Assembly (NCBI RefSeq): GCF_030625865.1
Contig: NZ_DAOUQB010000009.1
Location: forward strand, 1 to 64,000
Source: Anaerotignum sp.
Lineage (GTDB): Bacteria > Bacillota > Clostridia > Lachnospirales > Anaerotignaceae
Reading direction: 5' to 3'
Length of the DNA: 64,000 nt
Part shown: positions 1 to 64,000 of the stretch, in pieces
Position numbering within the stretch: the first letter of the stretch is position 1
Layout: the number at the start of each line of letters is the position of its first letter
Made by a program: the position numbers and the translations under genes
Notes under the pieces: generated by a model
Database searches by the model: none
What the model was told of the DNA's origin: nothing
The model's input: only the letters and a program-made list of their open reading frames with translations

Positions 1-2
1 CC

Positions 3-3000
3 AAATTTTTAAGTGCAGACAGTAAAATCAAGGCTGTCAATGACGTAACAGCTGTGATTGAAGGTGCAATGGCTGAGAATGTAAGCGTAGGCTCAATCAT
101 TGACATTGGGGGCGAAAGTGCGAGGTTTATTACTGGATTGAGTGAGATAGATAAATCGCGTATCGAAATCTCCATGAATTCTAATTGTTCTTCGGGAACA
201 GGTTCTTTTCTTGAGGAACAGATGTCTAGGCTGAATTTAAAGCTTACTGATTATACGGAGCTGGCAAAGGAAGCAAAGTCTATTCCCAGAATTGCAGGGC
301 GTTGCAGCGTATTTGCCAAAACGGATATCACCCATCATCAGCAGGAGGGCGTACCCGCTGCGGATATCTTGTTGGGCTTGGCTTATGCCCTTGTCAGAAA
401 CTATAAGGGTACGGTGATGAAAAAACTTCCCGTGAAAAAAACCATTCTTTTTTCCGGCGGTGTTGCCTATAATGGAGCAATTCTCACCGCATTAAAGGAT
501 GTATTGGCACTTTCGGAGGAGGATTTGATTTTCCCTCAGCATTTGGGTGGTGTTGGCGCATTTGGCGCAGCTGCAATCGCAAGGAAGGAGGGCTTATCTA
601 TAAATATAGATCAGCTGATCTCCCTGTCTGAGCGTGCTGACGAAATGATGAGCCAGGACGATGGGATTATCCTTCCGAAGCTGTCTGGGTATGGAATCGG
701 CGATAGCGCTGATAAGCATATCTGCAAGGACATTTCAGGCGAAAAGGAACCGGTTGAATGCTATCTTGGAATAGATATTGGCTCGACCAGTACAAATCTT
801 GTATTAATGAATAAAAACAGAGAAATCATTTGCTGTAAATATTTAAGAACATTAGGCAATCCCTTAAACGCGGTACAAAAGGGATTTCAGGAAATACAGG
901 AAGAATTCGGGGAAAGAATTAAAATCATTGGCACTGGCACAACAGGCTCTGGCAGATACCTCATTGGCAAAGCAATTGGTGCTGATGTTGTGAAGGATGA
1001 AATTACGGCACAGGCAAAGGCGGCAGTACAAATAGACAGTGATGTTGACACTATTTTTGAAATAGGTGGACAGGATTCCAAATTCATCAGCATTGAAAAT
1101 GGCAGCGTTGTAGATTTTCAAATGAATAAAATTTGCGCCGCAGGTACTGGTTCTTTTATTGAGGAGCAGGCGAAAAAGTTCAATATTCCCATTGAGAATT
1201 TCGGTGAGATTGCTCTTGGCAGCGATGACCCTATCAATCTTGGGGAACGATGCACTGTTTTTATTGAATCAAGTATTGCCTCTTGCTTAGCAAAGGGTGC
1301 AAAGCTTGAGAATATCGTTTCCGGCTTATGCTATTCCATTGTGAAGAACTATCTTGACAGAGTTGTAGGTCAAAAGAGAGTCGGGAATAAAATCTTTTTC
1401 CAAGGAGGGCTTGCGTATAATCAAGGCGTAATTAACGCATTCAAGGCAATTACTGGAAAGGAAATACTTGTTCCGCCGTTTTTTAGCGTGACAGGAGCAT
1501 ATGGAGTTGCTGTTTTGACCATGGAAGAGATGAATGGGCAGGAAACTACCTTTAAGGGCTTTCAACTTTCTGCTGACGATTTTGCAATACAAAGCATGGC
1601 AAAAAGCACACAGCCTGACAAGAAGAATGAATTTAACGAAAATGTTGGGAAAATGGTATTTTGCGATTATACGCCTGAAATTTCCAACAAAAAAACGGTT
1701 GGGATTCCAAGAGCATTGTTTACCTATGGAATGTTTTCCATGTTTCATGCATTTTTCAAGGAGCTTGATTTAAATGTGGTTTTGTCAGAGCCTACCGATG
1801 AAAGCATCATAGCCCTTGGACAGGAGTATGCGATGGATGAAACCTGCTATCCCATAAAGTTGATTACTGGCCACGTTGCTTCGCTGATGAAACAAAAGGT
1901 GGATTATATTTTCTTCCCTGACTTAGTGACTGTAGACCATCCCGGTTCCCACAGCAGAAAAAATTACGGCTGTGCCTTTATGCAGCTTGCCTTTAAGGTA
2001 ATGAATCAAGCAATGGAATTGGATAAAAAGGGGATTGCCCTCCTTTCCCCCTCTATGACATTTCATATGGGCAAGGAATCTATTATGAAAAGCTTTCTGA
2101 AGATTGGAGAACAGCTTGGCAAATCTCCTGATCAGACAAGAGGGGCTGTGGAAAAAGGCTTGGAAGCAGCGCTTCGCTTTGAAGACCGTATGGAGGAAAA
2201 CAGTAAAATAGTCACAAGTCAGCTAAAGCCTGATGAAATTGCCTTTGTGCTTGTTTCAAAAATTTATGGCGTGGCTGATCCTGTGCTGAATATGGGGATA
2301 CCGGAGAAGCTTACAGGAATGGGCTATAAGGTGTTACCGTTTTATGATTTGCCGGAAGGAGATATTTCAAAGGAGCATCCTAATATGTTCTGGCCATTCG
2401 GACAACATATTCTGGAGCCTGCACAGCTGATTCGCAAGCACCCTAATTTATATGCGATTTTCCTCACACATCATGGATGCGGCCCGGATTCTATTTTCTC
2501 TCACTACTTTAGAGAAGAAATGAAGGGAAAGCCATATCTGCATATAGAAATTGATGAGCATTCATCTGGTGTTGGCATTATTACCCGCGTAGAGGCTTTT
2601 ATCAATAGTTTGAAAAATATCGAAACAAAGCCTGCACTTACCATGCAGACCTATTTGAATAGCATAGAACATAAAGAGACAAATATATTGGCTTCTCTGA
2701 AAGATATAAAAGAAACAAAAAACGTATATTTGCCGTATCTGTACCCGTATTCTAATATTTTTGGTGAGGTTTTGGCACAAAGAGGGATGAACGCCAAAAC
2801 ACTGCTGGCTTCCAGCAAAGCATCTATAGAAACAGGACGGAAATTCACAATCACAGAGGAATATTTTTCTCTTACCGCTTTATTAGGGAATGTATTTAGT
2901 GTACTCAACGGATTAGACAAAAAGGAAGTGGTACAGTCAGTGTTTTTGATTCCCCAAAATGAAGGAACAGAAACGGATGGGCAGTACAGTCGTCTGCTCC

Positions 3001-3800
3001 GCACGAAGCTTGACGAAGAAGGCTTTGAAAAAGTTGATATTGTATCACTGTTTTGGGAGGATGTTCTTTGTCTGGATGGTAAAAAATTTGAGGAACTCAG
3101 CTTAACCTTCCTTGCGGGAGATATGATTTGGTGTGCACCTCAAAAGTCAAGGGAAAAGTATTTAAAAGCAATGATTGAACTGATCAGAAATAACCAGTTT
3201 CATCTGGAACAGCTGAAAGCCGTTGCGCAGTCAATTGCAACAGAATTAAATGGAGAAAGCTTTGAAAAAACGATTCTTACTGTAGGGGAATTCAATATTC
3301 TGTTTGATGAGCTTTTAAATAATGATACCTTCAAGGAACTTGAAAAGAAAGGGCATCGTGTTTTATACAGCCCTTTGGGAGAAGCTATGTGGATGATGTG
3401 GAGGGATTATGCAGATCAAAACAAAAATAATCAATCTACACTTATGGAGCAAAGACTGCAAGACTTTAAAAATAGTATGATGGTCATTTCCCAAGCTCTG
3501 TCAGTTTGGAGCCCTTATGAAAATGATACAGATGAACTAATTCGACTTGCAGACAGAACGCTTGGTTATTTTTCCGGAGCGCATGGAAGGTATAGACAAG
3601 CCAAACAACTTTGTGCATCCAATAAGGTGGATGGCGTGATCACCGCCGCATCTATTTATGAGAATACAGGCATTGTGCTGGGAATGCTTCAAAAGGGCTT
3701 TGAAGACGAGAATACAAGACCTGTTTTAAATCTCACGTTTGATGGTAACAAAAATGAAAATGACCGAATAAAGGTTGATTCATTTATGTACTATCTTTAA
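3..3800 (+). CDS. 2-hydroxyacyl-CoA dehydratase activase-like protein (BadF/BcrA ATPase, 5' end outside window)
   Basis: The frame is open to the window edge, so the true start lies upstream and the GTG at 54 is internal. Two ASKHA (BadF/BadG/BcrA/BcrD) ATPase modules follow one another: the first carries IIDIGGESARF, the second starts near nt 765 with GIDIGSTSTNLVLM and has EIGGQDSKF near nt 1060. From about nt 1690 comes the DUF2229 activase-related region (GIPRALFTYG, DETCYPIK). In characterised relatives such proteins pass an electron, driven by ATP, to the [4Fe-4S] cluster of 2-hydroxyacyl-CoA dehydratases. This giant multi-domain form is common in anaerobes, but its substrate is usually unknown. 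No dehydratase subunits are next to it in the window. A methyltransferase follows 16 bp later and is probably co-transcribed. Confidence 0.85.
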   Translation, partial: KFLSADSKIKAVNDVTAVIEGAMAENVSVGSIIDIGGESARFITGLSEIDKSRIEISMNSNCSSGTGSFLEEQMSRLNLKLTDYTELAKEAKSIPRIAGRCSVFAKTDITHHQQEGVPAADILLGLAYALVRNYKGTVMKKLPVKKTILFSGGVAYNGAILTALKDVLALSEEDLIFPQHLGGVGAFGAAAIARKEGLSINIDQLISLSERADEMMSQDDGIILPKLSGYGIGDSADKHICKDISGEKEPVECYLGIDIGSTSTNLVLMNKNREIICCKYLRTLGNPLNAVQKGFQEIQEEFGERIKIIGTGTTGSGRYLIGKAIGADVVKDEITAQAKAAVQIDSDVDTIFEIGGQDSKFISIENGSVVDFQMNKICAAGTGSFIEEQAKKFNIPIENFGEIALGSDDPINLGERCTVFIESSIASCLAKGAKLENIVSGLCYSIVKNYLDRVVGQKRVGNKIFFQGGLAYNQGVINAFKAITGKEILVPPFFSVTGAYGVAVLTMEEMNGQETTFKGFQLSADDFAIQSMAKSTQPDKKNEFNENVGKMVFCDYTPEISNKKTVGIPRALFTYGMFSMFHAFFKELDLNVVLSEPTDESIIALGQEYAMDETCYPIKLITGHVASLMKQKVDYIFFPDLVTVDHPGSHSRKNYGCAFMQLAFKVMNQAMELDKKGIALLSPSMTFHMGKESIMKSFLKIGEQLGKSPDQTRGAVEKGLEAALRFEDRMEENSKIVTSQLKPDEIAFVLVSKIYGVADPVLNMGIPEKLTGMGYKVLPFYDLPEGDISKEHPNMFWPFGQHILEPAQLIRKHPNLYAIFLTHHGCGPDSIFSHYFREEMKGKPYLHIEIDEHSSGVGIITRVEAFINSLKNIETKPALTMQTYLNSIEHKETNILASLKDIKETKNVYLPYLYPYSNIFGEVLAQRGMNAKTLLASSKASIETGRKFTITEEYFSLTALLGNVFSVLNGLDKKEVVQSVFLIPQNEGTETDGQYSRLLRTKLDEEGFEKVDIVSLFWEDVLCLDGKKFEELSLTFLAGDMIWCAPQKSREKYLKAMIELIRNNQFHLEQLKAVAQSIATELNGESFEKTILTVGEFNILFDELLNNDTFKELEKKGHRVLYSPLGEAMWMMWRDYADQNKNNQSTLMEQRLQDFKNSMMVISQALSVWSPYENDTDELIRLADRTLGYFSGAHGRYRQAKQLCASNKVDGVITAASIYENTGIVLGMLQKGFEDENTRPVLNLTFDGNKNENDRIKVDSFMYYL

Positions 3801-3816
3801 TTAGGAGGAAAAATCA

Positions 3817-4431
3817 ATGAATAACGGGAAATGTGACAAAGGACATAGCCAAGAGCAGCATTGTCGAAACAACAGGTTGCGCCGTGGCCCCAGCAGCTTT
3901 CATTTGCAGGATCCGGGACTTGTTTTTGAAAAAATAGCCTTAAAAAATGGTGATACATTTTTAGACTTAGGTTGTGGTGGGGGAGATTATTCTTTACATG
4001 CAGCTGGAATAGTGGGAGAAACAGGCAGTATATTTGCCGTGGATCTTTGGCCTGAAATGCTGGACAAAATATGTGAAGATGCTACGGCTATGGGAATTCA
4101 TAATATACATCCCGTGGTTTCGGATATTCGAAAGAAGATTGAAGTATCCGACAGCAGTATAAACATTTGCTTGATTTCTACTGTGCTGCATATGATGGAT
4201 TTTCCCACGGAGGCAGATAGCTTATTTGCGGAAATAAAGAGGATTTTAAAACCGGGAGGCAAACTGGCAGTGATTGAATGCAAGAAAGAAAAAAGCTCAT
4301 TTGGCCCTTCTCTGCAAGCAAGAATTTCACCTGAGGAGCTTGAAAATAGTTTTGGCAAATTTGGCTTTTCTAAATCCGATTATATTGATTTGGGCTTCAA
4401 CTATATGGTGATGTTTGTTTTAAGTCAATGA
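3817..4431 (+). CDS. class I SAM-dependent methyltransferase
   Basis: A 204-residue cytosolic protein with the Rossmann SAM-binding motif I (FLDLGCGGGDY, near residue 49), the acidic strand-2 end (FAVDLWPEM) and a later GGKLAVIECK strand. The N-terminus is rich in Cys and His (residues 3-20), which hints at metal or metalloid contact but proves nothing. The start is preceded by TAGGAGG with good spacing, 16 bp after the activase stop, and a DtxR-type regulator follows at once, so the three probably form one unit. The acceptor substrate cannot be read from the sequence. A remnant of another methyltransferase lies about 1 kb downstream. Confidence 0.8.
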   Translation: MNNGKCDKGHSQEQHCRNNRLRRGPSSFHLQDPGLVFEKIALKNGDTFLDLGCGGGDYSLHAAGIVGETGSIFAVDLWPEMLDKICEDATAMGIHNIHPVVSDIRKKIEVSDSSINICLISTVLHMMDFPTEADSLFAEIKRILKPGGKLAVIECKKEKSSFGPSLQARISPEELENSFGKFGFSKSDYIDLGFNYMVMFVLSQ

Positions 4432-4448
4432 AAGTATAGGTGATCAAA

Positions 4449-4820
4449 ATGGCAATTACGCCTGCTTTGGAAAACTATTTGAAAATAATATTGGAGCTGA
4501 ATGAAATCGATGGCGAGGCGAGGGTTACAAGTATTTCCGAAAGATTCGGCGTAACAAAGGCAACCGTATCGCAAACTGTGAAAAGGCTTATGAAGCATGG
4601 CTTAGTTACAAAGGATATGAACGGAGCAATATTGCTTACTGATTTAGGCAGAGAAAAAGCAATTGAAGTACGAAGCCGCAATCGGGTTATTCAAGGATTT
4701 TTAACGGAAGTCCTTGGTGTCGACAAGCAAATATCCGAAAAAGATGCCTGTGAGATAGAACATTTAATCAGTTGCCAAACTTTAGAAAAGCTTGAAGGAT
4801 ATTTGCTTAAACCCCAATAA
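4449..4820 (+). CDS. DtxR/MntR-family metal-dependent regulator
   Basis: About 123 residues: an N-terminal winged helix (ENYLKIILEL, then a recognition helix in VTKATVSQTVKRL) and the start of the metal-binding dimerisation domain (DACEIEHLIS, the family's usual Cys/Glu/His ligand region). It lacks the C-terminal SH3-like FeoA domain, so it is of the short MntR type. An upstream GTG at 4440 would add three residues, but ATG 4449 is better placed behind TAGGTG. It probably represses metal uptake or related genes when Fe or Mn is bound. The nearest downstream genes are decayed, so its targets are not visible. Confidence 0.8.
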   Translation: MAITPALENYLKIILELNEIDGEARVTSISERFGVTKATVSQTVKRLMKHGLVTKDMNGAILLTDLGREKAIEVRSRNRVIQGFLTEVLGVDKQISEKDACEIEHLISCQTLEKLEGYLLKPQ

Positions 4821-4855
4821 TTAAAAACCACTTAATTAATCTGGGAGAAGAATAT

Positions 4856-5005
4856 ATGAGCCCCCTTTTTAATTTAACAAAAGACAAAAAAGTTCATTTA
4901 ATCATTTGTGTGGCGCTTGTTGTATATGCTGCTATTCTTATGCTTTATTCAATGCTGATACTCTATGATTGTGGTACGTTATCTGCAAAAGCAGTCACTG
5001 GTTGA
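4856..5005 (+). CDS. small membrane protein or gene fragment, 49 aa
   Basis: ATG at 4856 behind GGGAGAAG. The product has a short charged N-terminus (MSPLFNLTKDKK) and one hydrophobic segment from about residue 14 to 37, then ends at a TGA. I do not recognise it. The sequence after the stop is broken into short pieces, so this may be the surviving start of a longer membrane protein lying behind the DtxR-type gene rather than a real small protein. Confidence 0.35.
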   Translation: MSPLFNLTKDKKVHLIICVALVVYAAILMLYSMLILYDCGTLSAKAVTG

Positions 5006-5388
5006 CAGTATCAAGATAGTGGAATAAAGCTCCGTGATTTGTAGACAATAGGCAACAATGTAGATGTAAAATATAAAAATAAGCTTATTGACCACTTTTT
5101 CAGAGTTTTACATCAGCAAGTGCTACAATGCCTGATTTTTGGATTGGACTTTTTGTTTTGTACCTATTGCCGAAAATTGAATGTGTTCCCTATAATTACA
5201 GAAAAGAAAATGCAAAACATATTTTTACTTGCATTCACGCTGAGTTTGGTACATGTGGCTGCATATACCAGATTTTTTAGAAATAATTTAGTGGATGTTA
5301 AATAATATGAATTATATAAAAACGACCAGAGCAAAGGAATCAAGTGCAATGGATATTAATTGATGCCGAAGGTGCCTAAAGAGAATGA
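5006..5388 (+). other. decayed stretch with hydrophobic ORF remnant
   Basis: No intact gene is seen. An open frame from 5120 to 5305 encodes 61 residues with a hydrophobic, Cys/Phe-rich character (residues 1-15 and 33-45), but it has no ribosome binding site and matches no family I know. It may belong with the small ORF at 4856. From 5306 to 5388 only short frames interrupted by stops remain. Confidence 0.35.
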
Positions 5389-5499
5389 AAAAGACGCTTA
5401 AAACTGGATGGAAAGATCATTATTTTTGATGATAACCGGAATTACTGGCACTTTAATGAAGAGTATATGAAAAAACACACGGAAGACCAAGAAGATTAG
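5389..5499 (+). pseudogene. C-terminal fragment of a SAM-dependent methyltransferase
   Basis: The frame reads RLKLDGKIIIFDDNRNYWHF followed by NEEYMKKH, which resembles the strand-5 region of class I methyltransferases of the type LKPGGxLLIFDANWYxxLFDEE. There is no start codon or N-terminal half in frame. The frame stops at 5497-5499, exactly where the adjacent insertion-sequence remnant begins, so the insertion appears to have cut this gene. Confidence 0.5.
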
Positions 5500-6175
5500 G
5501 GGATGGGGACAATTTCTTGGACTGACTATGCTACAAATCCAAGATTCCGCCTGTACTCCATAGGACTCATATATCCTAATGATTTTTTTATACGTCTTTC
5601 ATTATACCATACAAGATAGTCTGTAAGTATAGTTACAAATTTATCTATGCCAATACCTGTCCAATCAGTGTTGTAAAACATATCATTTTTTAGTCTTCCA
5701 AAAACACCTTCACAAGCTGAATTATCTGGTGAACAGCATTTCTTCGACATGGATCGTTGTAGTTCGTATTCATCAGGGATATCCAACCCGGCCATCGATA
5801 GTGGCAACCTCGGTCCGTATGTACAATGGATGTTCCTTATTACTCAAAGTACCAATTGCATCATCCAGCATGCTGTTGACCAGGCGTGCATCAGGTGTTG
5901 TGCTGATCTTCCATGCAGGGAGCGTCCTGTCAAAACAATCACTATAGCCGATTTCTTCTGATACTAATTGTACATTCTCACCCAACTCGAATCAACGATG
6001 AATTGTTTCAAGTTTAAGTCTAAGAGAGGGATATCCCAGTTGCTGAACGACCTTGCTTACAAATTTACACTGGTCATAACGTTGTAATGCCTTTTCTCTT
6101 TGATACATTAAATACATTCTTCGTTACTCCTTCCAGAGTCCCGCTAGAGTCCAACTTTATGTCTGTACCCCCCCT
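5499..6175 (-). mobile_element. degenerate IS3-family insertion sequence
   Basis: The segment holds a broken IS3-type transposase on the minus strand. Its outer ends look like imperfect inverted repeats: near 5499-5525 GGGGACA followed by TTGGACTG, and near 6149-6175, read inward on the other strand, GGGTACA followed by TTGGACTC. At about 680 bp it is roughly half the usual IS3 length, so it is internally deleted. Exact ends and target duplications are uncertain. Confidence 0.55.
5526..5985 (-). pseudogene. IS3-family transposase (OrfB/rve) C-terminal remnant, frameshifted
   Basis: Two minus-strand frames together give the end of an IS3 integrase. The frame at 5773-5985 reads TTPDARLVNSMLDDAIGTL, and the frame at 5526-5807 continues with RSMSKKCCSPDNSACEGVFG and YNERRIKKSLGYMSPMEYR, the typical C-terminal end including the last catalytic Glu region. 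The change of frame falls near 5775-5810. The N-terminal half of OrfB and OrfA are missing, so this cannot be active. Confidence 0.85.
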
Positions 6176-6396
6176 TACTATAACAACTATAATGCAGAAA
6201 GCTATTCTTACTGATATGATGCATTTTTGCTATTCAAACCTCCCGTTAAGCTACTGTATTTTGTACAGTCGTTTAGCTATCTTGCCGCCAATAACTGTCT
6301 TTCTTACTACCGTTGTTTTGGCGGCAATTTTGTACTTGTTTAATGTTTCATTTGTTTTTTTTATTTACATCTGTATAGTGTATAGGAATTGTTTTT

Positions 6397-7362
6397 TTAC
6401 TTCCGCACTGGTCTGATATATTTGAAAAATCTTTCGGGATTAAAATAAAAATAAATGATTCTACCGGGGGAAGTATCGTAGCAGTAACCGGTGCTTGTAA
6501 AATCAAAAGTTGCCATTGCCTTTTCTATTATTCCCTCCACACTACGATTTTCCTGCTCATAATCGAAGGGGCCATGTTCAAAAACAATATATTCGGCTTC
6601 GGGAACATCAACCATAAGCATTTGAGGTGGCACTTCGCCTTTATAATCAAAAGGAAGACGTACACCATAACACTCTGTACGCGGAATGCCCCAATCACAA
6701 AGTCTGCCTTCGGGGTCATTCATGTATGCCATAATTTGACCGTTACTGCTGTTTGATTCGCTCCCACCATCATCATCCAATTTGCCTTTGATACTGTCAA
6801 GTAAGCCGCAAATGGTTTCGCAATCCTGCCCCGGAATAAGACTTTGCTTTTGCCAAAAATCCCAATACCCATTACTCTCATAGTTTTTGATGTGCAAAAA
6901 TTTATGTGCGGGAATGGTTATAAAATAAATTTTGACATCATCTGTAGATTTTATCATACCAATCTCTCCTAATCCTAAAAAGTAGCGATCGAAAGGGTTT
7001 ATTTTTGTACGAAGGATGACAGGCTTTGGCTTTTTTCGGTATTCACTAGGGGTTACACCATATGTTCCCTTGAAAGCTCTGGTAAAAGCCTCATGTGACG
7101 AAAAACCATAATCAAAAGCAATATCCAAAATGCTTTTTTCACTATCTCGGACTTCTTTTAGTGCAAATGCTAATTTTCTGTGACGCCGATAATCCCTAAG
7201 TTGCATACCCGATATTTCTTTGAATTTTCTCGTTGTATAAAACTCGGAATAACCAAGCTTGTGAGAAAGAAAGCGCAGGGTCAAGGCTTCATCATTATGA
7301 TTTTTAATACATTTGTCAATTTCATCAACGATTATTTGAATTTGTTTCTGCCATTCGTACAT
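6397..7362 (-). CDS. AraC-family regulator with GyrI-like effector domain
   Basis: 321 residues. Two AraC helix-turn-helix motifs fill residues about 10-112 (TLRFLSHKLGYSEFYTTRKF, then ILDIAFDYGFSSHEAFTRAF and the GVTPSEYRK end). The C-terminal half (about 140-318) resembles the GyrI/BmrR effector-binding fold that senses small hydrophobic compounds in the SoxS/Rob/YdeE group. The gene stands alone between a decayed IS and a regulator remnant, so its target is not evident and it may control itself or distant efflux genes. A second AraC of the same architecture, sitting beside a MATE pump, is at 29874-30707. Confidence 0.85.
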   Translation of the reverse strand: MYEWQKQIQIIVDEIDKCIKNHNDEALTLRFLSHKLGYSEFYTTRKFKEISGMQLRDYRRHRKLAFALKEVRDSEKSILDIAFDYGFSSHEAFTRAFKGTYGVTPSEYRKKPKPVILRTKINPFDRYFLGLGEIGMIKSTDDVKIYFITIPAHKFLHIKNYESNGYWDFWQKQSLIPGQDCETICGLLDSIKGKLDDDGGSESNSSNGQIMAYMNDPEGRLCDWGIPRTECYGVRLPFDYKGEVPPQMLMVDVPEAEYIVFEHGPFDYEQENRSVEGIIEKAMATFDFTSTGYCYDTSPGRIIYFYFNPERFFKYIRPVRK

Positions 7363-7404
7363 TCATCTATGCACCTCGTTTCAATCACCCTACATTTATT
7401 ATAA

Positions 7405-7627
7405 AGAAATAGAGAAATTACCGCTTGATTTTACTTGCTGTTATTCTATTTTCCTCTTCAAGTGCTATATTTTTTGGTTTTATGATACCTTTTAGGTAGC
7501 ATTCACAGAGATGTAATTCATATCAAATATCATATTTTCGCTAAAACATACATCCAGTATATTCAGAATAGCAAATAGTCGTAAATTCATTTTTAAAACA
7601 CGAAAACAAATACCACCTAACATAAAA
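7405..7627. other. AT-rich intergenic stretch without recognised features
   Basis: Upstream region of the minus-strand AraC gene. It must hold that gene's promoter, but I see no clear element and no coding signal. Confidence 0.4.
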
Positions 7628-7815
7628 TTATATAGTTTGAAACGATACAAATCCCTCAGTATTTAACAATATCGCCATCAACGTCCAATGGAGCTCTTGT
7701 CCAAGGGAAACTATAATGTGTGTTGCTAAATGCTTATGTGGTTTGGGATCTCTATAATCTGCAACAAGCATAGTATGATCATTATGGTTAAATATCTTCG
7801 ATATTTTATGCTCCT
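7628..7815 (-). pseudogene. N-terminal (cupin) remnant of an AraC-family regulator
   Basis: Read on the minus strand, the frame contains FNHNDHTMLVADYRDPKPHK then LATHIIVSLGQELHW, resembling the start of AraC proteins with an N-terminal cupin sensor. An AAGGAG sits where the ribosome binding site should be, but the codon at the start position is ATA, and the frame stops after about 60 residues with no helix-turn-helix domain. It is a dead gene end. Confidence 0.5.
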
Positions 7816-7945
7816 TAGAATAGAATAATCAAATAATTTTTTGCTCTGGCATTAAAACAATCATATCATAGATATACAATTTAAGCCACCATCCGTATGC
7901 AGGGATACCCTTATGTTCCCGGAGATAAAAGTTATAAGATTAACT

Positions 7946-7973
7946 TTGATAATAAGGAAATAATTGTTATAAT
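7946..7973 (+). promoter_or_regulatory. sigma-A-type promoter for the histidine kinase gene
   Basis: TTGATA at 7946 and TATAAT at 7968 are separated by 16 bp, about 135 bp ahead of the kinase start. This is inferred from consensus only. Confidence 0.5.
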
Positions 7974-8107
7974 GAATTTGATTATATAAAAATATGACTT
8001 AGTACGGCAAAATTTTTCGGCTATCAATTAAGATTCGGAGCAATAGCATGGATTGTCAAGTTCTGCTGAATAATATTTTATTCAGGCGGACTTGTGGAGG
8101 GAAACTC

Positions 8108-10093
8108 ATGGTTGGAGAAAAACATAGATTGGTAATGATTATTTTTGCTGCGTTATTCACTACGTTGGCACTAATGCTATTGGTTAGACTTCCGGGAATG
8201 ATAAACGGTGGGCCTAAAAGCAAAATTGTAACGGAGAAGACTGGTATTTATGACTTGACTGAAATTAATAATTGGGAGGAAGCCAACGCCACCTTACCAC
8301 CGGGTTCTACATATTATCCTAATACCTTGCTAACCCCGGGGGTATTGGAGCTTAATGCACCGGTTAGTACCGATCAATACGACGCTCTGAGAGCCGATTA
8401 TTTGTCCCAGCGGTTCATGGTTGCAGTGCCCAATAATAACGATGTGTATACTTTGACCTTTCGGTTATCGGGGCGTCATGCTTTGCGTGTATTTGTAAAC
8501 GGTAAAATGGTTGGGCAAGAGGGAGAACCGGGTGCGACAAAGCAGGATACAGAGGTTTGGGAGAATAACTTGACCTGTTACGCTGTGCCTGTAGATGGAA
8601 AGATGGATATTATTTTACAATCAGCCCAGTTTTATCATTTTCGCAGTGGGGCACGACTGGCAGAATTGACCATCCAAAATGCAGCAAATGGGAAAGCTGA
8701 CGCTTTGACTGAAAAAGAAAAGGGCTTTTTTGTCATGGGCGGGTTAATTTGTGCCGCAGTCTTGTTGCTGTGGATGTATTTGCTCATGGCTCATACAAAG
8801 GCGACCTTTTATTTTGCCCTTGCTTGCCTTTCCATGGCACTGAGGGAGTGTATTCAAAGCCAAGCGTGGACGGAACTATGTTTTTTTACGGGAAATGTTT
8901 CTTTTTTAATGGAATATATGAGCGTAGTACTACTCACGATTTTTTTGTCTTTATATTTGGGGCAGTATGCCGAAGGAAGGTTTTTGACAATAGTTCAATA
9001 TGTGGTAATCCTGGGTTCTTTGATTTATGGTGGGTGCTTGCTGCTTGGAGATTCTGTTTTTTATACATCCATACTGAAATACTATCAGGCCTTTCTTGTT
9101 GTTTGTATCGTTCTTGGTGTTTCCGGTTTGTTTGGGAACATGCATTGCCCTACAAGGGAGGAGGCCTCCGTTTTGTATGGAATTGCTGTTTTTTATTTGG
9201 CGGCAATCAGTGACATCTTGTTGTATAATAATTTTTTGGGATATCAACACCCGAAAACGCCTATTTCTGAAGCTGCCATGTTGATTTTTATGTTGGCACA
9301 AACGGTTTCCCTATTTATGATGAATAATCGTTTGCTGACGGAAGCCAAGGAAGCTGAGCACAAGTTAGCCGTGGAAAAAGATGCACTGGAGGGTTTAAAT
9401 CGGTTGAAAACGGAGTTTTTGGGCAATGTTTCCCATGAATTGAAAACACCGTTGACAGTAATGTCTGGTTATGCCCAGACCACAAGGCAGATGGCGGAAC
9501 AAGAAGGTGAACTCTTGGATAACGCCGCGGTAATCCGTAGAATGAAGCATATTTCCTCGGAGGCTGAAAGGCTTTCTTTGATGGTGGGACAGGTATTGGA
9601 TGTGACCCGTATGGAAGAGGGGTGTATGACTATGGAAAAGCGACCTTGTCATATGGACGAAATTATTTATGAAGCCGTAGAAACTCATTATCCTATGCTT
9701 AATAAAAACGCAAATCGTTTGGAAATCCATATAGAACCAGGACTTTCGTCCCTTAATGCAGACCCCATAAGGATTTCACAGGTAATTGTCAATTTAATTT
9801 CTAACGCAGTACGCTTTACGTCAAACGGGCTGATTACTATCTCAGCAGAGGCGAAGGAAACGGATATCGTTGTTTGTGTTGCTGACAATGGTTCTGGCAT
9901 CAACGAGGAACAGCGTTTCCATCTATTTCAGCGCTATTATCACAAAGAAAAAATCGGCGGCGGACAAAATACCGGCACCGGATTGGGGTTATATATCTGC
10001 AAAAATATTGTGGAGCAACATGGGGGAAGTATTTGGATTGAAAGTATAGAAGGGGTAGGAACCTCTGTGTTTTTTTCCTTGCCAATGTGCTAA
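8108..10093 (+). CDS. membrane sensor histidine kinase (7TMR-DISM-like)
   Basis: About 661 residues from ATG 8108, chosen because GGAGGG precedes it and the protein then begins with a short basic stretch and a membrane helix. An ATG at 8048 would add 20 residues. After the first helix comes an extracytoplasmic domain of about 180 residues with a jelly-roll look (FRLSGRHALRVFVNG), then about seven membrane helices (residues ~215-405), a coiled linker, a HisKA box (FLGNVSHELKTPLTVMSGY, phosphorylated His) and a HATPase domain (NLISNAVRF, DNGSGI, GTGLGLYI). It most likely phosphorylates the response regulator encoded tail to tail 2 bp away. The signal is unknown. Confidence 0.9.
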   Translation: MVGEKHRLVMIIFAALFTTLALMLLVRLPGMINGGPKSKIVTEKTGIYDLTEINNWEEANATLPPGSTYYPNTLLTPGVLELNAPVSTDQYDALRADYLSQRFMVAVPNNNDVYTLTFRLSGRHALRVFVNGKMVGQEGEPGATKQDTEVWENNLTCYAVPVDGKMDIILQSAQFYHFRSGARLAELTIQNAANGKADALTEKEKGFFVMGGLICAAVLLLWMYLLMAHTKATFYFALACLSMALRECIQSQAWTELCFFTGNVSFLMEYMSVVLLTIFLSLYLGQYAEGRFLTIVQYVVILGSLIYGGCLLLGDSVFYTSILKYYQAFLVVCIVLGVSGLFGNMHCPTREEASVLYGIAVFYLAAISDILLYNNFLGYQHPKTPISEAAMLIFMLAQTVSLFMMNNRLLTEAKEAEHKLAVEKDALEGLNRLKTEFLGNVSHELKTPLTVMSGYAQTTRQMAEQEGELLDNAAVIRRMKHISSEAERLSLMVGQVLDVTRMEEGCMTMEKRPCHMDEIIYEAVETHYPMLNKNANRLEIHIEPGLSSLNADPIRISQVIVNLISNAVRFTSNGLITISAEAKETDIVVCVADNGSGINEEQRFHLFQRYYHKEKIGGGQNTGTGLGLYICKNIVEQHGGSIWIESIEGVGTSVFFSLPMC

Positions 10094-10095
10094 TA

Positions 10096-10782
10096 TTAAT
10101 AACGAATTTTGCTAAAAATGTATTCCCCTTTTCCTGAATTTGTCAGATCGAACCAGCTTCTACCGTTTTCGCCTAATTTTTTTCGCAGATTTGCCACATG
10201 TACAGCGACGGTATGTGCTGCACCGGGAGAACTTCCGCCCCAAGCCCGACGATAGATTTCATCATAGCTTAAACGGCGTCCTGCAAACAGGGCAAGGCAC
10301 CCCAGAAGCTGGATCTCCTTTTGCGTTAGGGAAATGGGCTCGTTTTCCAGCGTTACCATACCCAATAGAAAGTCGATGGTTAAGGGGGGAATTTCGATTT
10401 TTCCTGCGGTCATGTTGCCTGTTCTGCGAAGTTGTGCGCCAACTCGTGCGCTAAGCACATTTAGATCATAGGGTTTGGTGACATAATCGTCGCCACCCAG
10501 CAATAAGCCTTGTACAATGCTCTTATTTTCATTCCTACACGTGAGGAAGATAATGGGGGCATTTGTTTTTTGTCGTAATTCATCGCAAAATGCAAAGCCC
10601 GAACCATCCGGCATCATTGCATCCAATAAAATTAGATCGGGGTTATGCTCTTCCAACTGAAAACGTGCCTGTTTTAGGGTATCCGCTCCAACAACCGCAT
10701 AACCCTTCCCCTCAAAAAACTCCTGATTTATGGCAAGTACGTCTGCCTCATCCTCAACCATTAAAATCGTTGCTTTTTTCAT
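10096..10782 (-). CDS. OmpR/PhoB-family response regulator
   Basis: 228 residues. The N-terminal receiver domain has the acidic pocket (VEDEAD), the phospho-acceptor Asp in LLDAMMPDGSG and the conserved Lys in VTKPYD. The C-terminal winged helix (residues ~125-226) includes SLTQKEIQLLGCLALFAGR and VAVHVANLRKKLGE. It is convergent with the histidine kinase, whose stop lies 2 bp away, so the two are presumably partners despite not forming an operon. Each must have its own promoter, and their mRNA ends may overlap because no terminator hairpin separates them. Confidence 0.92.
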   Translation of the reverse strand: MKKATILMVEDEADVLAINQEFFEGKGYAVVGADTLKQARFQLEEHNPDLILLDAMMPDGSGFAFCDELRQKTNAPIIFLTCRNENKSIVQGLLLGGDDYVTKPYDLNVLSARVGAQLRRTGNMTAGKIEIPPLTIDFLLGMVTLENEPISLTQKEIQLLGCLALFAGRRLSYDEIYRRAWGGSSPGAAHTVAVHVANLRKKLGENGRSWFDLTNSGKGEYIFSKIRY

Positions 10783-10926
10783 TTTTTCGCCCCCACTGTT
10801 TCTGCTTTGTGAAATTCTACATTTAATACAAGTTTAGCATATTTTTGTGGAAAAGGAAAACAGCAAAATATTTTAGGAGCGTTTTTATTACATAAAAAGC
10901 ATTAGGATATCGAAAAAGTCAAAACC
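10783..10926. other. upstream region of the response regulator
   Basis: Must hold the minus-strand promoter of the response regulator. No clear -35/-10 pair or repeat is seen before the hairpin cluster starts at 10927. Confidence 0.4.
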
Positions 10927-11083
10927 TTGAGGGTTTTACCCTCAACTTCCCACAAGGGTTTCACTCTTGACCTGCTATAAACCACATCAATATGTGGTTT
11001 ATACAAAAGTTTTGGGCTTGCTTTTTGCAAAAAGCAAGAGGGTATTTCATCACTTTTGCTACCTGTAATCAAGAATTCTTGAT
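10927..11083. repeat. cluster of five hairpin-forming palindromes
   Basis: Five inverted repeats follow one another in 157 bp. They are TTGAGGG/CCCTCAA at 10927-10945; CAAGGG/CTCTTG near 10954-10970; a perfect 12-bp pair TATAAACCACAT/ATGTGGTTTATA at 10976-11003; CTTGCTTTTT/AAAAAGCAAG at 11017-11038; and ATCAAGAATTCTTGAT at 11068-11083. No open frame runs through them. They could be a terminator array, a mobile repeat or a structured leader for the next gene. Confidence 0.6.
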
Positions 11084-11156
11084 AATCAACGCAAGTTATT
11101 TTTTTTATGCTATCCTCATTAAAGATATAATTGGAAAAAAGAAGAGGTGGTTTGTG

Positions 11157-11408
11157 ATGCTGGAAATCATAAGGGCGGACGTGGTGGACGACTGGACGTT
11201 AGATATTGAACTGAACAATGGTCATTTGATTTTGTTTGATATCAGACGCCTTATGGAAACCGATCCCACATATGGGAACTTGAAAAAATTTCAGGTGCTT
11301 CCCCGACCGAGTACCGATGGACAGAGTATTTATTGGCGGGACGGACCCAGACTTGCGCTGGGAGAAATCATGACACTGTTAAATCAGCAGGACGACAAGA
11401 TAATATGA
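11157..11408 (+). CDS. DUF2442-like small protein
   Basis: 83 residues from ATG 11157, behind GAGGTGG. The pattern MLEIIRADVVDDWTLDIEL, then LILFDIRRLMETDP and a C-terminal YWRDGPRLALGEI, fits the DUF2442 family, small beta-rich proteins whose role is unclear; some relatives accompany toxin-antitoxin-like genes. An upstream in-frame extension to 10992 has no ribosome binding site and runs through the hairpin cluster, so it is rejected. The gene ends 16 bp before the SLH protein and may share its transcript, though no functional link is evident. Confidence 0.6.
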   Translation: MLEIIRADVVDDWTLDIELNNGHLILFDIRRLMETDPTYGNLKKFQVLPRPSTDGQSIYWRDGPRLALGEIMTLLNQQDDKII

Positions 11409-11424
11409 GGAGGGAAAAGAAAAA

Positions 11425-14400
11425 ATGAAACAGATTTTGAAAAAAATTAGCACCTTATTTATCACGCTGTGCATGGTGCTGACGCTGTTTCCGACAATAG
11501 CGTTTGCGGAAACGGCAAGTGAGATAGCAGATAAAATTAGGGAAATTAATGGTCTTACTGCTACGTTGTCCGACGGGGATAAGACTGTTATCGTAGAAGG
11601 TACGGCGGCGCTGAGTGAAACGTTAGATATTAGTATTCCCGAGGACGTGACGGTGGTTTGGAAGGCGACCGTTACGCCAGCCGATGGTATGGGGTCAACC
11701 TTGATTTCTTTATCAAGTGGGGGTACCGAGAATGGCGGTATCTTTGAGGTAGCTGAGGGAGCCGATCTCAGCACAGACAAGAACTGGGTCATATCTACCT
11801 TACAATGTCCGATTGTTGTCAGCGGCGGTATCGTCAGTTGTGACTACGACGGCACTGCTAAGTTGCCCTCCGCCATCTATACAGGAAAAAGCGTTACGGT
11901 GAATGGCGGCACGGTTCAACACACGGGGAGAGGGCGTGCAATCGAAGTCAGAGGTGATGATGCGACTGTCACGGTAAACGGTGGCACAGTGAAGAATAGC
12001 GGCTCAGGAGAGGCTATCTATACTAATGATTTTAAGAATGTGGATATTGTGGTGAGTGATGGTACGGTTAGTACCGCAAACGGATATGTAATTTTTATAA
12101 AACCTGAAGATTCGAATTCCTCATTGTTGGTGAGAGGTGGAGAGGTAAAGACCACCAGCGCCACGAATGCAATTAGAATTCAGCCTCAAAGTTTCGACTG
12201 CCCTGTGACAGTGGAGGGTGGTACAGTCAGCGCCACTACGGACGCAGCTATATACAATAATTCCGCAAGCCCTAATGTGACAGTCAGCGGCGGTACGGTG
12301 TTCGCTTACGGTACTGACATTAGCGATGTCATTGACTTCCCCGAAGCCACAAGTGGATTTGCAGGGGCTACTGATGACGGTGTGGTTATTGCATGGGATA
12401 AGGACAAGGGAATCACGAATTATAGCAGCGGCAGCAGCGATGACCTGATTGTTTCGCCTGATACTGCAACGGTAACATGGGCAAATCAGAGCGGAGAAAG
12501 CGGTATCTCCTATGAAAACGGTTCTGTTTCTGGCTTTTTACCCATAGAAGGTATCACGGTGCAAGATGCGCCTGATGCGAATGCCTTGAAAGTTAAAGAT
12601 GATATTGAACAATATAATACCGAACAAAACGGTAATTTAACTGCCAGTGTTGAGGGCAACACCGTTCTTGTTACAGGTACGGCAGAGAATGTAACAAGTG
12701 GTCTTACTCTTGATATTGATGCAGGTATTAAGGTAATATGGAAAGCAACGATTATTGGGGGTAAAAATGATATTGACTATATTTTAATTTTTCTGACGGG
12801 AGAGGGTGAATTTGAGGTAGCTGATGGTGAAATTAGTTCCCTTAAGGGGTCTATTTATGCAAATAACGCTAAAGTAACAGTGAGTGGCGGTATGGTAAGC
12901 ACCCAAGAAAATACAGCTATTGCAGTTAACGGAGTGAACACTGAATTAGTGGTGAGCGGCGGCGTGGTAAGTTCCCAAGAAAATAACGCTATTGCAGTTA
13001 GTTATGGTGCCTCTTCATCAACGGTAACAGTGAGCGGCGGTGTGGTAAGGTCTAATTCCGATTCTGTTGTTCATTTTATGCCCGACGAAAACACATCTTC
13101 TTGTGCCTTTCATGTCAGCGGCGGAGTGATATTTGGGACTGCATATTCTGTAGCAGATTTAAAGGGTCATTTTGGTATAATTCCACAAGTGAGTGGCAAC
13201 AGCATTATGATTGGGTGGAATAATGGTGCTACTACTTATGGCAGTGGCGAGAGCACGGACTTGTACTTTTTGCCTGACACTGCAACGGCAACATGGGCAA
13301 AGCAGGGCGAAGAAAGCGGTATTTCCTATACAAATGGTTCAAATACAGGTTTTATTTCAGTGGAAGGTGTAACAATTACAGGAGAAGCTTCCCCTGCTGT
13401 TGCGCTTAAAACTGCCTTGGAAAGCACAACAGCGCAGACCATCACAGTTTCGGAGAATATTGAGTTGCCTAGCGATGTTACAGTCGGGGCGAACCATACA
13501 TTGAATATTGCTGACGGCTGTACTCTTTCTACTGGAGCAGGGAGTACCCTGACGATCTCTAGTAACACAACCTTGACACTGACGGGAACAGGAACATTTG
13601 AAGTGAATAATAGTACTGTTGAAAAAGGCGTTGATGTGCAAGGTACCCTTGAAAGCAACAGCACGAATATTATCGTTGCAAACAAATTTGGTGCGAATGG
13701 TGAAACCGATGGTATTTTATTTGGTAGTGGTGCACAAATGCTCGTTCATGGCGGCAGTCTTGAAGTTTCTAACTCATGTTATAACGGTATCAAAGGCGAC
13801 GGTATGTTAACCGTGGATGGAAATTGCCAGGTAATGGTTAAAAATGTGCCAGGTTCAGCAGGGGGTTCTACAATTGGACTTAATACAAATTTAACCCTTA
13901 AAAACAGTACGATACAGGTTCAAAATACAAGTGATGCAGGCGTTATCTTTTCGGAGGGTATGCAGTTAACAATGGAAAATGCAGTAATTAATGTTGCAAA
14001 TAATGGGGATTTGGCTTTTCTTAATATGAAAATCGATTCTGATACAAATAGTAAAATTATTTTTGCGGAAGGAGCAACGTTGTATATAGAAAAACAAATG
14101 TTTAGCAATAGAGGATACTTAACAAATACTGGCTTTATTTCTGTTGGAGCAGAAGATTCTGCCCCTTCTACGGAGGGCTTGACAGCAGGAGAGTACATTT
14201 GGAATGGAAGTGTATTTGCAAAAGCCAATTTAATTACTCCTGTTTCAGGAGTAACGCTAAATAAAACGGCGCTTTCTCTTTATAGCAATACAAGCACCAA
14301 AACTGCTGCATTGACTGCAACAATAAATCCTGCGAATGCGACAGATCAATCTGTAACATGGGAGAGTAGTAATACATCTGTTGCTACAGTGGATGCAAAG

Positions 14401-15759
14401 GGATTGGTAACGGCAGTTGGAAATGGCTCAGCCGTAATTACTGTTACTACAACGGATGGTGGCTACACTGCAAGCTGTACTGTTACAGTAACAACTTATT
14501 CCAGCGGTGGTTCACATTCTGGTGGCGGCTCATCCTCTGGTGGTGGTTCAATTACATCTGCCACACCCGCAACTTCCGTTTCCGGTTCTACAGCTATGAC
14601 TGAGACAAAGGCAGAAACCAACGCTGACGGCAAGGCAACAGCCAGTGTGACCCAGTCTCAGATGAACAGTGCAATGGAAGAAGCACAAAAAGCCGCAGAA
14701 AAAACAGGTGAGAAGCCAAAGGTGGATATTGAGGTCAGTGGTACATCCAATGCCAAGGAAGTAAAGACCACTTTGGCGAATGCTTCTGTTCAGAAATTGG
14801 CAAAAGCAGGGATAGATTCGTTGGCAATTTCCTCATCAGTTGCAGAAATGACCTTTGATGGAAAGGCTTTGGACAAAATTGCAAGCCAAACTTCTGGTGA
14901 TGTATCCTTTGGGGTATCTAAGGTTGATAATAGCGCTCTTTCCGAAGCGGCAAAGAAAATTGTAGGTGACCGTTCGGTATATGATTTCACTGTTATCAGC
15001 GGGGATAAAAAAATTACGGAGTTTGACGGTACGGTAACTGTATCCATTTCTTATAAACCAGCAGAAGGTGAGAATCCGAATGCCATTGTGGTATACTATA
15101 TCAATGCAGATGGTGAGCCGGAAATCATACAAAACTGTAGATATGATGCGAAGCATGGAGTCTTGGTGTTCACTACCACACATTTTTCTGTTTTTGCGGT
15201 AGGCTATCAGAAGGTAACCTTTGATGATGTGGAAGATAGTGTATGGTATGCCGATGCTGTTACTTTCCTTGCAGCAAGAAAAATTACAGGTGGAACAACC
15301 AAAACAATGTTTGGCCCAAATGAAATACTGACTCGTGGACAGTTTGTTACGTTATTGATGCGGGCATATAACATTCAGCCGGATGATGATTCAAATGATA
15401 ACTTCTCCGATGCAGGGGATACCTATTATACTGATTATTTGGCTGCCGCAAAACGATTGGGCATTTCTGGTGGTATGGGAGAGAATAAGTTTGCCCCTGA
15501 ACAGGCGATTACCCGTCAGCAGATGTTTACTTTGCTCTACAATGCATTGAAGGCAATTGATCAGTTGCCCGAAGGTGATTCTGAAAGAGCGCTTACCGAT
15601 TTTACAGATTACGATAGTATATCTTCTTACGGGGAGGAAGCAATGGCTTATTTTGTGGAAATTGGTGCAGTTAGCGGTACCAATGGGAAGCTGCTCCCGG
15701 AGGCAACCACTACCCGCGGTGAGATGGCGCAGGTATTATATAATCTCTTAGCAAAATAA
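11425..15759 (+). CDS. large S-layer-homology surface protein with repeated beta-strand modules and Ig-like domain
   Basis: 1444 residues. An N-terminal signal peptide (FITLCMVLTLFPTIAFA) directs export. Residues ~30-390 and ~395-650 are two related modules built of GGxVxxxxxxAI-type repeats and each closing with a DTATxTWA...SGISYxNGS segment. Residues ~650-930 are a further beta-helix-like stretch. A BIG2-type Ig domain (VTLNKTALSLYSN ... TVTWESSNTSVATVD) lies at ~935-1020, then a Ser/Gly-rich linker, a region of ~180 residues, and SLH motifs at ~1260-1440 (DVEDSVWYADAVTFLAARKI, YYTDYLAAAKRLGISGG, FVEIGAVSGTN) that would tether it to cell-wall polymer. It may be an adhesin. GC content appears higher at the 5' end than in neighbouring genes. 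Confidence 0.9.
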   Translation: MKQILKKISTLFITLCMVLTLFPTIAFAETASEIADKIREINGLTATLSDGDKTVIVEGTAALSETLDISIPEDVTVVWKATVTPADGMGSTLISLSSGGTENGGIFEVAEGADLSTDKNWVISTLQCPIVVSGGIVSCDYDGTAKLPSAIYTGKSVTVNGGTVQHTGRGRAIEVRGDDATVTVNGGTVKNSGSGEAIYTNDFKNVDIVVSDGTVSTANGYVIFIKPEDSNSSLLVRGGEVKTTSATNAIRIQPQSFDCPVTVEGGTVSATTDAAIYNNSASPNVTVSGGTVFAYGTDISDVIDFPEATSGFAGATDDGVVIAWDKDKGITNYSSGSSDDLIVSPDTATVTWANQSGESGISYENGSVSGFLPIEGITVQDAPDANALKVKDDIEQYNTEQNGNLTASVEGNTVLVTGTAENVTSGLTLDIDAGIKVIWKATIIGGKNDIDYILIFLTGEGEFEVADGEISSLKGSIYANNAKVTVSGGMVSTQENTAIAVNGVNTELVVSGGVVSSQENNAIAVSYGASSSTVTVSGGVVRSNSDSVVHFMPDENTSSCAFHVSGGVIFGTAYSVADLKGHFGIIPQVSGNSIMIGWNNGATTYGSGESTDLYFLPDTATATWAKQGEESGISYTNGSNTGFISVEGVTITGEASPAVALKTALESTTAQTITVSENIELPSDVTVGANHTLNIADGCTLSTGAGSTLTISSNTTLTLTGTGTFEVNNSTVEKGVDVQGTLESNSTNIIVANKFGANGETDGILFGSGAQMLVHGGSLEVSNSCYNGIKGDGMLTVDGNCQVMVKNVPGSAGGSTIGLNTNLTLKNSTIQVQNTSDAGVIFSEGMQLTMENAVINVANNGDLAFLNMKIDSDTNSKIIFAEGATLYIEKQMFSNRGYLTNTGFISVGAEDSAPSTEGLTAGEYIWNGSVFAKANLITPVSGVTLNKTALSLYSNTSTKTAALTATINPANATDQSVTWESSNTSVATVDAKGLVTAVGNGSAVITVTTTDGGYTASCTVTVTTYSSGGSHSGGGSSSGGGSITSATPATSVSGSTAMTETKAETNADGKATASVTQSQMNSAMEEAQKAAEKTGEKPKVDIEVSGTSNAKEVKTTLANASVQKLAKAGIDSLAISSSVAEMTFDGKALDKIASQTSGDVSFGVSKVDNSALSEAAKKIVGDRSVYDFTVISGDKKITEFDGTVTVSISYKPAEGENPNAIVVYYINADGEPEIIQNCRYDAKHGVLVFTTTHFSVFAVGYQKVTFDDVEDSVWYADAVTFLAARKITGGTTKTMFGPNEILTRGQFVTLLMRAYNIQPDDDSNDNFSDAGDTYYTDYLAAAKRLGISGGMGENKFAPEQAITRQQMFTLLYNALKAIDQLPEGDSERALTDFTDYDSISSYGEEAMAYFVEIGAVSGTNGKLLPEATTTRGEMAQVLYNLLAK

Positions 15760-15792
15760 GATATCAGTAAATCTCTAGAAAATACGAAAATC

Positions 15793-15827
15793 CGGTGGAA
15801 AAGATTGTTCTTTTCCATCGATTTTTT
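15793..15827 (+). terminator. intrinsic terminator after the SLH gene
   Basis: GGTGGAAAAG and CTTTTCCATC pair around a 6-nt loop (one G-U) and are followed by ATTTTTT. Confidence 0.85.
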
Positions 15828-15837
15828 AATGCCATAA

Positions 15838-15891
15838 AAGTGTACATGTTAAACATTTTATTTGAGGTTTCGCATGTACACTTGTTTTTTA
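15838..15891. repeat. 11-bp inverted repeat with T-run
   Basis: AAGTGTACATG at 15838 and CATGTACACTT at 15873 pair across 24 nt, followed by a T-run. It could be a second terminator or an operator. Confidence 0.5.
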
Positions 15892-16118
15892 TCAAAGAAG
15901 ATAATCTGGGGAATCTGTTTTTGGATCATACATTCGTTGCAAAACCCATCATCGTTTTTTATATGCCAAAATCCTTGATGGGTAGTGTTACAGATATAAT
16001 CTATAACACAGTAATAATTAGCAATTTGAATGGAGAATATATATTTGAATTGATTTGCAGAAGTAACAAGTATTATAACAACTGCAATAGTATAACAAGC
16101 ACGATGATGTAGTTTTGG

Positions 16119-16147
16119 TTGACAGATGATATGGTATATATTATCAT
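16119..16147 (+). promoter_or_regulatory. promoter of the flavin oxidoreductase gene
   Basis: TTGACA at 16119, 17-bp spacer, TATCAT at 16142. The spacer and -10 include TGATA/TATCA half-sites (16127-16146) that could be a repressor site. Confidence 0.7.
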
Positions 16148-16192
16148 ATTCACAGACTTAATTTCGATAAATAATACAAAATGAGGTGCGTC

Positions 16193-17248
16193 ATGAATAA
16201 ACTCAAGGGAATACGAATCGGTGATTTAGAAATAAAGGTGCCGATTATACAAGGTGGAATGGGTATAGGTATAAGCCTTTGGCGTTTAGCCGGGGCGGTT
16301 GCTGCCCAAGGTGGAGTAGGTGTAATATCAGCGGCACAGCCGGGGTTTTTGAAAGAGAGCTTTGACAAAGAGCCATTAAAAGCGAATCTTGAGGCTTTGG
16401 CAGACAATATAAGAAAGGCCAAAGAAATAAGCAACGGTGGCATAATAGGCGTAAACATAATGCGTGTAAGTACAAACTATGACCAGTATGTAAAATGTTG
16501 TGTCCAAAACGGTGCCGATGTTATTATTTCCGGTGCAGGGCTGCCGTTGGAATTGCCGGAACTGCTTGCGGGTACAAAGGTCAAGTTTGCACCCATTGTT
16601 TCTTCTTTAAGGGCCACTCAATTAATGTTTAAAAGATGGGTCAAGAAATTTGGGCGGGTGTCTGATTTTTTGGTTATTGAAGGACCAAAAGCCGGTGGGC
16701 ATTTAGGCTTTACAGCAGAGGAAGCACAAAACTTAACCAATGAGGAATATGATCAAGAAGTTGTAAAAATAGTTGATTACGTAAATAGTTTTGAGCAAGA
16801 ACATGGACATATTCCTGTATTTTTTGCTGGGGGAGTATATGACAGGGCTGATATTGACCATTACCTAAGTTTGGGCTGTAGTGGCGTACAAATGGCAACG
16901 CGATTTGTAGCAACTCAAGAATGCGATGCGGCTGATGCCTATAAAGAGGCCTATATAGAAGCGAAAAAAGAGGATGTTATGATTGTGAAAAGTCCGGTGG
17001 GTTTACCGGGTAGAGCCATACGCAATAGCTTCACCAAGGAGAGGGAAGTAAACCGCCAGCCTGTGGAAAGGTGTTTTGGTTGTATAGAGAATTGTAATCC
17101 GGCAACAACCCATTACTGCATTTCTCGCGCCCTCATGCAAGCTGCCTTAGGGGAAAGGGAGAATTCGCTGCTTTTCTGTGGTGAAAATGTATGGCGGGTG
17201 GATAGAATTACAACCGTAAAAGAAATATTTGATGAATTAAATAGCTAA
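16193..17248 (+). CDS. NAD(P)H-dependent flavin oxidoreductase (nitronate monooxygenase/FabK-like)
   Basis: About 351 residues from ATG 16193, preceded by GAGGTG; an ATG at 16181 falls on the ribosome binding site itself. The FMN-binding TIM barrel has PIIQGGMGIGIS near the N-terminus, NIMRVSTNY, the GPKAGGHLG motif with the conserved His and GGVYDRADI. The C-terminal CFGCIENC with later Cys is typical of the clostridial branch of this family. Relatives oxidise nitronates or reduce enoyl-ACP (FabK). With no fatty-acid genes nearby and its own promoter and terminator, the substrate stays open. Confidence 0.85.
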   Translation: MNKLKGIRIGDLEIKVPIIQGGMGIGISLWRLAGAVAAQGGVGVISAAQPGFLKESFDKEPLKANLEALADNIRKAKEISNGGIIGVNIMRVSTNYDQYVKCCVQNGADVIISGAGLPLELPELLAGTKVKFAPIVSSLRATQLMFKRWVKKFGRVSDFLVIEGPKAGGHLGFTAEEAQNLTNEEYDQEVVKIVDYVNSFEQEHGHIPVFFAGGVYDRADIDHYLSLGCSGVQMATRFVATQECDAADAYKEAYIEAKKEDVMIVKSPVGLPGRAIRNSFTKEREVNRQPVERCFGCIENCNPATTHYCISRALMQAALGERENSLLFCGENVWRVDRITTVKEIFDELNS

Positions 17249-17259
17249 AACAAAAATTA

Positions 17260-17301
17260 AGACCTTGGGACAGATTTAAATCGGTTTCCAAGGTCTATTT
17301 T
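17260..17301 (+). terminator. terminator after the flavin oxidoreductase
   Basis: AGACCTTGG at 17260 pairs with CCAAGGTCT at 17288, followed by ATTTTA. Confidence 0.8.
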
Positions 17302-17389
17302 ACTTCGCAGAACTTTTTTACTGCTGTGCGTTGGTTTGCTTTTCAAGATCTTTCTTAAGTATTTAAATTTACAATTGTAAAGATTCAAG

Positions 17390-17424
17390 TGAGTTAGTTT
17401 GAAAATGGCTAACTCATTTTTTTT
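17390..17424 (+). terminator. second hairpin with eight-T run
   Basis: TGAGTTAG pairs with CTAACTCA across 11 nt and is followed by eight T. It backs up the terminator 100 bp upstream and insulates the IclR operon. Confidence 0.75.
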
Positions 17425-17534
17425 GAATGCAAAACAATTGCAATAACAAAATAAGCACTTTGAAAAGCCACGATTGCTTGTAGTTGAAAATCTATGCTAG
17501 TTATGAAATTTTAAGAGTGCTTTTTTAAAGAGAG

Positions 17535-17569
17535 TATCATAATACGAAACAATATTTCGTATTATGATA
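17535..17569. promoter_or_regulatory. long perfect palindrome, probable IclR operator
   Basis: TATCATAATACGAAA and TTTCGTATTATGATA form 15-bp perfect arms around CAATA, 150 bp ahead of the IclR-family gene. The inner CGAAA...TTTCG resembles IclR-family binding sites. There is no T-run after it, so an operator is likelier than a terminator. Confidence 0.65.
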
Positions 17570-17718
17570 TGGGGTAACATTTGAAGCGAAAGACACTGTG
17601 GTGTGGGTATACACTGGGATATTGTTAGAAAAGACAGGGATGGTATCTTGAGCTTTTGATTCAGAAGATAATGTTTTTATAAGAACATTTTAAAAAGTAC
17701 CAAGGGGGATAGGGTGAA

Positions 17719-18498
17719 ATGGATACTGTTGTAAAACGAGAAAATTGTGTCAAGTCCATATTAAAGGCGTTTCAAATTATTGAGGCAATAGATAGATTTG
17801 GAGAGCTTTCCATTGGTCAGCTGAGTCAGACTCTTTCCATGGATAAAGCTACGGTGCATCGTTTGATTAATACCATAAAAGAGGCTGGATATATTGTACA
17901 GAATCCGTATACCAGAAAATATTCAAATAGTGTTAAGCTTTTTACCATTGGAAATCACATTATTGAGAGAACAGGTGTGAAAGAAATTGCCAGACCATAC
18001 ATAGAAGCTGTTGCAAAAGAAACAAAGGAAACAATCAATTTAAGCATGCACAGTGGCAATGACATCGTATATGTTGACAAGATTGAAAGTGACTCTCCCA
18101 TAAAGGTGGGGATTAAAGTGGGAACGGCCCTTCCTATGTATTGTACAGGAATGGGAAAGGCAATTCTTGCTTTTCTTCCTGAAGATACGCTGAACGAAAT
18201 CATCAAGCATACAAATTTTAAAAAGCGTACAGCAAAGACTGTTGCAGGGAAGGAAGCACTACTTGACCAGTTGAAGCTTGTTAGAAAAAATGGTTATGCC
18301 AAAGATGGTGAAGAATATGTGGATGGATTAATTTCTTTTGCTGCACCGATTTTTGACTACAGAAATAGCCCTGTTGCTGCTCTCAGCATTTCCATGCCGA
18401 AGCTTCGCTACAATGAAGGAGAACAAAGGCAGTATTTTGTAAGTCTAGTAAAGAAAACAGCGGCGGCACTATCTAAAGAATTGGGAAACCAAGGATAA
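17719..18498 (+). CDS. IclR-family transcriptional regulator
   Basis: 259 residues. An N-terminal winged helix (residues ~10-75, with LSQTLSMDKATVHRLINTI) is followed by the IclR effector-binding domain (TINLSMHSGNDIVYVDKIES, GTALPMYCTGMGKAILAFL). Family members usually sense a carbon compound and control its catabolic genes. It is followed after 42 bp by panB, and a long palindrome lies upstream, so it probably controls itself and the pan genes. The start ATG is behind AAGGGGGAT. Confidence 0.9.
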   Translation: MDTVVKRENCVKSILKAFQIIEAIDRFGELSIGQLSQTLSMDKATVHRLINTIKEAGYIVQNPYTRKYSNSVKLFTIGNHIIERTGVKEIARPYIEAVAKETKETINLSMHSGNDIVYVDKIESDSPIKVGIKVGTALPMYCTGMGKAILAFLPEDTLNEIIKHTNFKKRTAKTVAGKEALLDQLKLVRKNGYAKDGEEYVDGLISFAAPIFDYRNSPVAALSISMPKLRYNEGEQRQYFVSLVKKTAAALSKELGNQG

Positions 18499-18540
18499 CA
18501 ATCTATAAGTCACTAAAACTTTTAAAGGAGGGGAAAGGCT

Positions 18541-19371
18541 ATGGCAAAAACAAAAATGACGGTAGGAGATTTTAAGAAATTTAAAAAGGAGGGAAAGAAA
18601 TTTAGCTTTGTGACCGCTTATGACTATACAACAGCAACTATCGTAGATGAAAGCGACTGTAACATTATTCTGGTAGGAGATTCTTTAGGTATGATTATGT
18701 TGGGTTATAAGGGGACAGAATCTGTAACGATGGATGATATGGTGCATCATATTCGTCCGGTGGCAAAAGGGGCTCCTCATACATGGATTATCGGAGATAT
18801 GCCTTTTGGGGCCTATATTACGCCGGAAATTGCAGTTGCCAACGCTGTTCGCCTCATTAAGGAGACAAATTGTGACTGCGTAAAACTGGAGGGCGGTGTA
18901 GAAATGCTTCCTCAGATTAAGGCAATTGTAGGAGTTGGCATCAATGTTATGGGACACATTGGCTTGACACCACAAACAGCTTCTTCTCTGGGAGGATTTA
19001 AAGTGCAGGGCGGAACCTCTGAAAGCGCTGCGAAGCTGATTAAGGATGCGATGGAATTGGAAAAGGCAGGATGTTTTTCCATTGTACTGGAATGTGTCCC
19101 ATCTGGGGTTGGGAAAGCTGTAGCGGAAGCAGTGGAAATCCCCATTCTTGGAATTGGAGCGGGACCTCATGTTGATTGTCAGGTTCTTGTGACCCAAGAC
19201 CTTCTTGGAATGTATGGTGATTTCAAGCCCAAATTTGTGAAGCAGTTCGCACAAGTTAGAAAGGTTATGATTGATGGGCTGAACGAATTCCATAAAGAGA
19301 CATTGGATGGAACTTTCCCATCCCCTGAATTTTCTTTTAATAAACAAGTAGATATTCCTAAATTATACTAA
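18541..19371 (+). CDS. panB: 3-methyl-2-oxobutanoate hydroxymethyltransferase (ketopantoate hydroxymethyltransferase)
   Basis: 276 residues, normal for PanB. The TIM-barrel active site is intact: VGDSLGMIMLG and GDMPFGAY supply the metal-binding Asp residues, VKLEGG the substrate-binding region, and LECVP the catalytic Glu, followed by GIGAGPHVDCQVLV. The enzyme moves a hydroxymethyl group from methylene-THF to ketoisovalerate and is reversible. It sits behind an IclR regulator and before panE, with no panC or panD in the window, which leaves room for a degradative role. Ribosome binding site AAAGGAGGGG. Confidence 0.95.
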   Translation: MAKTKMTVGDFKKFKKEGKKFSFVTAYDYTTATIVDESDCNIILVGDSLGMIMLGYKGTESVTMDDMVHHIRPVAKGAPHTWIIGDMPFGAYITPEIAVANAVRLIKETNCDCVKLEGGVEMLPQIKAIVGVGINVMGHIGLTPQTASSLGGFKVQGGTSESAAKLIKDAMELEKAGCFSIVLECVPSGVGKAVAEAVEIPILGIGAGPHVDCQVLVTQDLLGMYGDFKPKFVKQFAQVRKVMIDGLNEFHKETLDGTFPSPEFSFNKQVDIPKLY

Positions 19372-19426
19372 TGGATACAAAGGCAAATTTAGTTGGGTTT
19401 ATCTTAAAGTAGAAAGGAAATGTCAA

Positions 19427-20407
19427 ATGAAAATTGCGATAATCGGTGCGGGAGCCATGGGATGCCTTTATGGCGGAAAATTGTCTACAGTACCTGACAA
19501 CCAAGTCTTTCTTCTTGATGTTTGGAAAGAACACGTAAATGCAATCAACAAAGAAGGCCTCTGCATGGAAGAAAACGGTGAACTGTTGCATTATCATAAT
19601 TTGACTGCGACAACAGAAGCTGCCACGGTTGGTGTTGTTGATTTGGTAATTATATTCGTAAAATCCATACTGACAAGGCAGGCTGTAGAAGGTAATAAAG
19701 CTGTATTTGGAGATAATACAATGGCACTTACTTTGCAAAATGGAATGGGAAACGTTGAGAGTATCGGTTCCCAGATTGGTGCAAAAAATGTGATGGCGGG
19801 AACCACCGCACATGGTGCTACTATGTTGGGCCCAGGAAAGATACGCCATGCGGGGGTTGGAAAAACAATGATTGGCGAGCTTTCCGGAGTAAGGAGCAAA
19901 AGAATCAATGAAATTGCAGAAGTTTTTTCAGCAGCAGGATTGGAAGTTGAGGTTTCGGAAAACGTGTTGGGGCTTGTATGGGATAAACTTCTTGTCAATG
20001 TGGGTATCAATGCATTAACGGGAATTACGAAGCTGACAAACGGCGAACTTCTTGCATATCCAGAAATCGAAGGAATATTGGAAGAGGCTGTGAGGGAAGG
20101 TGTTGCAGTTGCAAATGCCAAGGGAATCGTTTTAGGGCACGCTGACCCTGTGGCACACACCAAGGCGGTTTGCAAAGCGACGGCAGCCAATAAATCTTCT
20201 ATGCTTCAGGATGTGTTGAATCATAAACCCACAGAAATCGATATGATTAACGGTGCAGTTGTGAGAGAAGGAAAAAACACAGGCGTTGCTACCTCGGTAA
20301 ACCAAGTGCTTTGTGGCTTAATTCATTATTTAGAAAGAGAAAGGCAAGGGATCCAATTTGACGGCTATCAGCACGAAAGGACGCTGAGGCACTTAGAACC
20401 TGATTAA
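19427..20407 (+). CDS. panE: 2-dehydropantoate 2-reductase (ketopantoate reductase)
   Basis: 326 residues. The N-terminal NADPH Rossmann motif is IAIIGAGAMGCLYGG; LQNGMGN and the conserved Lys in GLVWDKLLVNVGINALTG follow, then the C-terminal helical domain with the EIDMINGAVV motif. It reduces ketopantoate to pantoate, or oxidises pantoate if the pathway runs backwards. It lies 55 bp after panB and 12 bp before the small membrane protein gene, consistent with one operon. ApbA/PanE paralogues with other substrates exist, but the neighbouring panB makes the assignment strong. Confidence 0.9.
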   Translation: MKIAIIGAGAMGCLYGGKLSTVPDNQVFLLDVWKEHVNAINKEGLCMEENGELLHYHNLTATTEAATVGVVDLVIIFVKSILTRQAVEGNKAVFGDNTMALTLQNGMGNVESIGSQIGAKNVMAGTTAHGATMLGPGKIRHAGVGKTMIGELSGVRSKRINEIAEVFSAAGLEVEVSENVLGLVWDKLLVNVGINALTGITKLTNGELLAYPEIEGILEEAVREGVAVANAKGIVLGHADPVAHTKAVCKATAANKSSMLQDVLNHKPTEIDMINGAVVREGKNTGVATSVNQVLCGLIHYLERERQGIQFDGYQHERTLRHLEPD

Positions 20408-20419
20408 AGGAGGGAAAGT

Positions 20420-20716
20420 ATGGTACCGAAACTGACGGAAAAGGAGAGAAATCTTCAAATTAAAAAGGAAGCCCTTATTTCCATTGGCCTTTATGTTGCT
20501 TTCTTTTTATGGTGGTATTTTGCTGGATATGGTTTGGCAGAAGCTTCTAAAGAATATATTTATATTATGGGGCTGCCCCTTTGGTTCTTCCTAAGCTGCG
20601 TTGTAGGCTATGTTTTATTTTGTATTGCCGTAATTGTTGTCGTCAAGATGTTTTTCAAAGACTTTAGTCTAGATGAAATAGCGGAGGAAGGAAGGAGAGA
20701 GGGGGATGAAGGATGA
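20420..20716 (+). CDS. YhdT/DUF997-type small membrane protein
   Basis: 98 residues with two membrane helices (~20-40 and ~55-82). The RNLQIKKEALISIGLYVAFF start and the GLPLWFFLSCVVGY helix are typical of the YhdT family, which is regularly encoded just before PanF-type sodium symporters. Its stop overlaps the start of panF by 4 bp, so translation is probably coupled and the two likely work as a pair in the membrane. Confidence 0.85.
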   Translation: MVPKLTEKERNLQIKKEALISIGLYVAFFLWWYFAGYGLAEASKEYIYIMGLPLWFFLSCVVGYVLFCIAVIVVVKMFFKDFSLDEIAEEGRREGDEG

Positions 20717-22218
20717 GTTCATATACCATAACCTTAATGACTGTTTTAGTGCTTTATCTCCTTGCAAACTTGGGCATTGGCCTTTTTATCAGCAAAAAAC
20801 AGGCTAAGCTAGATGCTGAAGCTGGAACCGGATTTATCAATAACTACTTTATTGGTGGAAGATCCATGGGCGGCCTTGTATTAGCGATGACGTTGATTGC
20901 CACGTTCACAAGCGCCAGTAGCTTTATTGGCGGCCCTGGTGTTGCATATTCCAAAGGGCTTGTTTGGGTATATTTATCAATCATTCAGGTTCCAACGGCC
21001 TTTATCATTTTAGGGATTTTGGGCAAGAAATTTGCCATCATTTCAAGAAAGACAAACGCCGTAACGGTGACAGACTACTTAAGGGCGAGATACAAATCAC
21101 CGGTAGTTGTTATTGTTTCTTCTATAGCTCTTGTGTTGTTCTTTATGGCCCAGATGATGTCACAGTTTATTGGTGGGGCTGTATTGTTCCAAACAATTAC
21201 AGGACTTCCCTATGTTTACGGATTACTTCTTTTTGGAGCCATTGTTATCCTCTATACAACCATCGGTGGGTTTAAGGCAGTGGTAACTACGGATACCATA
21301 CAGGGTCTTGTTATGGTTTTGGGTGGTTTTATCATTTTGTTTACTATTGTGCGTGTGGGCGGAGGTTTTGAAGCTATTGTGGAAAAACTTAACGTGGTGA
21401 ATCCCACATGGAATGATCCCACTGTGGGCGGTACAACACCAAAGGCATATGTAATGTCTTTCTGGGTACTTGTTGGTATTGGTGTGTTGGGTCTTCCTCA
21501 AACTGCCGTAAGAGGTATGGGCTTTAAGGACACAAAATCTCTCCACAATGCTATGATTTACGGCACCATTGTAGTGGGATTTTTAATGCTTGTTATGCAT
21601 ATTTCGGGAGCATTTGCACCGGCAGTTTTAGACCCCTCTGAGATTGCATCTTCTGACTATGTTGTACCTACTTTGGTGTTGAAATATATGAATCCCGTAG
21701 TGGCAGGCTTATTTATTGCGGCACCCCTATCAGCAGTGATGTCAACGGTATCTTCTTTGCTGATTTTGGCTTCTGCGGCCATAGTCAAGGATATTTACCT
21801 CAACTACATTGCCAAGGAAAAGGGGAATGTTGATAAGAATGATGCAAAATTTGATAAGAAAATCGGAAAAATGAGTATGATCACTACTTTAATTGTAGGA
21901 ATTATCGTATTTATATTTACGATTTATCCGCCTGATTTGATTGTTTGGATTAATCTTTTTGCAATGGGTGGTCTTGAATGCGCATTTTTATGCCCAATTC
22001 TGTTTGGCTTGTATTGGAAAAAAGCAAATGCAACGGGGGCAATTTTATCCAGTGTTATCGGCGTTGTTTGTTTCTTGCTAATGACTACTTATAAAGTAAG
22101 TATTCTTGGCACGACTCCCATCGTACCATCCATCGTGGTTTCTATTGCAGTATTTGTTGTTGGTAGTTTGGTAGGGAAAAAATCAGACGAAGAAACTCTG
22201 AAATTGTTCTACTCGTAA
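20713..22218 (+). CDS. panF: sodium/pantothenate symporter
   Basis: 501 residues with about 13 membrane helices of the solute:sodium symporter family. It carries IGGRSMGGLVLAMTLIATF, ASSFIGGPG and the AAPLSAVMSTVSSLLILAS segment, close to the PanF signature. Placement after panB, panE and the YhdT-like gene supports pantothenate as substrate. Import of finished pantothenate in an operon with pantoate-handling enzymes suggests salvage or breakdown. Other carboxylates cannot be excluded. Confidence 0.85.
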   Translation: MSSYTITLMTVLVLYLLANLGIGLFISKKQAKLDAEAGTGFINNYFIGGRSMGGLVLAMTLIATFTSASSFIGGPGVAYSKGLVWVYLSIIQVPTAFIILGILGKKFAIISRKTNAVTVTDYLRARYKSPVVVIVSSIALVLFFMAQMMSQFIGGAVLFQTITGLPYVYGLLLFGAIVILYTTIGGFKAVVTTDTIQGLVMVLGGFIILFTIVRVGGGFEAIVEKLNVVNPTWNDPTVGGTTPKAYVMSFWVLVGIGVLGLPQTAVRGMGFKDTKSLHNAMIYGTIVVGFLMLVMHISGAFAPAVLDPSEIASSDYVVPTLVLKYMNPVVAGLFIAAPLSAVMSTVSSLLILASAAIVKDIYLNYIAKEKGNVDKNDAKFDKKIGKMSMITTLIVGIIVFIFTIYPPDLIVWINLFAMGGLECAFLCPILFGLYWKKANATGAILSSVIGVVCFLLMTTYKVSILGTTPIVPSIVVSIAVFVVGSLVGKKSDEETLKLFYS

Positions 22219-22289
22219 GAAATAGTAAGTAATAAAAAAGCAAAGTGGGCTACCAAGGTTTCCTGCATTTATGCTATTTAAGGAGGAAA

Positions 22290-22311
22290 GCCCCACCTAA
22301 AATGGTGGGGC
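22290..22311. repeat. GC-rich 8-bp hairpin
   Basis: GCCCCACC and GGTGGGGC pair around TAAAAT, just behind an AGGAGGAAA stretch. No T-run follows, so it is not a standard terminator. It may reduce read-through or be left from an IS200-like end. Confidence 0.45.
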
Positions 22312-22425
22312 GCTAACTTTTCAACTTAAAAAAGGGCACAAGTAATGATTGATTCCTAAGGTGTTGAAAAAATCTTCCGTTATGGGGAGTTTACAATATT
22401 GATAGTCTCGACAAGGGGGGAGACA

Positions 22426-24072
22426 ATGAAATTTGATTTTTCATACATAGATACGGCTTTTATAAGTGGCAAAGTGATAACTGTAAATGAAAGAGATGAA
22501 ATTGCGGAGGCCGTGGGTGTAAAAGGCAATAAAATTGTTTTCGTGGGTTCCGATGAAGAAATCTTAAAGATCAAAGATAGTAAAACGAAAATGATTCATT
22601 TGCGAGGCAAAACACTGATGCCGGGTTTGATAGATTCTCATTACCATCCCATTCTTTCCGGGTTATTGGGGAAGGATTTGGATGCACCTATGATTGATAC
22701 TTTTTACGAAAACTGCAAATCTCTATCCTATATGTTGCAGATGGTAGAAGATGCAGCGAAAAGAAAGAAACCGGGACAATGGATTTCTATGATGGGCTAT
22801 GAACCAACTCTTTTTCCGGAACAACGCCATCCCACCATTTATGAGTTGGATTCAGCGGCACCCAATAATCCCGTTCACTGTATGCATGGTGGAGGACATA
22901 TATGTATGTACAATTCTAAAGCATTGGAGTATTTAGATGTCTATACAGCGAAGGATGCGAAAAAATATCCTGAAGATGAAGTAGAGGTTGTTGATGGAAA
23001 ATTAACCGGAATGGTTAGAGGGCATACCCATTTTTGGCTTTGGGGCAAGGTTGAATATACACAACAGGCGCAGGAACGGGCGGCAATGAAGGCACATCAG
23101 CATTGTTTGGAGAATGGTATTACCTCCATTCACGACTGCGGAGAATGTGATAAACCATCCTATCATATTATGCAAAAACTATGCCGAGAGGGAAAGTTTA
23201 AAGTCCGTTCTTATATGATGCTGCATAGTATTTTTGGAAAGAGATATTCTTTGATGGATAATGAACATTTTTTGGAATTAGGTTTGGCCAGCGGCCTTGG
23301 GGATGAACATTTTAAGATTGGCAGTTCAAAATTTATGATTGACGGTGGTTCTGGTGGACCTTCTTGTGCAACCAGAAAGCCTTATTCCCATAATCCTCAC
23401 CTTCCCAGAGAAAAAGACTGGGAAAGAGAGGAGGTGGCGGAGTATATCAAAAAATTAAATGATGCGGAATGCCAAATAACAGCGCATGCTATTGGAGATT
23501 TAGCTGTGGAATTTATGGTGGAGGGGTATGAGAAAGCCTTCGAAACAAATCCAAGGCAGGATCTTCGTCACAGGATTGAACATTGCACCATTGTGGATGA
23601 AGATTTGGTGAACCGTATGGCAAAAATGAATATCTGTCCCAGCGTAAATGTATCTTCCATTCAGAAGCTGGGGGCACAATTCGTTGACTTCTATGGGGAG
23701 GGGAGAAATAAGTATATCTGTGCCCTTCGAAGTATGCTGGATGCCGGGGTGAAATGTTCTTTACATAGTGATATCCCATCCTATCCTGCCGGGCTTGCTG
23801 TTTTAGATGCCGCTGTAAATCGGTATGATAGGTCTGTTGGGTTTCAATGTAATAAAATGCAGGCTGTCTCGGTACTTGAAGCAATTCGTTGTGCTACAAT
23901 AAATGGAGCATACAGTTCCTTTGAAGAAGATATTAAGGGCAGTATTGAGGTTGGAAAGTTGGCAGATTTGATTGTTCTCTCAGAGGATATTCTTGCCATC
24001 CCTCCTATGGACATTGTGAATTTGGAAGTGGAAATGACCATGATTGATGGAGTTATTGAATATCAAAGGTAA
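22426..24072 (+). CDS. YtcJ-type amidohydrolase
   Basis: About 548 residues from ATG 22426, behind AAGGGGGG. The N-terminal beta domain ends with LMPGLIDSHYHP (metal-binding HxH). Further on are MHGGGH, CQITAHAIGD and RIEHCTIVD supplying later metal ligands, and CSLHSDIPSYPAG with the catalytic Asp. YtcJ-like enzymes cleave amide or formamide-type bonds, and substrates are rarely known. It lies about 208 bp after panF on the same strand behind a GC-rich hairpin. One hypothesis is that it cleaves the amide bond of pantothenate, but nothing in the sequence proves it. Confidence 0.8.
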   Translation: MKFDFSYIDTAFISGKVITVNERDEIAEAVGVKGNKIVFVGSDEEILKIKDSKTKMIHLRGKTLMPGLIDSHYHPILSGLLGKDLDAPMIDTFYENCKSLSYMLQMVEDAAKRKKPGQWISMMGYEPTLFPEQRHPTIYELDSAAPNNPVHCMHGGGHICMYNSKALEYLDVYTAKDAKKYPEDEVEVVDGKLTGMVRGHTHFWLWGKVEYTQQAQERAAMKAHQHCLENGITSIHDCGECDKPSYHIMQKLCREGKFKVRSYMMLHSIFGKRYSLMDNEHFLELGLASGLGDEHFKIGSSKFMIDGGSGGPSCATRKPYSHNPHLPREKDWEREEVAEYIKKLNDAECQITAHAIGDLAVEFMVEGYEKAFETNPRQDLRHRIEHCTIVDEDLVNRMAKMNICPSVNVSSIQKLGAQFVDFYGEGRNKYICALRSMLDAGVKCSLHSDIPSYPAGLAVLDAAVNRYDRSVGFQCNKMQAVSVLEAIRCATINGAYSSFEEDIKGSIEVGKLADLIVLSEDILAIPPMDIVNLEVEMTMIDGVIEYQR

Positions 24073-24139
24073 AGGAAATTTCAAAATCATTTAACCCCCA
24101 ATTTTATAATTGCGGATTTAGAATATGCTTGTTATAGTA

Positions 24140-24168
24140 TTGACTATGTTTTTTTATTGTGATAATAT
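24140..24168 (+). promoter_or_regulatory. promoter of the thiC transcript
   Basis: TTGACT at 24140 and TAATAT at 24163 with a 17-bp spacer, 19 bp ahead of the TPP aptamer. Confidence 0.75.
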
Positions 24169-24186
24169 GAGAGAAAATAAATAAAA

Positions 24187-24273
24187 GCAGGGGAGCTTGT
24201 GTACAGGCTGAGAGGAAGTAATAACTTCGACCCTTAACCTGATTTGGATAATGCCAACGTAGGAAGCGCAAGT
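24187..24273 (+). ncRNA. TPP riboswitch (THI box)
   Basis: The conserved THI-box elements appear in order: GGGGAGC, GGCTGAGAGGA, CGACCCTTAACCTGAT, then GGATAATGCCAACGTAGGAA. They match the thiamin-pyrophosphate aptamer. A terminator hairpin follows at once, ahead of thiC, so it should stop transcription when TPP is plentiful. Confidence 0.95.
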
Positions 24274-24285
24274 GCCGTTTATCGT

Positions 24286-24322
24286 AGCAGAAAGTACCAA
24301 TCAAGGTATTTTCTGCTTTTTT
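24286..24322 (+). terminator. riboswitch-controlled terminator
   Basis: AGCAGAAAGTACC pairs with GGTATTTTCTGCT (one G-U) across AATCAA and is followed by six T. It is the expression platform of the TPP riboswitch. Confidence 0.9.
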
Positions 24323-24386
24323 AGTTAAAAATAAATGAGTTTAATTCCCTGTTTCTTTAAATTTACTAAGAAAAGGAGAAAGAATT

Positions 24387-25688
24387 ATGAATTATAACAC
24401 GCAAATGGAAGCAGCCAAAAAAGGAATTATAACGCCACAAATGAAACTTGTTGCAAAAAAAGAATGCAGAGATCCAGAGTTTATCAGACAGTATGTGGCA
24501 GAAGGCAAAATTGCAATTTGCGCCAACAAAAATCACAAATGTGTGGACGCAAACGGTGTTGGTTCTATGCTTAGAACAAAAATAAATGTAAACCTTGGTG
24601 TTTCCAGAGATTGCAAGGATTATGACGTTGAAATGAAAAAGGTTATGGAAGCTGTAAATATGGGGGCAGAAGCTATTATGGACTTGTCTTCCCATGGAGA
24701 TACAACAGGATTTCGAAGGAAGCTGACTTCTGAATGCCCGGCTATGGTCGGTACAGTACCTGTTTATGATTCTGTTATACATTATCAAAGAGATTTAGCG
24801 ACTTTAACAGCGAAAGATTTTATTGAGGTGGTGCGACTACATGCACAAGACGGTGTTGACTTTGTAACCTTACACTGTGGTATAACACGCAAAACCATTG
24901 AGCAAATAAAATCACATAAAAGAAAAATGAATATTGTATCCAGAGGTGGCTCTCTTGTGTTTGCTTGGATGTGTATGACAGGAAATGAAAATCCATTCTA
25001 CGAGTATTATGATGAAATTCTTGAAATTTGTAGAGAATATGATGTTACCATTTCCTTAGGCGATGCCTGCCGTCCAGGTTGTCTTGCTGATGCAGGGGAT
25101 GTTTGTCAAATAGATGAGCTGGTTCGTTTAGGTGAATTAACAAAAAGAGCTTGGGCAAAAGATGTTCAAGTTATGGTTGAAGGTCCTGGGCATGTTCCTC
25201 TTGATCAAGTGGAAGCAAACATGAAAATACAACAAACCATTTGTATGGGCGCACCTTTCTATGTGCTTGGCCCTATCGTAACAGATATTGCTCCCGGATA
25301 TGATCATATCACTGCGGCAATCGGTGGTGCTGTTGCGGCAATGGCAGGGGCAGCGTTCCTATGCTATGTTACTCCGGCGGAACATCTTGCATTGCCAAAT
25401 GTTGATGATGTAAAACAAGGGATTATTGCTAGTAAAATCGCAGCTCATGCAGCGGATATTGCAAAGAAAATACCAAATGCAAGAGATTTAGATGATAAAA
25501 TGGCAGATGCAAGAAGAAAATTGGACTGGGAAGGGCAGTGGGAATGTGCCCTTGATCCTGAATATGCAAAATCTATCCGTGATGAAAGAACGCCTGAATT
25601 TGATGATACTTGTTCTATGTGCGGTAAGTTTTGTGCTGTGAGAAGTATGAATAAAGCCTTAAGTAATGAATATATTGATATTTTGTAA
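24387..25688 (+). CDS. thiC: phosphomethylpyrimidine synthase
   Basis: 433 residues, the usual length of the clostridial form that lacks the long N-terminal domain. This radical-SAM enzyme turns aminoimidazole ribotide into hydroxymethylpyrimidine phosphate, the pyrimidine half of thiamin. The C-terminal cluster motif is present (CSMCGKFC), as are [12 protein letters not shown] and [15 protein letters not shown]. It stands alone behind a TPP riboswitch with no other thiamin genes nearby, so the remaining pathway must be elsewhere. Ribosome binding site AAGGAG. Confidence 0.97.
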
Positions 25689-25728
25689 TGGCTTTAAAAA
25701 TAAAGATTGTACTTGTAGAATGTCCATG

Positions 25729-26965
25729 TCAAGGAACTAGCCAATTACCTGTTGCTACAATAAGGGAAATCAGTTTTAGCGTATTATCATAAAAAGTACC
25801 AGATGTAATAGGTGTGTTTATGATGTAATTCCAGAGTGCTAATTTCCATGCATCATTATTAGGCTCACAAAGGGCAGAAACCAAGAAAGGTGCAATAAAT
25901 GATAGTTGACTCGGCGTACCAAAGGAAGTGCCGGGTATACCATTGGCTAGATAGTATCCAGACATAATTTGAGCGGGATTATCTTTGGTTTTCAGTTGTA
26001 CCCATGAATTTAACCTACGGAGTTGATTGGATACAGGAGTATGATACAAGATACTGTCCATAGCATAACGCCAAGGGATACGACAGCTATTATAATAGTA
26101 GTCACCATCATGGGTAGACTCAAGTACTTTGTATGTGGGGGGCAATGTAGTGATGATTAACTTGGATAAAAAAATCAGGCATAAGTCCATTTAGCATACT
26201 TTGAAGTGTCATTTGATAGTTAATGATAGAGTGTATACGGAAGAGAACATTTTTCCATTTACATCTATTCTGTATGTCCACTTTTAGAAAGTTTTTAATA
26301 GTATAAGTGATAAAATCTGAGCTTCGGGTAACGCCAGTATAAAAGCCCTGATTTTCCTCAAGCACCCAGTCTCCAAGCAAAAGAATGGAAGTTTGAGGGA
26401 AAACACAACGCATCATTAATGCATTCATTCGCAATCGTGCATCGTTAAAATAATTGCTTGCTGGATTTGTTTTACCCCACAGTCGATGTGCCAGAAGCAG
26501 GCCATAGGTAATGTCCATATCTCCGTCTGTAGCAGAGGAGGTCTTATCACTGCTGTTAATGATAATATGGTCAGGTGTCTCTATTTGTTGCCATGCCATG
26601 AGATTGGGATTATAGTAGCTTGGATAGTGTTTTATGTAGTTACATAGTGCTTCAAAGTGTTTTTTGGCATCTTTATCAAAGGGAGACATCATGGGGAAAA
26701 TGCACATACCATATCCCATGGCTTCAGAACAGGTTACGGCATTGTTTTCTGTTGGCTGGTCATATGTATAAAAGAGATATTCTTGAAGTGGTGAGGTTTC
26801 TTGGACTTTTCTGAGATACCGAGTTTTCCATTCTTCATAAAATGAAACAAGTATTTTATTTAAAGTTTTCTGTGAATAGGTGGATTTTAAAGTATTATTG
26901 TAAAGCAATGGGATACCTCCGGAATTAAGCAAAGTGAATTTTATAAGTATATATTCTTTTGTCAT
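25729..26965 (-). pseudogene. glycoside hydrolase family 8 gene, frameshifted
   Basis: The 26120-26965 frame gives the first 281 residues, with SEAMGYGMCIFPMM (GH8 catalytic Glu region) and ATDGDMDITYGLLLAHRLWG (the GH8 signature with the second acid). The 25729-26190 frame gives the rest, with YYYNSCRIPWRYAMD and GYYLANGIPG. The frames join at a run of seven T on the coding strand (26168-26174). Repaired, the protein is about 410 residues, normal for GH8 endoglucanase, chitosanase or reducing-end xylanase. No signal peptide is visible at the first Met, unusual for this family. Either a true pseudogene, slippage or a base-calling error. Confidence 0.8.
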
Positions 26966-27042
26966 AGAGACTATGTTTAAAGGCTATTGAACTGCACAAT
27001 ATTACAGGGGGATATGGATAAAAAATTTTGGATGGGTCATGT

Positions 27043-27092
27043 AAAAAGGCTAAGAGATAGGTCAATATAAGACTTAAGACTTAGCTTTTTTT
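27043..27092 (+). terminator. hairpin with A- and T-flanks ahead of the aldolase gene
   Basis: GCTAAG at 27049 pairs with CTTAGC at 27080, extended by AAAAA/TTTTT and followed by a T-run. The loop is long (25 nt). It may end leftward or rightward transcripts. Confidence 0.5.
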
Positions 27093-27179
27093 ATGGTTCC
27101 ATGTTAATATAATTCAAAATCTGGTATAATATTGAAAGAATTAGGTGATGAAGGAACTAACTTTAAGGAGGAATATGGA

Positions 27180-28205
27180 ATGCAATATTTTAATAGTGAT
27201 TACTTGGAAGGCGCACATCCTAAAATATTACAAAGGCTTTTAGAAAGCAATATGGAAAAAACAGAAGGCTATGGAATGGACAAATATTGTGAAAGTGCAA
27301 GAGAAAAAATTCGAGGGGCTTGTAAATGTCCGGAAGCTGAAATTTATTTTTTATCCGGTGGAACGCAGACCAATGCAACGGTAATTGATAGTCTTCTTTA
27401 TTCATTTGAGGGTGTGATTGCTGTAAAATCCGGGCATATAAACACTCATGAGGCGGGTGCAATAGAGACAAGTGGCCATAAGGTTTTAGAGGTTGAAGGT
27501 CAGAATGGAAAATTATCGGCAGATACAGTGGAAGTTTATTTGAAAAACTTCGAAGAAGATGGAAACCATGAGCATATGGTAGCACCGGGAATGGTCTATA
27601 TTTCTCAGCCAACTGAGTATGGAACACTTTACACAAAAGAAGAATTGAAGGAAATATCTGCTGTATGCAGAAACCATAAAGTCTTTCTTTACCTTGACGG
27701 TGCCCGACTTGGCTATGGATTAATGGCAAGAGACTCAGACGTTACACTTGAAGAGATAGCTACGTATTGTGACGTGTTCTATATAGGTGGGACAAAGGTT
27801 GGCGCATTATTGGGGGAAGCTGTTGTCATAACGCCTACAGTTAGAATCAAGAATTTTTTTACAATTATAAAACAACATGGAGCTTTACTTGCAAAAGGAA
27901 GGCTGTTGGGCATTCAATTTGATACCTTATTTACAGATAATCTTTATTTTGAAATTTCAAAACATGCTATCGACATGGCAATGAAATTAAAAGAAGGATT
28001 TGAGCAAAAAGGTTACCAGTTTTATATTGATTCCTCAACAAATCAACAGTTTATTGTTTTACAAAATGAAAAAATGGAAGCATTATCGAAAAAAGTTGCA
28101 TTTAGTTTTTGGGAAAAGCTAGATGATGAGTATACTATAGTGCGATTTGCAACAAGCTGGGCTACAAAAGAAGAGGATGTTGAAGCCTTGATTCAATTAC
28201 TATAG
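27180..28205 (+). CDS. threonine aldolase-like beta-eliminating lyase (PLP enzyme)
   Basis: About 341 residues from ATG 27180, behind AAGGAGG; an upstream start at 27132 would contain that site. It is a fold-type I PLP enzyme. SGGTQTNATVIDSLL binds the phosphate, HEAGAIE holds the stacking His region, LYLDGARLGYGLM has the Asp that contacts the PLP nitrogen, and FYIGGTKVGALLGEAVV has the Schiff-base Lys. Low-specificity L-threonine aldolases cleave threonine or allo-threonine to glycine and acetaldehyde. The gene has its own terminator and is single. Confidence 0.85.
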   Translation: MQYFNSDYLEGAHPKILQRLLESNMEKTEGYGMDKYCESAREKIRGACKCPEAEIYFLSGGTQTNATVIDSLLYSFEGVIAVKSGHINTHEAGAIETSGHKVLEVEGQNGKLSADTVEVYLKNFEEDGNHEHMVAPGMVYISQPTEYGTLYTKEELKEISAVCRNHKVFLYLDGARLGYGLMARDSDVTLEEIATYCDVFYIGGTKVGALLGEAVVITPTVRIKNFFTIIKQHGALLAKGRLLGIQFDTLFTDNLYFEISKHAIDMAMKLKEGFEQKGYQFYIDSSTNQQFIVLQNEKMEALSKKVAFSFWEKLDDEYTIVRFATSWATKEEDVEALIQLL

Positions 28206-28372
28206 GGCTTTATTTCTGACATAGAAAAAGTAGAAGCATTAAATATAGTGGTAAAACAAAGGTTGCGTTTTTAAGCGAATATATTGACTGGTATCTGCAT
28301 TTTGGCAGGAGATTTGGTTCGTTGATTACAGTAAGAAAGAATCATGATAAATTCCATATATTCCATCAATGG

Positions 28373-28405
28373 AAGTGGCAAAACGTATTGTTTTGCCACT
28401 TTTTA
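28373..28405. terminator. bidirectional terminator between aldolase and MATE genes
   Basis: AAGTGGCAAAAC and GTTTTGCCACTT form a 12-bp perfect stem with T-runs. It lies between two convergent genes. Confidence 0.85.
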
Positions 28406-28446
28406 TATCGGTTTAGCATAGCAAACAGATTTTTTTCATCATTTTA

Positions 28447-29793
28447 CTATAAACATGCCCTTTGCTCTAATTTGTACATTTGATTCTTACGTTCTCTTCC
28501 TATAAAAAATAGACTCAGAAGTAAGGTAAACAATTCTGTAACAGGTGCCACAAGCCAAACGCCTGTGATACCCAGCAGTGGAGGCAAAGTGAAAATACAA
28601 ATCAACAGAATGACCAAGCCTCTCGCAGAAGATATGACAGCTGACTCTTTTGCCTTCCCAATTGATGTGAAATAAAAAGAAGTAATTGTATTAATTCCCG
28701 AAAAAAGAAATGAAACAGCAAAGATTATTATACCAGAGCGCACCATTTGCTCCACGACTTCATTTTTTACAAACAGACTGCTGTACCATCCAGAACCAAT
28801 GGAAACAAGCAAAAGCACCACTGTTCCTACAATGAGCACCATGAAGTTGGTTATTCTACGCAAGTTTGCTGCAAGGAAATGGTCTTTTGCTCCATAAGAA
28901 AAGCTAATGAGAGGGCTTGCGCCCTGTCCAAAACCGACAATTATCATGCTGAAGATATAGGCAATATAACCCACTATGGTAAATGCAGTCACGCCGTCCA
29001 CACCAATATTCTTTAGAATTACAAAGTTATAGGCAAACATAGAAATGCTCAGGGACATTTCACCAACAAATTCTGAACTACCATTGAGTAGTGTGCTACG
29101 CAATACTTTACCTGAAAAAGAAAAACCGTGGAATTTATATATGCTTGACTTTTTGATGAAAAAGTAAAGAATGCAGCAAAGTGTAACAAGGGCAGAGAGT
29201 AGAGAAGCAGTAGCGACACCCTTGACGCCAAAGTGAAACCAGCGTACAAACATATAATCAAGGAAGATATTCAGGAACACATTTAAAATATTAACCTGCA
29301 TAAAATACTGTGGTTTACCTTCCCCTCTAATAAACATACCATAGGATGCGTTTATTACCATAATGGGAAGCTCTACCAGCATAATGCCATAATAGTCCTT
29401 GAAAAATCCTACCACTTTTCCATCAGCATTTAACACATGAAGCATAGGATCAAGACAAAGCCACATGATGATGCTGAGCAGAATGGTAGCAACCATTGCC
29501 GTACACATAGTTTGATTAAAAACACTGTTGCACTTTTTGATATCTCCGCTGCCAAGAGTTATTCCAGCCATTGCTATGCCGCCTACTGACACCATGAGTC
29601 CAACTGCAAGGAATAAATAGACAATGGGTAACCCTAAGTTAACCGCAGCGAGCCCTTCTTTTCCCACATAGTTTCCAATAAAAAAACCATCGGCAACCGT
29701 AATCAGTGAGGTCAGCACCATTGCAATAATAGATGGAATGGAAAATTGCAAAATTGTTTTGATTTTGTTGTTTTGAATACACTCTAAGTTCAT
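28447..29793 (-). CDS. MATE-family efflux transporter
   Basis: 448 residues with 12 predicted membrane helices in two six-helix halves. The N-terminal half has IPSIIAMVLTSLITVADGFF and GKEGLAAVNLGLPIV, typical of the DinF/clostridial MATE branch. These proteins export drugs or metabolites in exchange for Na+ or H+. An AraC regulator with an effector domain is encoded 80 bp upstream on the same strand and is the obvious candidate controller. Ribosome binding site AAGGAGG. Confidence 0.92.
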   Translation of the reverse strand: MNLECIQNNKIKTILQFSIPSIIAMVLTSLITVADGFFIGNYVGKEGLAAVNLGLPIVYLFLAVGLMVSVGGIAMAGITLGSGDIKKCNSVFNQTMCTAMVATILLSIIMWLCLDPMLHVLNADGKVVGFFKDYYGIMLVELPIMVINASYGMFIRGEGKPQYFMQVNILNVFLNIFLDYMFVRWFHFGVKGVATASLLSALVTLCCILYFFIKKSSIYKFHGFSFSGKVLRSTLLNGSSEFVGEMSLSISMFAYNFVILKNIGVDGVTAFTIVGYIAYIFSMIIVGFGQGASPLISFSYGAKDHFLAANLRRITNFMVLIVGTVVLLLVSIGSGWYSSLFVKNEVVEQMVRSGIIIFAVSFLFSGINTITSFYFTSIGKAKESAVISSARGLVILLICIFTLPPLLGITGVWLVAPVTELFTLLLSLFFIGRERKNQMYKLEQRACL

Positions 29794-29873
29794 TTTTCAT
29801 TTCCTCCTTATATCTAACGTTCACACGGAATAGGATAAAAGAATGAAAAGAAAAATACTTCTGTTTTTGTGCC

Positions 29874-30707
29874 TTATTTGATGGGGATACAAAGATCAAT
29901 TTCCATATACATGGAATCACAGTCTACTTTTCTGTAAATTTCAAAGCCATAGCGATCGTCAATTTCACAATTACTTTGGGGCAGCCACACATTAAAAATA
30001 CTTTGATAAGATGTGTATATTTCCTTCGCCAACCCTCTAAAATGGTAAATTACAAACTTTCCACCTTTTAGTATATAGGTGTTTTCAAGATTACAGTTCT
30101 CTGGGGCGGTCATACAGATTTCATATAGACATTTATCTATGTGAGTGATGGACGGGTCATCATAAGTTCGCTCGATAAACAATGTTAACTCAGTGATATA
30201 GTTCTTGTATTTTTCTTGAAACTCTTCCCAATGAACCGATAGATCCCCATAATTTCCTTTATGCCGCTGATATATAATAGGACAATCTTCAAGAATTTCT
30301 ATTGAGATTTTTTGGTTGCATACCTCAAATGATTCTAATCCTATCGTAGCACAATTGAATATTGGGTTCGCTAAAGATTTTTGAGTGATATTTCGGCGAA
30401 ATTCCATTGGGGATAGATTATGGTGTTGTTTAAAAGCAGAGCAATAGTTCGATGAGCTATAACCATAATCACAGCTGATATCGGTAATACTTCTGTTTCT
30501 TTCCACCTTTAAGCGAAATGCACTTTGTTCCATTTTCACTCGTTTGATAAATTCATAAATGCTTTCTCCCGTTTCCATTTTAAACATCCTGGAAAAGTAA
30601 TATCTAGAAAAATTACAATGAGAGGCAATTTCATCAACAGATACATTTTCATTGATGTGATTTAAGATATAATCTATTGCACGATTTATATATTCATTGT
30701 TTATCAT
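29874..30707 (-). CDS. AraC-family regulator with GyrI-like effector domain
   Basis: 277 residues from ATG at 30707, preceded by GGGGGAGGAAAA; a longer frame to 30803 has no such site. Two AraC helix-turn-helix motifs (residues ~8-105: VDEIASHCNFSRYYFSRMF, ITDISCDYGYSSSNYCSAF, NLSPMEFRR) are followed by an effector-binding domain (~125-277) that ends in a strand pair typical of the GyrI fold. It lies directly ahead of the MATE pump on the same strand, so it is probably a drug-sensing activator of that pump. Confidence 0.88.
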   Translation of the reverse strand: MINNEYINRAIDYILNHINENVSVDEIASHCNFSRYYFSRMFKMETGESIYEFIKRVKMEQSAFRLKVERNRSITDISCDYGYSSSNYCSAFKQHHNLSPMEFRRNITQKSLANPIFNCATIGLESFEVCNQKISIEILEDCPIIYQRHKGNYGDLSVHWEEFQEKYKNYITELTLFIERTYDDPSITHIDKCLYEICMTAPENCNLENTYILKGGKFVIYHFRGLAKEIYTSYQSIFNVWLPQSNCEIDDRYGFEIYRKVDCDSMYMEIDLCIPIK

Positions 30708-30968
30708 TTTTCCTCCCCCTTTTTGAGTACAATTATTGCTTTGGGTATATGGATAAACGTATAAAGCTACGACAATCCTAGAAGAGTATTCGTAATTTAC
30801 CATAGTTAAGATTTTACTTCAATATAAAAATAAGAACAATAGTAATTTAAGCAGTTGGGAAAGAATTGTTTGCTCATTGTTTCAATGCAAGCATTGATGT
30901 GACATAGTTATGATATAAAAAAAGTGGACAGTATTCCAAATGTTGGGGAATATTATGTACATTTCATC

Positions 30969-30997
30969 TTGACTAATATATCTTTGTGATATATTGT
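30969..30997 (+). promoter_or_regulatory. PadR operon promoter with palindromic operator
   Basis: TTGACT at 30969, 17-bp spacer, weak -10 TATTGT. The spacer holds AATATATC/GATATATT (8-bp arms, 5-nt centre, 30975-30995), with a further GATATATT copy at 31001. This resembles a PadR autoregulatory site. Confidence 0.55.
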
Positions 30998-31029
30998 TAT
31001 GATATATTAAAGGGGCAGGGTGAATATGT

Positions 31030-31593
31030 ATGAAAGAGAACACAGGAAAATCGAAATATGTAGTGTTGGGAATGCTGGCACGTATGCCGCAAACCGGCTA
31101 TACAATAAAAAAATGGATTGAGAATGAATATAGCCATTTCTGGCAGGAGAGCTTTGGGCAGATTTATCCAACACTGAAAAAACTGGTGGCTGAGGGGCTT
31201 GCCGTAAGTTTCGAAGATAGCGAAACCGGGAAGGGGAGAGGGCGGATCGTATACAGCATAACTGATGCAGGCAGGAAAGTGCTTTTAGATTGGCTGTGTA
31301 AAGAGCCTGAGATTGAAAAGCTTAGATATGAAATACTTCTCAAGGTATCCTTCGGGGAAAACACTGAGCCGGAGGTGTTACTCGGGCATTTGGATGACTT
31401 TATAAAAAGAAATGAAAATCTGATTAAAGATATGAACGGTTATATCGAGCATTTTGATCTGCTTAAAGCCCAGGGAACAGACTGTACTTATAGCCAACTC
31501 ACTGCACTTAGCGGTGTCTATATGTATTCGGCAATGAGAGATTGGGCTGTGAAGGCAAAGAATGTTATTTCGGGGAAGGAAGATGATTTATAA
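31030..31593 (+). CDS. PadR-family transcriptional regulator
   Basis: 187 residues. The N-terminal winged helix is of PadR type (YVVLGMLARMPQTGYTIKKW, then SFGQIYPTLKKLVAEGL and the GRGRIVYSITDAGRKVL wing). The C-terminal half (~95-187) is the helical Vir/AphA-like dimerisation region. The stop overlaps the ATG of the next gene by one base (TAATG), so it is co-translated with the ferredoxin-type membrane protein and flavodoxin. A palindrome in its promoter suggests self-repression. Confidence 0.9.
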   Translation: MKENTGKSKYVVLGMLARMPQTGYTIKKWIENEYSHFWQESFGQIYPTLKKLVAEGLAVSFEDSETGKGRGRIVYSITDAGRKVLLDWLCKEPEIEKLRYEILLKVSFGENTEPEVLLGHLDDFIKRNENLIKDMNGYIEHFDLLKAQGTDCTYSQLTALSGVYMYSAMRDWAVKAKNVISGKEDDL

Positions 31594-32327
31594 TGAGACA
31601 AAGGATTCGCAAAGGTATGCTGGTTTTTTCCTCGTTGATGTTTCCTTTAACGTTTTTCTTTTTATCCCCTTTTGTAATTGTTATATCTGCGGTAAATGGC
31701 TTGTTAAATGGAAGCGCAATTGTTTTTGGGTTGCTTTTACTATTTTCAATGGTTGGCAGTCGTCTTTTTTGCGGTTGGCTTTGTCCCGGTGGTGCGGTAC
31801 AGGACCATATTTCTGCTGCCAATAATCGCCACTGGAACAGTAACGGTAAAAACCTTTCTAAATACATCATATGGATGGTTTGGTTTTCATTCGTTATTTT
31901 TCTATGGATAAAGAACCGCCCCCTTAAAGTGGACTTTTGGTGTTTTACGGATATAAACTTGCAATATTTTATCATCTATGCAATTGTTATGACGATAATC
32001 TATCTATTCACGCTTTTGACCGGCAGACGGGGAATGTGTCACAGTCTTTGCTGGATGGCACCATTTATGATAATTGGAGAAAAGCTTGCAGACGTTCTTT
32101 ATATCCCCAGATTCAGGCTTAAAGCGAAACCTGAAGATTGTGTTTCCTGCGGAAAATGCAGTAGGAACTGTCCTATGGGCCTAGACGTAGTAGAGATGGT
32201 TAAATCGGGAAACTTGGATTCGGTTGAATGCATAAATTGCCTAGAATGTGTGGATGGCTGCCATAAGAAAGCAATCAGCTTTGGCATATGGCAGAAACAA
32301 CAACAATACAAAAATTTTAAAACATGA
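31593..32327 (+). CDS. 4Fe-4S membrane polyferredoxin (NapH/CcoG-like)
   Basis: 244 residues with four or five membrane helices. A CGWLCPGGAVQD motif after helix 2 and a CHSLCWMAPF motif after helix 4 are shared with the NapH/RdxA group of membrane electron carriers. The C-terminal part has two [4Fe-4S] clusters: CVSCGKCSRNCPMG and CINCLECVDGC. It would pass electrons between the membrane and a cytosolic carrier; the flavodoxin encoded 14 bp later is the natural partner. Confidence 0.88.
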   Translation: MRQRIRKGMLVFSSLMFPLTFFFLSPFVIVISAVNGLLNGSAIVFGLLLLFSMVGSRLFCGWLCPGGAVQDHISAANNRHWNSNGKNLSKYIIWMVWFSFVIFLWIKNRPLKVDFWCFTDINLQYFIIYAIVMTIIYLFTLLTGRRGMCHSLCWMAPFMIIGEKLADVLYIPRFRLKAKPEDCVSCGKCSRNCPMGLDVVEMVKSGNLDSVECINCLECVDGCHKKAISFGIWQKQQQYKNFKT

Positions 32328-32340
32328 AAGGAGATTTATT

Positions 32341-32826
32341 ATGAGTACTTTGATTGTATTTTTTTCATTTGAGGGCAACACAAAATTCATTTCAGAAACC
32401 ATTGCTAAAACAATGAATGCAGATACGATGGAATTGAAAATAAGCAAGGAATACCCTAAAAAGGGATTTGGTAAATATTTCTGGGGAGGAAAAAGCGTTA
32501 TTTTTGGTGAGAAACCAGAGCTTATAAACGATAGAATTGATTTGAGTCGATACGAGACAATTTTAATCGGGACGCCAGTTTGGGCAGGATCATATTCCCC
32601 GCCTATAAAAACTTTTTTAGAAGAATACCGCATTCAGGGCAAGCGGATTGCTCTGTTTGCCAGCCACGGAGGGGGTGGAGCTAAAAAGTGCTTTGCCAAA
32701 TTAAAAGATGCATTGCCAGGAAATGAGTTTATAGGTGAAATAGCCTTAGTCGAACCCAAGAAAAATCCCGAAGATAGTTCCAATGAAGTTGTTAAGTGGG
32801 CAGCGGAACTTTTAATGAAGGAATGA
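32341..32826 (+). CDS. flavodoxin
   Basis: 161 residues from ATG 32341, behind AAAGGAG; a longer frame from 32248 overlaps the previous gene and has no such site. The N-terminal TLIVFFSFEGNTKFISE loop binds the FMN phosphate, and TPVWAGSYSPPIKTFLEEY and FASHGGGGAKKC flank the flavin. The SxEGNT loop departs slightly from the common TxTGNT form. As third gene of the PadR operon it probably shuttles electrons with the polyferredoxin. Confidence 0.9.
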   Translation: MSTLIVFFSFEGNTKFISETIAKTMNADTMELKISKEYPKKGFGKYFWGGKSVIFGEKPELINDRIDLSRYETILIGTPVWAGSYSPPIKTFLEEYRIQGKRIALFASHGGGGAKKCFAKLKDALPGNEFIGEIALVEPKKNPEDSSNEVVKWAAELLMKE

Positions 32827-33120
32827 ACCTAAAGTTTTTTTGATTAGTGGGTATATCATATGCGTATGGATCTTTTTCCTGAACAAGATAATCTATAGGT
32901 ATTCATTATCCTTAGAAAAATCTATGTATGTTTTTTGTTGAGAATCCTCAGTATACTTAATTTTTTTTGCTCAGCCATGTATAATAGTTAATCTTGCTTT
33001 GATTCAGACGAAACAAAAATTATTCTCTCTATGAGCTTCTTAAAAAACAGTTTTTAATGTGTTTGGTGGAAAGAGTATGCTTAGGGATGAATTTCATGCA
33101 ATAATTAAAAAGGTTTTTAT
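32827..33120. other. intergenic stretch without recognised features
   Basis: No convincing gene. A short frame from 33077 reads into the DUF3658 remnant in another frame and may be part of its lost N-terminal half. Confidence 0.4.
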
Positions 33121-33501
33121 TTGTTTCGGAATTCGGCTCACACTCCTATGTTTGAAGAATCGGACAAGTTTATGAATATAATCCAAGGAGATGTTCTCCA
33201 AGGTAAAACTGAGTTTGCAGAAAGCACTGATATATTGAAAATATGGATGAATGATGAAAATCAGAATGTTTCGGAAGAATATTATGATCAATATATCATT
33301 GACATAGCCAAAAAACTTCATAGTCAGAAAACAATGGTGAATATATTAAAGCAGGAAGATTAATTGGTGAGGTTATGGAGAATTTAGAGCAGCAAATAGG
33401 TGATGAGTTTTTGCAATACCGTTTAAAGAAGTTAATTAATAAAGGAGTTTTTGAAGTAGAGGGTAGGATAGAAGCCATGCTCTATACTGTAGCAAGTTGA
33501 A
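33121..33501 (+). pseudogene. DUF1835/DUF3658-family C-terminal remnant, frameshifted
   Basis: The first frame (33121-33363) ends in IDIAKKLHSQKT; a shift near 33330 leads into GEYIKAGRLIGEVMENLEQ, then GDEFLQYRLKKLINKGVFEV and a stop at 33499. This second part matches the DUF3658 domain that follows DUF1835 in a family of unknown function. The N-terminal DUF1835 half, start codon and ribosome binding site are missing. Confidence 0.55.
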
Positions 33502-33648
33502 AAACTAATATCAATTTTAAAATTATATCCCACAAGGTTTCAATGGGGTTTTCAGTATAAATAAAAAGATTAAATGTCTTTGGACTCTTGCTTATATTAG
33601 ATTATAGAATTTTCAAGGGAAAAAATATTCCATACTTTTTAACAATTC

Positions 33649-33693
33649 AAAAAACAGTTAATGTGCAGTGATTTTGCAGGTTAACTGTTTTTT
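33649..33693. terminator. bidirectional terminator
   Basis: AAAAAACAGTTAA at 33649 and TTAACTGTTTTTT at 33681 form a 13-bp perfect stem. Confidence 0.85.
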
Positions 33694-33746
33694 ATATTAC
33701 ACGAGTATTTCTTTTGAAAAGATAAATTTTCATTTATTGGTGAAAC

Positions 33747-33775
33747 TTGACAGATCATATTAATTGGACTACAAT
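33747..33775 (+). promoter_or_regulatory. promoter of the marR-type operon
   Basis: TTGACA at 33747, 17-bp spacer, TACAAT at 33770. Confidence 0.8.
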
Positions 33776-33784
33776 TTAACTGAT

Positions 33785-33814
33785 AACAATTAGGAAGCAA
33801 ACAATTAGGAAGCA
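33785..33814 (+). repeat. 15-bp tandem direct repeat upstream of the MarR gene
   Basis: AACAATTAGGAAGCA occurs twice with no gap, between the promoter -10 and the ribosome binding site (AAGGAGG). It lies in the 5' leader, where a regulator could bind or copy number could vary by slippage. Confidence 0.7.
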
Positions 33815-33831
33815 AATTTTAAGGAGGGCAT

Positions 33832-34263
33832 ATGGATCAAAGTTTTCATTATTTAAGTATGGTAAATTATGCTTTATTTCAAAAAAAAGTTTTAAATAAG
33901 CTAATGGAAATAGGTTTAACACCTGGACAGCCAAAAGTATTAGATTATCTTAGTATACACGACGGTAGTATTCAGAAGGATATTGCAGGTGGATGTCATA
34001 TAGACCCGGCTACACTTACGGGCATTTTGGAACGTATGGAAGAAAAGGGGCTGGTGGAACGACGCGTAATAAAAGGCAACCGTCGTTCTAGTTATGTGTA
34101 TTTAACAAATGACGGCAGAGAAAACAGTAAAAAAGTTGCAGATGTTTTTAGAGAAATAGAGACAGAAGTTTTTAAAGGGATTCATAAAGAGGAAATAGAG
34201 CGGTTTATGAATATATTTTATCAAATATTTTGCAATCTGAGCAATACGGAGGGGCAGGAATGA
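33832..34263 (+). CDS. MarR-family transcriptional regulator
   Basis: 143 residues. The winged helix is clear: LTPGQPKVLDYLSIHDGSIQ, the recognition helix DPATLTGILERMEEKGLVE and the wing VIKGNRRSSYVYLTNDGRE. MarR dimers usually repress their own operon and are released by a ligand. The stop overlaps the next gene's ATG (ATGA), so it is translationally coupled to the membrane/kinase fusion protein, which is presumably what it controls. A 15-bp tandem repeat lies in its leader. Confidence 0.92.
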   Translation: MDQSFHYLSMVNYALFQKKVLNKLMEIGLTPGQPKVLDYLSIHDGSIQKDIAGGCHIDPATLTGILERMEEKGLVERRVIKGNRRSSYVYLTNDGRENSKKVADVFREIETEVFKGIHKEEIERFMNIFYQIFCNLSNTEGQE

Positions 34264-35546
34264 ATAAGCAAGAACTATTTAAAAGATACATTGTATTTAT
34301 TATCGGGCTATTTATCAATTCATTTGGTGTAAGTTTTATCACAAAGGCAAGTCTTGGTACATCACCAATTTCAAGTATTCCATACACATTAAGCCTTGGT
34401 TTTAAGCCGACATTGGGGATGTTTACGCTATATATGAGTATTTTGCTCATTGTTATTCAAATAATATTGCTTCGAAAGAATTTTCCGAAACAATATTTAT
34501 TGCAGATACCTGTTTCTTTTGCTTTTTCTTGGTTTATTGATTTAACCATGAACTTGCTTTCCTTTATGATTCCAAGTACATACTTAATGAAATTTATTTC
34601 TTTGATTGTTGGATGTATCATTTTAGGGGTAGGAGTTTATATGGAGATGATAGCAGATGTTGTTATGCTGCCGGGAGAATCATTTGTGAAAGCGATATCA
34701 GTGACATTCCATAAAGACTTCGGAAAGACAAAGGTTGTATTTGATACAGCTATGACACTTATTGCAGCTGTAATCGGGTTTATCTTATTCCATAAACTTG
34801 CAGGTGTTCGTGAGGGGACTGTTCTTGCAGCATTACTGGTAGGGATGATAGCCAGGTTATTAAAGAGAAAATTAATTTTTATTGAAAACTTCATATTAAA
34901 GGATGCCAGAGCAAAAGCAGAAAGGCCGGTTAAGGAGAATTCAGATACGATTGTTATTACAATTAGTAGAGAATTTGGAAGTGATGGAAGGAAAATAGCA
35001 CAGGAATTGGCGAAACTTTTAGGTTTTGATTACTATGATAAAAATATAATAGAAATGACAGCAAAAGAAAGCAATTTTTTAGAAGAATACGTAGAATCAA
35101 AAGAACAGACTATGACAAACAGATTTTTGTATGATTTGTTTTCACAGTACCAAGCTTTTTCGGAAGATAAAACAAAACTAGATGAGTTATACGAGATCGA
35201 GGCTAAAATTATTCGGGAGGCTGCGACTAAAGGCAATTGTGTAATTGTGGGAAGATGCGCAGATTATATTTTAAGGGATGTATATCAATGTTATAATGTC
35301 TTTTTATATGCAAAAGAAGACTTTAAAGTGCAGCTTATTATGCAACGGGAGCATATGGAAAAAGTGGCAGCGTTGAAGCATATGAGAGATATTAATAAAA
35401 AGCGATCCATGCATTATAATTATTACACAGGAGGAATTTGGGGAATGAGTAAAAATTACAATTTATGTCTTGATGTTAGTACAATTAGTATTAAAGATGC
35501 GGTAAATATGATAAAGGAGTATATTTCACGTTCTAAAAATGATTAA
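34260..35546 (+). CDS. YczE/YitT-like membrane domain fused to a cytidylate kinase-like domain
   Basis: 428 residues from ATG 34260. Residues ~1-215 hold about six membrane helices (RYIVFIIGLFINSFGVSFIT, KASLGTSPISSIPYTLSLG) like YczE/YyaS proteins. Residues ~225-428 resemble the cytidylate kinase-like family: ITISREFGSDGRKIAQELA (P-loop region), LGFDYYDKNII, EAATKGNCVIVGRCADYILR and a C-terminal DVSTISIKDAVNMIKEYI. So a nucleotide-binding domain hangs on a membrane protein of unknown function. The substrate of the kinase-like part is unknown, and it is probably not for CMP. Coupled to MarR. Confidence 0.8.
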   Translation: MNKQELFKRYIVFIIGLFINSFGVSFITKASLGTSPISSIPYTLSLGFKPTLGMFTLYMSILLIVIQIILLRKNFPKQYLLQIPVSFAFSWFIDLTMNLLSFMIPSTYLMKFISLIVGCIILGVGVYMEMIADVVMLPGESFVKAISVTFHKDFGKTKVVFDTAMTLIAAVIGFILFHKLAGVREGTVLAALLVGMIARLLKRKLIFIENFILKDARAKAERPVKENSDTIVITISREFGSDGRKIAQELAKLLGFDYYDKNIIEMTAKESNFLEEYVESKEQTMTNRFLYDLFSQYQAFSEDKTKLDELYEIEAKIIREAATKGNCVIVGRCADYILRDVYQCYNVFLYAKEDFKVQLIMQREHMEKVAALKHMRDINKKRSMHYNYYTGGIWGMSKNYNLCLDVSTISIKDAVNMIKEYISRSKND

Positions 35547-36064
35547 AAGGGCGTAAAAAGAGTTGATAAAAAATATTAATATCCAGGTATTACTAGGAAA
35601 TTTACTTTCATTGGTCTAAGCATTTTTGGCGGTTATACTAAAGCCGATTTCTCACTAAAAATTGGGGTTATTTATTATTTTTACAATCCTTTTTATTTAT
35701 TGCATAAAAATGTAGGCGGTGCTGAGTACTCAGTGCTGTTTTTTGTTGGGGAAGTATTTTGAAGTAGATGATTACTGCCGATTATTTTAAAGAAGTAAAT
35801 AACTTGAGAATATTTTTAACTTGAGATGTCAGTAACTGTGGAAAGATAACCTCCTGTATGATAAAATAATTTATTACATGCAGGAGGTATTTTTTATGTA
35901 TGGAAAATCTAATAATAATATTCAATTTTGTGGATGAAAAGTTAAATATCATATAAAATCTAAAATACGACAGCCCATCCTTTGAACAACCAACACTCTT
36001 AAAATGATCAAACTGTGTTGGGATAAAATGCTTAATTTGAACAATGTTAGAATCGAGGAAAGAT
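35547..36064. other. 518-bp intergenic region with palindromes, no convincing gene
   Basis: Holds a short palindrome GCTGAGTACTCAGTGC near 35719-35734 and the 12-bp hairpin described separately at 35849. A 13-codon frame from 35896 behind the hairpin (MYGKSNNNIQFCG) is too short to support. Otherwise AT-rich. Confidence 0.5.
35849..35895. terminator. 12-bp hairpin with T-run, terminator-like
   Basis: ACCTCCTGTATG at 35849 pairs with CATGCAGGAGGT at 35877, with one G-U, then ATTTTTT. The right arm contains a perfect AGGAGGT, so folding would hide a ribosome binding site from the 13-codon frame that follows. Confidence 0.5.
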
Positions 36065-37558
36065 ATGCAGATTGTTTATATATATTTGAATGTTGTTTCT
36101 TTAATTATTATAAGTTTATTGGGTATGCTGAGCTTCAAGAATAGAGATGAGCAGTGTTCAAAATATTTTACATATTCAATGATTTTTATGATAATATGGA
36201 CGCTTGGAACAGTTTTTGAATTATCTACCCATAATTTTTATTTGAAGGTGTTTTTTCGAAATGTAGTTCAATTTGGTATGGCCTTTGTTTCTATATCGGA
36301 TTATTGGTTTGTAGTATCTTATACGAAATCTGAAAATAGTGTCCATAGAGCAATCCTGTGTATTTTTATTATTCTAAATATTCTTTCCATGATATTATTG
36401 TTCACTGATCCCATACATAACTTAATGAGATCAAAAATTTATATGTTAGAATCAAATGGTGACTTTGATTTAATTGTTACATCTACCTACCTTGGCGCTT
36501 TCTTTGTCCAAATCCGCTTTATTTTGTTTGGGTTTGCAACGGTGCTTTTATTTATTCATTTAGCTAAAATTTTTAGAAATATGCGAAAACAAGTGATTAT
36601 GATTTCTATGGGGTGCCTACTTGCGTTAGTATTATTAGTTGCCCAGCAATATTGGTTGCAAGATCATGGATTTTCAGTGCCGATGTCAGTTATTATGTGT
36701 ATCCCATACATATTTATAAGCATAGGTGTTTTCAAATATGATTTTTTGTCTGTATCACCATTGGCAAAAGATTGGGTCATCAATTCCCTAGAGGAGGGGA
36801 TTGTTGTACTATCCAAGGAAGGAAAGATTCTGGAAGCCAATACTGCGGCGTCCATATTCTTAGACGATTTTGGGTATATGCTTGATAAAAATGCTTTATA
36901 TAACATTTATAACAGGGTAGAAGATTCTGTTCATCAGTTGAAATTAGAAACAGCATCGGGTATCTATTATTACGAAGTGAAAATTCATCATTTCCTAATG
37001 AAAAATGGCAAAAGAGGAGGTGGTGTGGCTGTTATTAGGAATATAACGGAGCAGATGGTTAGACAACATGAGCTGCAAGAAAAAGCAGAACTTGATGGGC
37101 TAACACAAATTTATAATCGTAAAACCCTTGAAAGAGAATATGGAGCCCTTAAAAATGGTTCCACTAGTATTATGATTATAGATATTGATAAATTTAAACA
37201 GATTAATGATACCTTTGGACATCCTACGGGGGATGCAGTTATCCTTGGTGTTGTAGAGGCAATGAAAAAATGTATAGGTAATACTGATTTAATTGGTCGT
37301 TTAGGTGGAGATGAGTTTTGCATTATTCTTAAGGAGGGTTCTACAGAACGATGTCAAGATATTTCCAACCAGATCTTTGAGAAAATTAAATTCCAACGAT
37401 ATGAGGTGGCTTGTAAATTGCCTAATATTCAAGTAAGTATCGGGGCAGCTACTAATTTGGAAGTAGAAACTATACCCTTTGAGGATGCCTATAAGAAGGC
37501 AGATGACATGCTTTATACGGCGAAACAAAAAGGTGGGAATTGTTGCGTTATACAATAA
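36065..37558 (+). CDS. membrane diguanylate cyclase (7TM-PAS-GGDEF)
   Basis: About 497 residues from ATG 36065, behind GAGG; an ATG at 36044 adds seven residues without a good site. Residues ~1-220 hold seven membrane helices of the type found at the N-terminus of some histidine kinases (with LLFTDPIHNLM). A PAS-like region follows at ~225-320 (NSLEEGIVVLSKEGKILEAN), and the catalytic GGDEF domain at ~330-497 (IDIDKFKQINDTFGHPTGD, GRLGGDEFCIIL). It makes c-di-GMP from two GTP. The inhibitory I-site position upstream of GGDEF reads GNTD instead of RxxD, so product feedback is probably lost. No EAL domain. Confidence 0.92.
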   Translation: MQIVYIYLNVVSLIIISLLGMLSFKNRDEQCSKYFTYSMIFMIIWTLGTVFELSTHNFYLKVFFRNVVQFGMAFVSISDYWFVVSYTKSENSVHRAILCIFIILNILSMILLFTDPIHNLMRSKIYMLESNGDFDLIVTSTYLGAFFVQIRFILFGFATVLLFIHLAKIFRNMRKQVIMISMGCLLALVLLVAQQYWLQDHGFSVPMSVIMCIPYIFISIGVFKYDFLSVSPLAKDWVINSLEEGIVVLSKEGKILEANTAASIFLDDFGYMLDKNALYNIYNRVEDSVHQLKLETASGIYYYEVKIHHFLMKNGKRGGGVAVIRNITEQMVRQHELQEKAELDGLTQIYNRKTLEREYGALKNGSTSIMIIDIDKFKQINDTFGHPTGDAVILGVVEAMKKCIGNTDLIGRLGGDEFCIILKEGSTERCQDISNQIFEKIKFQRYEVACKLPNIQVSIGAATNLEVETIPFEDAYKKADDMLYTAKQKGGNCCVIQ

Positions 37559-37819
37559 AAGTGATAATTTGAATCATTTTTTTATGGTGTAGAAAAATGC
37601 GAGAAGGTTTTTAATGTAAAATATCAGTATGGTTTGTGAGGGCGTATGGAGAATTGGAATTTGGATCAGAACAAAAATAAGTGGATATGAAGATGAAAAA
37701 CGCCTGCTTGTGTATGAAATTTTATACAGGATAACACGCAAGGCACCCTATGCTGCAAATTCATAAAGTCCCTTGTAACTTTCTGAGTGCATTTCCAATA
37801 AATAGAAATGTACTGGAGA

Positions 37820-37848
37820 TTGTAAAAAAGGTTACAATAGAATATAAT
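37820..37848 (+). promoter_or_regulatory. promoter of the hydrogenase-maturation operon
   Basis: TTGTAA at 37820, 17-bp spacer, perfect TATAAT at 37843, which puts the transcript start near 37855 ahead of a structured leader. Confidence 0.7.
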
Positions 37849-37854
37849 AAGATT

Positions 37855-37948
37855 GTTATTACTGACACCGAATACGGGATATAAGGTGAAAGGCTTCGCG
37901 ACAACGTAATTCGTTATGGAATGCTACGCCTTTAGGCGTATTTTTTTT
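37855..37948 (+). promoter_or_regulatory. structured leader RNA with terminator/antiterminator, candidate riboswitch
   Basis: The leader ends in a terminator: TACGCC (37925) and GGCGTA (37935) around TTTA, then eight T. An alternative helix AAAGGC (37889) with GCCTTT (37928) would use the same bases and prevent it, and encloses a small AACG/CGTT hairpin. Upstream, CACC and GGTG can close another stem. Such mutually exclusive folds are the hallmark of an attenuator. I could not match it to a known riboswitch class. Confidence 0.6.
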
Positions 37949-37974
37949 ACTATAAAATATGTGGAGGAATCAGT

Positions 37975-38241
37975 ATGGAAACAAGAGTTGCTATTATAGG
38001 AATCATTGTAGAAGAAATTGATTCTGTTTCAAAATTAAACAGTATTCTCCATGACTACGGAACGTACATCATAGGAAGAATGGGGATTCCCTATAGAGAA
38101 AAAAAAATTAATATTATCAGCGTTGTTGTAGATGCGCCCAATGATATTATAAGTACTTTATCAGGTAAGCTTGGGAGACTGCCAGGTGTAAGCACCAAAA
38201 CTGTATATTCAAAATATCCTACAAAAACAAACGAGGAATAA
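37975..38241 (+). CDS. TM1266-type iron-only hydrogenase system regulator
   Basis: 88 residues, a single ACT-like alpha/beta domain: TRVAIIGIIVEEIDSVSKLN, then YGTYIIGRMGIPYREKKINI and LSGKLGRLPGVSTKTVYS. Proteins of this family are regularly encoded with [FeFe]-hydrogenase maturases and are named as putative regulators; no DNA-binding motif is visible. First gene of the hyd operon, with its stop 1 bp before hydE. Ribosome binding site GTGGAGGAA. Confidence 0.88.
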   Translation: METRVAIIGIIVEEIDSVSKLNSILHDYGTYIIGRMGIPYREKKINIISVVVDAPNDIISTLSGKLGRLPGVSTKTVYSKYPTKTNEE

Positions 38242-38242
38242 A

Positions 38243-39286
38243 ATGAAAGAGCTTATAGATAATTTATATGCAACACAGCAGCTTGAACCCACAGAATTCA
38301 AGGCGCTAATAGAAGGAAGAACTCCAGAGCTTGCAGAATATCTTTTTGATAAAGCCAATCAGATAAAAACAAAGCATTACAGTAATGACATATACATTAG
38401 AGGACTTATTGAATTTACGAATTATTGCAAGAACGATTGCTATTATTGCGGAATTAGGAAAAGCAATACCAATGCACAACGGTATAGGCTAACAGAGGAA
38501 GAGATTCTAAATTGCTGTGAAACAGGATATGCGCTTGGCTTTCGGACCTTTGTGCTTCAAGGTGGGGAAGATCTCTATTTTTCGGATGATAAATTAGTAC
38601 ACATCATTGCTTCCATAAAAAAGCAGTACTCGGATTGTGCCATTACTCTTTCTATTGGAGAACGAAGCTATGAAAGCTATCTGGCATTTTACAATGCCGG
38701 GGCTGAACGATATCTTCTGCGCCATGAAACTGCGGATGAGGAGCATTATAAAAAGCTACATCCCCAAAACCTTACTTTATCCAATAGAAAGGCTTGCCTT
38801 TTTGATTTAAAACAAATTGGCTTTCAAATTGGATGTGGTTTTATGGTGGGTTCCCCATTTCAAACAGTGGACAATCTTGTAGAAGATTTAGTCTTTATAA
38901 AAGAACTACAGCCCCATATGGTTGGAATTGGGCCATTTATTCCCCACCACGAAACGCCATTTGCAAATGAGGCAGGGGGTTCTTTAGAATTAACGCTATT
39001 TATGTTAGGTCTCATAAGGCTCATGGTTCCGGAGGTTCTGCTTCCTTCCACAACGGCTCTTGGAACGATTGATCCATTGGGAAGAGAACAAGGGATTTTA
39101 GCTGGTGCCAATGTTGTTATGCCTAATCTTTCACCGATTTCGGTAAGAAATAAATATATGTTATACGACAATAAAATTTGCACAGGCGATGAAGCCGCAG
39201 AATGCAGATTTTGTATGCAAAAGAGAATGGAAAACATAGGGTATCAGGTTGTGGTATCCCGTGGGGATCATTTTTCTTTGCAATAA
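38243..39286 (+). CDS. hydE: [FeFe]-hydrogenase H-cluster radical SAM maturase HydE
   Basis: 347 residues. The radical-SAM cluster ligands Cys62, Cys66 and Cys69 lie in YCKNDCYYCG. LRHETADEEHYKKLHP and GFMVGSPFQT are typical of HydE, and a C-terminal CxxC (AECRFCMQ) could bind an accessory cluster. HydE acts on the organometallic intermediate made by HydG during assembly of the 2Fe subcluster. It lies between the TM1266-like gene and hydG in one operon with the scaffold hydF at the end. Confidence 0.95.
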   Translation: MKELIDNLYATQQLEPTEFKALIEGRTPELAEYLFDKANQIKTKHYSNDIYIRGLIEFTNYCKNDCYYCGIRKSNTNAQRYRLTEEEILNCCETGYALGFRTFVLQGGEDLYFSDDKLVHIIASIKKQYSDCAITLSIGERSYESYLAFYNAGAERYLLRHETADEEHYKKLHPQNLTLSNRKACLFDLKQIGFQIGCGFMVGSPFQTVDNLVEDLVFIKELQPHMVGIGPFIPHHETPFANEAGGSLELTLFMLGLIRLMVPEVLLPSTTALGTIDPLGREQGILAGANVVMPNLSPISVRNKYMLYDNKICTGDEAAECRFCMQKRMENIGYQVVVSRGDHFSLQ

Positions 39287-39337
39287 ATAAAGCTGAAGGG
39301 AAAGAATATCTGACCCGATTAAGAGAGGAGAAATAAA

Positions 39338-40756
39338 ATGTATCATCCAAAATCAAGGAAAGCAGAGGAATTTATCTGCCACGAAGAAGTGTTGGCAACA
39401 CTGAATTATGCCCAGGAGAACAAAAACAATATAAAGCTTATTGAAAAAATTATTGAAAAAGCCCATCTGAAAAAGGGGCTTACTCACAGGGAAGCGGCAG
39501 TGCTTTTAGACTGCCAAATAGAAGAAAAAAACCAAGAAATTTATGCACTGGCGGAGCAGATTAAAAAAGATTTTTACGGAAACCGTATTGTCATGTTTGC
39601 TCCGTTATATTTGTCCAATTATTGTGTAAACGGATGTGTATATTGTCCCTATCACTTGAAAAACAAACATATTACGAGAAAGAAAATGACGCAAGAAGAA
39701 ATCAGACGGGAAACAATTGCTTTACAGGATATGGGACATAAAAGGCTTGCTTTAGAAGCCGGAGAAGACCCTGTAAATAATCCGATTGAATATATATTGG
39801 AGTCCATAAAAACAATTTATAGTGTGAAACATAAAAATGGTGCAATCAGGCGTGTTAATGTAAACATTGCAGCAACTTCCGTGGAAAATTACAGAAAATT
39901 AAGGGATGCGGGAATTGGAACCTATATTTTATTTCAGGAAACATATCATAAAGAAAGCTATGAAAGACTTCACCCAACAGGTCCAAAGCATAACTATACA
40001 TACCATACGGAAGCCATGGATAGAGCGATGGAAGGTGGAATTGATGATGTTGGGATTGGTGTATTGTTTGGCTTGGAATTATATCGATATGAGTTTGCGG
40101 CGTTACTCATGCATGCAGAACATTTAGAAGCCGTTTTTGGTGTGGGCCCTCATACAATTAGTGTTCCCAGAATCCGCCCGGCAGACGATATAGACCCTTC
40201 TTCTTTTGATAATGGAATTGATGATGATATATTTGCAAAATTAGTAGCTTGTATTAGAATCAGCGTTCCTTACACCGGCATGATTGTATCTACAAGGGAG
40301 AGTAAAGAATGCAGGGAAAGGGTTTTGCATCTTGGGGTATCCCAGATCAGTGGTGGTTCCAAAACAAGTGTAGGTGGCTATGCAGAAGATGAACCTGAGG
40401 AAGAGGATTCTTCTCAATTTGAGCTCAATGATAATAGAACTCTCGATGAAATTGTAAAATGGCTAATGGAACTTGGATATATTCCAAGCTTTTGCACAGC
40501 TTGCTATAGAGAGGGCAGAACCGGTGACCGATTTATGCAACTTTTGAAAAGCGGACAAATCCATAACTGCTGTCACCCCAATGCTTTAATGACTTTAAAG
40601 GAATATCTTGAAGATTATGCTTCTACCGGTACAAAAAACCTAGGGAGTCAATTGATTTTAGACGAAATCCACAACGTTCCAAATGAAAAAGTAAGAAAAA
40701 TTGTTGTGGAGAATCTTGAAAAAATCAGTAGTGGAAACCGTGATTTTAGGTTTTAG
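39338..40756 (+). CDS. hydG: [FeFe]-hydrogenase H-cluster radical SAM maturase HydG
   Basis: 472 residues, the normal length. The radical-SAM cluster motif is Cys96-x3-Cys100-x2-Cys103 (YCVNGCVYCPYH). The C-terminal auxiliary cluster motif CTACYREGRTG with a later Cys in HNCCHPNA is intact. HydG splits tyrosine and builds Fe(CO)(CN)-cysteine units for the H-cluster. It follows hydE by 51 bp and precedes hydF by 10 bp, so all maturases are co-transcribed. Ribosome binding site AGAGGAG. Confidence 0.96.
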   Translation: MYHPKSRKAEEFICHEEVLATLNYAQENKNNIKLIEKIIEKAHLKKGLTHREAAVLLDCQIEEKNQEIYALAEQIKKDFYGNRIVMFAPLYLSNYCVNGCVYCPYHLKNKHITRKKMTQEEIRRETIALQDMGHKRLALEAGEDPVNNPIEYILESIKTIYSVKHKNGAIRRVNVNIAATSVENYRKLRDAGIGTYILFQETYHKESYERLHPTGPKHNYTYHTEAMDRAMEGGIDDVGIGVLFGLELYRYEFAALLMHAEHLEAVFGVGPHTISVPRIRPADDIDPSSFDNGIDDDIFAKLVACIRISVPYTGMIVSTRESKECRERVLHLGVSQISGGSKTSVGGYAEDEPEEEDSSQFELNDNRTLDEIVKWLMELGYIPSFCTACYREGRTGDRFMQLLKSGQIHNCCHPNALMTLKEYLEDYASTGTKNLGSQLILDEIHNVPNEKVRKIVVENLEKISSGNRDFRF

Positions 40757-40766
40757 GAGGATTTAA

Positions 40767-41969
40767 ATGGGATTGAATGAAACACCGGCAGCAAATAGAA
40801 TCCATATCGCTATTTTTGGAAAAAGAAATGTGGGAAAATCCAGTCTTTTCAATGCCATCACAAACCAAGATTTAGCGGTAGTATCTGAAAAGAAAGGAAC
40901 CACAACAGATCCTGTTTATAAATCTATGGAACTCCTCCCCCTTGGACCGATAATGATCATTGATACACCCGGAATTGATGATGAAGGGAAGCTTGGTGCT
41001 TTACGTATAAAAAAGGCACAACAAGTACTGAATAAAACAGATATTGCGCTACTTGTGATGGATTCTAGGGAAGAAAAATCAGCAGAAGATGAAGAACTCG
41101 TTCAGTTATTTCAAGAGAAAGATATTCCGTATATTCTTGTTTATAACAAGGTTGATTTCATTAAATCACAAAAAAGTACCGATGACCAAAGCATTTTTGT
41201 AAGTGCAAAAACAGGAGACCAAATAGAACAGCTAAAAGAAAAAATCGGAAAACTGATTACTTCAGATACTTCGAAATCTCAAATTGTTGGGGATATTCTT
41301 AAACCTTGCGATTTTGCTGTGTTGATAGTACCCATAGATAAAGCTGCACCAAAAGGCAGGCTGATTTTACCACAGCAACAGACAATTCGGGATATATTAG
41401 AGGCGCAAGCAGTTTCTATTGTAGTGAAAGAATCGGAATTTTCGGAAACTTTAAAAAAAATGGGGAGCAAGCCCCAAATTGTGATTACGGATAGCCAAGT
41501 TTTTAGCAAGGTAAATGCTGAAACACCAGAAGATATTTATCTTACATCCTTTTCTATTCTAATGGCTCGATACAAGGGGGTTCTTAAAACTGCTGTAAAA
41601 GGGGCAAGAACCATAGATTTGCTAAATGATGGTGATAAAATTCTTATTTCTGAAGGATGTACCCACCATCGTCAATGCGAGGATATCGGCACGGTAAAGC
41701 TACCTCAATGGATAAGAAACTATACCAAGAAAAATATTGATTTTGAGTTTACTTCGGGTACTGAGTTTCCGGATGATCTAAGCAGCTACCAATTAGTTGT
41801 ACACTGTGGAGGATGTATGTTAAACGATAGAGAGATGAAATATCGGCAAAAATTTTCGGCAGATAGCAGGATTCCCTTTACCAACTATGGCATCCTAATT
41901 GCTTATATGCAAGGGATTTTACAGCGAAGTGTTTCCATGTTCCCCGAAATTCTCGCAGAGATCGTTTAA
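40767..41969 (+). CDS. hydF: [FeFe]-hydrogenase H-cluster maturation GTPase HydF
   Basis: 400 residues. The N-terminal GTPase has G1 GKRNVGKSSLFN, G3 IDTPGIDDEG and G4 YNKVD. The middle is a dimerisation domain, and the C-terminal cluster-binding part has CTHHRQC and HCGGCMLNDRE, the expected Cys/His ligands. HydF is the scaffold on which the 2Fe subcluster is assembled before transfer to HydA. Last gene of the operon, followed by a strong terminator. No hydA is in the window. Confidence 0.96.
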   Translation: MGLNETPAANRIHIAIFGKRNVGKSSLFNAITNQDLAVVSEKKGTTTDPVYKSMELLPLGPIMIIDTPGIDDEGKLGALRIKKAQQVLNKTDIALLVMDSREEKSAEDEELVQLFQEKDIPYILVYNKVDFIKSQKSTDDQSIFVSAKTGDQIEQLKEKIGKLITSDTSKSQIVGDILKPCDFAVLIVPIDKAAPKGRLILPQQQTIRDILEAQAVSIVVKESEFSETLKKMGSKPQIVITDSQVFSKVNAETPEDIYLTSFSILMARYKGVLKTAVKGARTIDLLNDGDKILISEGCTHHRQCEDIGTVKLPQWIRNYTKKNIDFEFTSGTEFPDDLSSYQLVVHCGGCMLNDREMKYRQKFSADSRIPFTNYGILIAYMQGILQRSVSMFPEILAEIV

Positions 41970-41990
41970 TTTAAGAAGTAATATTTTAAC

Positions 41991-42034
41991 AGAGACTAAA
42001 TCTTTAGGTAAGCTAAAAATTTAGTCTCTTTTTT
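41991..42034 (+). terminator. terminator of the hyd operon
   Basis: AGAGACTAAAT at 41991 pairs with ATTTAGTCTCT at 42019, followed by a T-run. A smaller inner TTTAG/CTAAA stem is present. Confidence 0.9.
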
Positions 42035-42055
42035 CCATATTTGTATAGCACAGTC

Positions 42056-42298
42056 TTACTTAATGACGGGATCAGAGTTTTTAAAATCATCAGTATTAAA
42101 AAATTCACTAAGGGTTATCCCAAGTCCATCGCATAATTTTTTAATCGTAAATACCCCGGGGTTCTTGGTTACTCCATTCATTATGTCATTTACAGTAGAG
42201 CCTGTTGCACCGGATATAGTGCAGAGTTTACCGATAGTAATTCCACGTTCACGGCATAGCTCATTCATTCGATCTATTATTATTTTAGAATCTTCCAA
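42056..42298 (-). CDS. XRE-type HTH protein
   Basis: About 80 residues. The start chosen is TTG at 42298, six bases behind GAGGTG; a GTG at 42307 overlaps that site. The Cro/C1 helix-turn-helix is clear (ITIGKLCTISGATGSTVNDIM, then NPGVFTIKKLCDGLGITLSEF). It consists of little but the DNA-binding domain. It lies behind a second XRE gene on the same strand, 58 bp away, and both may act on the palindromic region at 42700-42754. Confidence 0.85.
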   Translation of the reverse strand: MEDSKIIIDRMNELCRERGITIGKLCTISGATGSTVNDIMNGVTKNPGVFTIKKLCDGLGITLSEFFNTDDFKNSDPVIK

Positions 42299-42356
42299 AA
42301 CAATCACCTCTTAAAAAATGCAAAACTTTAGAGATTGCAAATCAGAATCACATTTC

Positions 42357-42677
42357 TTATTCTGTTAATCCGTTAATAAAGCCAATTGCTCGTTCCTTTT
42401 TGTTTTCTGACAGTTTTCGAAATGTAGAAATAAGGTCTCGTTCCATTTCGCTTAAATCGGATTTGTTGAAAGGCTTAAAATCTTTAATGTCGGTTCTACC
42501 GAGAATATAATCAATGGAAGTGTCGAGAGAATCAGCAAGTTTTATAAGCATATCTGCAGGAGGCATAGCCTTATCAATCTCATAGCCACTGATGGTTTCT
42601 TGTGATACTCCAACTTCTATACCAAGGCGAACTTGTGTCATATTTTTAGCTTCACGCAGTTGTTTTAATCGTTGCAT
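42357..42677 (-). CDS. XRE-family transcriptional regulator
   Basis: 106 residues from ATG 42677, behind GAGGTG; a longer frame to 42713 lacks a site. The HTH (residues ~2-60) has LKQLREAKNMTQVRLGIEVG and SQETISGYEIDKAMPPADML, the form seen in phage-like and mobile-element repressors. The C-terminal ~40 residues (LISTFRKLSENKKERAIGFI) form a helix that may dimerise. It is divergent from the SLOG-domain gene, and a long inverted repeat covers the shared promoter region, so it probably represses both. Confidence 0.9.
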   Translation of the reverse strand: MQRLKQLREAKNMTQVRLGIEVGVSQETISGYEIDKAMPPADMLIKLADSLDTSIDYILGRTDIKDFKPFNKSDLSEMERDLISTFRKLSENKKERAIGFINGLTE

Positions 42678-42699
42678 ATTAGACACCTCTACTTTCAAT

Positions 42700-42754
42700 A
42701 TAAATAATATCAATATTGTTTGACATTATTAGTAATATGGTTTATATTATTTAT
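42700..42754. promoter_or_regulatory. inverted repeat flanking the divergent promoter, probable XRE operator
   Basis: ATAAATAATAT at 42700 and ATATTATTTAT at 42744 form 11-bp perfect arms on either side of the plus-strand -35 region, with AATATT half-sites between. Confidence 0.55.
42720..42748 (+). promoter_or_regulatory. promoter of the SLOG-domain gene
   Basis: TTGACA at 42720, 17-bp spacer, TATATT at 42743. Confidence 0.75.
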
Positions 42755-42804
42755 GGATAATATCCATATAGACGATGAATATTATGACTAAGAGGCGAGA
42801 AATT

Positions 42805-43313
42805 ATGCGAAAAAATGAAAATTCTTTATGTTTTAGCGGTCACAGAAGTGAAAAGTTACCGCAAAGCAAAGAAATGCTTGAAAGGTTGAAGTTAAGAGTG
42901 GGGGAAGAAATTGCCAAAGCAATGGAAGGGGGAATTGAAATTTTTTATTTTGGAGCCTGCTATGGCTTCGATTTACTGTGTGCAGATATTGTGTTGGGAC
43001 GAAAAAAAGTAATTCAAATAAGAAAACCGAAGATCATAAGCCTCATTGCCGTACTTCCCTATGAAGAACAGGCGAAATACTGGAAGGAGGAAAGCAGAGA
43101 AGTCTATTTCAGCATCCTTGCCCAGTGTGATGAGGTCATCACCTTAAGTGCTAAATACCATCGAGGTTGTTATCATGAGAGAAACCGATATATGGTTGAA
43201 CATAGCAGTAAAATGATTTGTTACTTTGATGGTGGCAAAGGGGAACTGCATATACTGTAAAATATGCGGAGCAAAATAAATTGGAAATTATCAACCTATA
43301 TGGAAATGGATAA
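42805..43313 (+). pseudogene. SLOG-domain (YpsA-like) protein gene with C-terminal frameshift
   Basis: Start ATG 42805 lies behind AGAGGCGAG. The frame encodes CFSGHRSEKLP, FYFGACYGFDLLCADIVL, IAVLPYEEQAKYW and HRGCYHERNRYMVEHSSKMI, the nucleotide-binding SLOG fold of the YpsA/DUF1273 group. The reading frame stops at 43260, but a shift at the G-run 43240-43243 restores TAYTVKYAEQNKLEII, the expected C-terminal helix, to a stop at 43311. Without it the protein loses about 20 residues. It is divergent from an XRE repressor. SLOG proteins bind nucleotide ligands and some take part in phage defence, but no effector gene is next to this one. Confidence 0.7.
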
Positions 43314-43317
43314 GTTT

Positions 43318-43343
43318 AAGTCACTTTCAAAGGTGGCTTTTTT
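43318..43343 (+). terminator. short terminator after the SLOG gene
   Basis: AAGTCAC pairs with GTGGCTT (with a G-U pair) and is followed by a T-run. Confidence 0.6.
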
Positions 43344-43482
43344 AATGTAGTGAAAGAGGGCAATGATTTAAAAACATAGACTGTTTTCAAAATAATAGGA
43401 TTGACAATTTAAAACTTATTACAAAAATATAATCAACACCTAAGCAATATAATTTAATATGTAACCACAAAGGGTGATTTCT

Positions 43483-44508
43483 TTGATTGGAAAAATTGAA
43501 AATTTGGTTTTTGAAGGTGGGGGCGTTTTAGGAATTGCATACCTTGGGGCATTGAACTATCTATTTCAAAACGGATTAATGAAAGACGTTTTGAGGGTTG
43601 CAGGAACCTCAGCGGGGGCAATCACTGCCTGTATTTTAAGCTTTAATCTACCTTTTTGGGATTTAAGAAAAATATCCAATACTTTGGATTACAAAAAAAT
43701 TGCCTCAAAAGGACAGCTTGATAATATTGGGTTTTTGCCTGAGGATGTAATGGAGGTGCTGGGAGGGTTTTTGGAGGATATAAGCTGTGTATATCGGCTT
43801 ATGAACAACTATGGATGGTTCTCCACGGAATATTTTTATGAATGGATACAGGATGTGATAAACGAACAGTTTGATTTCACAAAAAAGTTGCCGCCTTATA
43901 CCTTCGAAGATTTTAAAAACCCTCTAATACATAAGGACAACCGAACATTTTTTGATTTATATGTGGTTGGAACGGATATTTCTATGAAGACGACGCAAAT
44001 TTTTTCTTATGAAACAACACCAAAGATGGAGGTTGCCGAGGCGGTTCGAATCTCTATGTCGGTGCCGCTGTTTTTCGAAGCGGTGGTTAAAGAGCAGACC
44101 GATTTTCTGGGGAATTCCTTTTCAAGTGTTTTCTGTGATGGAGGATTAATGAACAATTATCCCTTGCATATTTTTGATTATCCTGCATTTAATTCAGATC
44201 TTTATCAGGGGGTAAATATGTCTACCCTTGGCTTTCGCTTTAAAAACAAGCTTGAACGTAATGAAATAGGTAACCTTTGGCAATATATTGAAAGCCTTTT
44301 GCGGGTATCTTCCTACATACAGCAGCAAAATTATGAAAGCAATCCCTTGAACAAGGAACGCTCTATTGTAATTGATACAAAAGACATCCATTCCCTGGAC
44401 TTTGATATTGATGTAAATGACGTTGCATATCGATTCTTATATCGTCAGGGATACGATGCCGCACAAGAATTCTTCAGCGACAAAAGGTATGGGTTGAATC
44501 CAATTTAA
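43483..44508 (+). CDS. patatin-like phospholipase
   Basis: About 341 residues; TTG 43483 is chosen because AAAGGG lies 8 bp ahead, though GTG 43474 is possible. The oxyanion motif GGGVLG opens the protein (FEGGGVLGIAYLGALNYL), the nucleophile Ser is in GTSAG, and the catalytic Asp in CDGGLMNNYP. This is the bacterial patatin hydrolase fold, acting on acyl esters of lipids. There is no signal peptide, so it acts in the cytosol or at the inner membrane face. Upstream SLOG and XRE genes give no clear link, and the gene ends at a strong terminator. Confidence 0.9.
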   Translation: MIGKIENLVFEGGGVLGIAYLGALNYLFQNGLMKDVLRVAGTSAGAITACILSFNLPFWDLRKISNTLDYKKIASKGQLDNIGFLPEDVMEVLGGFLEDISCVYRLMNNYGWFSTEYFYEWIQDVINEQFDFTKKLPPYTFEDFKNPLIHKDNRTFFDLYVVGTDISMKTTQIFSYETTPKMEVAEAVRISMSVPLFFEAVVKEQTDFLGNSFSSVFCDGGLMNNYPLHIFDYPAFNSDLYQGVNMSTLGFRFKNKLERNEIGNLWQYIESLLRVSSYIQQQNYESNPLNKERSIVIDTKDIHSLDFDIDVNDVAYRFLYRQGYDAAQEFFSDKRYGLNPI

Positions 44509-44575
44509 ATATTTTTAGGAGTATATTTGTTTGGTGCATGACAGGGAAGTGGAGAAAAAGCTTTCATATAAAGCA

Positions 44576-44621
44576 AAGTCAGTATTTTGGGGTTATTGAA
44601 CCGAAAAATACTGACTTTTTT
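44576..44621 (+). terminator. terminator after the patatin gene
   Basis: AAGTCAGTATTTT at 44576 pairs with AAAATACTGACTT at 44605, followed by T-run. Confidence 0.88.
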
Positions 44622-44675
44622 CACAAGGTAAGTTAGCTCAATATGTTTGTTTTTGCCTATTTGCATTCAATCTTG

Positions 44676-44984
44676 TTATGCCATATAGCAAATTCTTCCG
44701 TCGGAACCTGTGATTGTTGGAACAAGGCTCGTTGAGTTTTCGAAAGTAAAAGTCTGTGTCTGATCGGCAGCTATTGTACCACTGGTTGCATGATAAACAG
44801 AGAAGGTAACTTCCCGGGTAAGTGGTGTTACGGGTGTTGAATCTGTAAGGAGTGCCAAATAGTAAACCGTTGATTCAGCGGCATAGGTGAAGGCCTCTGA
44901 ATTTGTGAAGGTAACGTCCAGCACCGCATTATCTTGAACTTCTGATAAGGTTTCGTTGGTTGTTACAGTTACAGCTATGGCCAT
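44676..44984 (-). CDS. small Thr/Val-rich protein of unknown function
   Basis: 102 residues from ATG 44984, behind AAGGAGGTG. It is rich in Thr, Val, Ser and Ala with alternating hydrophobic residues (MAIAVTVTTNETLSE, VLDVTFTNSEAFTYAAEST), which suggests one beta-sandwich domain. No signal peptide or membrane helix is seen. It is divergent from a DNRLRE-like protein, and both may be spore or surface structural proteins, which is only a guess. I do not recognise a family with confidence. Confidence 0.6.
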   Translation of the reverse strand: MAIAVTVTTNETLSEVQDNAVLDVTFTNSEAFTYAAESTVYYLALLTDSTPVTPLTREVTFSVYHATSGTIAADQTQTFTFENSTSLVPTITGSDGRICYMA

Positions 44985-45144
44985 AATATTCACCTCCTTG
45001 ATATTTTGTTTGTGAAAGTTCGATATCTTCTTTCAATTATATTATATTCGTAGTGGGATAAGTTGTTACAGATGCTAAAACAAGTTGCTAAAACAGTTTC
45101 CGAAACAAAAAAGATGTATATAGTATATTGTAGGAGGTGAAAAA

Positions 45145-45717
45145 ATGAGGTTGGTAGATTTAAAAGCAAAAGATGCCGTAAGTGCATCAGACGACTGTAG
45201 TTCTTCATACAATGGGGATAATTTGCTTCTTGGAAGAGGATTTTGCCAGGATTATATTTTGCACTTATTTTTTGACTTGCGTATGGGGCAGGTTTATTGT
45301 TCCATGGAATTGGAACAGGCGAAGCTTGTGTTGTTTAAAAAACCACTGAACAATGGGTCAAATTGTTCACCGAGTGATAATAATGCGTATGGATTGTATC
45401 CACTGTTAGATTTTTTCAACGTCTATATGTGTAATTTTTGTGCTCCCACGGTGGACCAAAAGATGGAAGTGCTTTTTGAAAATGATAGTCATGTGGGTTA
45501 TACGGAGATTGATATAACAGATATTGTTAAGGCATGGATTACTGGTGATATTGAAAATAAGGGACTGCTTTTGATGGGGATTGAAGATTCCCCCCTGATT
45601 TCCTACGCATCTTCTAATTTTCCGGTAAAAGGAATGCAGCCTCTGCTTCGGTTAATTTATGATGGTGAATGTGAACACCACATTTTTAAATGCATCCAAA
45701 GTATTGTTGAGGTTTAG
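45145..45717 (+). CDS. DNRLRE-type domain protein
   Basis: 190 residues, single beta-rich domain. The pattern (NNLLLGRG-like GDNLLLGRGFCQDYILHLF, then YCSMELEQAKLVLFKK, ITDIVKAWITGDIENKGLLL and YASSNFPVKGMQPLLRLIY) fits the DNRLRE/CBM96 fold common in surface and structural proteins. Unusually it is Cys-rich (about seven Cys) and has no signal peptide, so it may be a cytosolic or spore-coat version. Ribosome binding site GTAGGAGGTG. The next gene over, divergent, is a small beta protein. Confidence 0.65.
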   Translation: MRLVDLKAKDAVSASDDCSSSYNGDNLLLGRGFCQDYILHLFFDLRMGQVYCSMELEQAKLVLFKKPLNNGSNCSPSDNNAYGLYPLLDFFNVYMCNFCAPTVDQKMEVLFENDSHVGYTEIDITDIVKAWITGDIENKGLLLMGIEDSPLISYASSNFPVKGMQPLLRLIYDGECEHHIFKCIQSIVEV

Positions 45718-45773
45718 AACCGATAGGAAGAAATTTTCATGGGAATTGAAAATCAAAAATTCCATAGCATTAT

Positions 45774-45817
45774 GGCTAAGTGGTAGGTTAACGAAAGAGC
45801 CTCGGCTTAGCCTTTTT
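45774..45817 (+). terminator. terminator after the DNRLRE-type gene
   Basis: GGCTAAG at 45774 pairs with CTTAGCC at 45806, then TTTTT. The loop is long. Confidence 0.65.
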
Positions 45818-45986
45818 ATTTGTTGTTTTTATTAATATTTGTTTAGAAAAATTTTTGATGGACTTATGCAGAAAAAAATAGCAGGGATACAAAAAAAGAT
45901 AAAAAACATAATATAAAGACATAGTTTCTTCATATTTGTTTGATATAATTACAATATAAAATAATTTACGTCAGGAGGCGTGTACA

Positions 45987-46139
45987 ATGAAAATTTGGAA
46001 TCGTATGAAACAAGCATTTGAAAATTATTTTAAACAAATGGAAAAATCAAACAAGGAGCTGTTTGGAAACAGCACTGCGGATTGTTGTAGCTTGAATCGC
46101 CGCCAGTCGGGTCGTCAGGGGAATCAAAAGAAACAATAA
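45987..46139 (+). CDS. LDCC-motif-like small putative metal-binding protein, 50 aa
   Basis: A 50-residue protein: a basic/aromatic helix (KIWNRMKQAFENYFKQMEKS) then NKELFGNSTADCCSLNR and a charged tail. The layout matches the small LDCC-motif proteins annotated in Clostridia as putative metal binders; here the motif reads ADCC. ATG 45987 is behind TCAGGAGGCG, strong for such a short gene. No neighbour points to a function. Confidence 0.7.
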   Translation: MKIWNRMKQAFENYFKQMEKSNKELFGNSTADCCSLNRRQSGRQGNQKKQ

Positions 46140-46492
46140 AAAATTCTAAAAAAAGTAATAAGTTATGAATTAGACCATTTTGCGGGGCATTGAATGGAGT
46201 TCTCTGCAAAAAAATGAGGCTTTGCGTATGGGGATCACATGCATAGTCCTCCAGAATAAAATAGAAAGAAAGCTCCGCAATACTGCAAAAATAAAAACCG
46301 TTATATCAAATAGGAAAAACAAAAGGCTTTGGGTCAGCACTCCCAATGCCTTATTTTTATTTATAGGTAAAAAATGGATGTTCGCCATAAATAAAGTAAT
46401 GAAAATCAAAGGATAGGGAAGCATTCTATTTTTTGTTTTTTATCAATAGATGAGGATACAATTTTACATAAAGTAAGATTACCTTTTTCTAA
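46140..46492. other. intergenic stretch with terminator, no gene
   Basis: A hairpin at 46323-46358 (AAGGCTTTGGG with CCCAATGCCTT, one mismatch, then TTATTTTT) looks like a terminator. A 78-codon frame at 46180-46416 runs through it, has no ribosome binding site and is unlikely to be real. The left end of the MocR remnant reaches to about 46415. Confidence 0.55.
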
Positions 46493-46801
46493 TTATTCGT
46501 CATCTAAAGATGAAAAGCTTAGGCGAATATGATTAAACTCAGGTTCACTTGCATAACAGGTTGTTCCAGCAAGAAAGGCAATATTATTTTTTTGAGCTTC
46601 AAAAACAAGGCTTTCTGCACTGAGCCATGGGGGAAGGGTAATCCCAATATTTGGTCCACCGCTTGGAAAAGTCCATTGAACCGTATCAGGCATATATTCT
46701 TTAAGAAGCTTATATAAGGAAAGATTCATACCTAATTGATCTGCCACCCACTGAGCAGAATCAAAAAAGATGAAATGTTCAGAACCAAAAGAAGTTGACA
46801 A
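46415..46801 (-). pseudogene. C-terminal remnant of a MocR/GntR-type PLP aminotransferase-like regulator
   Basis: The frame 46493-46801 reads LLKEYMPDTVQWTFPSGGPN, ITLPPWLSAESLVFEAQ and FLAGTTCYASEPEFNHIRLS, the end of a PLP fold-type I domain as found in MocR regulators. After an in-frame TAA the same frame continues LEKGNLTLCKIVSSS, the expected last helix, so the stop is premature. The N-terminal HTH and most of the PLP domain are gone. The right end abuts the TetR promoter. Confidence 0.65.
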
Positions 46802-46823
46802 AAAATAAAAAATACACTAATAT
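46795..46823 (+). promoter_or_regulatory. promoter of the TetR operon
   Basis: TTGACA at 46795, 17-bp spacer, TAATAT at 46818. Confidence 0.82.
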
Positions 46824-46831
46824 GTATTAAA

Positions 46832-46848
46832 GTAAACTGATAGTTTAC
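46832..46848. promoter_or_regulatory. palindromic TetR operator
   Basis: GTAAACT and AGTTTAC with a 3-nt centre, placed just downstream of the -10, where a bound repressor would block transcription. Confidence 0.7.
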
Positions 46849-46881
46849 AAAATACGGTGTGATGTAAAAAGGAGGAGGCAG

Positions 46882-47529
46882 ATGGGAGCAAGTGATCGTA
46901 AAGAAAAAGAAAAGGAAATTCGTAGGAATGATATTATAGATGCTGCGGAAAAAGTTATATTTTCAAAAGGTTATGATATAGCTACCATGGATGATATTGC
47001 AAAGGAAGCGGAATTCAGCAAAAGAACAGTATATATATATTTCAACAGTAAAGAACAGCTTTATTTTGAAATTATGGTAAGAGGATATAAAATTTTAATC
47101 GAAAAGATAGAATCCTATCTTAGTAATTTGAAGGATAAGAATGCATTAGATAGAATAAAGCAAATGGGTAGAACCCTCTACGATTTCAATAATGAGTATC
47201 CGGATTATTTTAATGCCATTATGAGTTATGAAAATGGGGAAAAGGATTTTACCAATGGAATACCCGATAAGTCCAGGGAAGAATGTTATGCCCTTGGAGA
47301 GCGATTGTTTGCCTATTTAACATCTGCATTGGCAGATGGTATAGAGGAGGGGGTAGTTAGAAGGGAAATAGATATCGTTAATACAGCATTTGTTCTCTGG
47401 TCTTGTATCATTGGATTATTTAAGATATTAACAAAGAAATCAAATTACATTCAATACTATCACAATAGAAATTCTGAGGCAGTATTATTAGAAGGACTTG
47501 AGATGTTAATGATGATGATTCAAATTTAA
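46882..47529 (+). CDS. TetR/AcrR-family regulator
   Basis: 215 residues. The N-terminal HTH (residues ~13-60) reads IIDAAEKVIFSKGYDIATMD and DIAKEAEFSKRTVYIYFNSK, a classical TetR domain; the rest is the helical ligand-binding and dimerisation part. A palindrome lies between promoter and start, so it should repress itself and the nitroreductase-like gene that follows 16 bp later. Ribosome binding site AAGGAGGAG. Confidence 0.93.
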   Translation: MGASDRKEKEKEIRRNDIIDAAEKVIFSKGYDIATMDDIAKEAEFSKRTVYIYFNSKEQLYFEIMVRGYKILIEKIESYLSNLKDKNALDRIKQMGRTLYDFNNEYPDYFNAIMSYENGEKDFTNGIPDKSREECYALGERLFAYLTSALADGIEEGVVRREIDIVNTAFVLWSCIIGLFKILTKKSNYIQYYHNRNSEAVLLEGLEMLMMMIQI

Positions 47530-47545
47530 AAATGGGGTAGCGAAA

Positions 47546-48664
47546 ATGAAAAAGAGGAATAAAGTTATGATGATGATCGGAAGTTTGTTATTGGTGGTAA
47601 TGTTAGTATTTGTTTGTTTAGATGGAACGTTTCTTACTCATAAATATGGTTCGGTATGGTCTGATCAGTATATTGATCAGTTGGAAAATGATCAATCAAA
47701 AATGATTGCATATGGAATCCGAGCAGCGAGCAGCCATAATACACAACCGTGGTTAGTGAAACCTATTAGTTGGGACACAATTGAACTCTATGCAGATATG
47801 GACAAGGCTTTGGATGTGGTAGATGGTGATTACAAACAGCTGATGATGAGTCAAGGCACTTTTATTGAAAGTTATAAGCGGGGCGCGTTGCAGTATGGTT
47901 ACGGTTTAGAGATAACATATCGTACCCCCGATTTTAACGAAGAAAGGCCGCTAATTGCAACAATAAAGATGTTTAAAGATGAGGACGTGAGAACATTTGA
48001 TGTGAAAACGAGCAGTACTTATGATTCTGCAAAGTTAGATGAAGATATTGAGCTAAAAAAAGTGTTGGATCAATGCACCGTAGATTATCCCGATTTTTCT
48101 TACACAATTGTAGAATCCAGTGCAGAAGTGGAAAAGTTGGAAGGTTTACTACTGGAAGGTACTATGATCGAATCCAAAGATGAAGCTGCAACAAAAGAGT
48201 TATTAGACGTGTTTCGCTTTACAGAATGGGAGAAAAATAAGTTTCGGTATGGTCTATCCCTCAATACAGTGCCAGGAATATTAAAGCCCTTTATACAACC
48301 AATTGTGAAGTTCTCATCAAATGATTGGCAGGGGTTTGGTGAAAGTTCCATAAAACAATTCAAGGATAGATTGGATACCCAGAATCAGTATGTTCTAATA
48401 AAATGTGACAGCTCCAGTGATTTAAGATATATATACAGCGGGGAAATTTACCAGAAATTAGTTTTTGAAGTAAGCAACTATAATGTTAGGCCATCCATGC
48501 AAATCTTGGAGACCTTTGAGGCTATGAAAAGTTTGAATAAACAATTTCAGCAAGGGTATGGTGGAGATGGAGAAGTTGTTTTAATCATTGGTTTACAAGC
48601 AAAGTCAGACAAATCTACGTCAGGTAACCCAAGACATTTCGTAGAAGACATTATTATTAATTAG
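47546..48664 (+). CDS. membrane-anchored Acg-like nitroreductase-family protein
   Basis: 372 residues. One N-terminal membrane helix (residues ~7-25, MMMIGSLLLVVMLVFVCL) leaves the rest outside the cytosol or anchored. The domain has RAASSHNTQPWLV, the FMN-binding start seen in Acg-type nitroreductase-like proteins, and NPRHFVEDI near the C-terminus. Whether it still binds flavin outside the cytosol is unclear. It follows the TetR gene by 16 bp and is probably its target. The function of the family is poorly known. Confidence 0.75.
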   Translation: MKKRNKVMMMIGSLLLVVMLVFVCLDGTFLTHKYGSVWSDQYIDQLENDQSKMIAYGIRAASSHNTQPWLVKPISWDTIELYADMDKALDVVDGDYKQLMMSQGTFIESYKRGALQYGYGLEITYRTPDFNEERPLIATIKMFKDEDVRTFDVKTSSTYDSAKLDEDIELKKVLDQCTVDYPDFSYTIVESSAEVEKLEGLLLEGTMIESKDEAATKELLDVFRFTEWEKNKFRYGLSLNTVPGILKPFIQPIVKFSSNDWQGFGESSIKQFKDRLDTQNQYVLIKCDSSSDLRYIYSGEIYQKLVFEVSNYNVRPSMQILETFEAMKSLNKQFQQGYGGDGEVVLIIGLQAKSDKSTSGNPRHFVEDIIIN

Positions 48665-48882
48665 CATATTTCCCAGGAAATAGATTAATAAAAGTGGGTT
48701 TGAAACCAATTTTAGGTGATTTCATAGAGGATATTTCTTGATTTTATTGACATACAATTCTATAATGGAAAATGATTTGTTAATGAATAACGATATCATT
48801 ATGCTTTATAGATAAATTAATCTGTAGGGTGGGAAGATTTGATACTTAAGTGCAATAAGAAATGGAAAGGTGGTGGAGAAGC

Positions 48883-49317
48883 TTGAAAATCGTCATTATG
48901 GAACCCCAGGACAATGAAGAGGATCAAATCATTTTCAAATGCCGTAGCATGACGCCAGAGCTTCTCCGTATGATTGCAAGGTTGAAAGCGCAGAATAGTT
49001 TGGTTGCATATAAGGAAAACAATATTTATCGCATCAAACCCACCGATATTTACTACATAGAAGCAGTAGACAATAAAGTCTTTTTTTATTTAACGGAAAA
49101 GGTGTATGAATCCAGACAAAAGCTTTATGAATTGGAGGAATCTCTTTCTAACTGTGATTTTTTGAGGGTATCTAAGTCAGTGATAGCCAATTTGAGCAAA
49201 ATGAAAGCACTTAGTCCTGCACTGAGCGGACGTTTCGAAGCTTTGATGGACAATGGTGAGCGAGTTATCATTTCACGTCAGTATGTTCCCGATCTTAAAA
49301 AACGTTTGGGACTTTAG
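48883..49317 (+). CDS. LytTR-domain DNA-binding protein
   Basis: About 144 residues from TTG 48883, behind GGTGGTGGAG; the N-terminus then reads KIVIMEPQDNEEDQIIFKC as in relatives. The LytTR domain fills residues ~45-144 (YRIKPTDIYYIEAVDNKVFF, FLRVSKSVIANLSKMKAL, GERVIISRQYVPDLKK). It has no receiver domain. LytTR proteins of this size are usually paired with a DUF3021 membrane protein, which is encoded 11 bp downstream and thought to hold the regulator in check. Confidence 0.9.
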   Translation: MKIVIMEPQDNEEDQIIFKCRSMTPELLRMIARLKAQNSLVAYKENNIYRIKPTDIYYIEAVDNKVFFYLTEKVYESRQKLYELEESLSNCDFLRVSKSVIANLSKMKALSPALSGRFEALMDNGERVIISRQYVPDLKKRLGL

Positions 49318-49328
49318 GAGGTGCTGAA

Positions 49329-49760
49329 ATGCGTAAAGAAGAATTATTAAAAAAAATGATTGACAGTTTTTTCATGATAACCACAGGAGTTGTTATCTCC
49401 ATGTATGTATTCTGTCTGATTTTTAATCCGGATGTAAAGTTCACTCTTGTAGATATAGGAAGAATCATAGTGATGGCAGTTGTCAGTGATTTGCCTTTTC
49501 TCATTTTCCTTTGCCGTAGAGAACTTGATAAAAAGCAAATGCTCATACGTAACATCATTCATTTTATTGTTCTTTCCGCAATCCTCTTGTATTTTGCCTT
49601 TCTTTGGGATTGGGTAAACCCCAGAGATGGGAAAGAAATTACTGTATTTCTTGTATCTGTTCTGTTAGTATATGCCGCAGTATTCTTGACTAACAGATAT
49701 AGAGACAGAAAACTGAGTGATAAGTTGAATGATAGACTAAAACAGCGTTACGGTTCTTAA
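49329..49760 (+). CDS. DUF3021 membrane protein
   Basis: 143 residues with four membrane helices (~15-33, ~42-60, ~75-95, ~103-122) and a basic tail, matching the DUF3021 family. Placed right after a LytTR gene, it is expected to be the membrane partner that inhibits the LytTR regulator. The ABC transporter following the terminator may be their regulon. Ribosome binding site TAGGAGG. Confidence 0.88.
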   Translation: MRKEELLKKMIDSFFMITTGVVISMYVFCLIFNPDVKFTLVDIGRIIVMAVVSDLPFLIFLCRRELDKKQMLIRNIIHFIVLSAILLYFAFLWDWVNPRDGKEITVFLVSVLLVYAAVFLTNRYRDRKLSDKLNDRLKQRYGS

Positions 49761-49777
49761 GTATTGTAAATACTATC

Positions 49778-49818
49778 AAAAGGATGGTAAGTCGTTTGCG
49801 ACTTACCATCCTTTTTTT
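49778..49818 (+). terminator. terminator after the LytTR-DUF3021 pair
   Basis: A long perfect stem: AAAGGATGGTAAGTCG with CGACTTACCATCCTTT around TTTG, then T-run. Confidence 0.92.
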
Positions 49819-49911
49819 ACATCTTGCGATGCTTGAGTTGCAGGATACAGTCCCATCTATTGAAAGGATACAGCCGCCTTGTTATAGTGATTGCAGAAAG
49901 GAGCGATTACT

Positions 49912-50823
49912 ATGAACAAAATAATTGAAGTATCCGGTTTAACAAAAAGTTACGGTAATAAAAAAGCTGTAAATGACCTCAGCTTTTATATTGAAAAAGG
50001 AAAGATGTTTTCCTTCCTTGGACCAAACGGAGCTGGAAAGTCAACGACTATTGATATTTTATGTACCCTGTTGGATTTTGACGGTGGTGAGTGTGTGATA
50101 GGAGGTTGGGATTTACGGCACGATAGTCAGAAAATAAGGCAGACGATAGGGATCGTTTTTCAGGATCATGTGCTGGATGATTTGCTTACTGTGCGAGAAA
50201 ATCTTATTGCAAGAGCGGGACTTTATACATTGGATAAGAAAAAAATCAAAAATTTTGTATATGAGGCTGTTCAAGCTACAGAACTAAGTGAAATAATGGA
50301 CTACCCTTATGGTAAGCTTTCGGGCGGTCAACGTCGCAGAGTGGATATTGCCCGTGCATTGTTGCAAAAACCGCAGATTTTATTTCTGGATGAGCCCACG
50401 ACAGGCCTGGACCCTCAAACGCGGAAAAGTATTTGGGATACGATAAAACGATTACAGTCGGAAAACCGGATGACTGTGTTTCTAACTACCCATTATATGG
50501 AAGAGGCCGCTGAATCCGATTATGTCATTGTCATAGATCACGGCACAATTGTTGCAAAAGGCACACCCTCGGAACTGAAAACCCGTTACTCATCCGATAC
50601 TTTAAGGTTATTTCCTTCAGACCACGGAATTCTGTGTGGAATTTTAAATGAATTACAACTGAATTTCAAGGAAATATGTGGTGAGTTACGTATCGAGTTA
50701 TCTGATACAATGGCGGCCATACCAATTTTAGAACGTTGCAAGGATTGTATCAGTGGTTTTCAAGTACTACAGGGAACAATGGACGATGCTTTCATGGGCA
50801 TTACGGGAAGGGAGTTAAGATAA
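49912..50823 (+). CDS. ABC transporter ATP-binding protein (DrrA-like)
   Basis: 303 residues from ATG 49912, behind AAAGGAGCG. Walker A GPNGAGKST, Q-loop in IVFQDHVLDD, signature LSGGQRRRVDIARAL, Walker B ILFLDEPTTGLD and the switch His in TTHYMEEA are all present; the C-terminal ~80 residues form the extra domain seen in drug or polysaccharide exporters. It shares a base with the next gene (TAATG). With the permease it forms an ABC-2 exporter; the upstream LytTR/DUF3021 pair probably controls it. Confidence 0.93.
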   Translation: MNKIIEVSGLTKSYGNKKAVNDLSFYIEKGKMFSFLGPNGAGKSTTIDILCTLLDFDGGECVIGGWDLRHDSQKIRQTIGIVFQDHVLDDLLTVRENLIARAGLYTLDKKKIKNFVYEAVQATELSEIMDYPYGKLSGGQRRRVDIARALLQKPQILFLDEPTTGLDPQTRKSIWDTIKRLQSENRMTVFLTTHYMEEAAESDYVIVIDHGTIVAKGTPSELKTRYSSDTLRLFPSDHGILCGILNELQLNFKEICGELRIELSDTMAAIPILERCKDCISGFQVLQGTMDDAFMGITGRELR

Positions 50824-51689
50824 TGAACATTTTTTTAAAGCGGAATCTCAAGCTGTTTTTTCGAGACAGGAGTGCCGTATTTTTTTCGCTGTTGGCAGTT
50901 TTTATTATTGTTGCCCTTTATGCAGTTTTTTTGGGTGATGTATGGCTTCCGGATTCCATGCAGGGACTAGAAAATGTGGATTTTCTCATGAATAGCTGGC
51001 TGATATCGGGACTCCTTACCGTCACTTCGGTAACAACGACAATGGGTGCCTTTGGAGTTTTAATCGATGATAAAGTAAAAAAAATAGATAAGGATTTTTA
51101 TTCCTCACCGATAAAGAAGAGTAACCTCACCAAAGGATATTTGGGAAGTGCACTGCTGATAGGCATTATCATGTCTCTTGTAACTTTTGGGGTTAGTGAG
51201 GCTTATATCGTTTTAAACGGTGGCCATTGCATTGATTTCAGCTCTGCTTTAAAAACGATACTGCTGATTTTCCTAACGAGTACGGCAAATACATCACTTA
51301 TGTGTTTTATTGTTTCATTTTTTAAAAGCCATCATGCGTTTAGCACGGCGGGAACAGTGATTGGAACGCTAATTGGATTTTTGACAGGAATTTATCTTCC
51401 CATCGGCAATCTACCGGAATCTGTACAAACAGTTATTAAAGTATTTCCTGTATCCCATGGAGCGGCTCTCTTTCGGCAAGTGCTGATGGAAGACCCTTTG
51501 GATATTTCCTTCCATGGAATCGAGACCAAATATCTGAGTGAATTCAAAGAGTATATGGGGATAACGTATAGCTTCGGTGATCATGTGGTTTCACCTTTTA
51601 CCAGCATTTTGATACTTGTAGGCACATCAGTCATTTTCTATGGCTTATCCGTTTTAAATCTGTCACGAAAAAGCGTAAGAACATCTTAA
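50823..51689 (+). CDS. ABC-2-type transporter permease
   Basis: 288 residues with six membrane helices and a large loop after helix 1, the ABC-2 layout (NLKLFFRDRSAVFFSLLAVF at the N-terminus, then TAGTVIGTLIGFLTGIYLPI and the ExP-like GNLPESVQTVIKVFPVSHG). It pairs with the ATPase just upstream and likely exports a drug, lipid or peptide. Start ATG 50823 overlaps the ATPase stop. Confidence 0.9.
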   Translation: MNIFLKRNLKLFFRDRSAVFFSLLAVFIIVALYAVFLGDVWLPDSMQGLENVDFLMNSWLISGLLTVTSVTTTMGAFGVLIDDKVKKIDKDFYSSPIKKSNLTKGYLGSALLIGIIMSLVTFGVSEAYIVLNGGHCIDFSSALKTILLIFLTSTANTSLMCFIVSFFKSHHAFSTAGTVIGTLIGFLTGIYLPIGNLPESVQTVIKVFPVSHGAALFRQVLMEDPLDISFHGIETKYLSEFKEYMGITYSFGDHVVSPFTSILILVGTSVIFYGLSVLNLSRKSVRTS

Positions 51690-51704
51690 GTTGTGCTCTA
51701 GAAC

Positions 51705-51733
51705 TTGAATTTATGAGACCAAGGTTGTATAAT
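51705..51733 (+). promoter_or_regulatory. promoter of the FAD reductase gene
   Basis: TTGAAT at 51705, 17-bp spacer, perfect TATAAT at 51728. Confidence 0.75.
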
Positions 51734-51824
51734 CCAATCAACACATATGCAGTAAGGGAATACTTATAAATTGGGTGTGTCTAAATTTAATATCGCTGTC
51801 AGAGTAACTGCAAAGGAGCAAAAT

Positions 51825-52871
51825 ATGAAGAATGATTATTATGATGTACTGATCATTGGAGGTGGACCGGCTGGAGCAACATTTGCTAGGCTTTTGCCTA
51901 AAAGATATCGTGCTGTTTTAATAGATAAAAAACAGAATGAAAATGGATTTCAAAAGCCTTGTGGCGGACTTTTCTCCGAGGATGCCCAGCGTTCACTGGC
52001 TCGACTAAATGTTACAATGCCAAAGGATATATTGGTAGACCCACAAATATTTTCTGTAAAAACGATAGATGTTCATACCGGTTTGATACGTCATTATCAA
52101 AGAACATATATCAATTTAAATCGTCACAAATTTGATATGTGGCTATTAAGTTTGATTCCGGATAATGTGGAAAAAGTGAATGGCAGTGTTCGAAGTCTTT
52201 ATAAAAGTGAAAAGGGATATACCGTTGAACTTTTTGATGGACAAGTTTTTAAAACCCGATATATTGTCGGCGCAGATGGCGCGAATTCCTTAGTACGCAA
52301 GACCTTGTACCCTAATAAAACGATACCAAGTTATATTGCCATACAGCAATGGTTTCATGAACAGCATCAAACGCCTTTTTATTCTTGTATTTTTGATAAA
52401 AAAACCAGTGATTGTTGTTCTTGGTCTATATCTAAAGATGATGTTCTTATATTTGGCGGAGCTTTTGCAGCACAAGGTTGTCGAGAAGCGTTTGAAAAAC
52501 AAAAGCAAAGACTGAAAAAATACGGATTTATATTCGGAGATCCGTTTAAAACTGAGGCTTGTATGGTTTTACGCCCTAAATCTTATTTTGACATTTGTAC
52601 AGGCAAAGATGGCGTTTTTTTGATTGGAGAAGCTGCAGGTTTCATTAGTCCCAGTTCTCTTGAAGGGATAAGTTTTGCAATTGACAGTGCAACACTATTG
52701 AGCGAGGTTTTTGCCCACAAAAATGCAAATAAGGAAAAAAAATATTTTCAAAAAACTTTTAGGCTCCGTTTTAAAATATTAAAAAAAATTATCAAGTGTC
52801 CCTTTATGTATCATCCAATATTAAGAAAACTTGTTATGTTGAGTGGTTTTACAGCAATAGATATAAAATAA
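51825..52871 (+). CDS. geranylgeranyl reductase-family FAD oxidoreductase
   Basis: 348 residues from ATG 51825, behind AAAGGAG. The N-terminal dinucleotide motif is VLIIGGGPAGATFARLL, then QKPCGGLFSEDA, GADGANSLVRK and FLIGEAAGFISPSSLEGISF, all typical of the geranylgeranyl reductase/FixC-like family that reduces isoprenoid or other double bonds with FAD. The C-terminal ~50 residues are basic and aromatic and may touch the membrane. It is a single gene with its own promoter and terminator, so the substrate is open. Confidence 0.82.
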   Translation: MKNDYYDVLIIGGGPAGATFARLLPKRYRAVLIDKKQNENGFQKPCGGLFSEDAQRSLARLNVTMPKDILVDPQIFSVKTIDVHTGLIRHYQRTYINLNRHKFDMWLLSLIPDNVEKVNGSVRSLYKSEKGYTVELFDGQVFKTRYIVGADGANSLVRKTLYPNKTIPSYIAIQQWFHEQHQTPFYSCIFDKKTSDCCSWSISKDDVLIFGGAFAAQGCREAFEKQKQRLKKYGFIFGDPFKTEACMVLRPKSYFDICTGKDGVFLIGEAAGFISPSSLEGISFAIDSATLLSEVFAHKNANKEKKYFQKTFRLRFKILKKIIKCPFMYHPILRKLVMLSGFTAIDIK

Positions 52872-52918
52872 ATAATACTCAAAGATTAATTACGAATCCT
52901 AATTTATTAGACAAATGA

Positions 52919-52949
52919 AACAGCCTTTTACAGGAAAGGTTGTTTTTTT
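52919..52949 (+). terminator. terminator after the FAD reductase gene
   Basis: AACAGCCTTT pairs with AAAGGTTGTT (one G-U), then seven T. Confidence 0.8.
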
Positions 52950-53086
52950 GTGTTGAAAACCTAAAAAAGGTGATGAAAAGAGGTGGAAAATTTTTTTTAT
53001 ATCATGCAAAAGTCTTAAAAAAGCTTATAGAATCTTTATAAATAATCGATATCCTTATTTTTATCTCAATAAGAAAGGATATTTTT

Positions 53087-53791
53087 ATGAAAAACATATT
53101 GATTACAAAACACTTATGTAAAAACTTTAAAAAACAAAAAGCGAATCATAATATTTCAATTTCCGTAACGGAGAACTCGGTTTATGGACTCCTTGGTCCG
53201 AATGGCGCCGGAAAATCAACTTTATTGAAAATGTTATCCGGAATGGTGAAGCCATCTTCCGGAGTGATTTATTTTGACGGAAAACCATGGAATCGCAAGG
53301 ATTTATTATCTATAGGGGCTCTTATTGAATCGCCTCCAATCTACGAAAATTTGACTGCTCGCGAAAACTTAAAGGTCAGGACTTTGCTTTATGGGTTACC
53401 TGATAGTCGTATTGATGAGGTTTTAGAAATTGTGGACCTTACAAAGACAGGAAAAAAGCGTGCAGGCCAATTTTCTATGGGTATGAAACAACGCCTTGGT
53501 ATTGCCATAGCATTATTAAATAAGCCCAAATTACTTATTTTAGACGAACCTACAAATGGTTTAGATCCTATTGGAATTGGTGAACTGCGAGAATTGATTC
53601 GTTCTTTTCCCCAGCAAGGGATTACAGTTATTCTTTCCAGTCATATTTTATCGGAGGTAGAACAAATTGCCGATCATATCGGTATTATTGCAAAGGGAAA
53701 GCTATGGTATGAAGATAAAATTAATCCCACCATAGATCTGGAATCCCTATTTTTGCATGTTGTGAGAAAGGCGAGTGAGGCAAATGCTTAA
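53087..53791 (+). CDS. lantibiotic immunity ABC transporter ATP-binding protein, LanF type
   Basis: 234 residues with Walker A GPNGAGKST, signature FSMGMKQRLGIAIAL, Walker B LLILDEPTNGLD and the switch region ILSSHILSEVEQIADH. The short form and GALIESPPIYENLTARENL are typical of NukF/BcrA-like immunity ATPases. It is the first of six tightly packed genes (F, E, G, I, R, K). With the two permeases it should expel lantibiotics from the membrane. Ahead lies a direct repeat of TCTT with 20-bp spacing (53013, 53033), a possible response-regulator site. Confidence 0.9.
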   Translation: MKNILITKHLCKNFKKQKANHNISISVTENSVYGLLGPNGAGKSTLLKMLSGMVKPSSGVIYFDGKPWNRKDLLSIGALIESPPIYENLTARENLKVRTLLYGLPDSRIDEVLEIVDLTKTGKKRAGQFSMGMKQRLGIAIALLNKPKLLILDEPTNGLDPIGIGELRELIRSFPQQGITVILSSHILSEVEQIADHIGIIAKGKLWYEDKINPTIDLESLFLHVVRKASEANA

Positions 53792-54509
53792 TTTTATTCA
53801 GTCGGAATGGCTGAAGCAAAAGCATAGTTTTAACAAGATGTTACTATGGTTGGCACCACTTTTTACAATTTTACTGACGCTGGTGCTAATGGGCGGAAGT
53901 AATCTGCAAAACGGGGCATACAATTGGTGGTATACCATGCTTCTGCCAGGTAGCTTTACCATGTTTTCTGCTTTTACAGTGACGAGGGAGCAAAAAAAGA
54001 ATAGACACGGGTTGTTTGGGTTAGCTGTACGGAAGAACATGCTTTGGAATGCACAAGTGATACTATGCACATTGTTTTTATTCATGACTTGTATGATATT
54101 TTTTATTGGGATTACCGTTGGGGGTATCCTGTTTGGAGAAGCAATACCTATGGCATCAAGCTTTTGCGCAAGCTTAGTGCTATTTATCAGCTTCGCATGG
54201 GAAATTCCTCTCTGGATGTTTGTTACAGAGAAAATGGGAGCTTTTATAAGCATTCTTCTTAGCTTATTCTGTAATTTTGGTATTGCTGTAATTTGTGCGG
54301 TGAAAAGTTTTTGGTGGGTGCCGTTCTCTATTCCCGCAAGGCTTATGTGCCCGTTGATTGGCGTGTTACCCAATGGCTTACAGGTGGAGGCAGGCAGTAA
54401 AATAGCTGATGCTCATGTGATTTTCCCGGGGATGCTAATTTCAATTGTCCTTTATATTTTACTAACCCTTGTTACTTCACTATGGTTTCAGAAACGTGAG
54501 GTGCAATGA
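53784..54509 (+). CDS. lantibiotic immunity ABC permease, LanE/MutE type
   Basis: About 241 residues with six membrane helices. The start MLNFIQSEWLKQKHSFNKML and the GAYNWWYTMLLPG loop match the EpiE/MutE permease family. It overlaps the ATPase gene by 8 bp, and its stop overlaps the next start (ATGA), so the three transporter genes are translationally coupled. A GTG at 53775 is an alternative start. Acts with LanF and LanG. Confidence 0.88.
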   Translation: MLNFIQSEWLKQKHSFNKMLLWLAPLFTILLTLVLMGGSNLQNGAYNWWYTMLLPGSFTMFSAFTVTREQKKNRHGLFGLAVRKNMLWNAQVILCTLFLFMTCMIFFIGITVGGILFGEAIPMASSFCASLVLFISFAWEIPLWMFVTEKMGAFISILLSLFCNFGIAVICAVKSFWWVPFSIPARLMCPLIGVLPNGLQVEAGSKIADAHVIFPGMLISIVLYILLTLVTSLWFQKREVQ

Positions 54510-55267
54510 TGACGCAATTTATAAGAAGCATAAAGTCTGATGTCTATAAAGTGATGCACTCATCTTTGATACTGATTCATTTGCTTATCCCAATTTTGGG
54601 TGTTGCAGCATTTCTTACTTACTATACAGTTTCGCCATGGGATGAAGCAGAAAAAATATCTGCTTACTTACAAGTGCTATCCATGGCATTTCCCCTTCTA
54701 ATCGGAGTGATTATGGCAATGGAATGGGAACTGGAGGAGCAAGCGGGGTCATTTCAAGTGCTTCTTTGTACTCCCGCTAAAAAATACGTCCCTCACCTTG
54801 GAAAGTTGACAGTCTTGCTGATGTTTGGTCTTTTATCTACATTCATAGCAGTTTTAGGTTTTGGCATTATATTTCAGGCGATGGGGAATGTATTTCTACC
54901 GAAGTCATTATATCTAAAAGCAGCAATACTTTTGTTTTTAGGGAATTTACCATTATATATGTTACAATATATATTAAGCTTTGCTTTTGGAAAAGGAATC
55001 ACGCTAAGCTTTGGTATTGTCGGTAGTTTACTAGCTGCACTTCTTTTAACGGGACTTGGTGACTGTATTTGGCCGATTCTTCCTTGGAGCATTGCAACCC
55101 GTTTTTCCAGTATACTTGTGGAGAGTGAGGTAATAAATGAGCCTTTTACAGAAAATTTTGGAGTGTGTGAGGGATTCTTTTTTATATTAATCTCAAGTTT
55201 CATTCTCTTTTTCGTCTTAAAGTTATGGAGTGAAAACTGGGAGGGTGAAAAAAATGAAATGGATTAA
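54506..55267 (+). CDS. lantibiotic immunity ABC permease, LanG/MutG type
   Basis: 253 residues with six membrane helices; FIRSIKSDVYKVMHSSLIL and LLGVA-type helix I, AMEWELEEQAGSFQVLL and LPWSIATRFS are typical of the EpiG/MutG family. Its stop lies 14 bp inside the next gene, which encodes a lipoprotein. Third subunit of the exporter. Confidence 0.88.
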   Translation: MMTQFIRSIKSDVYKVMHSSLILIHLLIPILGVAAFLTYYTVSPWDEAEKISAYLQVLSMAFPLLIGVIMAMEWELEEQAGSFQVLLCTPAKKYVPHLGKLTVLLMFGLLSTFIAVLGFGIIFQAMGNVFLPKSLYLKAAILLFLGNLPLYMLQYILSFAFGKGITLSFGIVGSLLAALLLTGLGDCIWPILPWSIATRFSSILVESEVINEPFTENFGVCEGFFFILISSFILFFVLKLWSENWEGEKNEMD

Positions 55268-56069
55268 ACTTTTAATCATCATTGTGTTGATTTTCTCCTT
55301 TCCATCTATCGGTTGTTCTGTTTTAGAAAAGTTACAAGGGGATAGGTCTGCCGATAAGCCCAGGGGAGAAATTTTGGAGAGCGATGCAAGACAATTTGTA
55401 TTTGGAGACAATACGTACACCATTTTAAATGAAACCGTTGGCAGAGAGGAAATCAATGCTTGGATTGGTATTACGGGGAGCCTATGCTTTTTAAATAAAG
55501 AAAATGAAATATTGAAAACCATAGGTAATCTTTCTTATAAAAATTATTGGACTGAGTTGACAAAAGAAATTCCTTCAGAGGCAAATGATACCGCTCAATT
55601 TGAAAATATTTATAGTCTTAAGGATAACAGATTAGCAATTGTTGTAGATGGAGAGTTTCATGTGGCAAAGCCGTCTAGTTCTTTATCTACCGGGGATGAG
55701 ATGATACAGTTTAGAGCATTGCATGGTGATAGAGAGGAAGAGACAGAATTTTGCATAAATCCTAAAAATGCCGGGGAACTACTCCACGGAGAAATAGTTT
55801 ATAAAGTTACTGAAGAGAGCCTATCCAGAGAGGATGAAGGAAGATTTCTTCAGGCAATCGGAACACAGGTTGTATTTGATGAGGCATCAGGTCAGATAAT
55901 TCCCAAAAGTGAATATACAAAAGTAGAACTGATACCGGGCAAGCTTTCCAATCAAAATCGTAAATCATATTTCTATGGAAGTGTATATGAAATTGCGGGC
56001 GTTGCGGAAAGCGAAGCCGTAATGGTAGAGATTAACGAAAAGTTGTTGCGGGCAGAAGCAGTTAATTGA
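55254..56069 (+). CDS. NisI/SpaI-type lantibiotic immunity lipoprotein
   Basis: 271 residues from ATG 55254, behind GGGAGGGTG. The signal peptide ends in a lipobox (FPSIGC), so the mature protein is lipid-anchored on the cell surface. The body has DARQFVFGDNTYTIL and WIGITGSLCFLN, resembling the duplicated NisI/SpaI domain. NisI-type proteins bind the lantibiotic at the membrane, complementing the ABC exporter. Its place inside the FEG operon backs the assignment; alone the similarity would be modest. Confidence 0.8.
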   Translation: MKWIKLLIIIVLIFSFPSIGCSVLEKLQGDRSADKPRGEILESDARQFVFGDNTYTILNETVGREEINAWIGITGSLCFLNKENEILKTIGNLSYKNYWTELTKEIPSEANDTAQFENIYSLKDNRLAIVVDGEFHVAKPSSSLSTGDEMIQFRALHGDREEETEFCINPKNAGELLHGEIVYKVTEESLSREDEGRFLQAIGTQVVFDEASGQIIPKSEYTKVELIPGKLSNQNRKSYFYGSVYEIAGVAESEAVMVEINEKLLRAEAVN

Positions 56070-56088
56070 TGGGAAAAGGAGGGGTTAA

Positions 56089-56748
56089 ATGGCAAATATT
56101 TTTGTGGTTGATGATGAAAAGGATATATGCAAATTAATTGAAAATGCCCTTACAAGGGATGGGCATATGGTTACATACAAAAATAATACGTTAGGATTAA
56201 CGGCAAAGGATTTTAAGGAATATGATTTGATTTTACTTGATGTTATGATGCCCGAGGTTGATGGATTTTCTTTTTGCCGTAGTATCCGACAAGATGTAGA
56301 CTGTCCCATTATTTTTTTGACGGCAAAGACAATGGATCAAGATGTTGTAGAAGGCCTTAGTCTTGGCGCAGATGATTATATGAAAAAGCCATTTAGTCTT
56401 TCTGAATTACGGGCAAGAGTTTTAGCCCATCTTCGCCGAGAGCATCGCCAACGTCATCAAACCCTTGTGCTTGATGATGTTCGTTTTGATTTATCCGAAA
56501 AGGAAATTAAAGCAAAGAATCAACCCATTTCCCTGACAAAAAGCGAATATGAAATTTGCGAGCTATTAGCATGTAACAGAGGTCAAGTTTTTTCACTGGA
56601 ACGTATTCTTGAATTAACCTTTGGGTTCGATTCCGAAAGTGATATTACTGCGATTCGTGTACATGTGAAGAACATTAGAGAAAAATTTTCTAAATGTGCT
56701 GAATGCCCAATTGAAACGGTATGGGGGGTAGGATATAAATGGAAATAA
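56089..56748 (+). CDS. response regulator, NisR/SpaR type
   Basis: 219 residues. Receiver domain with VVDDEKDIC acidic pocket, phospho-Asp in LLDVMMPEVDGFSF and Lys in MKKPFSL; the C-terminal winged helix has ISLTKSEYEICELLA and IRVHVKNIREKF. It overlaps the kinase gene by 10 bp. It should activate the FEG-I operon when the kinase detects a lantibiotic. No second promoter is evident, so it is probably part of the same operon and feeds back on it. Confidence 0.93.
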   Translation: MANIFVVDDEKDICKLIENALTRDGHMVTYKNNTLGLTAKDFKEYDLILLDVMMPEVDGFSFCRSIRQDVDCPIIFLTAKTMDQDVVEGLSLGADDYMKKPFSLSELRARVLAHLRREHRQRHQTLVLDDVRFDLSEKEIKAKNQPISLTKSEYEICELLACNRGQVFSLERILELTFGFDSESDITAIRVHVKNIREKFSKCAECPIETVWGVGYKWK

Positions 56749-58109
56749 AAGAATCAAAGGCCGTTTCATTTTATATGTTGTTTTTGCGATATTTAGCTGT
56801 GTTTTGCGCTATAATGATTTTAATTGTTACAGTTATTCTTTCTGGCTTTTACTATGCCCTTGAAAATGGTAGTATTTTACCAGCAAATTATGCCGAACAA
56901 GCTTTACTGAAAGTTGAAAATCAGCTGATCCAAAGTGAACCATTTGATCAATCGTTGATTCCTTTTTCTTGCACCTATGTATTACTCAGCAAAACAGGTG
57001 ATGTACAAAGTAGTAATATGACGGAAGAGGAAATTTCCCGGGTGAAAGAGTTTCTTTCCGGCAGTTTCAACACTTTAAGCGGTCAATTTAAACTGATTCG
57101 ACGTAATGATGAGAGCGATCTTATTATCAAATATGATATATTAGCACACTTTTCATCCCCAAAGTTACATCGACTGTTTCCAAAACCTGAATTACTGGCC
57201 ATTATATTTTCCTTTGTTTGTTTCATTTTGATAGCTTTCGTAATTGCCTTTAAATTTAGCAGAAAATTAAAAATAGAACTTGCTCCAATTATTAAAGCTG
57301 CTGACTCTATAAGAGAAAAGGATCTGGATTTTCAAATTGTTCCTACAAAAATTCGTGAACTAAATACTGTTTTGCAATCCATAAACGAACTAAAAACAGC
57401 ATTATCAGACTCCTTAAACCAACAATGGAATATGGAACAAAGCAAAAAAACACAAATTTCTGCTATTGCTCATGATATAAAAACACCCTTGACCATTATT
57501 AAAGGCAATACCGAGCTGTTGTTGGAATCAGAATTACCACAGGCAGATCAAGAATTATTACAATATATTCAAACAAGTTCTGGAAGGATTGAAAACTATA
57601 TTGAGCTACTTATGAGCACTACTATGGTAACGGATTCCGTGGATTTTCAAAAGCATACTTTTTCGATCCAAGGTTTTCTTTCGGAAATTGAAAAACAAGC
57701 AAAAGCACTTTGCCATGTAAAAAAAATTACTTTGCACACAGAACGGAATATGTTGCCAGAAACATTTTATGGAGATGAGCTACTGCTTAGCCGAGCTGTT
57801 TTAAATATTCTGAATAATGCTGTGGAGTTTTCCTCTTATGAAAGTGACATTCAGTTTAAAGTTACTTGGAATGATGAAGAATTGTCTTTTATTGTGTCTG
57901 ATAGGGGGAAGGGGTTTTCTGCTGCCGGTCTTAAAAATGCTACAACGGAGTTTTTTACGGAGCAGACAGCTCGTTCTGGCAAACATTATGGTATGGGACT
58001 TTATTTTACCAAATCCGTAGCCCAAAAGCATGGGGGACAACTTAAAATCGGAAACCAAAGAGACGGGGGCGGAGCAGTTGTAACGCTTACAATTAAAAAT
58101 AGACCTTGA
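56739..58109 (+). CDS. lantibiotic-type sensor histidine kinase, NisK/SpaK type
   Basis: 456 residues. Two membrane helices (~12-35 and ~150-172) frame an extracytoplasmic sensor of about 110 residues; a HAMP-like linker, HisKA (ISAIAHDIKTPLTIIKGNTE) and HATPase (LSRAVLNILNNAVEFS, DRGKGFSAAG, GKHYGMGLYF) follow. The layout matches EnvZ-like kinases of the NisK/SpaK/CprK group that sense lantibiotics. Start overlaps the response regulator stop. Last gene of the immunity operon. Confidence 0.92.
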   Translation: MEIKESKAVSFYMLFLRYLAVFCAIMILIVTVILSGFYYALENGSILPANYAEQALLKVENQLIQSEPFDQSLIPFSCTYVLLSKTGDVQSSNMTEEEISRVKEFLSGSFNTLSGQFKLIRRNDESDLIIKYDILAHFSSPKLHRLFPKPELLAIIFSFVCFILIAFVIAFKFSRKLKIELAPIIKAADSIREKDLDFQIVPTKIRELNTVLQSINELKTALSDSLNQQWNMEQSKKTQISAIAHDIKTPLTIIKGNTELLLESELPQADQELLQYIQTSSGRIENYIELLMSTTMVTDSVDFQKHTFSIQGFLSEIEKQAKALCHVKKITLHTERNMLPETFYGDELLLSRAVLNILNNAVEFSSYESDIQFKVTWNDEELSFIVSDRGKGFSAAGLKNATTEFFTEQTARSGKHYGMGLYFTKSVAQKHGGQLKIGNQRDGGGAVVTLTIKNRP

Positions 58110-58197
58110 CTATTATTTATCACTATTTGTAATCATTTTGTAGTAAAATATGGTAAGGAATCGCACTTATTGCTATAACACAAAAGGAGAGTTTAAT

Positions 58198-58959
58198 ATG
58201 AAAAAATGGTTTACTATTGATGAAATTGATGCAGATACCCACATTATCAGTGAATATCGTCACTGGGAGGAAACACACTGTTACCTCCTTGAAGGTCAAA
58301 AATACTGTTTGCTTATTGACACAGGATTGGGAATTTCTGATATTTCCCAAGAAGTGAGAAAACTAACGGATAAACCAGTAATTGCTGTGGCAACGCACAT
58401 TCACTGGGATCATATTGGCGGACATAAATATTATCCTGATTTTTATGCCCACGAGGCAGAGTTGAACTGGCTTAACGGGGAATTTCCCCTTACCATAGAC
58501 ACTATCCGAGATATGGTCATAGATCGCTGCGATTTGCCGGAAAATTATGATGTTAATACATATGAGTTTTTTCAAGGAACACCTACACGGATTCTGCACG
58601 ATGGTGATACTATAGATCTGGGTGGGCGTGTGATTACTGCATTGCATACACCGGGACATTCCCCGGGACATCTGTGCTTTTGGGAGCCTCAGCGGAGTTA
58701 CTTATTTACCGGTGATCTTGTCTATAAAGACACTTTGTTTGCATATTATCCCTCCACCGACCCACAGGCATACCTTGCTTCTCTCGAAGTGATTGCAGCA
58801 CTTCCGGTAAAAAGAGTATTTCCGGCGCATCACTCGCTGGATATTCAGCCGGAAATTTTGAATCGTATGAGAGATGCTTTTCGTCAGTTGAGAGTAGAGG
58901 GCAAGTTACATCATGGTAGTGGTACCTTTGATTATGGAGATTGGGCTGTATGGCTTTAA
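58198..58959 (+). CDS. MBL-fold metallo-hydrolase
   Basis: 253 residues from ATG 58198, behind AAAAGGAGAG. The zinc motif ATHIHWDHIGGH (HxHxDH), HTPGHSPGH and the later FTGDLVY and FPAHH supply the binuclear metal ligands. Relatives hydrolyse thioesters, lactones or phosphodiesters. The gene stands 88 bp after the immunity operon, with its own weak promoter (TTGACT/TGTAAT near 58106-58133), so it need not belong to it. Confidence 0.85.
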   Translation: MKKWFTIDEIDADTHIISEYRHWEETHCYLLEGQKYCLLIDTGLGISDISQEVRKLTDKPVIAVATHIHWDHIGGHKYYPDFYAHEAELNWLNGEFPLTIDTIRDMVIDRCDLPENYDVNTYEFFQGTPTRILHDGDTIDLGGRVITALHTPGHSPGHLCFWEPQRSYLFTGDLVYKDTLFAYYPSTDPQAYLASLEVIAALPVKRVFPAHHSLDIQPEILNRMRDAFRQLRVEGKLHHGSGTFDYGDWAVWL

Positions 58960-59109
58960 TGAAATAAATTACAGTTTCTCTATTATCCGAAAATTGAATG
59001 ATAACGTTTGATTTGTTTAATATTGTTATGTTGTGTCTTTAAAGAGTAGATTATCAGGTGTAGACATATATGTTTTTAGATATAAAATTCTCTAGAGGTG
59101 ATCTGCCAT

Positions 59110-59271
59110 ATGCAGCCAAGCAAAGCAAAAAAATATGGACTACAGTCTTTGAATCATTGGGTTCATAAATATCTAGATAGTGGTGGGGAAGGCCGAATGC
59201 CTAAAGGGCATTTGGATAATTCCATTGCTGCTCTTGGCACTAGTAAAATATTTAAGCCTTGTTCAATATAG
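59110..59271 (+). CDS. short ORF of unknown function, 53 aa
   Basis: ATG 59110 is behind AGAGGTGA. The product reads MQPSKAKKYGLQSLNHWVHK, then SGGEGRMPKGHLDNSIAALG, and ends KPCSI. No family is recognised; it could be a real small basic protein or the end of a decayed gene. The last codons overlap the terminator hairpin at 59254, which is possible for short genes. Confidence 0.4.
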   Translation: MQPSKAKKYGLQSLNHWVHKYLDSGGEGRMPKGHLDNSIAALGTSKIFKPCSI

Positions 59272-59286
59272 ACTGAACAAGGCTTT
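59254..59286. terminator. hairpin, probable terminator
   Basis: AAGCCTTGTTCA at 59254 and TGAACAAGGCTT at 59274 form a perfect 12-bp stem; the T-run is short (TTTCC). Confidence 0.7.
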
Positions 59287-59404
59287 CCTTAAGATGGTTT
59301 TTAAATTATCTACATTAACTTGACAACTTCACTGAGTCGGTGGTGATGATTTAGGCAATGAAGCCGACATTTTCTTTTCATAAAGGTTGTTGCTTTGTCT
59401 AATA

Positions 59405-59791
59405 TTAAGCACGTAATTCCCCTGCCGGTATGGTTTTAATCTTAAATAAGAAGTAGTAGTATTTTACAATAATCAAAAGAATTATGGTTATACGGCCCCC
59501 AATATTATTCATCATGAAAAAAGCGATGATAAGCATAATAGATACGGGAATGAGAATACAAAGTTTTGTTTTGAAAGTCATTGAACGGTTTTTTTCAAAG
59601 CTTTCCAAATTATTTTGATATAGCTTCGTTGATTTAAACCATTTGTTAAAGCGTTCAGAACCTTTGGCAAAACAAAAGGATGCTAGCAGGAGAAAAGGGG
59701 TCGTTGGGAGGATAGGAAGCACCACACCTACAGCACCAATACCAAAGAATAGAAAGCCGAGTGCAATATATATGTATTTCAAATTTATCAT
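59405..59791 (-). CDS. DUF454/YbaN-family membrane protein
   Basis: 128 residues with three or four membrane helices. LGFLFFGIGAVGVVLPILPT and PFLLLASFCFAKGSERFNKW are the family signature (GxxGVxLPxLPTTPF, FAKxSxRFxxWL). Its function is unknown; homologues often lie near heme, metal or respiratory genes. It lies 115 bp after the ABC pair on the same strand and may share their transcript. Confidence 0.9.
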   Translation of the reverse strand: MINLKYIYIALGFLFFGIGAVGVVLPILPTTPFLLLASFCFAKGSERFNKWFKSTKLYQNNLESFEKNRSMTFKTKLCILIPVSIMLIIAFFMMNNIGGRITIILLIIVKYYYFLFKIKTIPAGELRA

Positions 59792-59906
59792 CTCCTTGAT
59801 AATTTAGAATATGTAACACGATTTGCGGCGGCAAGAGGATGAATAAGTAGACACTTTAAGCTTGAAAAAGCGATTGCCAACCGTATTTTTTCACATTAAG
59901 GGTCTC

Positions 59907-61559
59907 TTAGCTTAGTCGCCCCCTTTCTGCCGAATATACCTTTGAAGCAATACCTAACGTAGATTTTCGATGGGAAACCAATAGTATTGTTACATTTTCC
60001 GCTTCATTAAGGGATTTTAAAATGATCCCTTCATTTAGGCTGTCAAGGTTGCTGGTCGGTTCATCCAAAAGCATAAAGGGTGCGCCTGAAAGGAAGGCTC
60101 TTGCTAGGCCTATACGCTGTTTTTCACCTCCGGAGAGCGTGTCACCCAGTTCTCCAATAGGGGTTTGGTAACCTTTTGGAAGGGTTTCAACGAAGTTGTG
60201 CAAGGAAGCTTTTTTTGCGGCGGCTATTATTTCTTCTTCTGTGGAATCAGCCTTTGCAAGGCCAATATTATTGCCAATTGTGTCATGAAAAAGATAAGTT
60301 TCTTGTGTGCAATAGCTTTCGTTGGAACGGAGAGAGGCGGTGTTAATTTCTTCTATTTCCGTATCCGAAAATTTTATGCTTCCGGAGGTTTTATCCCAAA
60401 ATCGCATTAACAGTTTTAACAAGGTAGATTTTCCACAGCCGCTTTTTCCATGTATTCCGATAATTTTTCCGCAAGGTATGTCAATAAAAAGGTTTTGCAA
60501 TATTTCTTCTTCCCTGTAGCCAAAGGTAAGGTTTTTACATTCTACACCATGAAAGGGAATGTTTTTTCCATCTGTTTTTTCTTCTACCATGGGAGATTCT
60601 TCCAACAGAGAAAGAACACGCTCACCACTTGCCAATGTATGGGCCAAGTTGTTAGAAAGGTTGCTTAAAGCCACCACAGGGCCAAAAGAGCTCATCAGAG
60701 TTACCGTTGCAAGCAATGCTTTTTCAAAAGAAAGAACTCCCCAAGAAAACTGTGTCATAGCCGCAAGCAGCATGATTGCGGTAAATCCCAAAATCGAAAA
60801 ATCTGTAATTGCTTTTGTCAAACTTTCTGCTTCTTTCAATTTTTTTTCCTTGGCTGATATATTTTCAGTTAATTTGTTTATTTCATCAAGACGATTTTTC
60901 GTCTGCCCAAACTGTATTAATTCCCCAAGGCCTCTCAGACTTTCCAAAAAAACAGAGTTCATTTTTCCAATATTATTTCGATAGTCCATGCCATAGGTTT
61001 TTATTTTTTTGCCGTTGAAAAGAGGAATGATTCCACCAATAAAAATATAGGAAACTGCCGCAATTAACCCAAGGGAAAAGGAAAAGTTTCCGATGAAGAA
61101 TACAAAAATCAGGGAAGTAATGATCGCAATTACGATTGGCGAAATCGTATGGGCGTAAAACACCTCCAATAATTCAATATCTTCTGTAATAATAGATATT
61201 AGGTTTCCTTTGTCACGGCCTTCCAGTTTTGCCGGACATAAACGCCGTAAAGAGGCAAAAACTTTATCTCGTATAATGGCCAATAGCTTAAAGGCGATAT
61301 AATGGTTGCAGCGTTGTTCCCCATAACGCAGAAATCCACGCAATACGGCAAAAAGGATCAGCATGGTAAAAATGGCTTTTAGGCTGAAATAAGCAGGAAA
61401 GGCAAGGAGCTTCAAAACTGCACTTGTTCCTAGAATGGTAAGTGAGATGGAACAGAGAAAGCCCAGAACCCCCAAGATGATAGCCATAAGCATAAAATGA
61501 AACAGGGGTTTGATAAGCCCGATTAGACCAGCCATAATTTTAATTCCGCTTCTACGCAT
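59907..61559 (-). CDS. ABC exporter half, CydC-like (membrane plus ATPase)
   Basis: About 550 residues from ATG 61559, behind AAAGGTGG; an upstream start at 61619 lies inside the previous gene. Six membrane helices (~1-300) precede a nucleotide-binding domain with Walker A GKSGCGKST, signature LSGGEKQRIGLARAF, Walker B FMLLDEPTSNLD and switch VSHR. It overlaps the other half by 8 bp, so the two form a heterodimer. CydDC exports thiols or heme-linked compounds; YbtPQ-like and PefCD-like roles are equally possible. A DtxR-like regulator opposite hints at metal control. Confidence 0.85.
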   Translation of the reverse strand: MRRSGIKIMAGLIGLIKPLFHFMLMAIILGVLGFLCSISLTILGTSAVLKLLAFPAYFSLKAIFTMLILFAVLRGFLRYGEQRCNHYIAFKLLAIIRDKVFASLRRLCPAKLEGRDKGNLISIITEDIELLEVFYAHTISPIVIAIITSLIFVFFIGNFSFSLGLIAAVSYIFIGGIIPLFNGKKIKTYGMDYRNNIGKMNSVFLESLRGLGELIQFGQTKNRLDEINKLTENISAKEKKLKEAESLTKAITDFSILGFTAIMLLAAMTQFSWGVLSFEKALLATVTLMSSFGPVVALSNLSNNLAHTLASGERVLSLLEESPMVEEKTDGKNIPFHGVECKNLTFGYREEEILQNLFIDIPCGKIIGIHGKSGCGKSTLLKLLMRFWDKTSGSIKFSDTEIEEINTASLRSNESYCTQETYLFHDTIGNNIGLAKADSTEEEIIAAAKKASLHNFVETLPKGYQTPIGELGDTLSGGEKQRIGLARAFLSGAPFMLLDEPTSNLDSLNEGIILKSLNEAENVTILLVSHRKSTLGIASKVYSAERGRLS

Positions 61560-63291
61560 ATTGTCTACCACCTTTCCCATATTCTTCAAGTTGTTTTTGA
61601 TAAGTGAACAGCTTGGCATAAAGGGCGTGTTTTTCCATTAGCGTAGCGTGAGAACCTTGTTCAACAATCTTTCCCTTTTCCAATACATAAATGGAGTCGG
61701 AGTTCACAACATTTGCAAGGCGGTGGGAGATAAGAATAACTGTTTTTGTTTTCGAAAGTTCACCGACAGTTTCCATAATGTATGTTTCACTTTCTGCATC
61801 AATGTTTGAAGTGGCTTCATCAAATATGTAAATCGGTGTGTCATGAAGTAATGCTCTTGCCAAAGCCAATCTTTGACGTTGACCGCCGGAAAGGTTGCTC
61901 CCTTGTTCATCAATATGCGTTTCAAGACCTTTTTCGTTTTCAACAAATTCTAAAAAATTCGCTCGTTTCAGTGCGGTATACATTTGGGTGTCGGTGGCAT
62001 TAGGCTTTGCCATTTTTAGATTATATGCAACGGTGCCCTGAAACAGGTAGCTATTATGGTGAATTAGCGTAATATTTTCCATGAGGCTTTCTTCTTTTAC
62101 ATTTCCTAATTCTTTGCCACCGATTTTTATACTGCCTGTGTATCCCTTTAAGGTGCCCTTTAGAAGACCGACTGTTGTTGATTTTCCACAGCCGCTTTTT
62201 CCAACCAAGGAAATAAAGGAATTTTGTGGGATTTTAAGGGAGATATTATTTAAAATTTTTTTGTCATTTTCGTAGCAGAAGGAAACATTTTGAAAGGTTA
62301 TATCATGGTTTTCTATTTGAACAGTTCCTTTTTCAGCAATGGGTGTATCCAAAATTTTAAAAATTTTGTCTGCCGCTGCCATTCCATTCATGGCTATATG
62401 GAAATAAGAGCCTAAAAGTCTTAATGGAATAAAAAACTCTGCCGAAAGTAAAATAATTGTCATTGCGCCAGATAGATTTACGGTGCCTTTGGAAAATTCC
62501 AAAATGGCAAGGATAATACCGGCGGAAGCGCCACCAAAGGCAATCAAATCCATAATAGAAATGGAGTTTAACTGCAAGGAAAGTACTTTCATCGTAATTT
62601 TGCGAAAGATTTCCGCATTTTCATTCATTTCTTTGTGCTTCATTTCATCTGCTTGATAAATTTTTAAGGTAGTCATTCCTTGCAAATTTTCTAAAAAAGC
62701 ATCCCCCAGATCAGTGTAGGCAGTCCAGTATTTATTTAATAGCTTTTTAGCAAATTTTTGTACTGCAATGATAGATAAAGGGATCAGAGGAATGCATAAA
62801 AAAAGTGTAATTGCCGCCTGAAAGCAGATATTTGCTAAAACTAGAAATAGGGTGACAGGGGCTAAAAGACTGTAAAAAAGCTGCGGCATATATTGTGAAA
62901 AATAAATTTCAAGCTGGTTTACTCCTTCTGTACTGATTTGCACCACCTCAGAGGTTGAAATATGTTCACTGTAAGAAGGGCCAATTTGGGTAAGCTTGGC
63001 ATATATTTTTTCTCTTAGAAACTTTTTTGTATTTTGGGCGGATAGGTAAGCCGTTTTTGACGAAAAAAGATTCGTAAGAAAGCGAAGAATACCGCAAAGT
63101 ATCAGAATTACAGCTGTCCTTTGAGCAATATTTATTGGTAAATAACTGTTAAAGAAGGCTGAATTGATCAGGCTACATATGGAAAGCGTGATGGAGATAT
63201 TGCAGATAAGACTAATCCATTGAAAGAAAACTGTTGCCGCAATATATTTTTTACTATTGGGTGCAAGTCCCAAAAGACGTTTATTGTACAT
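61552..63291 (-). CDS. ABC exporter half, CydD-like (membrane plus ATPase)
   Basis: 579 residues with six membrane helices (~15-310) and an ATPase domain with Walker A GKSGCGKST, signature LSGGQRQRLALARAL, Walker B IYIFDEATSNID and switch ILISHR. TEGVNQLEIYFSQYMPQLFY is close to CydD-type membrane domains. First gene of the minus-strand unit, with a strong promoter at 63375-63403. It works as a dimer with the following half. The palindrome overlapping the promoter and the opposing DtxR-like gene suggest metal-dependent repression. Confidence 0.87.
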   Translation of the reverse strand: MYNKRLLGLAPNSKKYIAATVFFQWISLICNISITLSICSLINSAFFNSYLPINIAQRTAVILILCGILRFLTNLFSSKTAYLSAQNTKKFLREKIYAKLTQIGPSYSEHISTSEVVQISTEGVNQLEIYFSQYMPQLFYSLLAPVTLFLVLANICFQAAITLFLCIPLIPLSIIAVQKFAKKLLNKYWTAYTDLGDAFLENLQGMTTLKIYQADEMKHKEMNENAEIFRKITMKVLSLQLNSISIMDLIAFGGASAGIILAILEFSKGTVNLSGAMTIILLSAEFFIPLRLLGSYFHIAMNGMAAADKIFKILDTPIAEKGTVQIENHDITFQNVSFCYENDKKILNNISLKIPQNSFISLVGKSGCGKSTTVGLLKGTLKGYTGSIKIGGKELGNVKEESLMENITLIHHNSYLFQGTVAYNLKMAKPNATDTQMYTALKRANFLEFVENEKGLETHIDEQGSNLSGGQRQRLALARALLHDTPIYIFDEATSNIDAESETYIMETVGELSKTKTVILISHRLANVVNSDSIYVLEKGKIVEQGSHATLMEKHALYAKLFTYQKQLEEYGKGGRQYA

Positions 63292-63669
63292 AAAAAAGCC
63301 CTCCTAAATTAAAAGCAGATACGCAAAAAATCTGCGCACTTCTAAAAATTTAAACGGGCGAGGTTTATGCCAAAACTATAGCATAATCATAGTTTGATGT
63401 CAATTTAAAAGATGCATTTCGTTTTTATGGGTGTTGACAAAAGAAAGAAGGAATGTTATTTTCGAATAAAATAGTTAGCCATAAGAAACTAAATGGGAAT
63501 TAAAAAAAAACTCAATAAAAATTATTTGAAAGTGGTGGAATGACAGAGCTTTATTTTTCTAATTGTGTTATGCTACCTTTTTGCAGATAAAAAATTTGAT
63601 TCTGTATTTGACGAAGCAACGTGTTTTCTAATAGATTAAAGTAAACTGGTAATAGGGAGGAGAGAATGA
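63292..63669. other. divergent regulatory region of the ABC pair and the DtxR-like gene
   Basis: 378 bp without a gene. It holds the minus-strand promoter and palindrome described separately and a weak plus-strand pair (TTGACG at 63608, ATAGAT at 63631). The 14-mer ATTAAAGTAAACTG at 63635 also occurs at 46828, ahead of the TetR gene. Confidence 0.5.
63373..63403 (-). promoter_or_regulatory. promoter of the ABC operon with overlapping palindrome
   Basis: Read on the minus strand: TTGACA (63398-63403), 17-bp spacer, TATAGT (63375-63380). The palindrome AAACTAT/ATAGTTT (63373-63395) covers the -10 and spacer, the position expected for a DtxR-type repressor. Confidence 0.7.
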
Positions 63670-64000
63670 ATGAAAAAGAGTACGGTTCTTGATGGTTTTA
63701 CCGAAGCACAGCTTAAATATATTTTAATAATCAGTGCATTACAAGCTTCTACGGCCACGTTGCCGGCTGTGGCGGAAAATATGGGCGTAAAAAAGCCCAG
63801 CGCATGCCGAATGATATATCAGCTAAAGGACATGGGCGTGCTTAAAATGGATGAAAGTATGCGTTCAAAAAGGGTTATTCTTACAGATTTAGGGGATAGT
63901 ATTGCCGCTGCGCTGGAGCATCAGCAATATATGATTTATAGGCTTCTTACACAAACATTGGGTGCAAGCACAGAAGTTGCACAACGACAAACAGAAAAGC
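63670..64000 (+). CDS. DtxR-like metal-dependent regulator, 3' end outside window
   Basis: At least 110 residues, running off the window end. ATG 63670 is behind AGGGAGGAGAG; an ATG at 63666 leads to a stop within nine codons. The N-terminal winged helix (AQLKYILIISALQASTATLP, GVKKPSACRMIYQLKDMGVL, RVILTDLGDSI) resembles the DtxR/MntR or MarR-like group; a following metal-binding segment cannot be checked because the gene is cut. Divergent from the ABC exporter pair and probably its regulator. Confidence 0.7.
   Translation, partial: MKKSTVLDGFTEAQLKYILIISALQASTATLPAVAENMGVKKPSACRMIYQLKDMGVLKMDESMRSKRVILTDLGDSIAAALEHQQYMIYRLLTQTLGASTEVAQRQTEK

Follow-up and report, generated by a model that had tools for sequence, protein, structure and literature searches.

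The stretch of DNA analysed here (the window) comprises 64,000 nucleotides of an Anaerotignum sp. genome and contains a hydrogenase maturation operon, in which a TM1266-family gene (37975-38241; TIGR03959, PF21699), hydE (38243-39286; TIGR03956), hydG (39338-40756; TIGR03955) and hydF (40767-41969; TIGR03918) share a single direction on the + strand. The operon is preceded by a leader of 94 nt (about 37855 to 37948). Ahead of this leader a sequence scan places a sigma-70-type promoter (37820-37848, +), with boxes TTGTAA (37820-37825) and TATAAT (37843-37848) separated by 17 nt and 10 of 12 matches; since the scan returned 20 promoter-like sites against 14.5±3.8 in shuffles, this promoter is weak evidence alone. 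The leader ends in an intrinsic terminator (37925-37948, +), found by scan, with a stem at 37925-37940 followed by eight T. The left arm of the terminator, GCCTTT (37928-37933), is complementary to AAAGGC (37889-37894, +), a putative antiterminator strand supported by sequence, folding and a permutation test over 80 leaders. A sequence-only reading of this locus had described such a leader with mutually exclusive folds, riboswitch-like or protein-bound, ahead of an operon for H-cluster maturation. The attenuator part of that interpretation stands, and the layout recurs in TM1266 leaders; missing from it were the recognition unit, which is a hairpin at 37862-37892 belonging to a two-fold-symmetric family, a second copy at hydG, and the wider range of genes involved, as the family is not confined to the TM1266 gene. 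A membrane diguanylate cyclase gene (GGDEF; 36044-37558, +) lies directly upstream of the promoter, and no link between it and the leader was found.

Searching the whole window against Rfam 15 gave a TPP riboswitch (RF00059; 24179-24282, +; 65.1 bits) as the sole match at gathering level and none on the leader, where the four matches at E≤10 were all far below gathering; this accords with the sequence-only reading, which named no fitting class. Among 20 relative loci searched at E≤1, the only match was a skipping-rope RNA (RF02924, 72 bits) at 1959-2039 (-) of locus L052, just upstream of the leader there, and the element of that leader, at 1813-1852, was unmatched. The predicted fold of the window leader (-20.3 kcal/mol, z -0.82) was equalled by 36 of 200 shuffles. 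Single-sequence folding is thus ordinary and the window alone could not exclude chance, so that comparison with relatives had to decide.

The shared motif was first read from aligned upstream stretches, and was then represented by two models, R1 (31 rows) and R2 (48 rows). It consists of CUGA-N4-RAAG, a variable apical hairpin and CUGA-N4'-RAAG, in which N4 and N4' are complementary. In the duplex, C and U from one half are paired to the G and A of the opposite half, and the G and A of CUGA lie across from its A and R; this resembles tandem G.A mismatches and occurs at both ends. In 60 matches from named genomes, the C, U, G and A of the first half are kept in 60, 59, 49 and 59 rows, A10, A11 and G12 of the second half in 60, 59 and 60, and U2, G3 and A4 of the second half in 45, 53 and 49, so that the element is nearly two-fold symmetric. 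Beyond the two 12-nt halves little is conserved, and the apical loop is free to vary. In the window, the element (37862-37892, +; matched by R1 and R2) reads CUGA-CACC-GAAU ... UAUAA-GGUG-AAAG, with CUGA at 37862-37865, the 3' AAAG, shared with the antiterminator strand, at 37889-37892, stem P1 formed by CACC/GGUG (37866-37869 with 37885-37888), purine mismatches GA/AA (37870-37871 with 37883-37884) and stem P2 formed by AUA/UAU (37872-37874 with 37880-37882); P1 and P2 covary in relatives. Cells with two-sided changes numbered 38 in alignment A1 (16.8±3.5 when shuffled), 87 at the next stage (33.5±5.2) and 120 at the last stage (41.2±5.9), with none of 500 shuffles as high in any of the three; relatedness can inflate such a shuffle control. 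Sliding the pairing partners by one to three columns left at most 44-52 such cells against the 120 of the last stage. Alignments A2, A3 and A5 were fitted to a model; A1 was not fitted and still passes the covariation test. The sequence-only reading had named a lack of covariation among homologous leaders as grounds for its refutation, and covariation is clearly present. A DNA operator was rejected as an explanation, since a change in one N4 box is matched by the complementary change in the other. As judged from these comparisons of sequence, the leader element is a cis-regulatory RNA family, present across many Clostridia, absent from Rfam and used twice in one operon.

A TIGR03959 search of 58 genomes of the family detected TM1266 in 26, and one of 295 genomes taken from the order detected it in 137. 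Within the genome of the window, R2 gave a single match at E≤0.5, which fell on the window leader (E 5.3e-5), itself one of the 48 training rows; the E-values of both models are rough. The R2 run on the 295 genomes used strict filters and missed the window's own leader, and its counts are therefore lower bounds. Outside the training order, R2 was tested on 80 named TM1266 loci (459,460 bases) and gave 60 matches at E≤1, of which 51 have a printed E≤0.1 and 59 lie on the operon strand; three of the 60 rows of A5 are identical to training rows. By position, 45 matches start at most 320 nt before TM1266, 12 lie after the TM1266 start and three elsewhere. Nine of the 12 precede hydG and one (L271) precedes another open frame; the matches in L287 and L246 are apparently inside hydG. 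A match at E≤0.1 was present in 46 of the 80 loci and absent from 34. Carriers include Mobilitalea sibirica, Lutispora saccharofermentans, Anaerovorax odorimutans, Clostridium frigoris, Propionispira arboris, Loigolactobacillus rennini, Anaerotruncus colihominis and, at E 0.1, Acetobacterium bakii. Tandem matches, the upstream one weak in each case, stand before the second TM1266 copy of Mobilitalea sibirica (L272:2543-2641) and before TM1266 of Anaerotruncus colihominis (L292:2703-2791). Several matches of R1 or R2 were rejected as elements as they fell in repeats or open frames (G028, G030, G291, G068, G203:C59, G232:C9, two in G082, G203:C52, G049:C14 and G189:C145), and no hyd gene was seen downstream of them in the stretches inspected.

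The element is not restricted to TM1266 genes. It precedes hydE in three genomes (G054, G278, G111), a gene resembling hydF after TM1266 in two (G295, G203) and a gene resembling hydG after a TM1266 paralogue in one (G121). In one genus (g3) it precedes an operon for an SsuABC-like importer in four genomes (G008, G009, G012, G015), and in a fifth (G013) an importer gene that diverges from the hyd operon. Control of the TM1266 gene only was accordingly rejected as its role. The importer proteins of G009 match BPD_transp_1, ABC_tran and NMT1, and their nearest families are SsuC and SsuA, below the cut-offs of those families. The fourth gene there, after the importer genes, encodes a protein of 186 residues (L171:3065-3625, +), for which no Pfam or NCBIfam match at E≤0.001 and nothing convincing in the PDB by sequence was found. 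In a further locus (L335, G296:C69), the operon behind the element contains a TrpD-like gene and small genes of lipoprotein-like type, and its last gene is a TM1266 paralogue.

In many operons a compact copy of the element lies between hydE (or TM1266) and hydG, with its 3' RAAG running into the Shine-Dalgarno sequence, as in CUAA-CGGG-AAAG-AAAAG-CUGA-CCCG-AAAG-AAAGGA. Of 55 distinct stretches upstream of hydG, 22 contain a strict element, and none of 11,000 shuffles does, the pattern having been written after some of its members had been seen; the same pattern occurs 15 times in the 80 named loci, always on the operon strand, and not at all in ten shuffled copies. The N4 pairs of the hydG copies co-vary (CGGG/CCCG, CAGG/CCUG, UAGG/CCUA, UUGG/CCAA, UCGG/CCGA, UGGG/CUCA), and 26 of these elements show 14 two-sided changes against 3.3±1.5 when shuffled, their selection by eye raising the share of paired cells. 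The copy in the window (39293-39323, +), assigned from sequence and from covariation in relatives, reads CUGA-AGGG-AAAG, AAUAU, CUGA-CCCG-AUUAAG and lies directly before the hydG Shine-Dalgarno sequence (39324-39330). It is degenerate in its 3' half, forms only three of the four N4 pairs and fails the strict pattern.

Upstream of the operons the element is associated with termination. A script found an intrinsic terminator at most 140 nt after 86 of 105 distinct elements, and a -10-like box 5-35 nt before the element in 41 of these 86 leaders; in a control stretch, 90-120 nt ahead of the element, such a box is present in 22 of the 86. The AAGNNNN strand pairs with the arm of its own terminator at a mean of 4.51, against 4.02±0.09 for permuted partners, a value reached in none of 1000 permutations, and at least six pairs form in 32 of 80 leaders where 22 are expected. 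The partner-swap control is weak (7.16 own, 6.38 swapped), permutation of partners being the stricter test. Permutation hence shows that the element's RAAGG is also the strand able to pair with the left arm of the terminator, an alternative pairing that the sequence-only reading had proposed for the window. In a thermodynamic model of 81 leaders, the mean terminator probability was 0.68 with the element free and 0.92 with it forced, increasing by more than 0.1 in 31 leaders and decreasing in one; RAAG paired with the arm at above 0.3 in 25 of the 81. For the window, the same model gave 0.38 free and 0.97 with the upstream hairpin forced. Taken with the position of the hydG copies, both contexts would read as element held, gene off.

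The TM1266 protein of the window has 88 residues and matched only PF21699/TIGR03959. Its predicted model is one confident domain (pLDDT 92), which matches 2nzc (Z 15.2) and the regulatory domains of NikR (Z about 11.5-13.5). Neither the family search nor the model, which aligns to the C-terminal domain of NikR only, revealed a DNA-binding part. TM1266 itself comes from Thermotoga maritima. In the order-wide run at E≤0.05, R2 matched 49 of 295 genomes, namely 47 of the 137 with TM1266 and 2 of the 158 without; these raw counts keep three genomes whose matches were rejected as elements, the two TM1266-negative ones (G028, G291; inside a repeat or open frame) and one of the 47 (G068; only inside a coding frame). 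A set of 25 genomes with a HydE match of at least 448 bits and no TM1266 match gave no R2 match at E≤0.1 at full sensitivity, and three at E 0.24-0.86 (two in G072, one in G093), two of which lie in coding frames; 4 of 15 hand-picked TM1266-positive comparators, two of them known carriers, matched at E≤0.1. HydG was found in 23 of the 25; a strict element was absent from these 23 hydG loci, taken as whole loci rather than from a predicted hydG frame, and no R2 match in them exceeded 12.8 bits. TM1266 is on another contig than the element in two of the genomes with an element before hydE (G054, G278) and in the four with an element before the importer operon. The element was thus found only where TM1266 is present, a link that is partly ascertained, as the models were trained mostly on elements before TM1266 genes, and that comes from lineages of shared ancestry which are not independent. 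As protein and RNA are both small and symmetric, and occur together even when not adjacent, TM1266 is the first candidate partner of the element.

We tentatively favour a reading in which TM1266 would be an RNA-binding repressor that recognizes the symmetric duplex, promotes termination ahead of the hyd operon and blocks translation of HydG. As the comparisons show, the nascent mRNA folds a short hairpin from two CUGA-N4-RAAG halves, with the N4 boxes paired and a tandem G.A-type mismatch at each end. Pairing and energy models suggest that when this hairpin is held, RAAGG would be tied up, the terminator would form and the operon would be off, and that when it is free, RAAGG could pair with the arm and transcription would continue. 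Since the compact copy sets RAAG against the ribosome-binding site of hydG, holding it would be expected to block HydG translation. The likeliest holder would be TM1266, as a stand-alone NikR-type regulatory domain expected to form a dimer or tetramer, and its binding perhaps follows a signal from the assembly of the H-cluster. Three observations count against a switch operated by TM1266: in the model, the terminator of many leaders is stable whether or not the element forms, 34 of the 80 named TM1266 loci lack a match at E≤0.1, and the hydG copy of the window is degenerate.

The main rival to repression by TM1266 is a direct riboswitch, which we consider possible but doubtful. At its two purine mismatch loops the RNA would bind a small ligand or ion, in one copy or two, that is linked to assembly of the H-cluster (candidates being an Fe-CO/CN species, a radical-SAM by-product, cysteine and a substrate of the SsuABC-like importer); the ligand would hold the element and favour termination and hydG repression, and TM1266 would co-occur through the shared pathway. 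As in any riboswitch, the element is a conserved structured domain with covariation, compact in fold, and its expression platform is shared with that domain, as terminator and antiterminator or as the ribosome site at hydG. That one genus also has it ahead of an importer operon (permease, ATPase and NMT1/SsuA-type binding protein) is consistent with a ligand, two equivalent sites would give cooperative binding, and a P1 of 4 bp with purine mismatches might just as well be where a small molecule binds. However, conservation scarcely extends past the two halves, and a pathway ligand alone would not predict the lack of matches in the 25 HydE-positive, TM1266-negative genomes. The sequence-only reading had put forward SAM, tyrosine, iron and c-di-GMP for probing; nothing in the analysis points to any of these as the signal, and judged by co-occurrence the TM1266 protein is at least as good a candidate. 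It is unlikely that a different RNA-binding protein common to these bacteria reads the element: its symmetry would suit any dimeric protein, and the absence from the TM1266-negative set rests on 25 genomes, but such a protein would have to track TM1266, and the importer and hyd targets are otherwise pathway-specific. An unregulated attenuator, in which hairpin and terminator only set basal read-through, would suit the ordinary fold of the window leader and the leaders that terminate in the model in either state, but is very improbable, as it needs neither conserved CUGA and RAAG bases with freely covarying N4 boxes nor re-use at hydG without a terminator.

A search of the openly accessible literature turned up no description of an RNA element ahead of hyd maturation genes and none of the function of TM1266, and none of six terms looked up in PMC11109978 occurs there. 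According to PMC6239172, on Acetobacterium bakii, attenuation of acetogenesis genes by temperature was not clearly observed, and PMC5651825 places a Moco motif before a hydrogenase cluster of Eubacterium limosum; neither of these is the hyd leader element. The layout of a 5' leader with a conserved fold, a strand shared between element and antiterminator, a terminator and elsewhere a ribosome-site version is like that of terminator-type riboswitches and orphan candidates, but this element has no Rfam match and its conserved bases lie nearly all in a two-fold-symmetric 12-nt duplex. The RAT of LicT/SacY-type systems is a short hairpin with purine internal loops that is bound by a dimeric protein and competes with a terminator, whose left arm it overlaps. 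The present element resembles it in its short hairpin and purine internal loops, its proposed dimeric protein and its competition with a terminator, and differs in that the hairpin lies upstream of the terminator without overlap, holding it would favour termination, and the context is hydrogenase maturation rather than sugar transport. The hyd operon of the window showed no BglG-type gene; there the element ends at 37892 and the terminator starts at 37925, and the RAT reading was not adopted. ANTAR targets have two successive hairpins with conserved hexaloops; an ANTAR target was likewise not adopted, the element being one hairpin with a loop variable in length and sequence. A kink-turn, in which tandem G.A pairs adjoin an asymmetric internal loop that has a 3-nt bulge, was considered and not adopted; tandem G.A-type mismatches are present, and the loops look symmetric in most rows, with extra nucleotides in some. 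Autogenous leader control by ribosomal proteins is described in PMC4538822 for L10(L12)4 on rplJL. Here too the proposal is that an operon-encoded protein attenuates transcription through its own leader and also affects translation, but TM1266 is not a ribosomal protein and its RNA binding is putative. TM1266 has the fold of the C-terminal regulatory domain of NikR, but without the N-terminal ribbon-helix-helix DNA-binding domain.

Assembly of the H-cluster makes CO and cyanide, both produced by the enzyme HydG. To our knowledge, how cells keep this assembly in step with need is not settled, and we know of no label for TM1266 other than 'putative regulator'. With a defined RNA target, both the control of H-cluster assembly and the function of TM1266 can be tested directly. 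Should TM1266 be the partner, a metal-regulator domain that lacks a DNA-binding part would have become an RNA-binding regulator; if it is not, the element would be a riboswitch candidate with a ligand that reports on hydrogenase maturation. Either outcome would help to tune hydrogenase production in anaerobes. We note that in one group of leaders (L088, L094, L105, L112, L079, L092, L095 and L052) the apical hairpin carries a recurrent GAC/CUC step, which, as read from the alignment, places a C.C mismatch between G-C and A-U and the outer stem.
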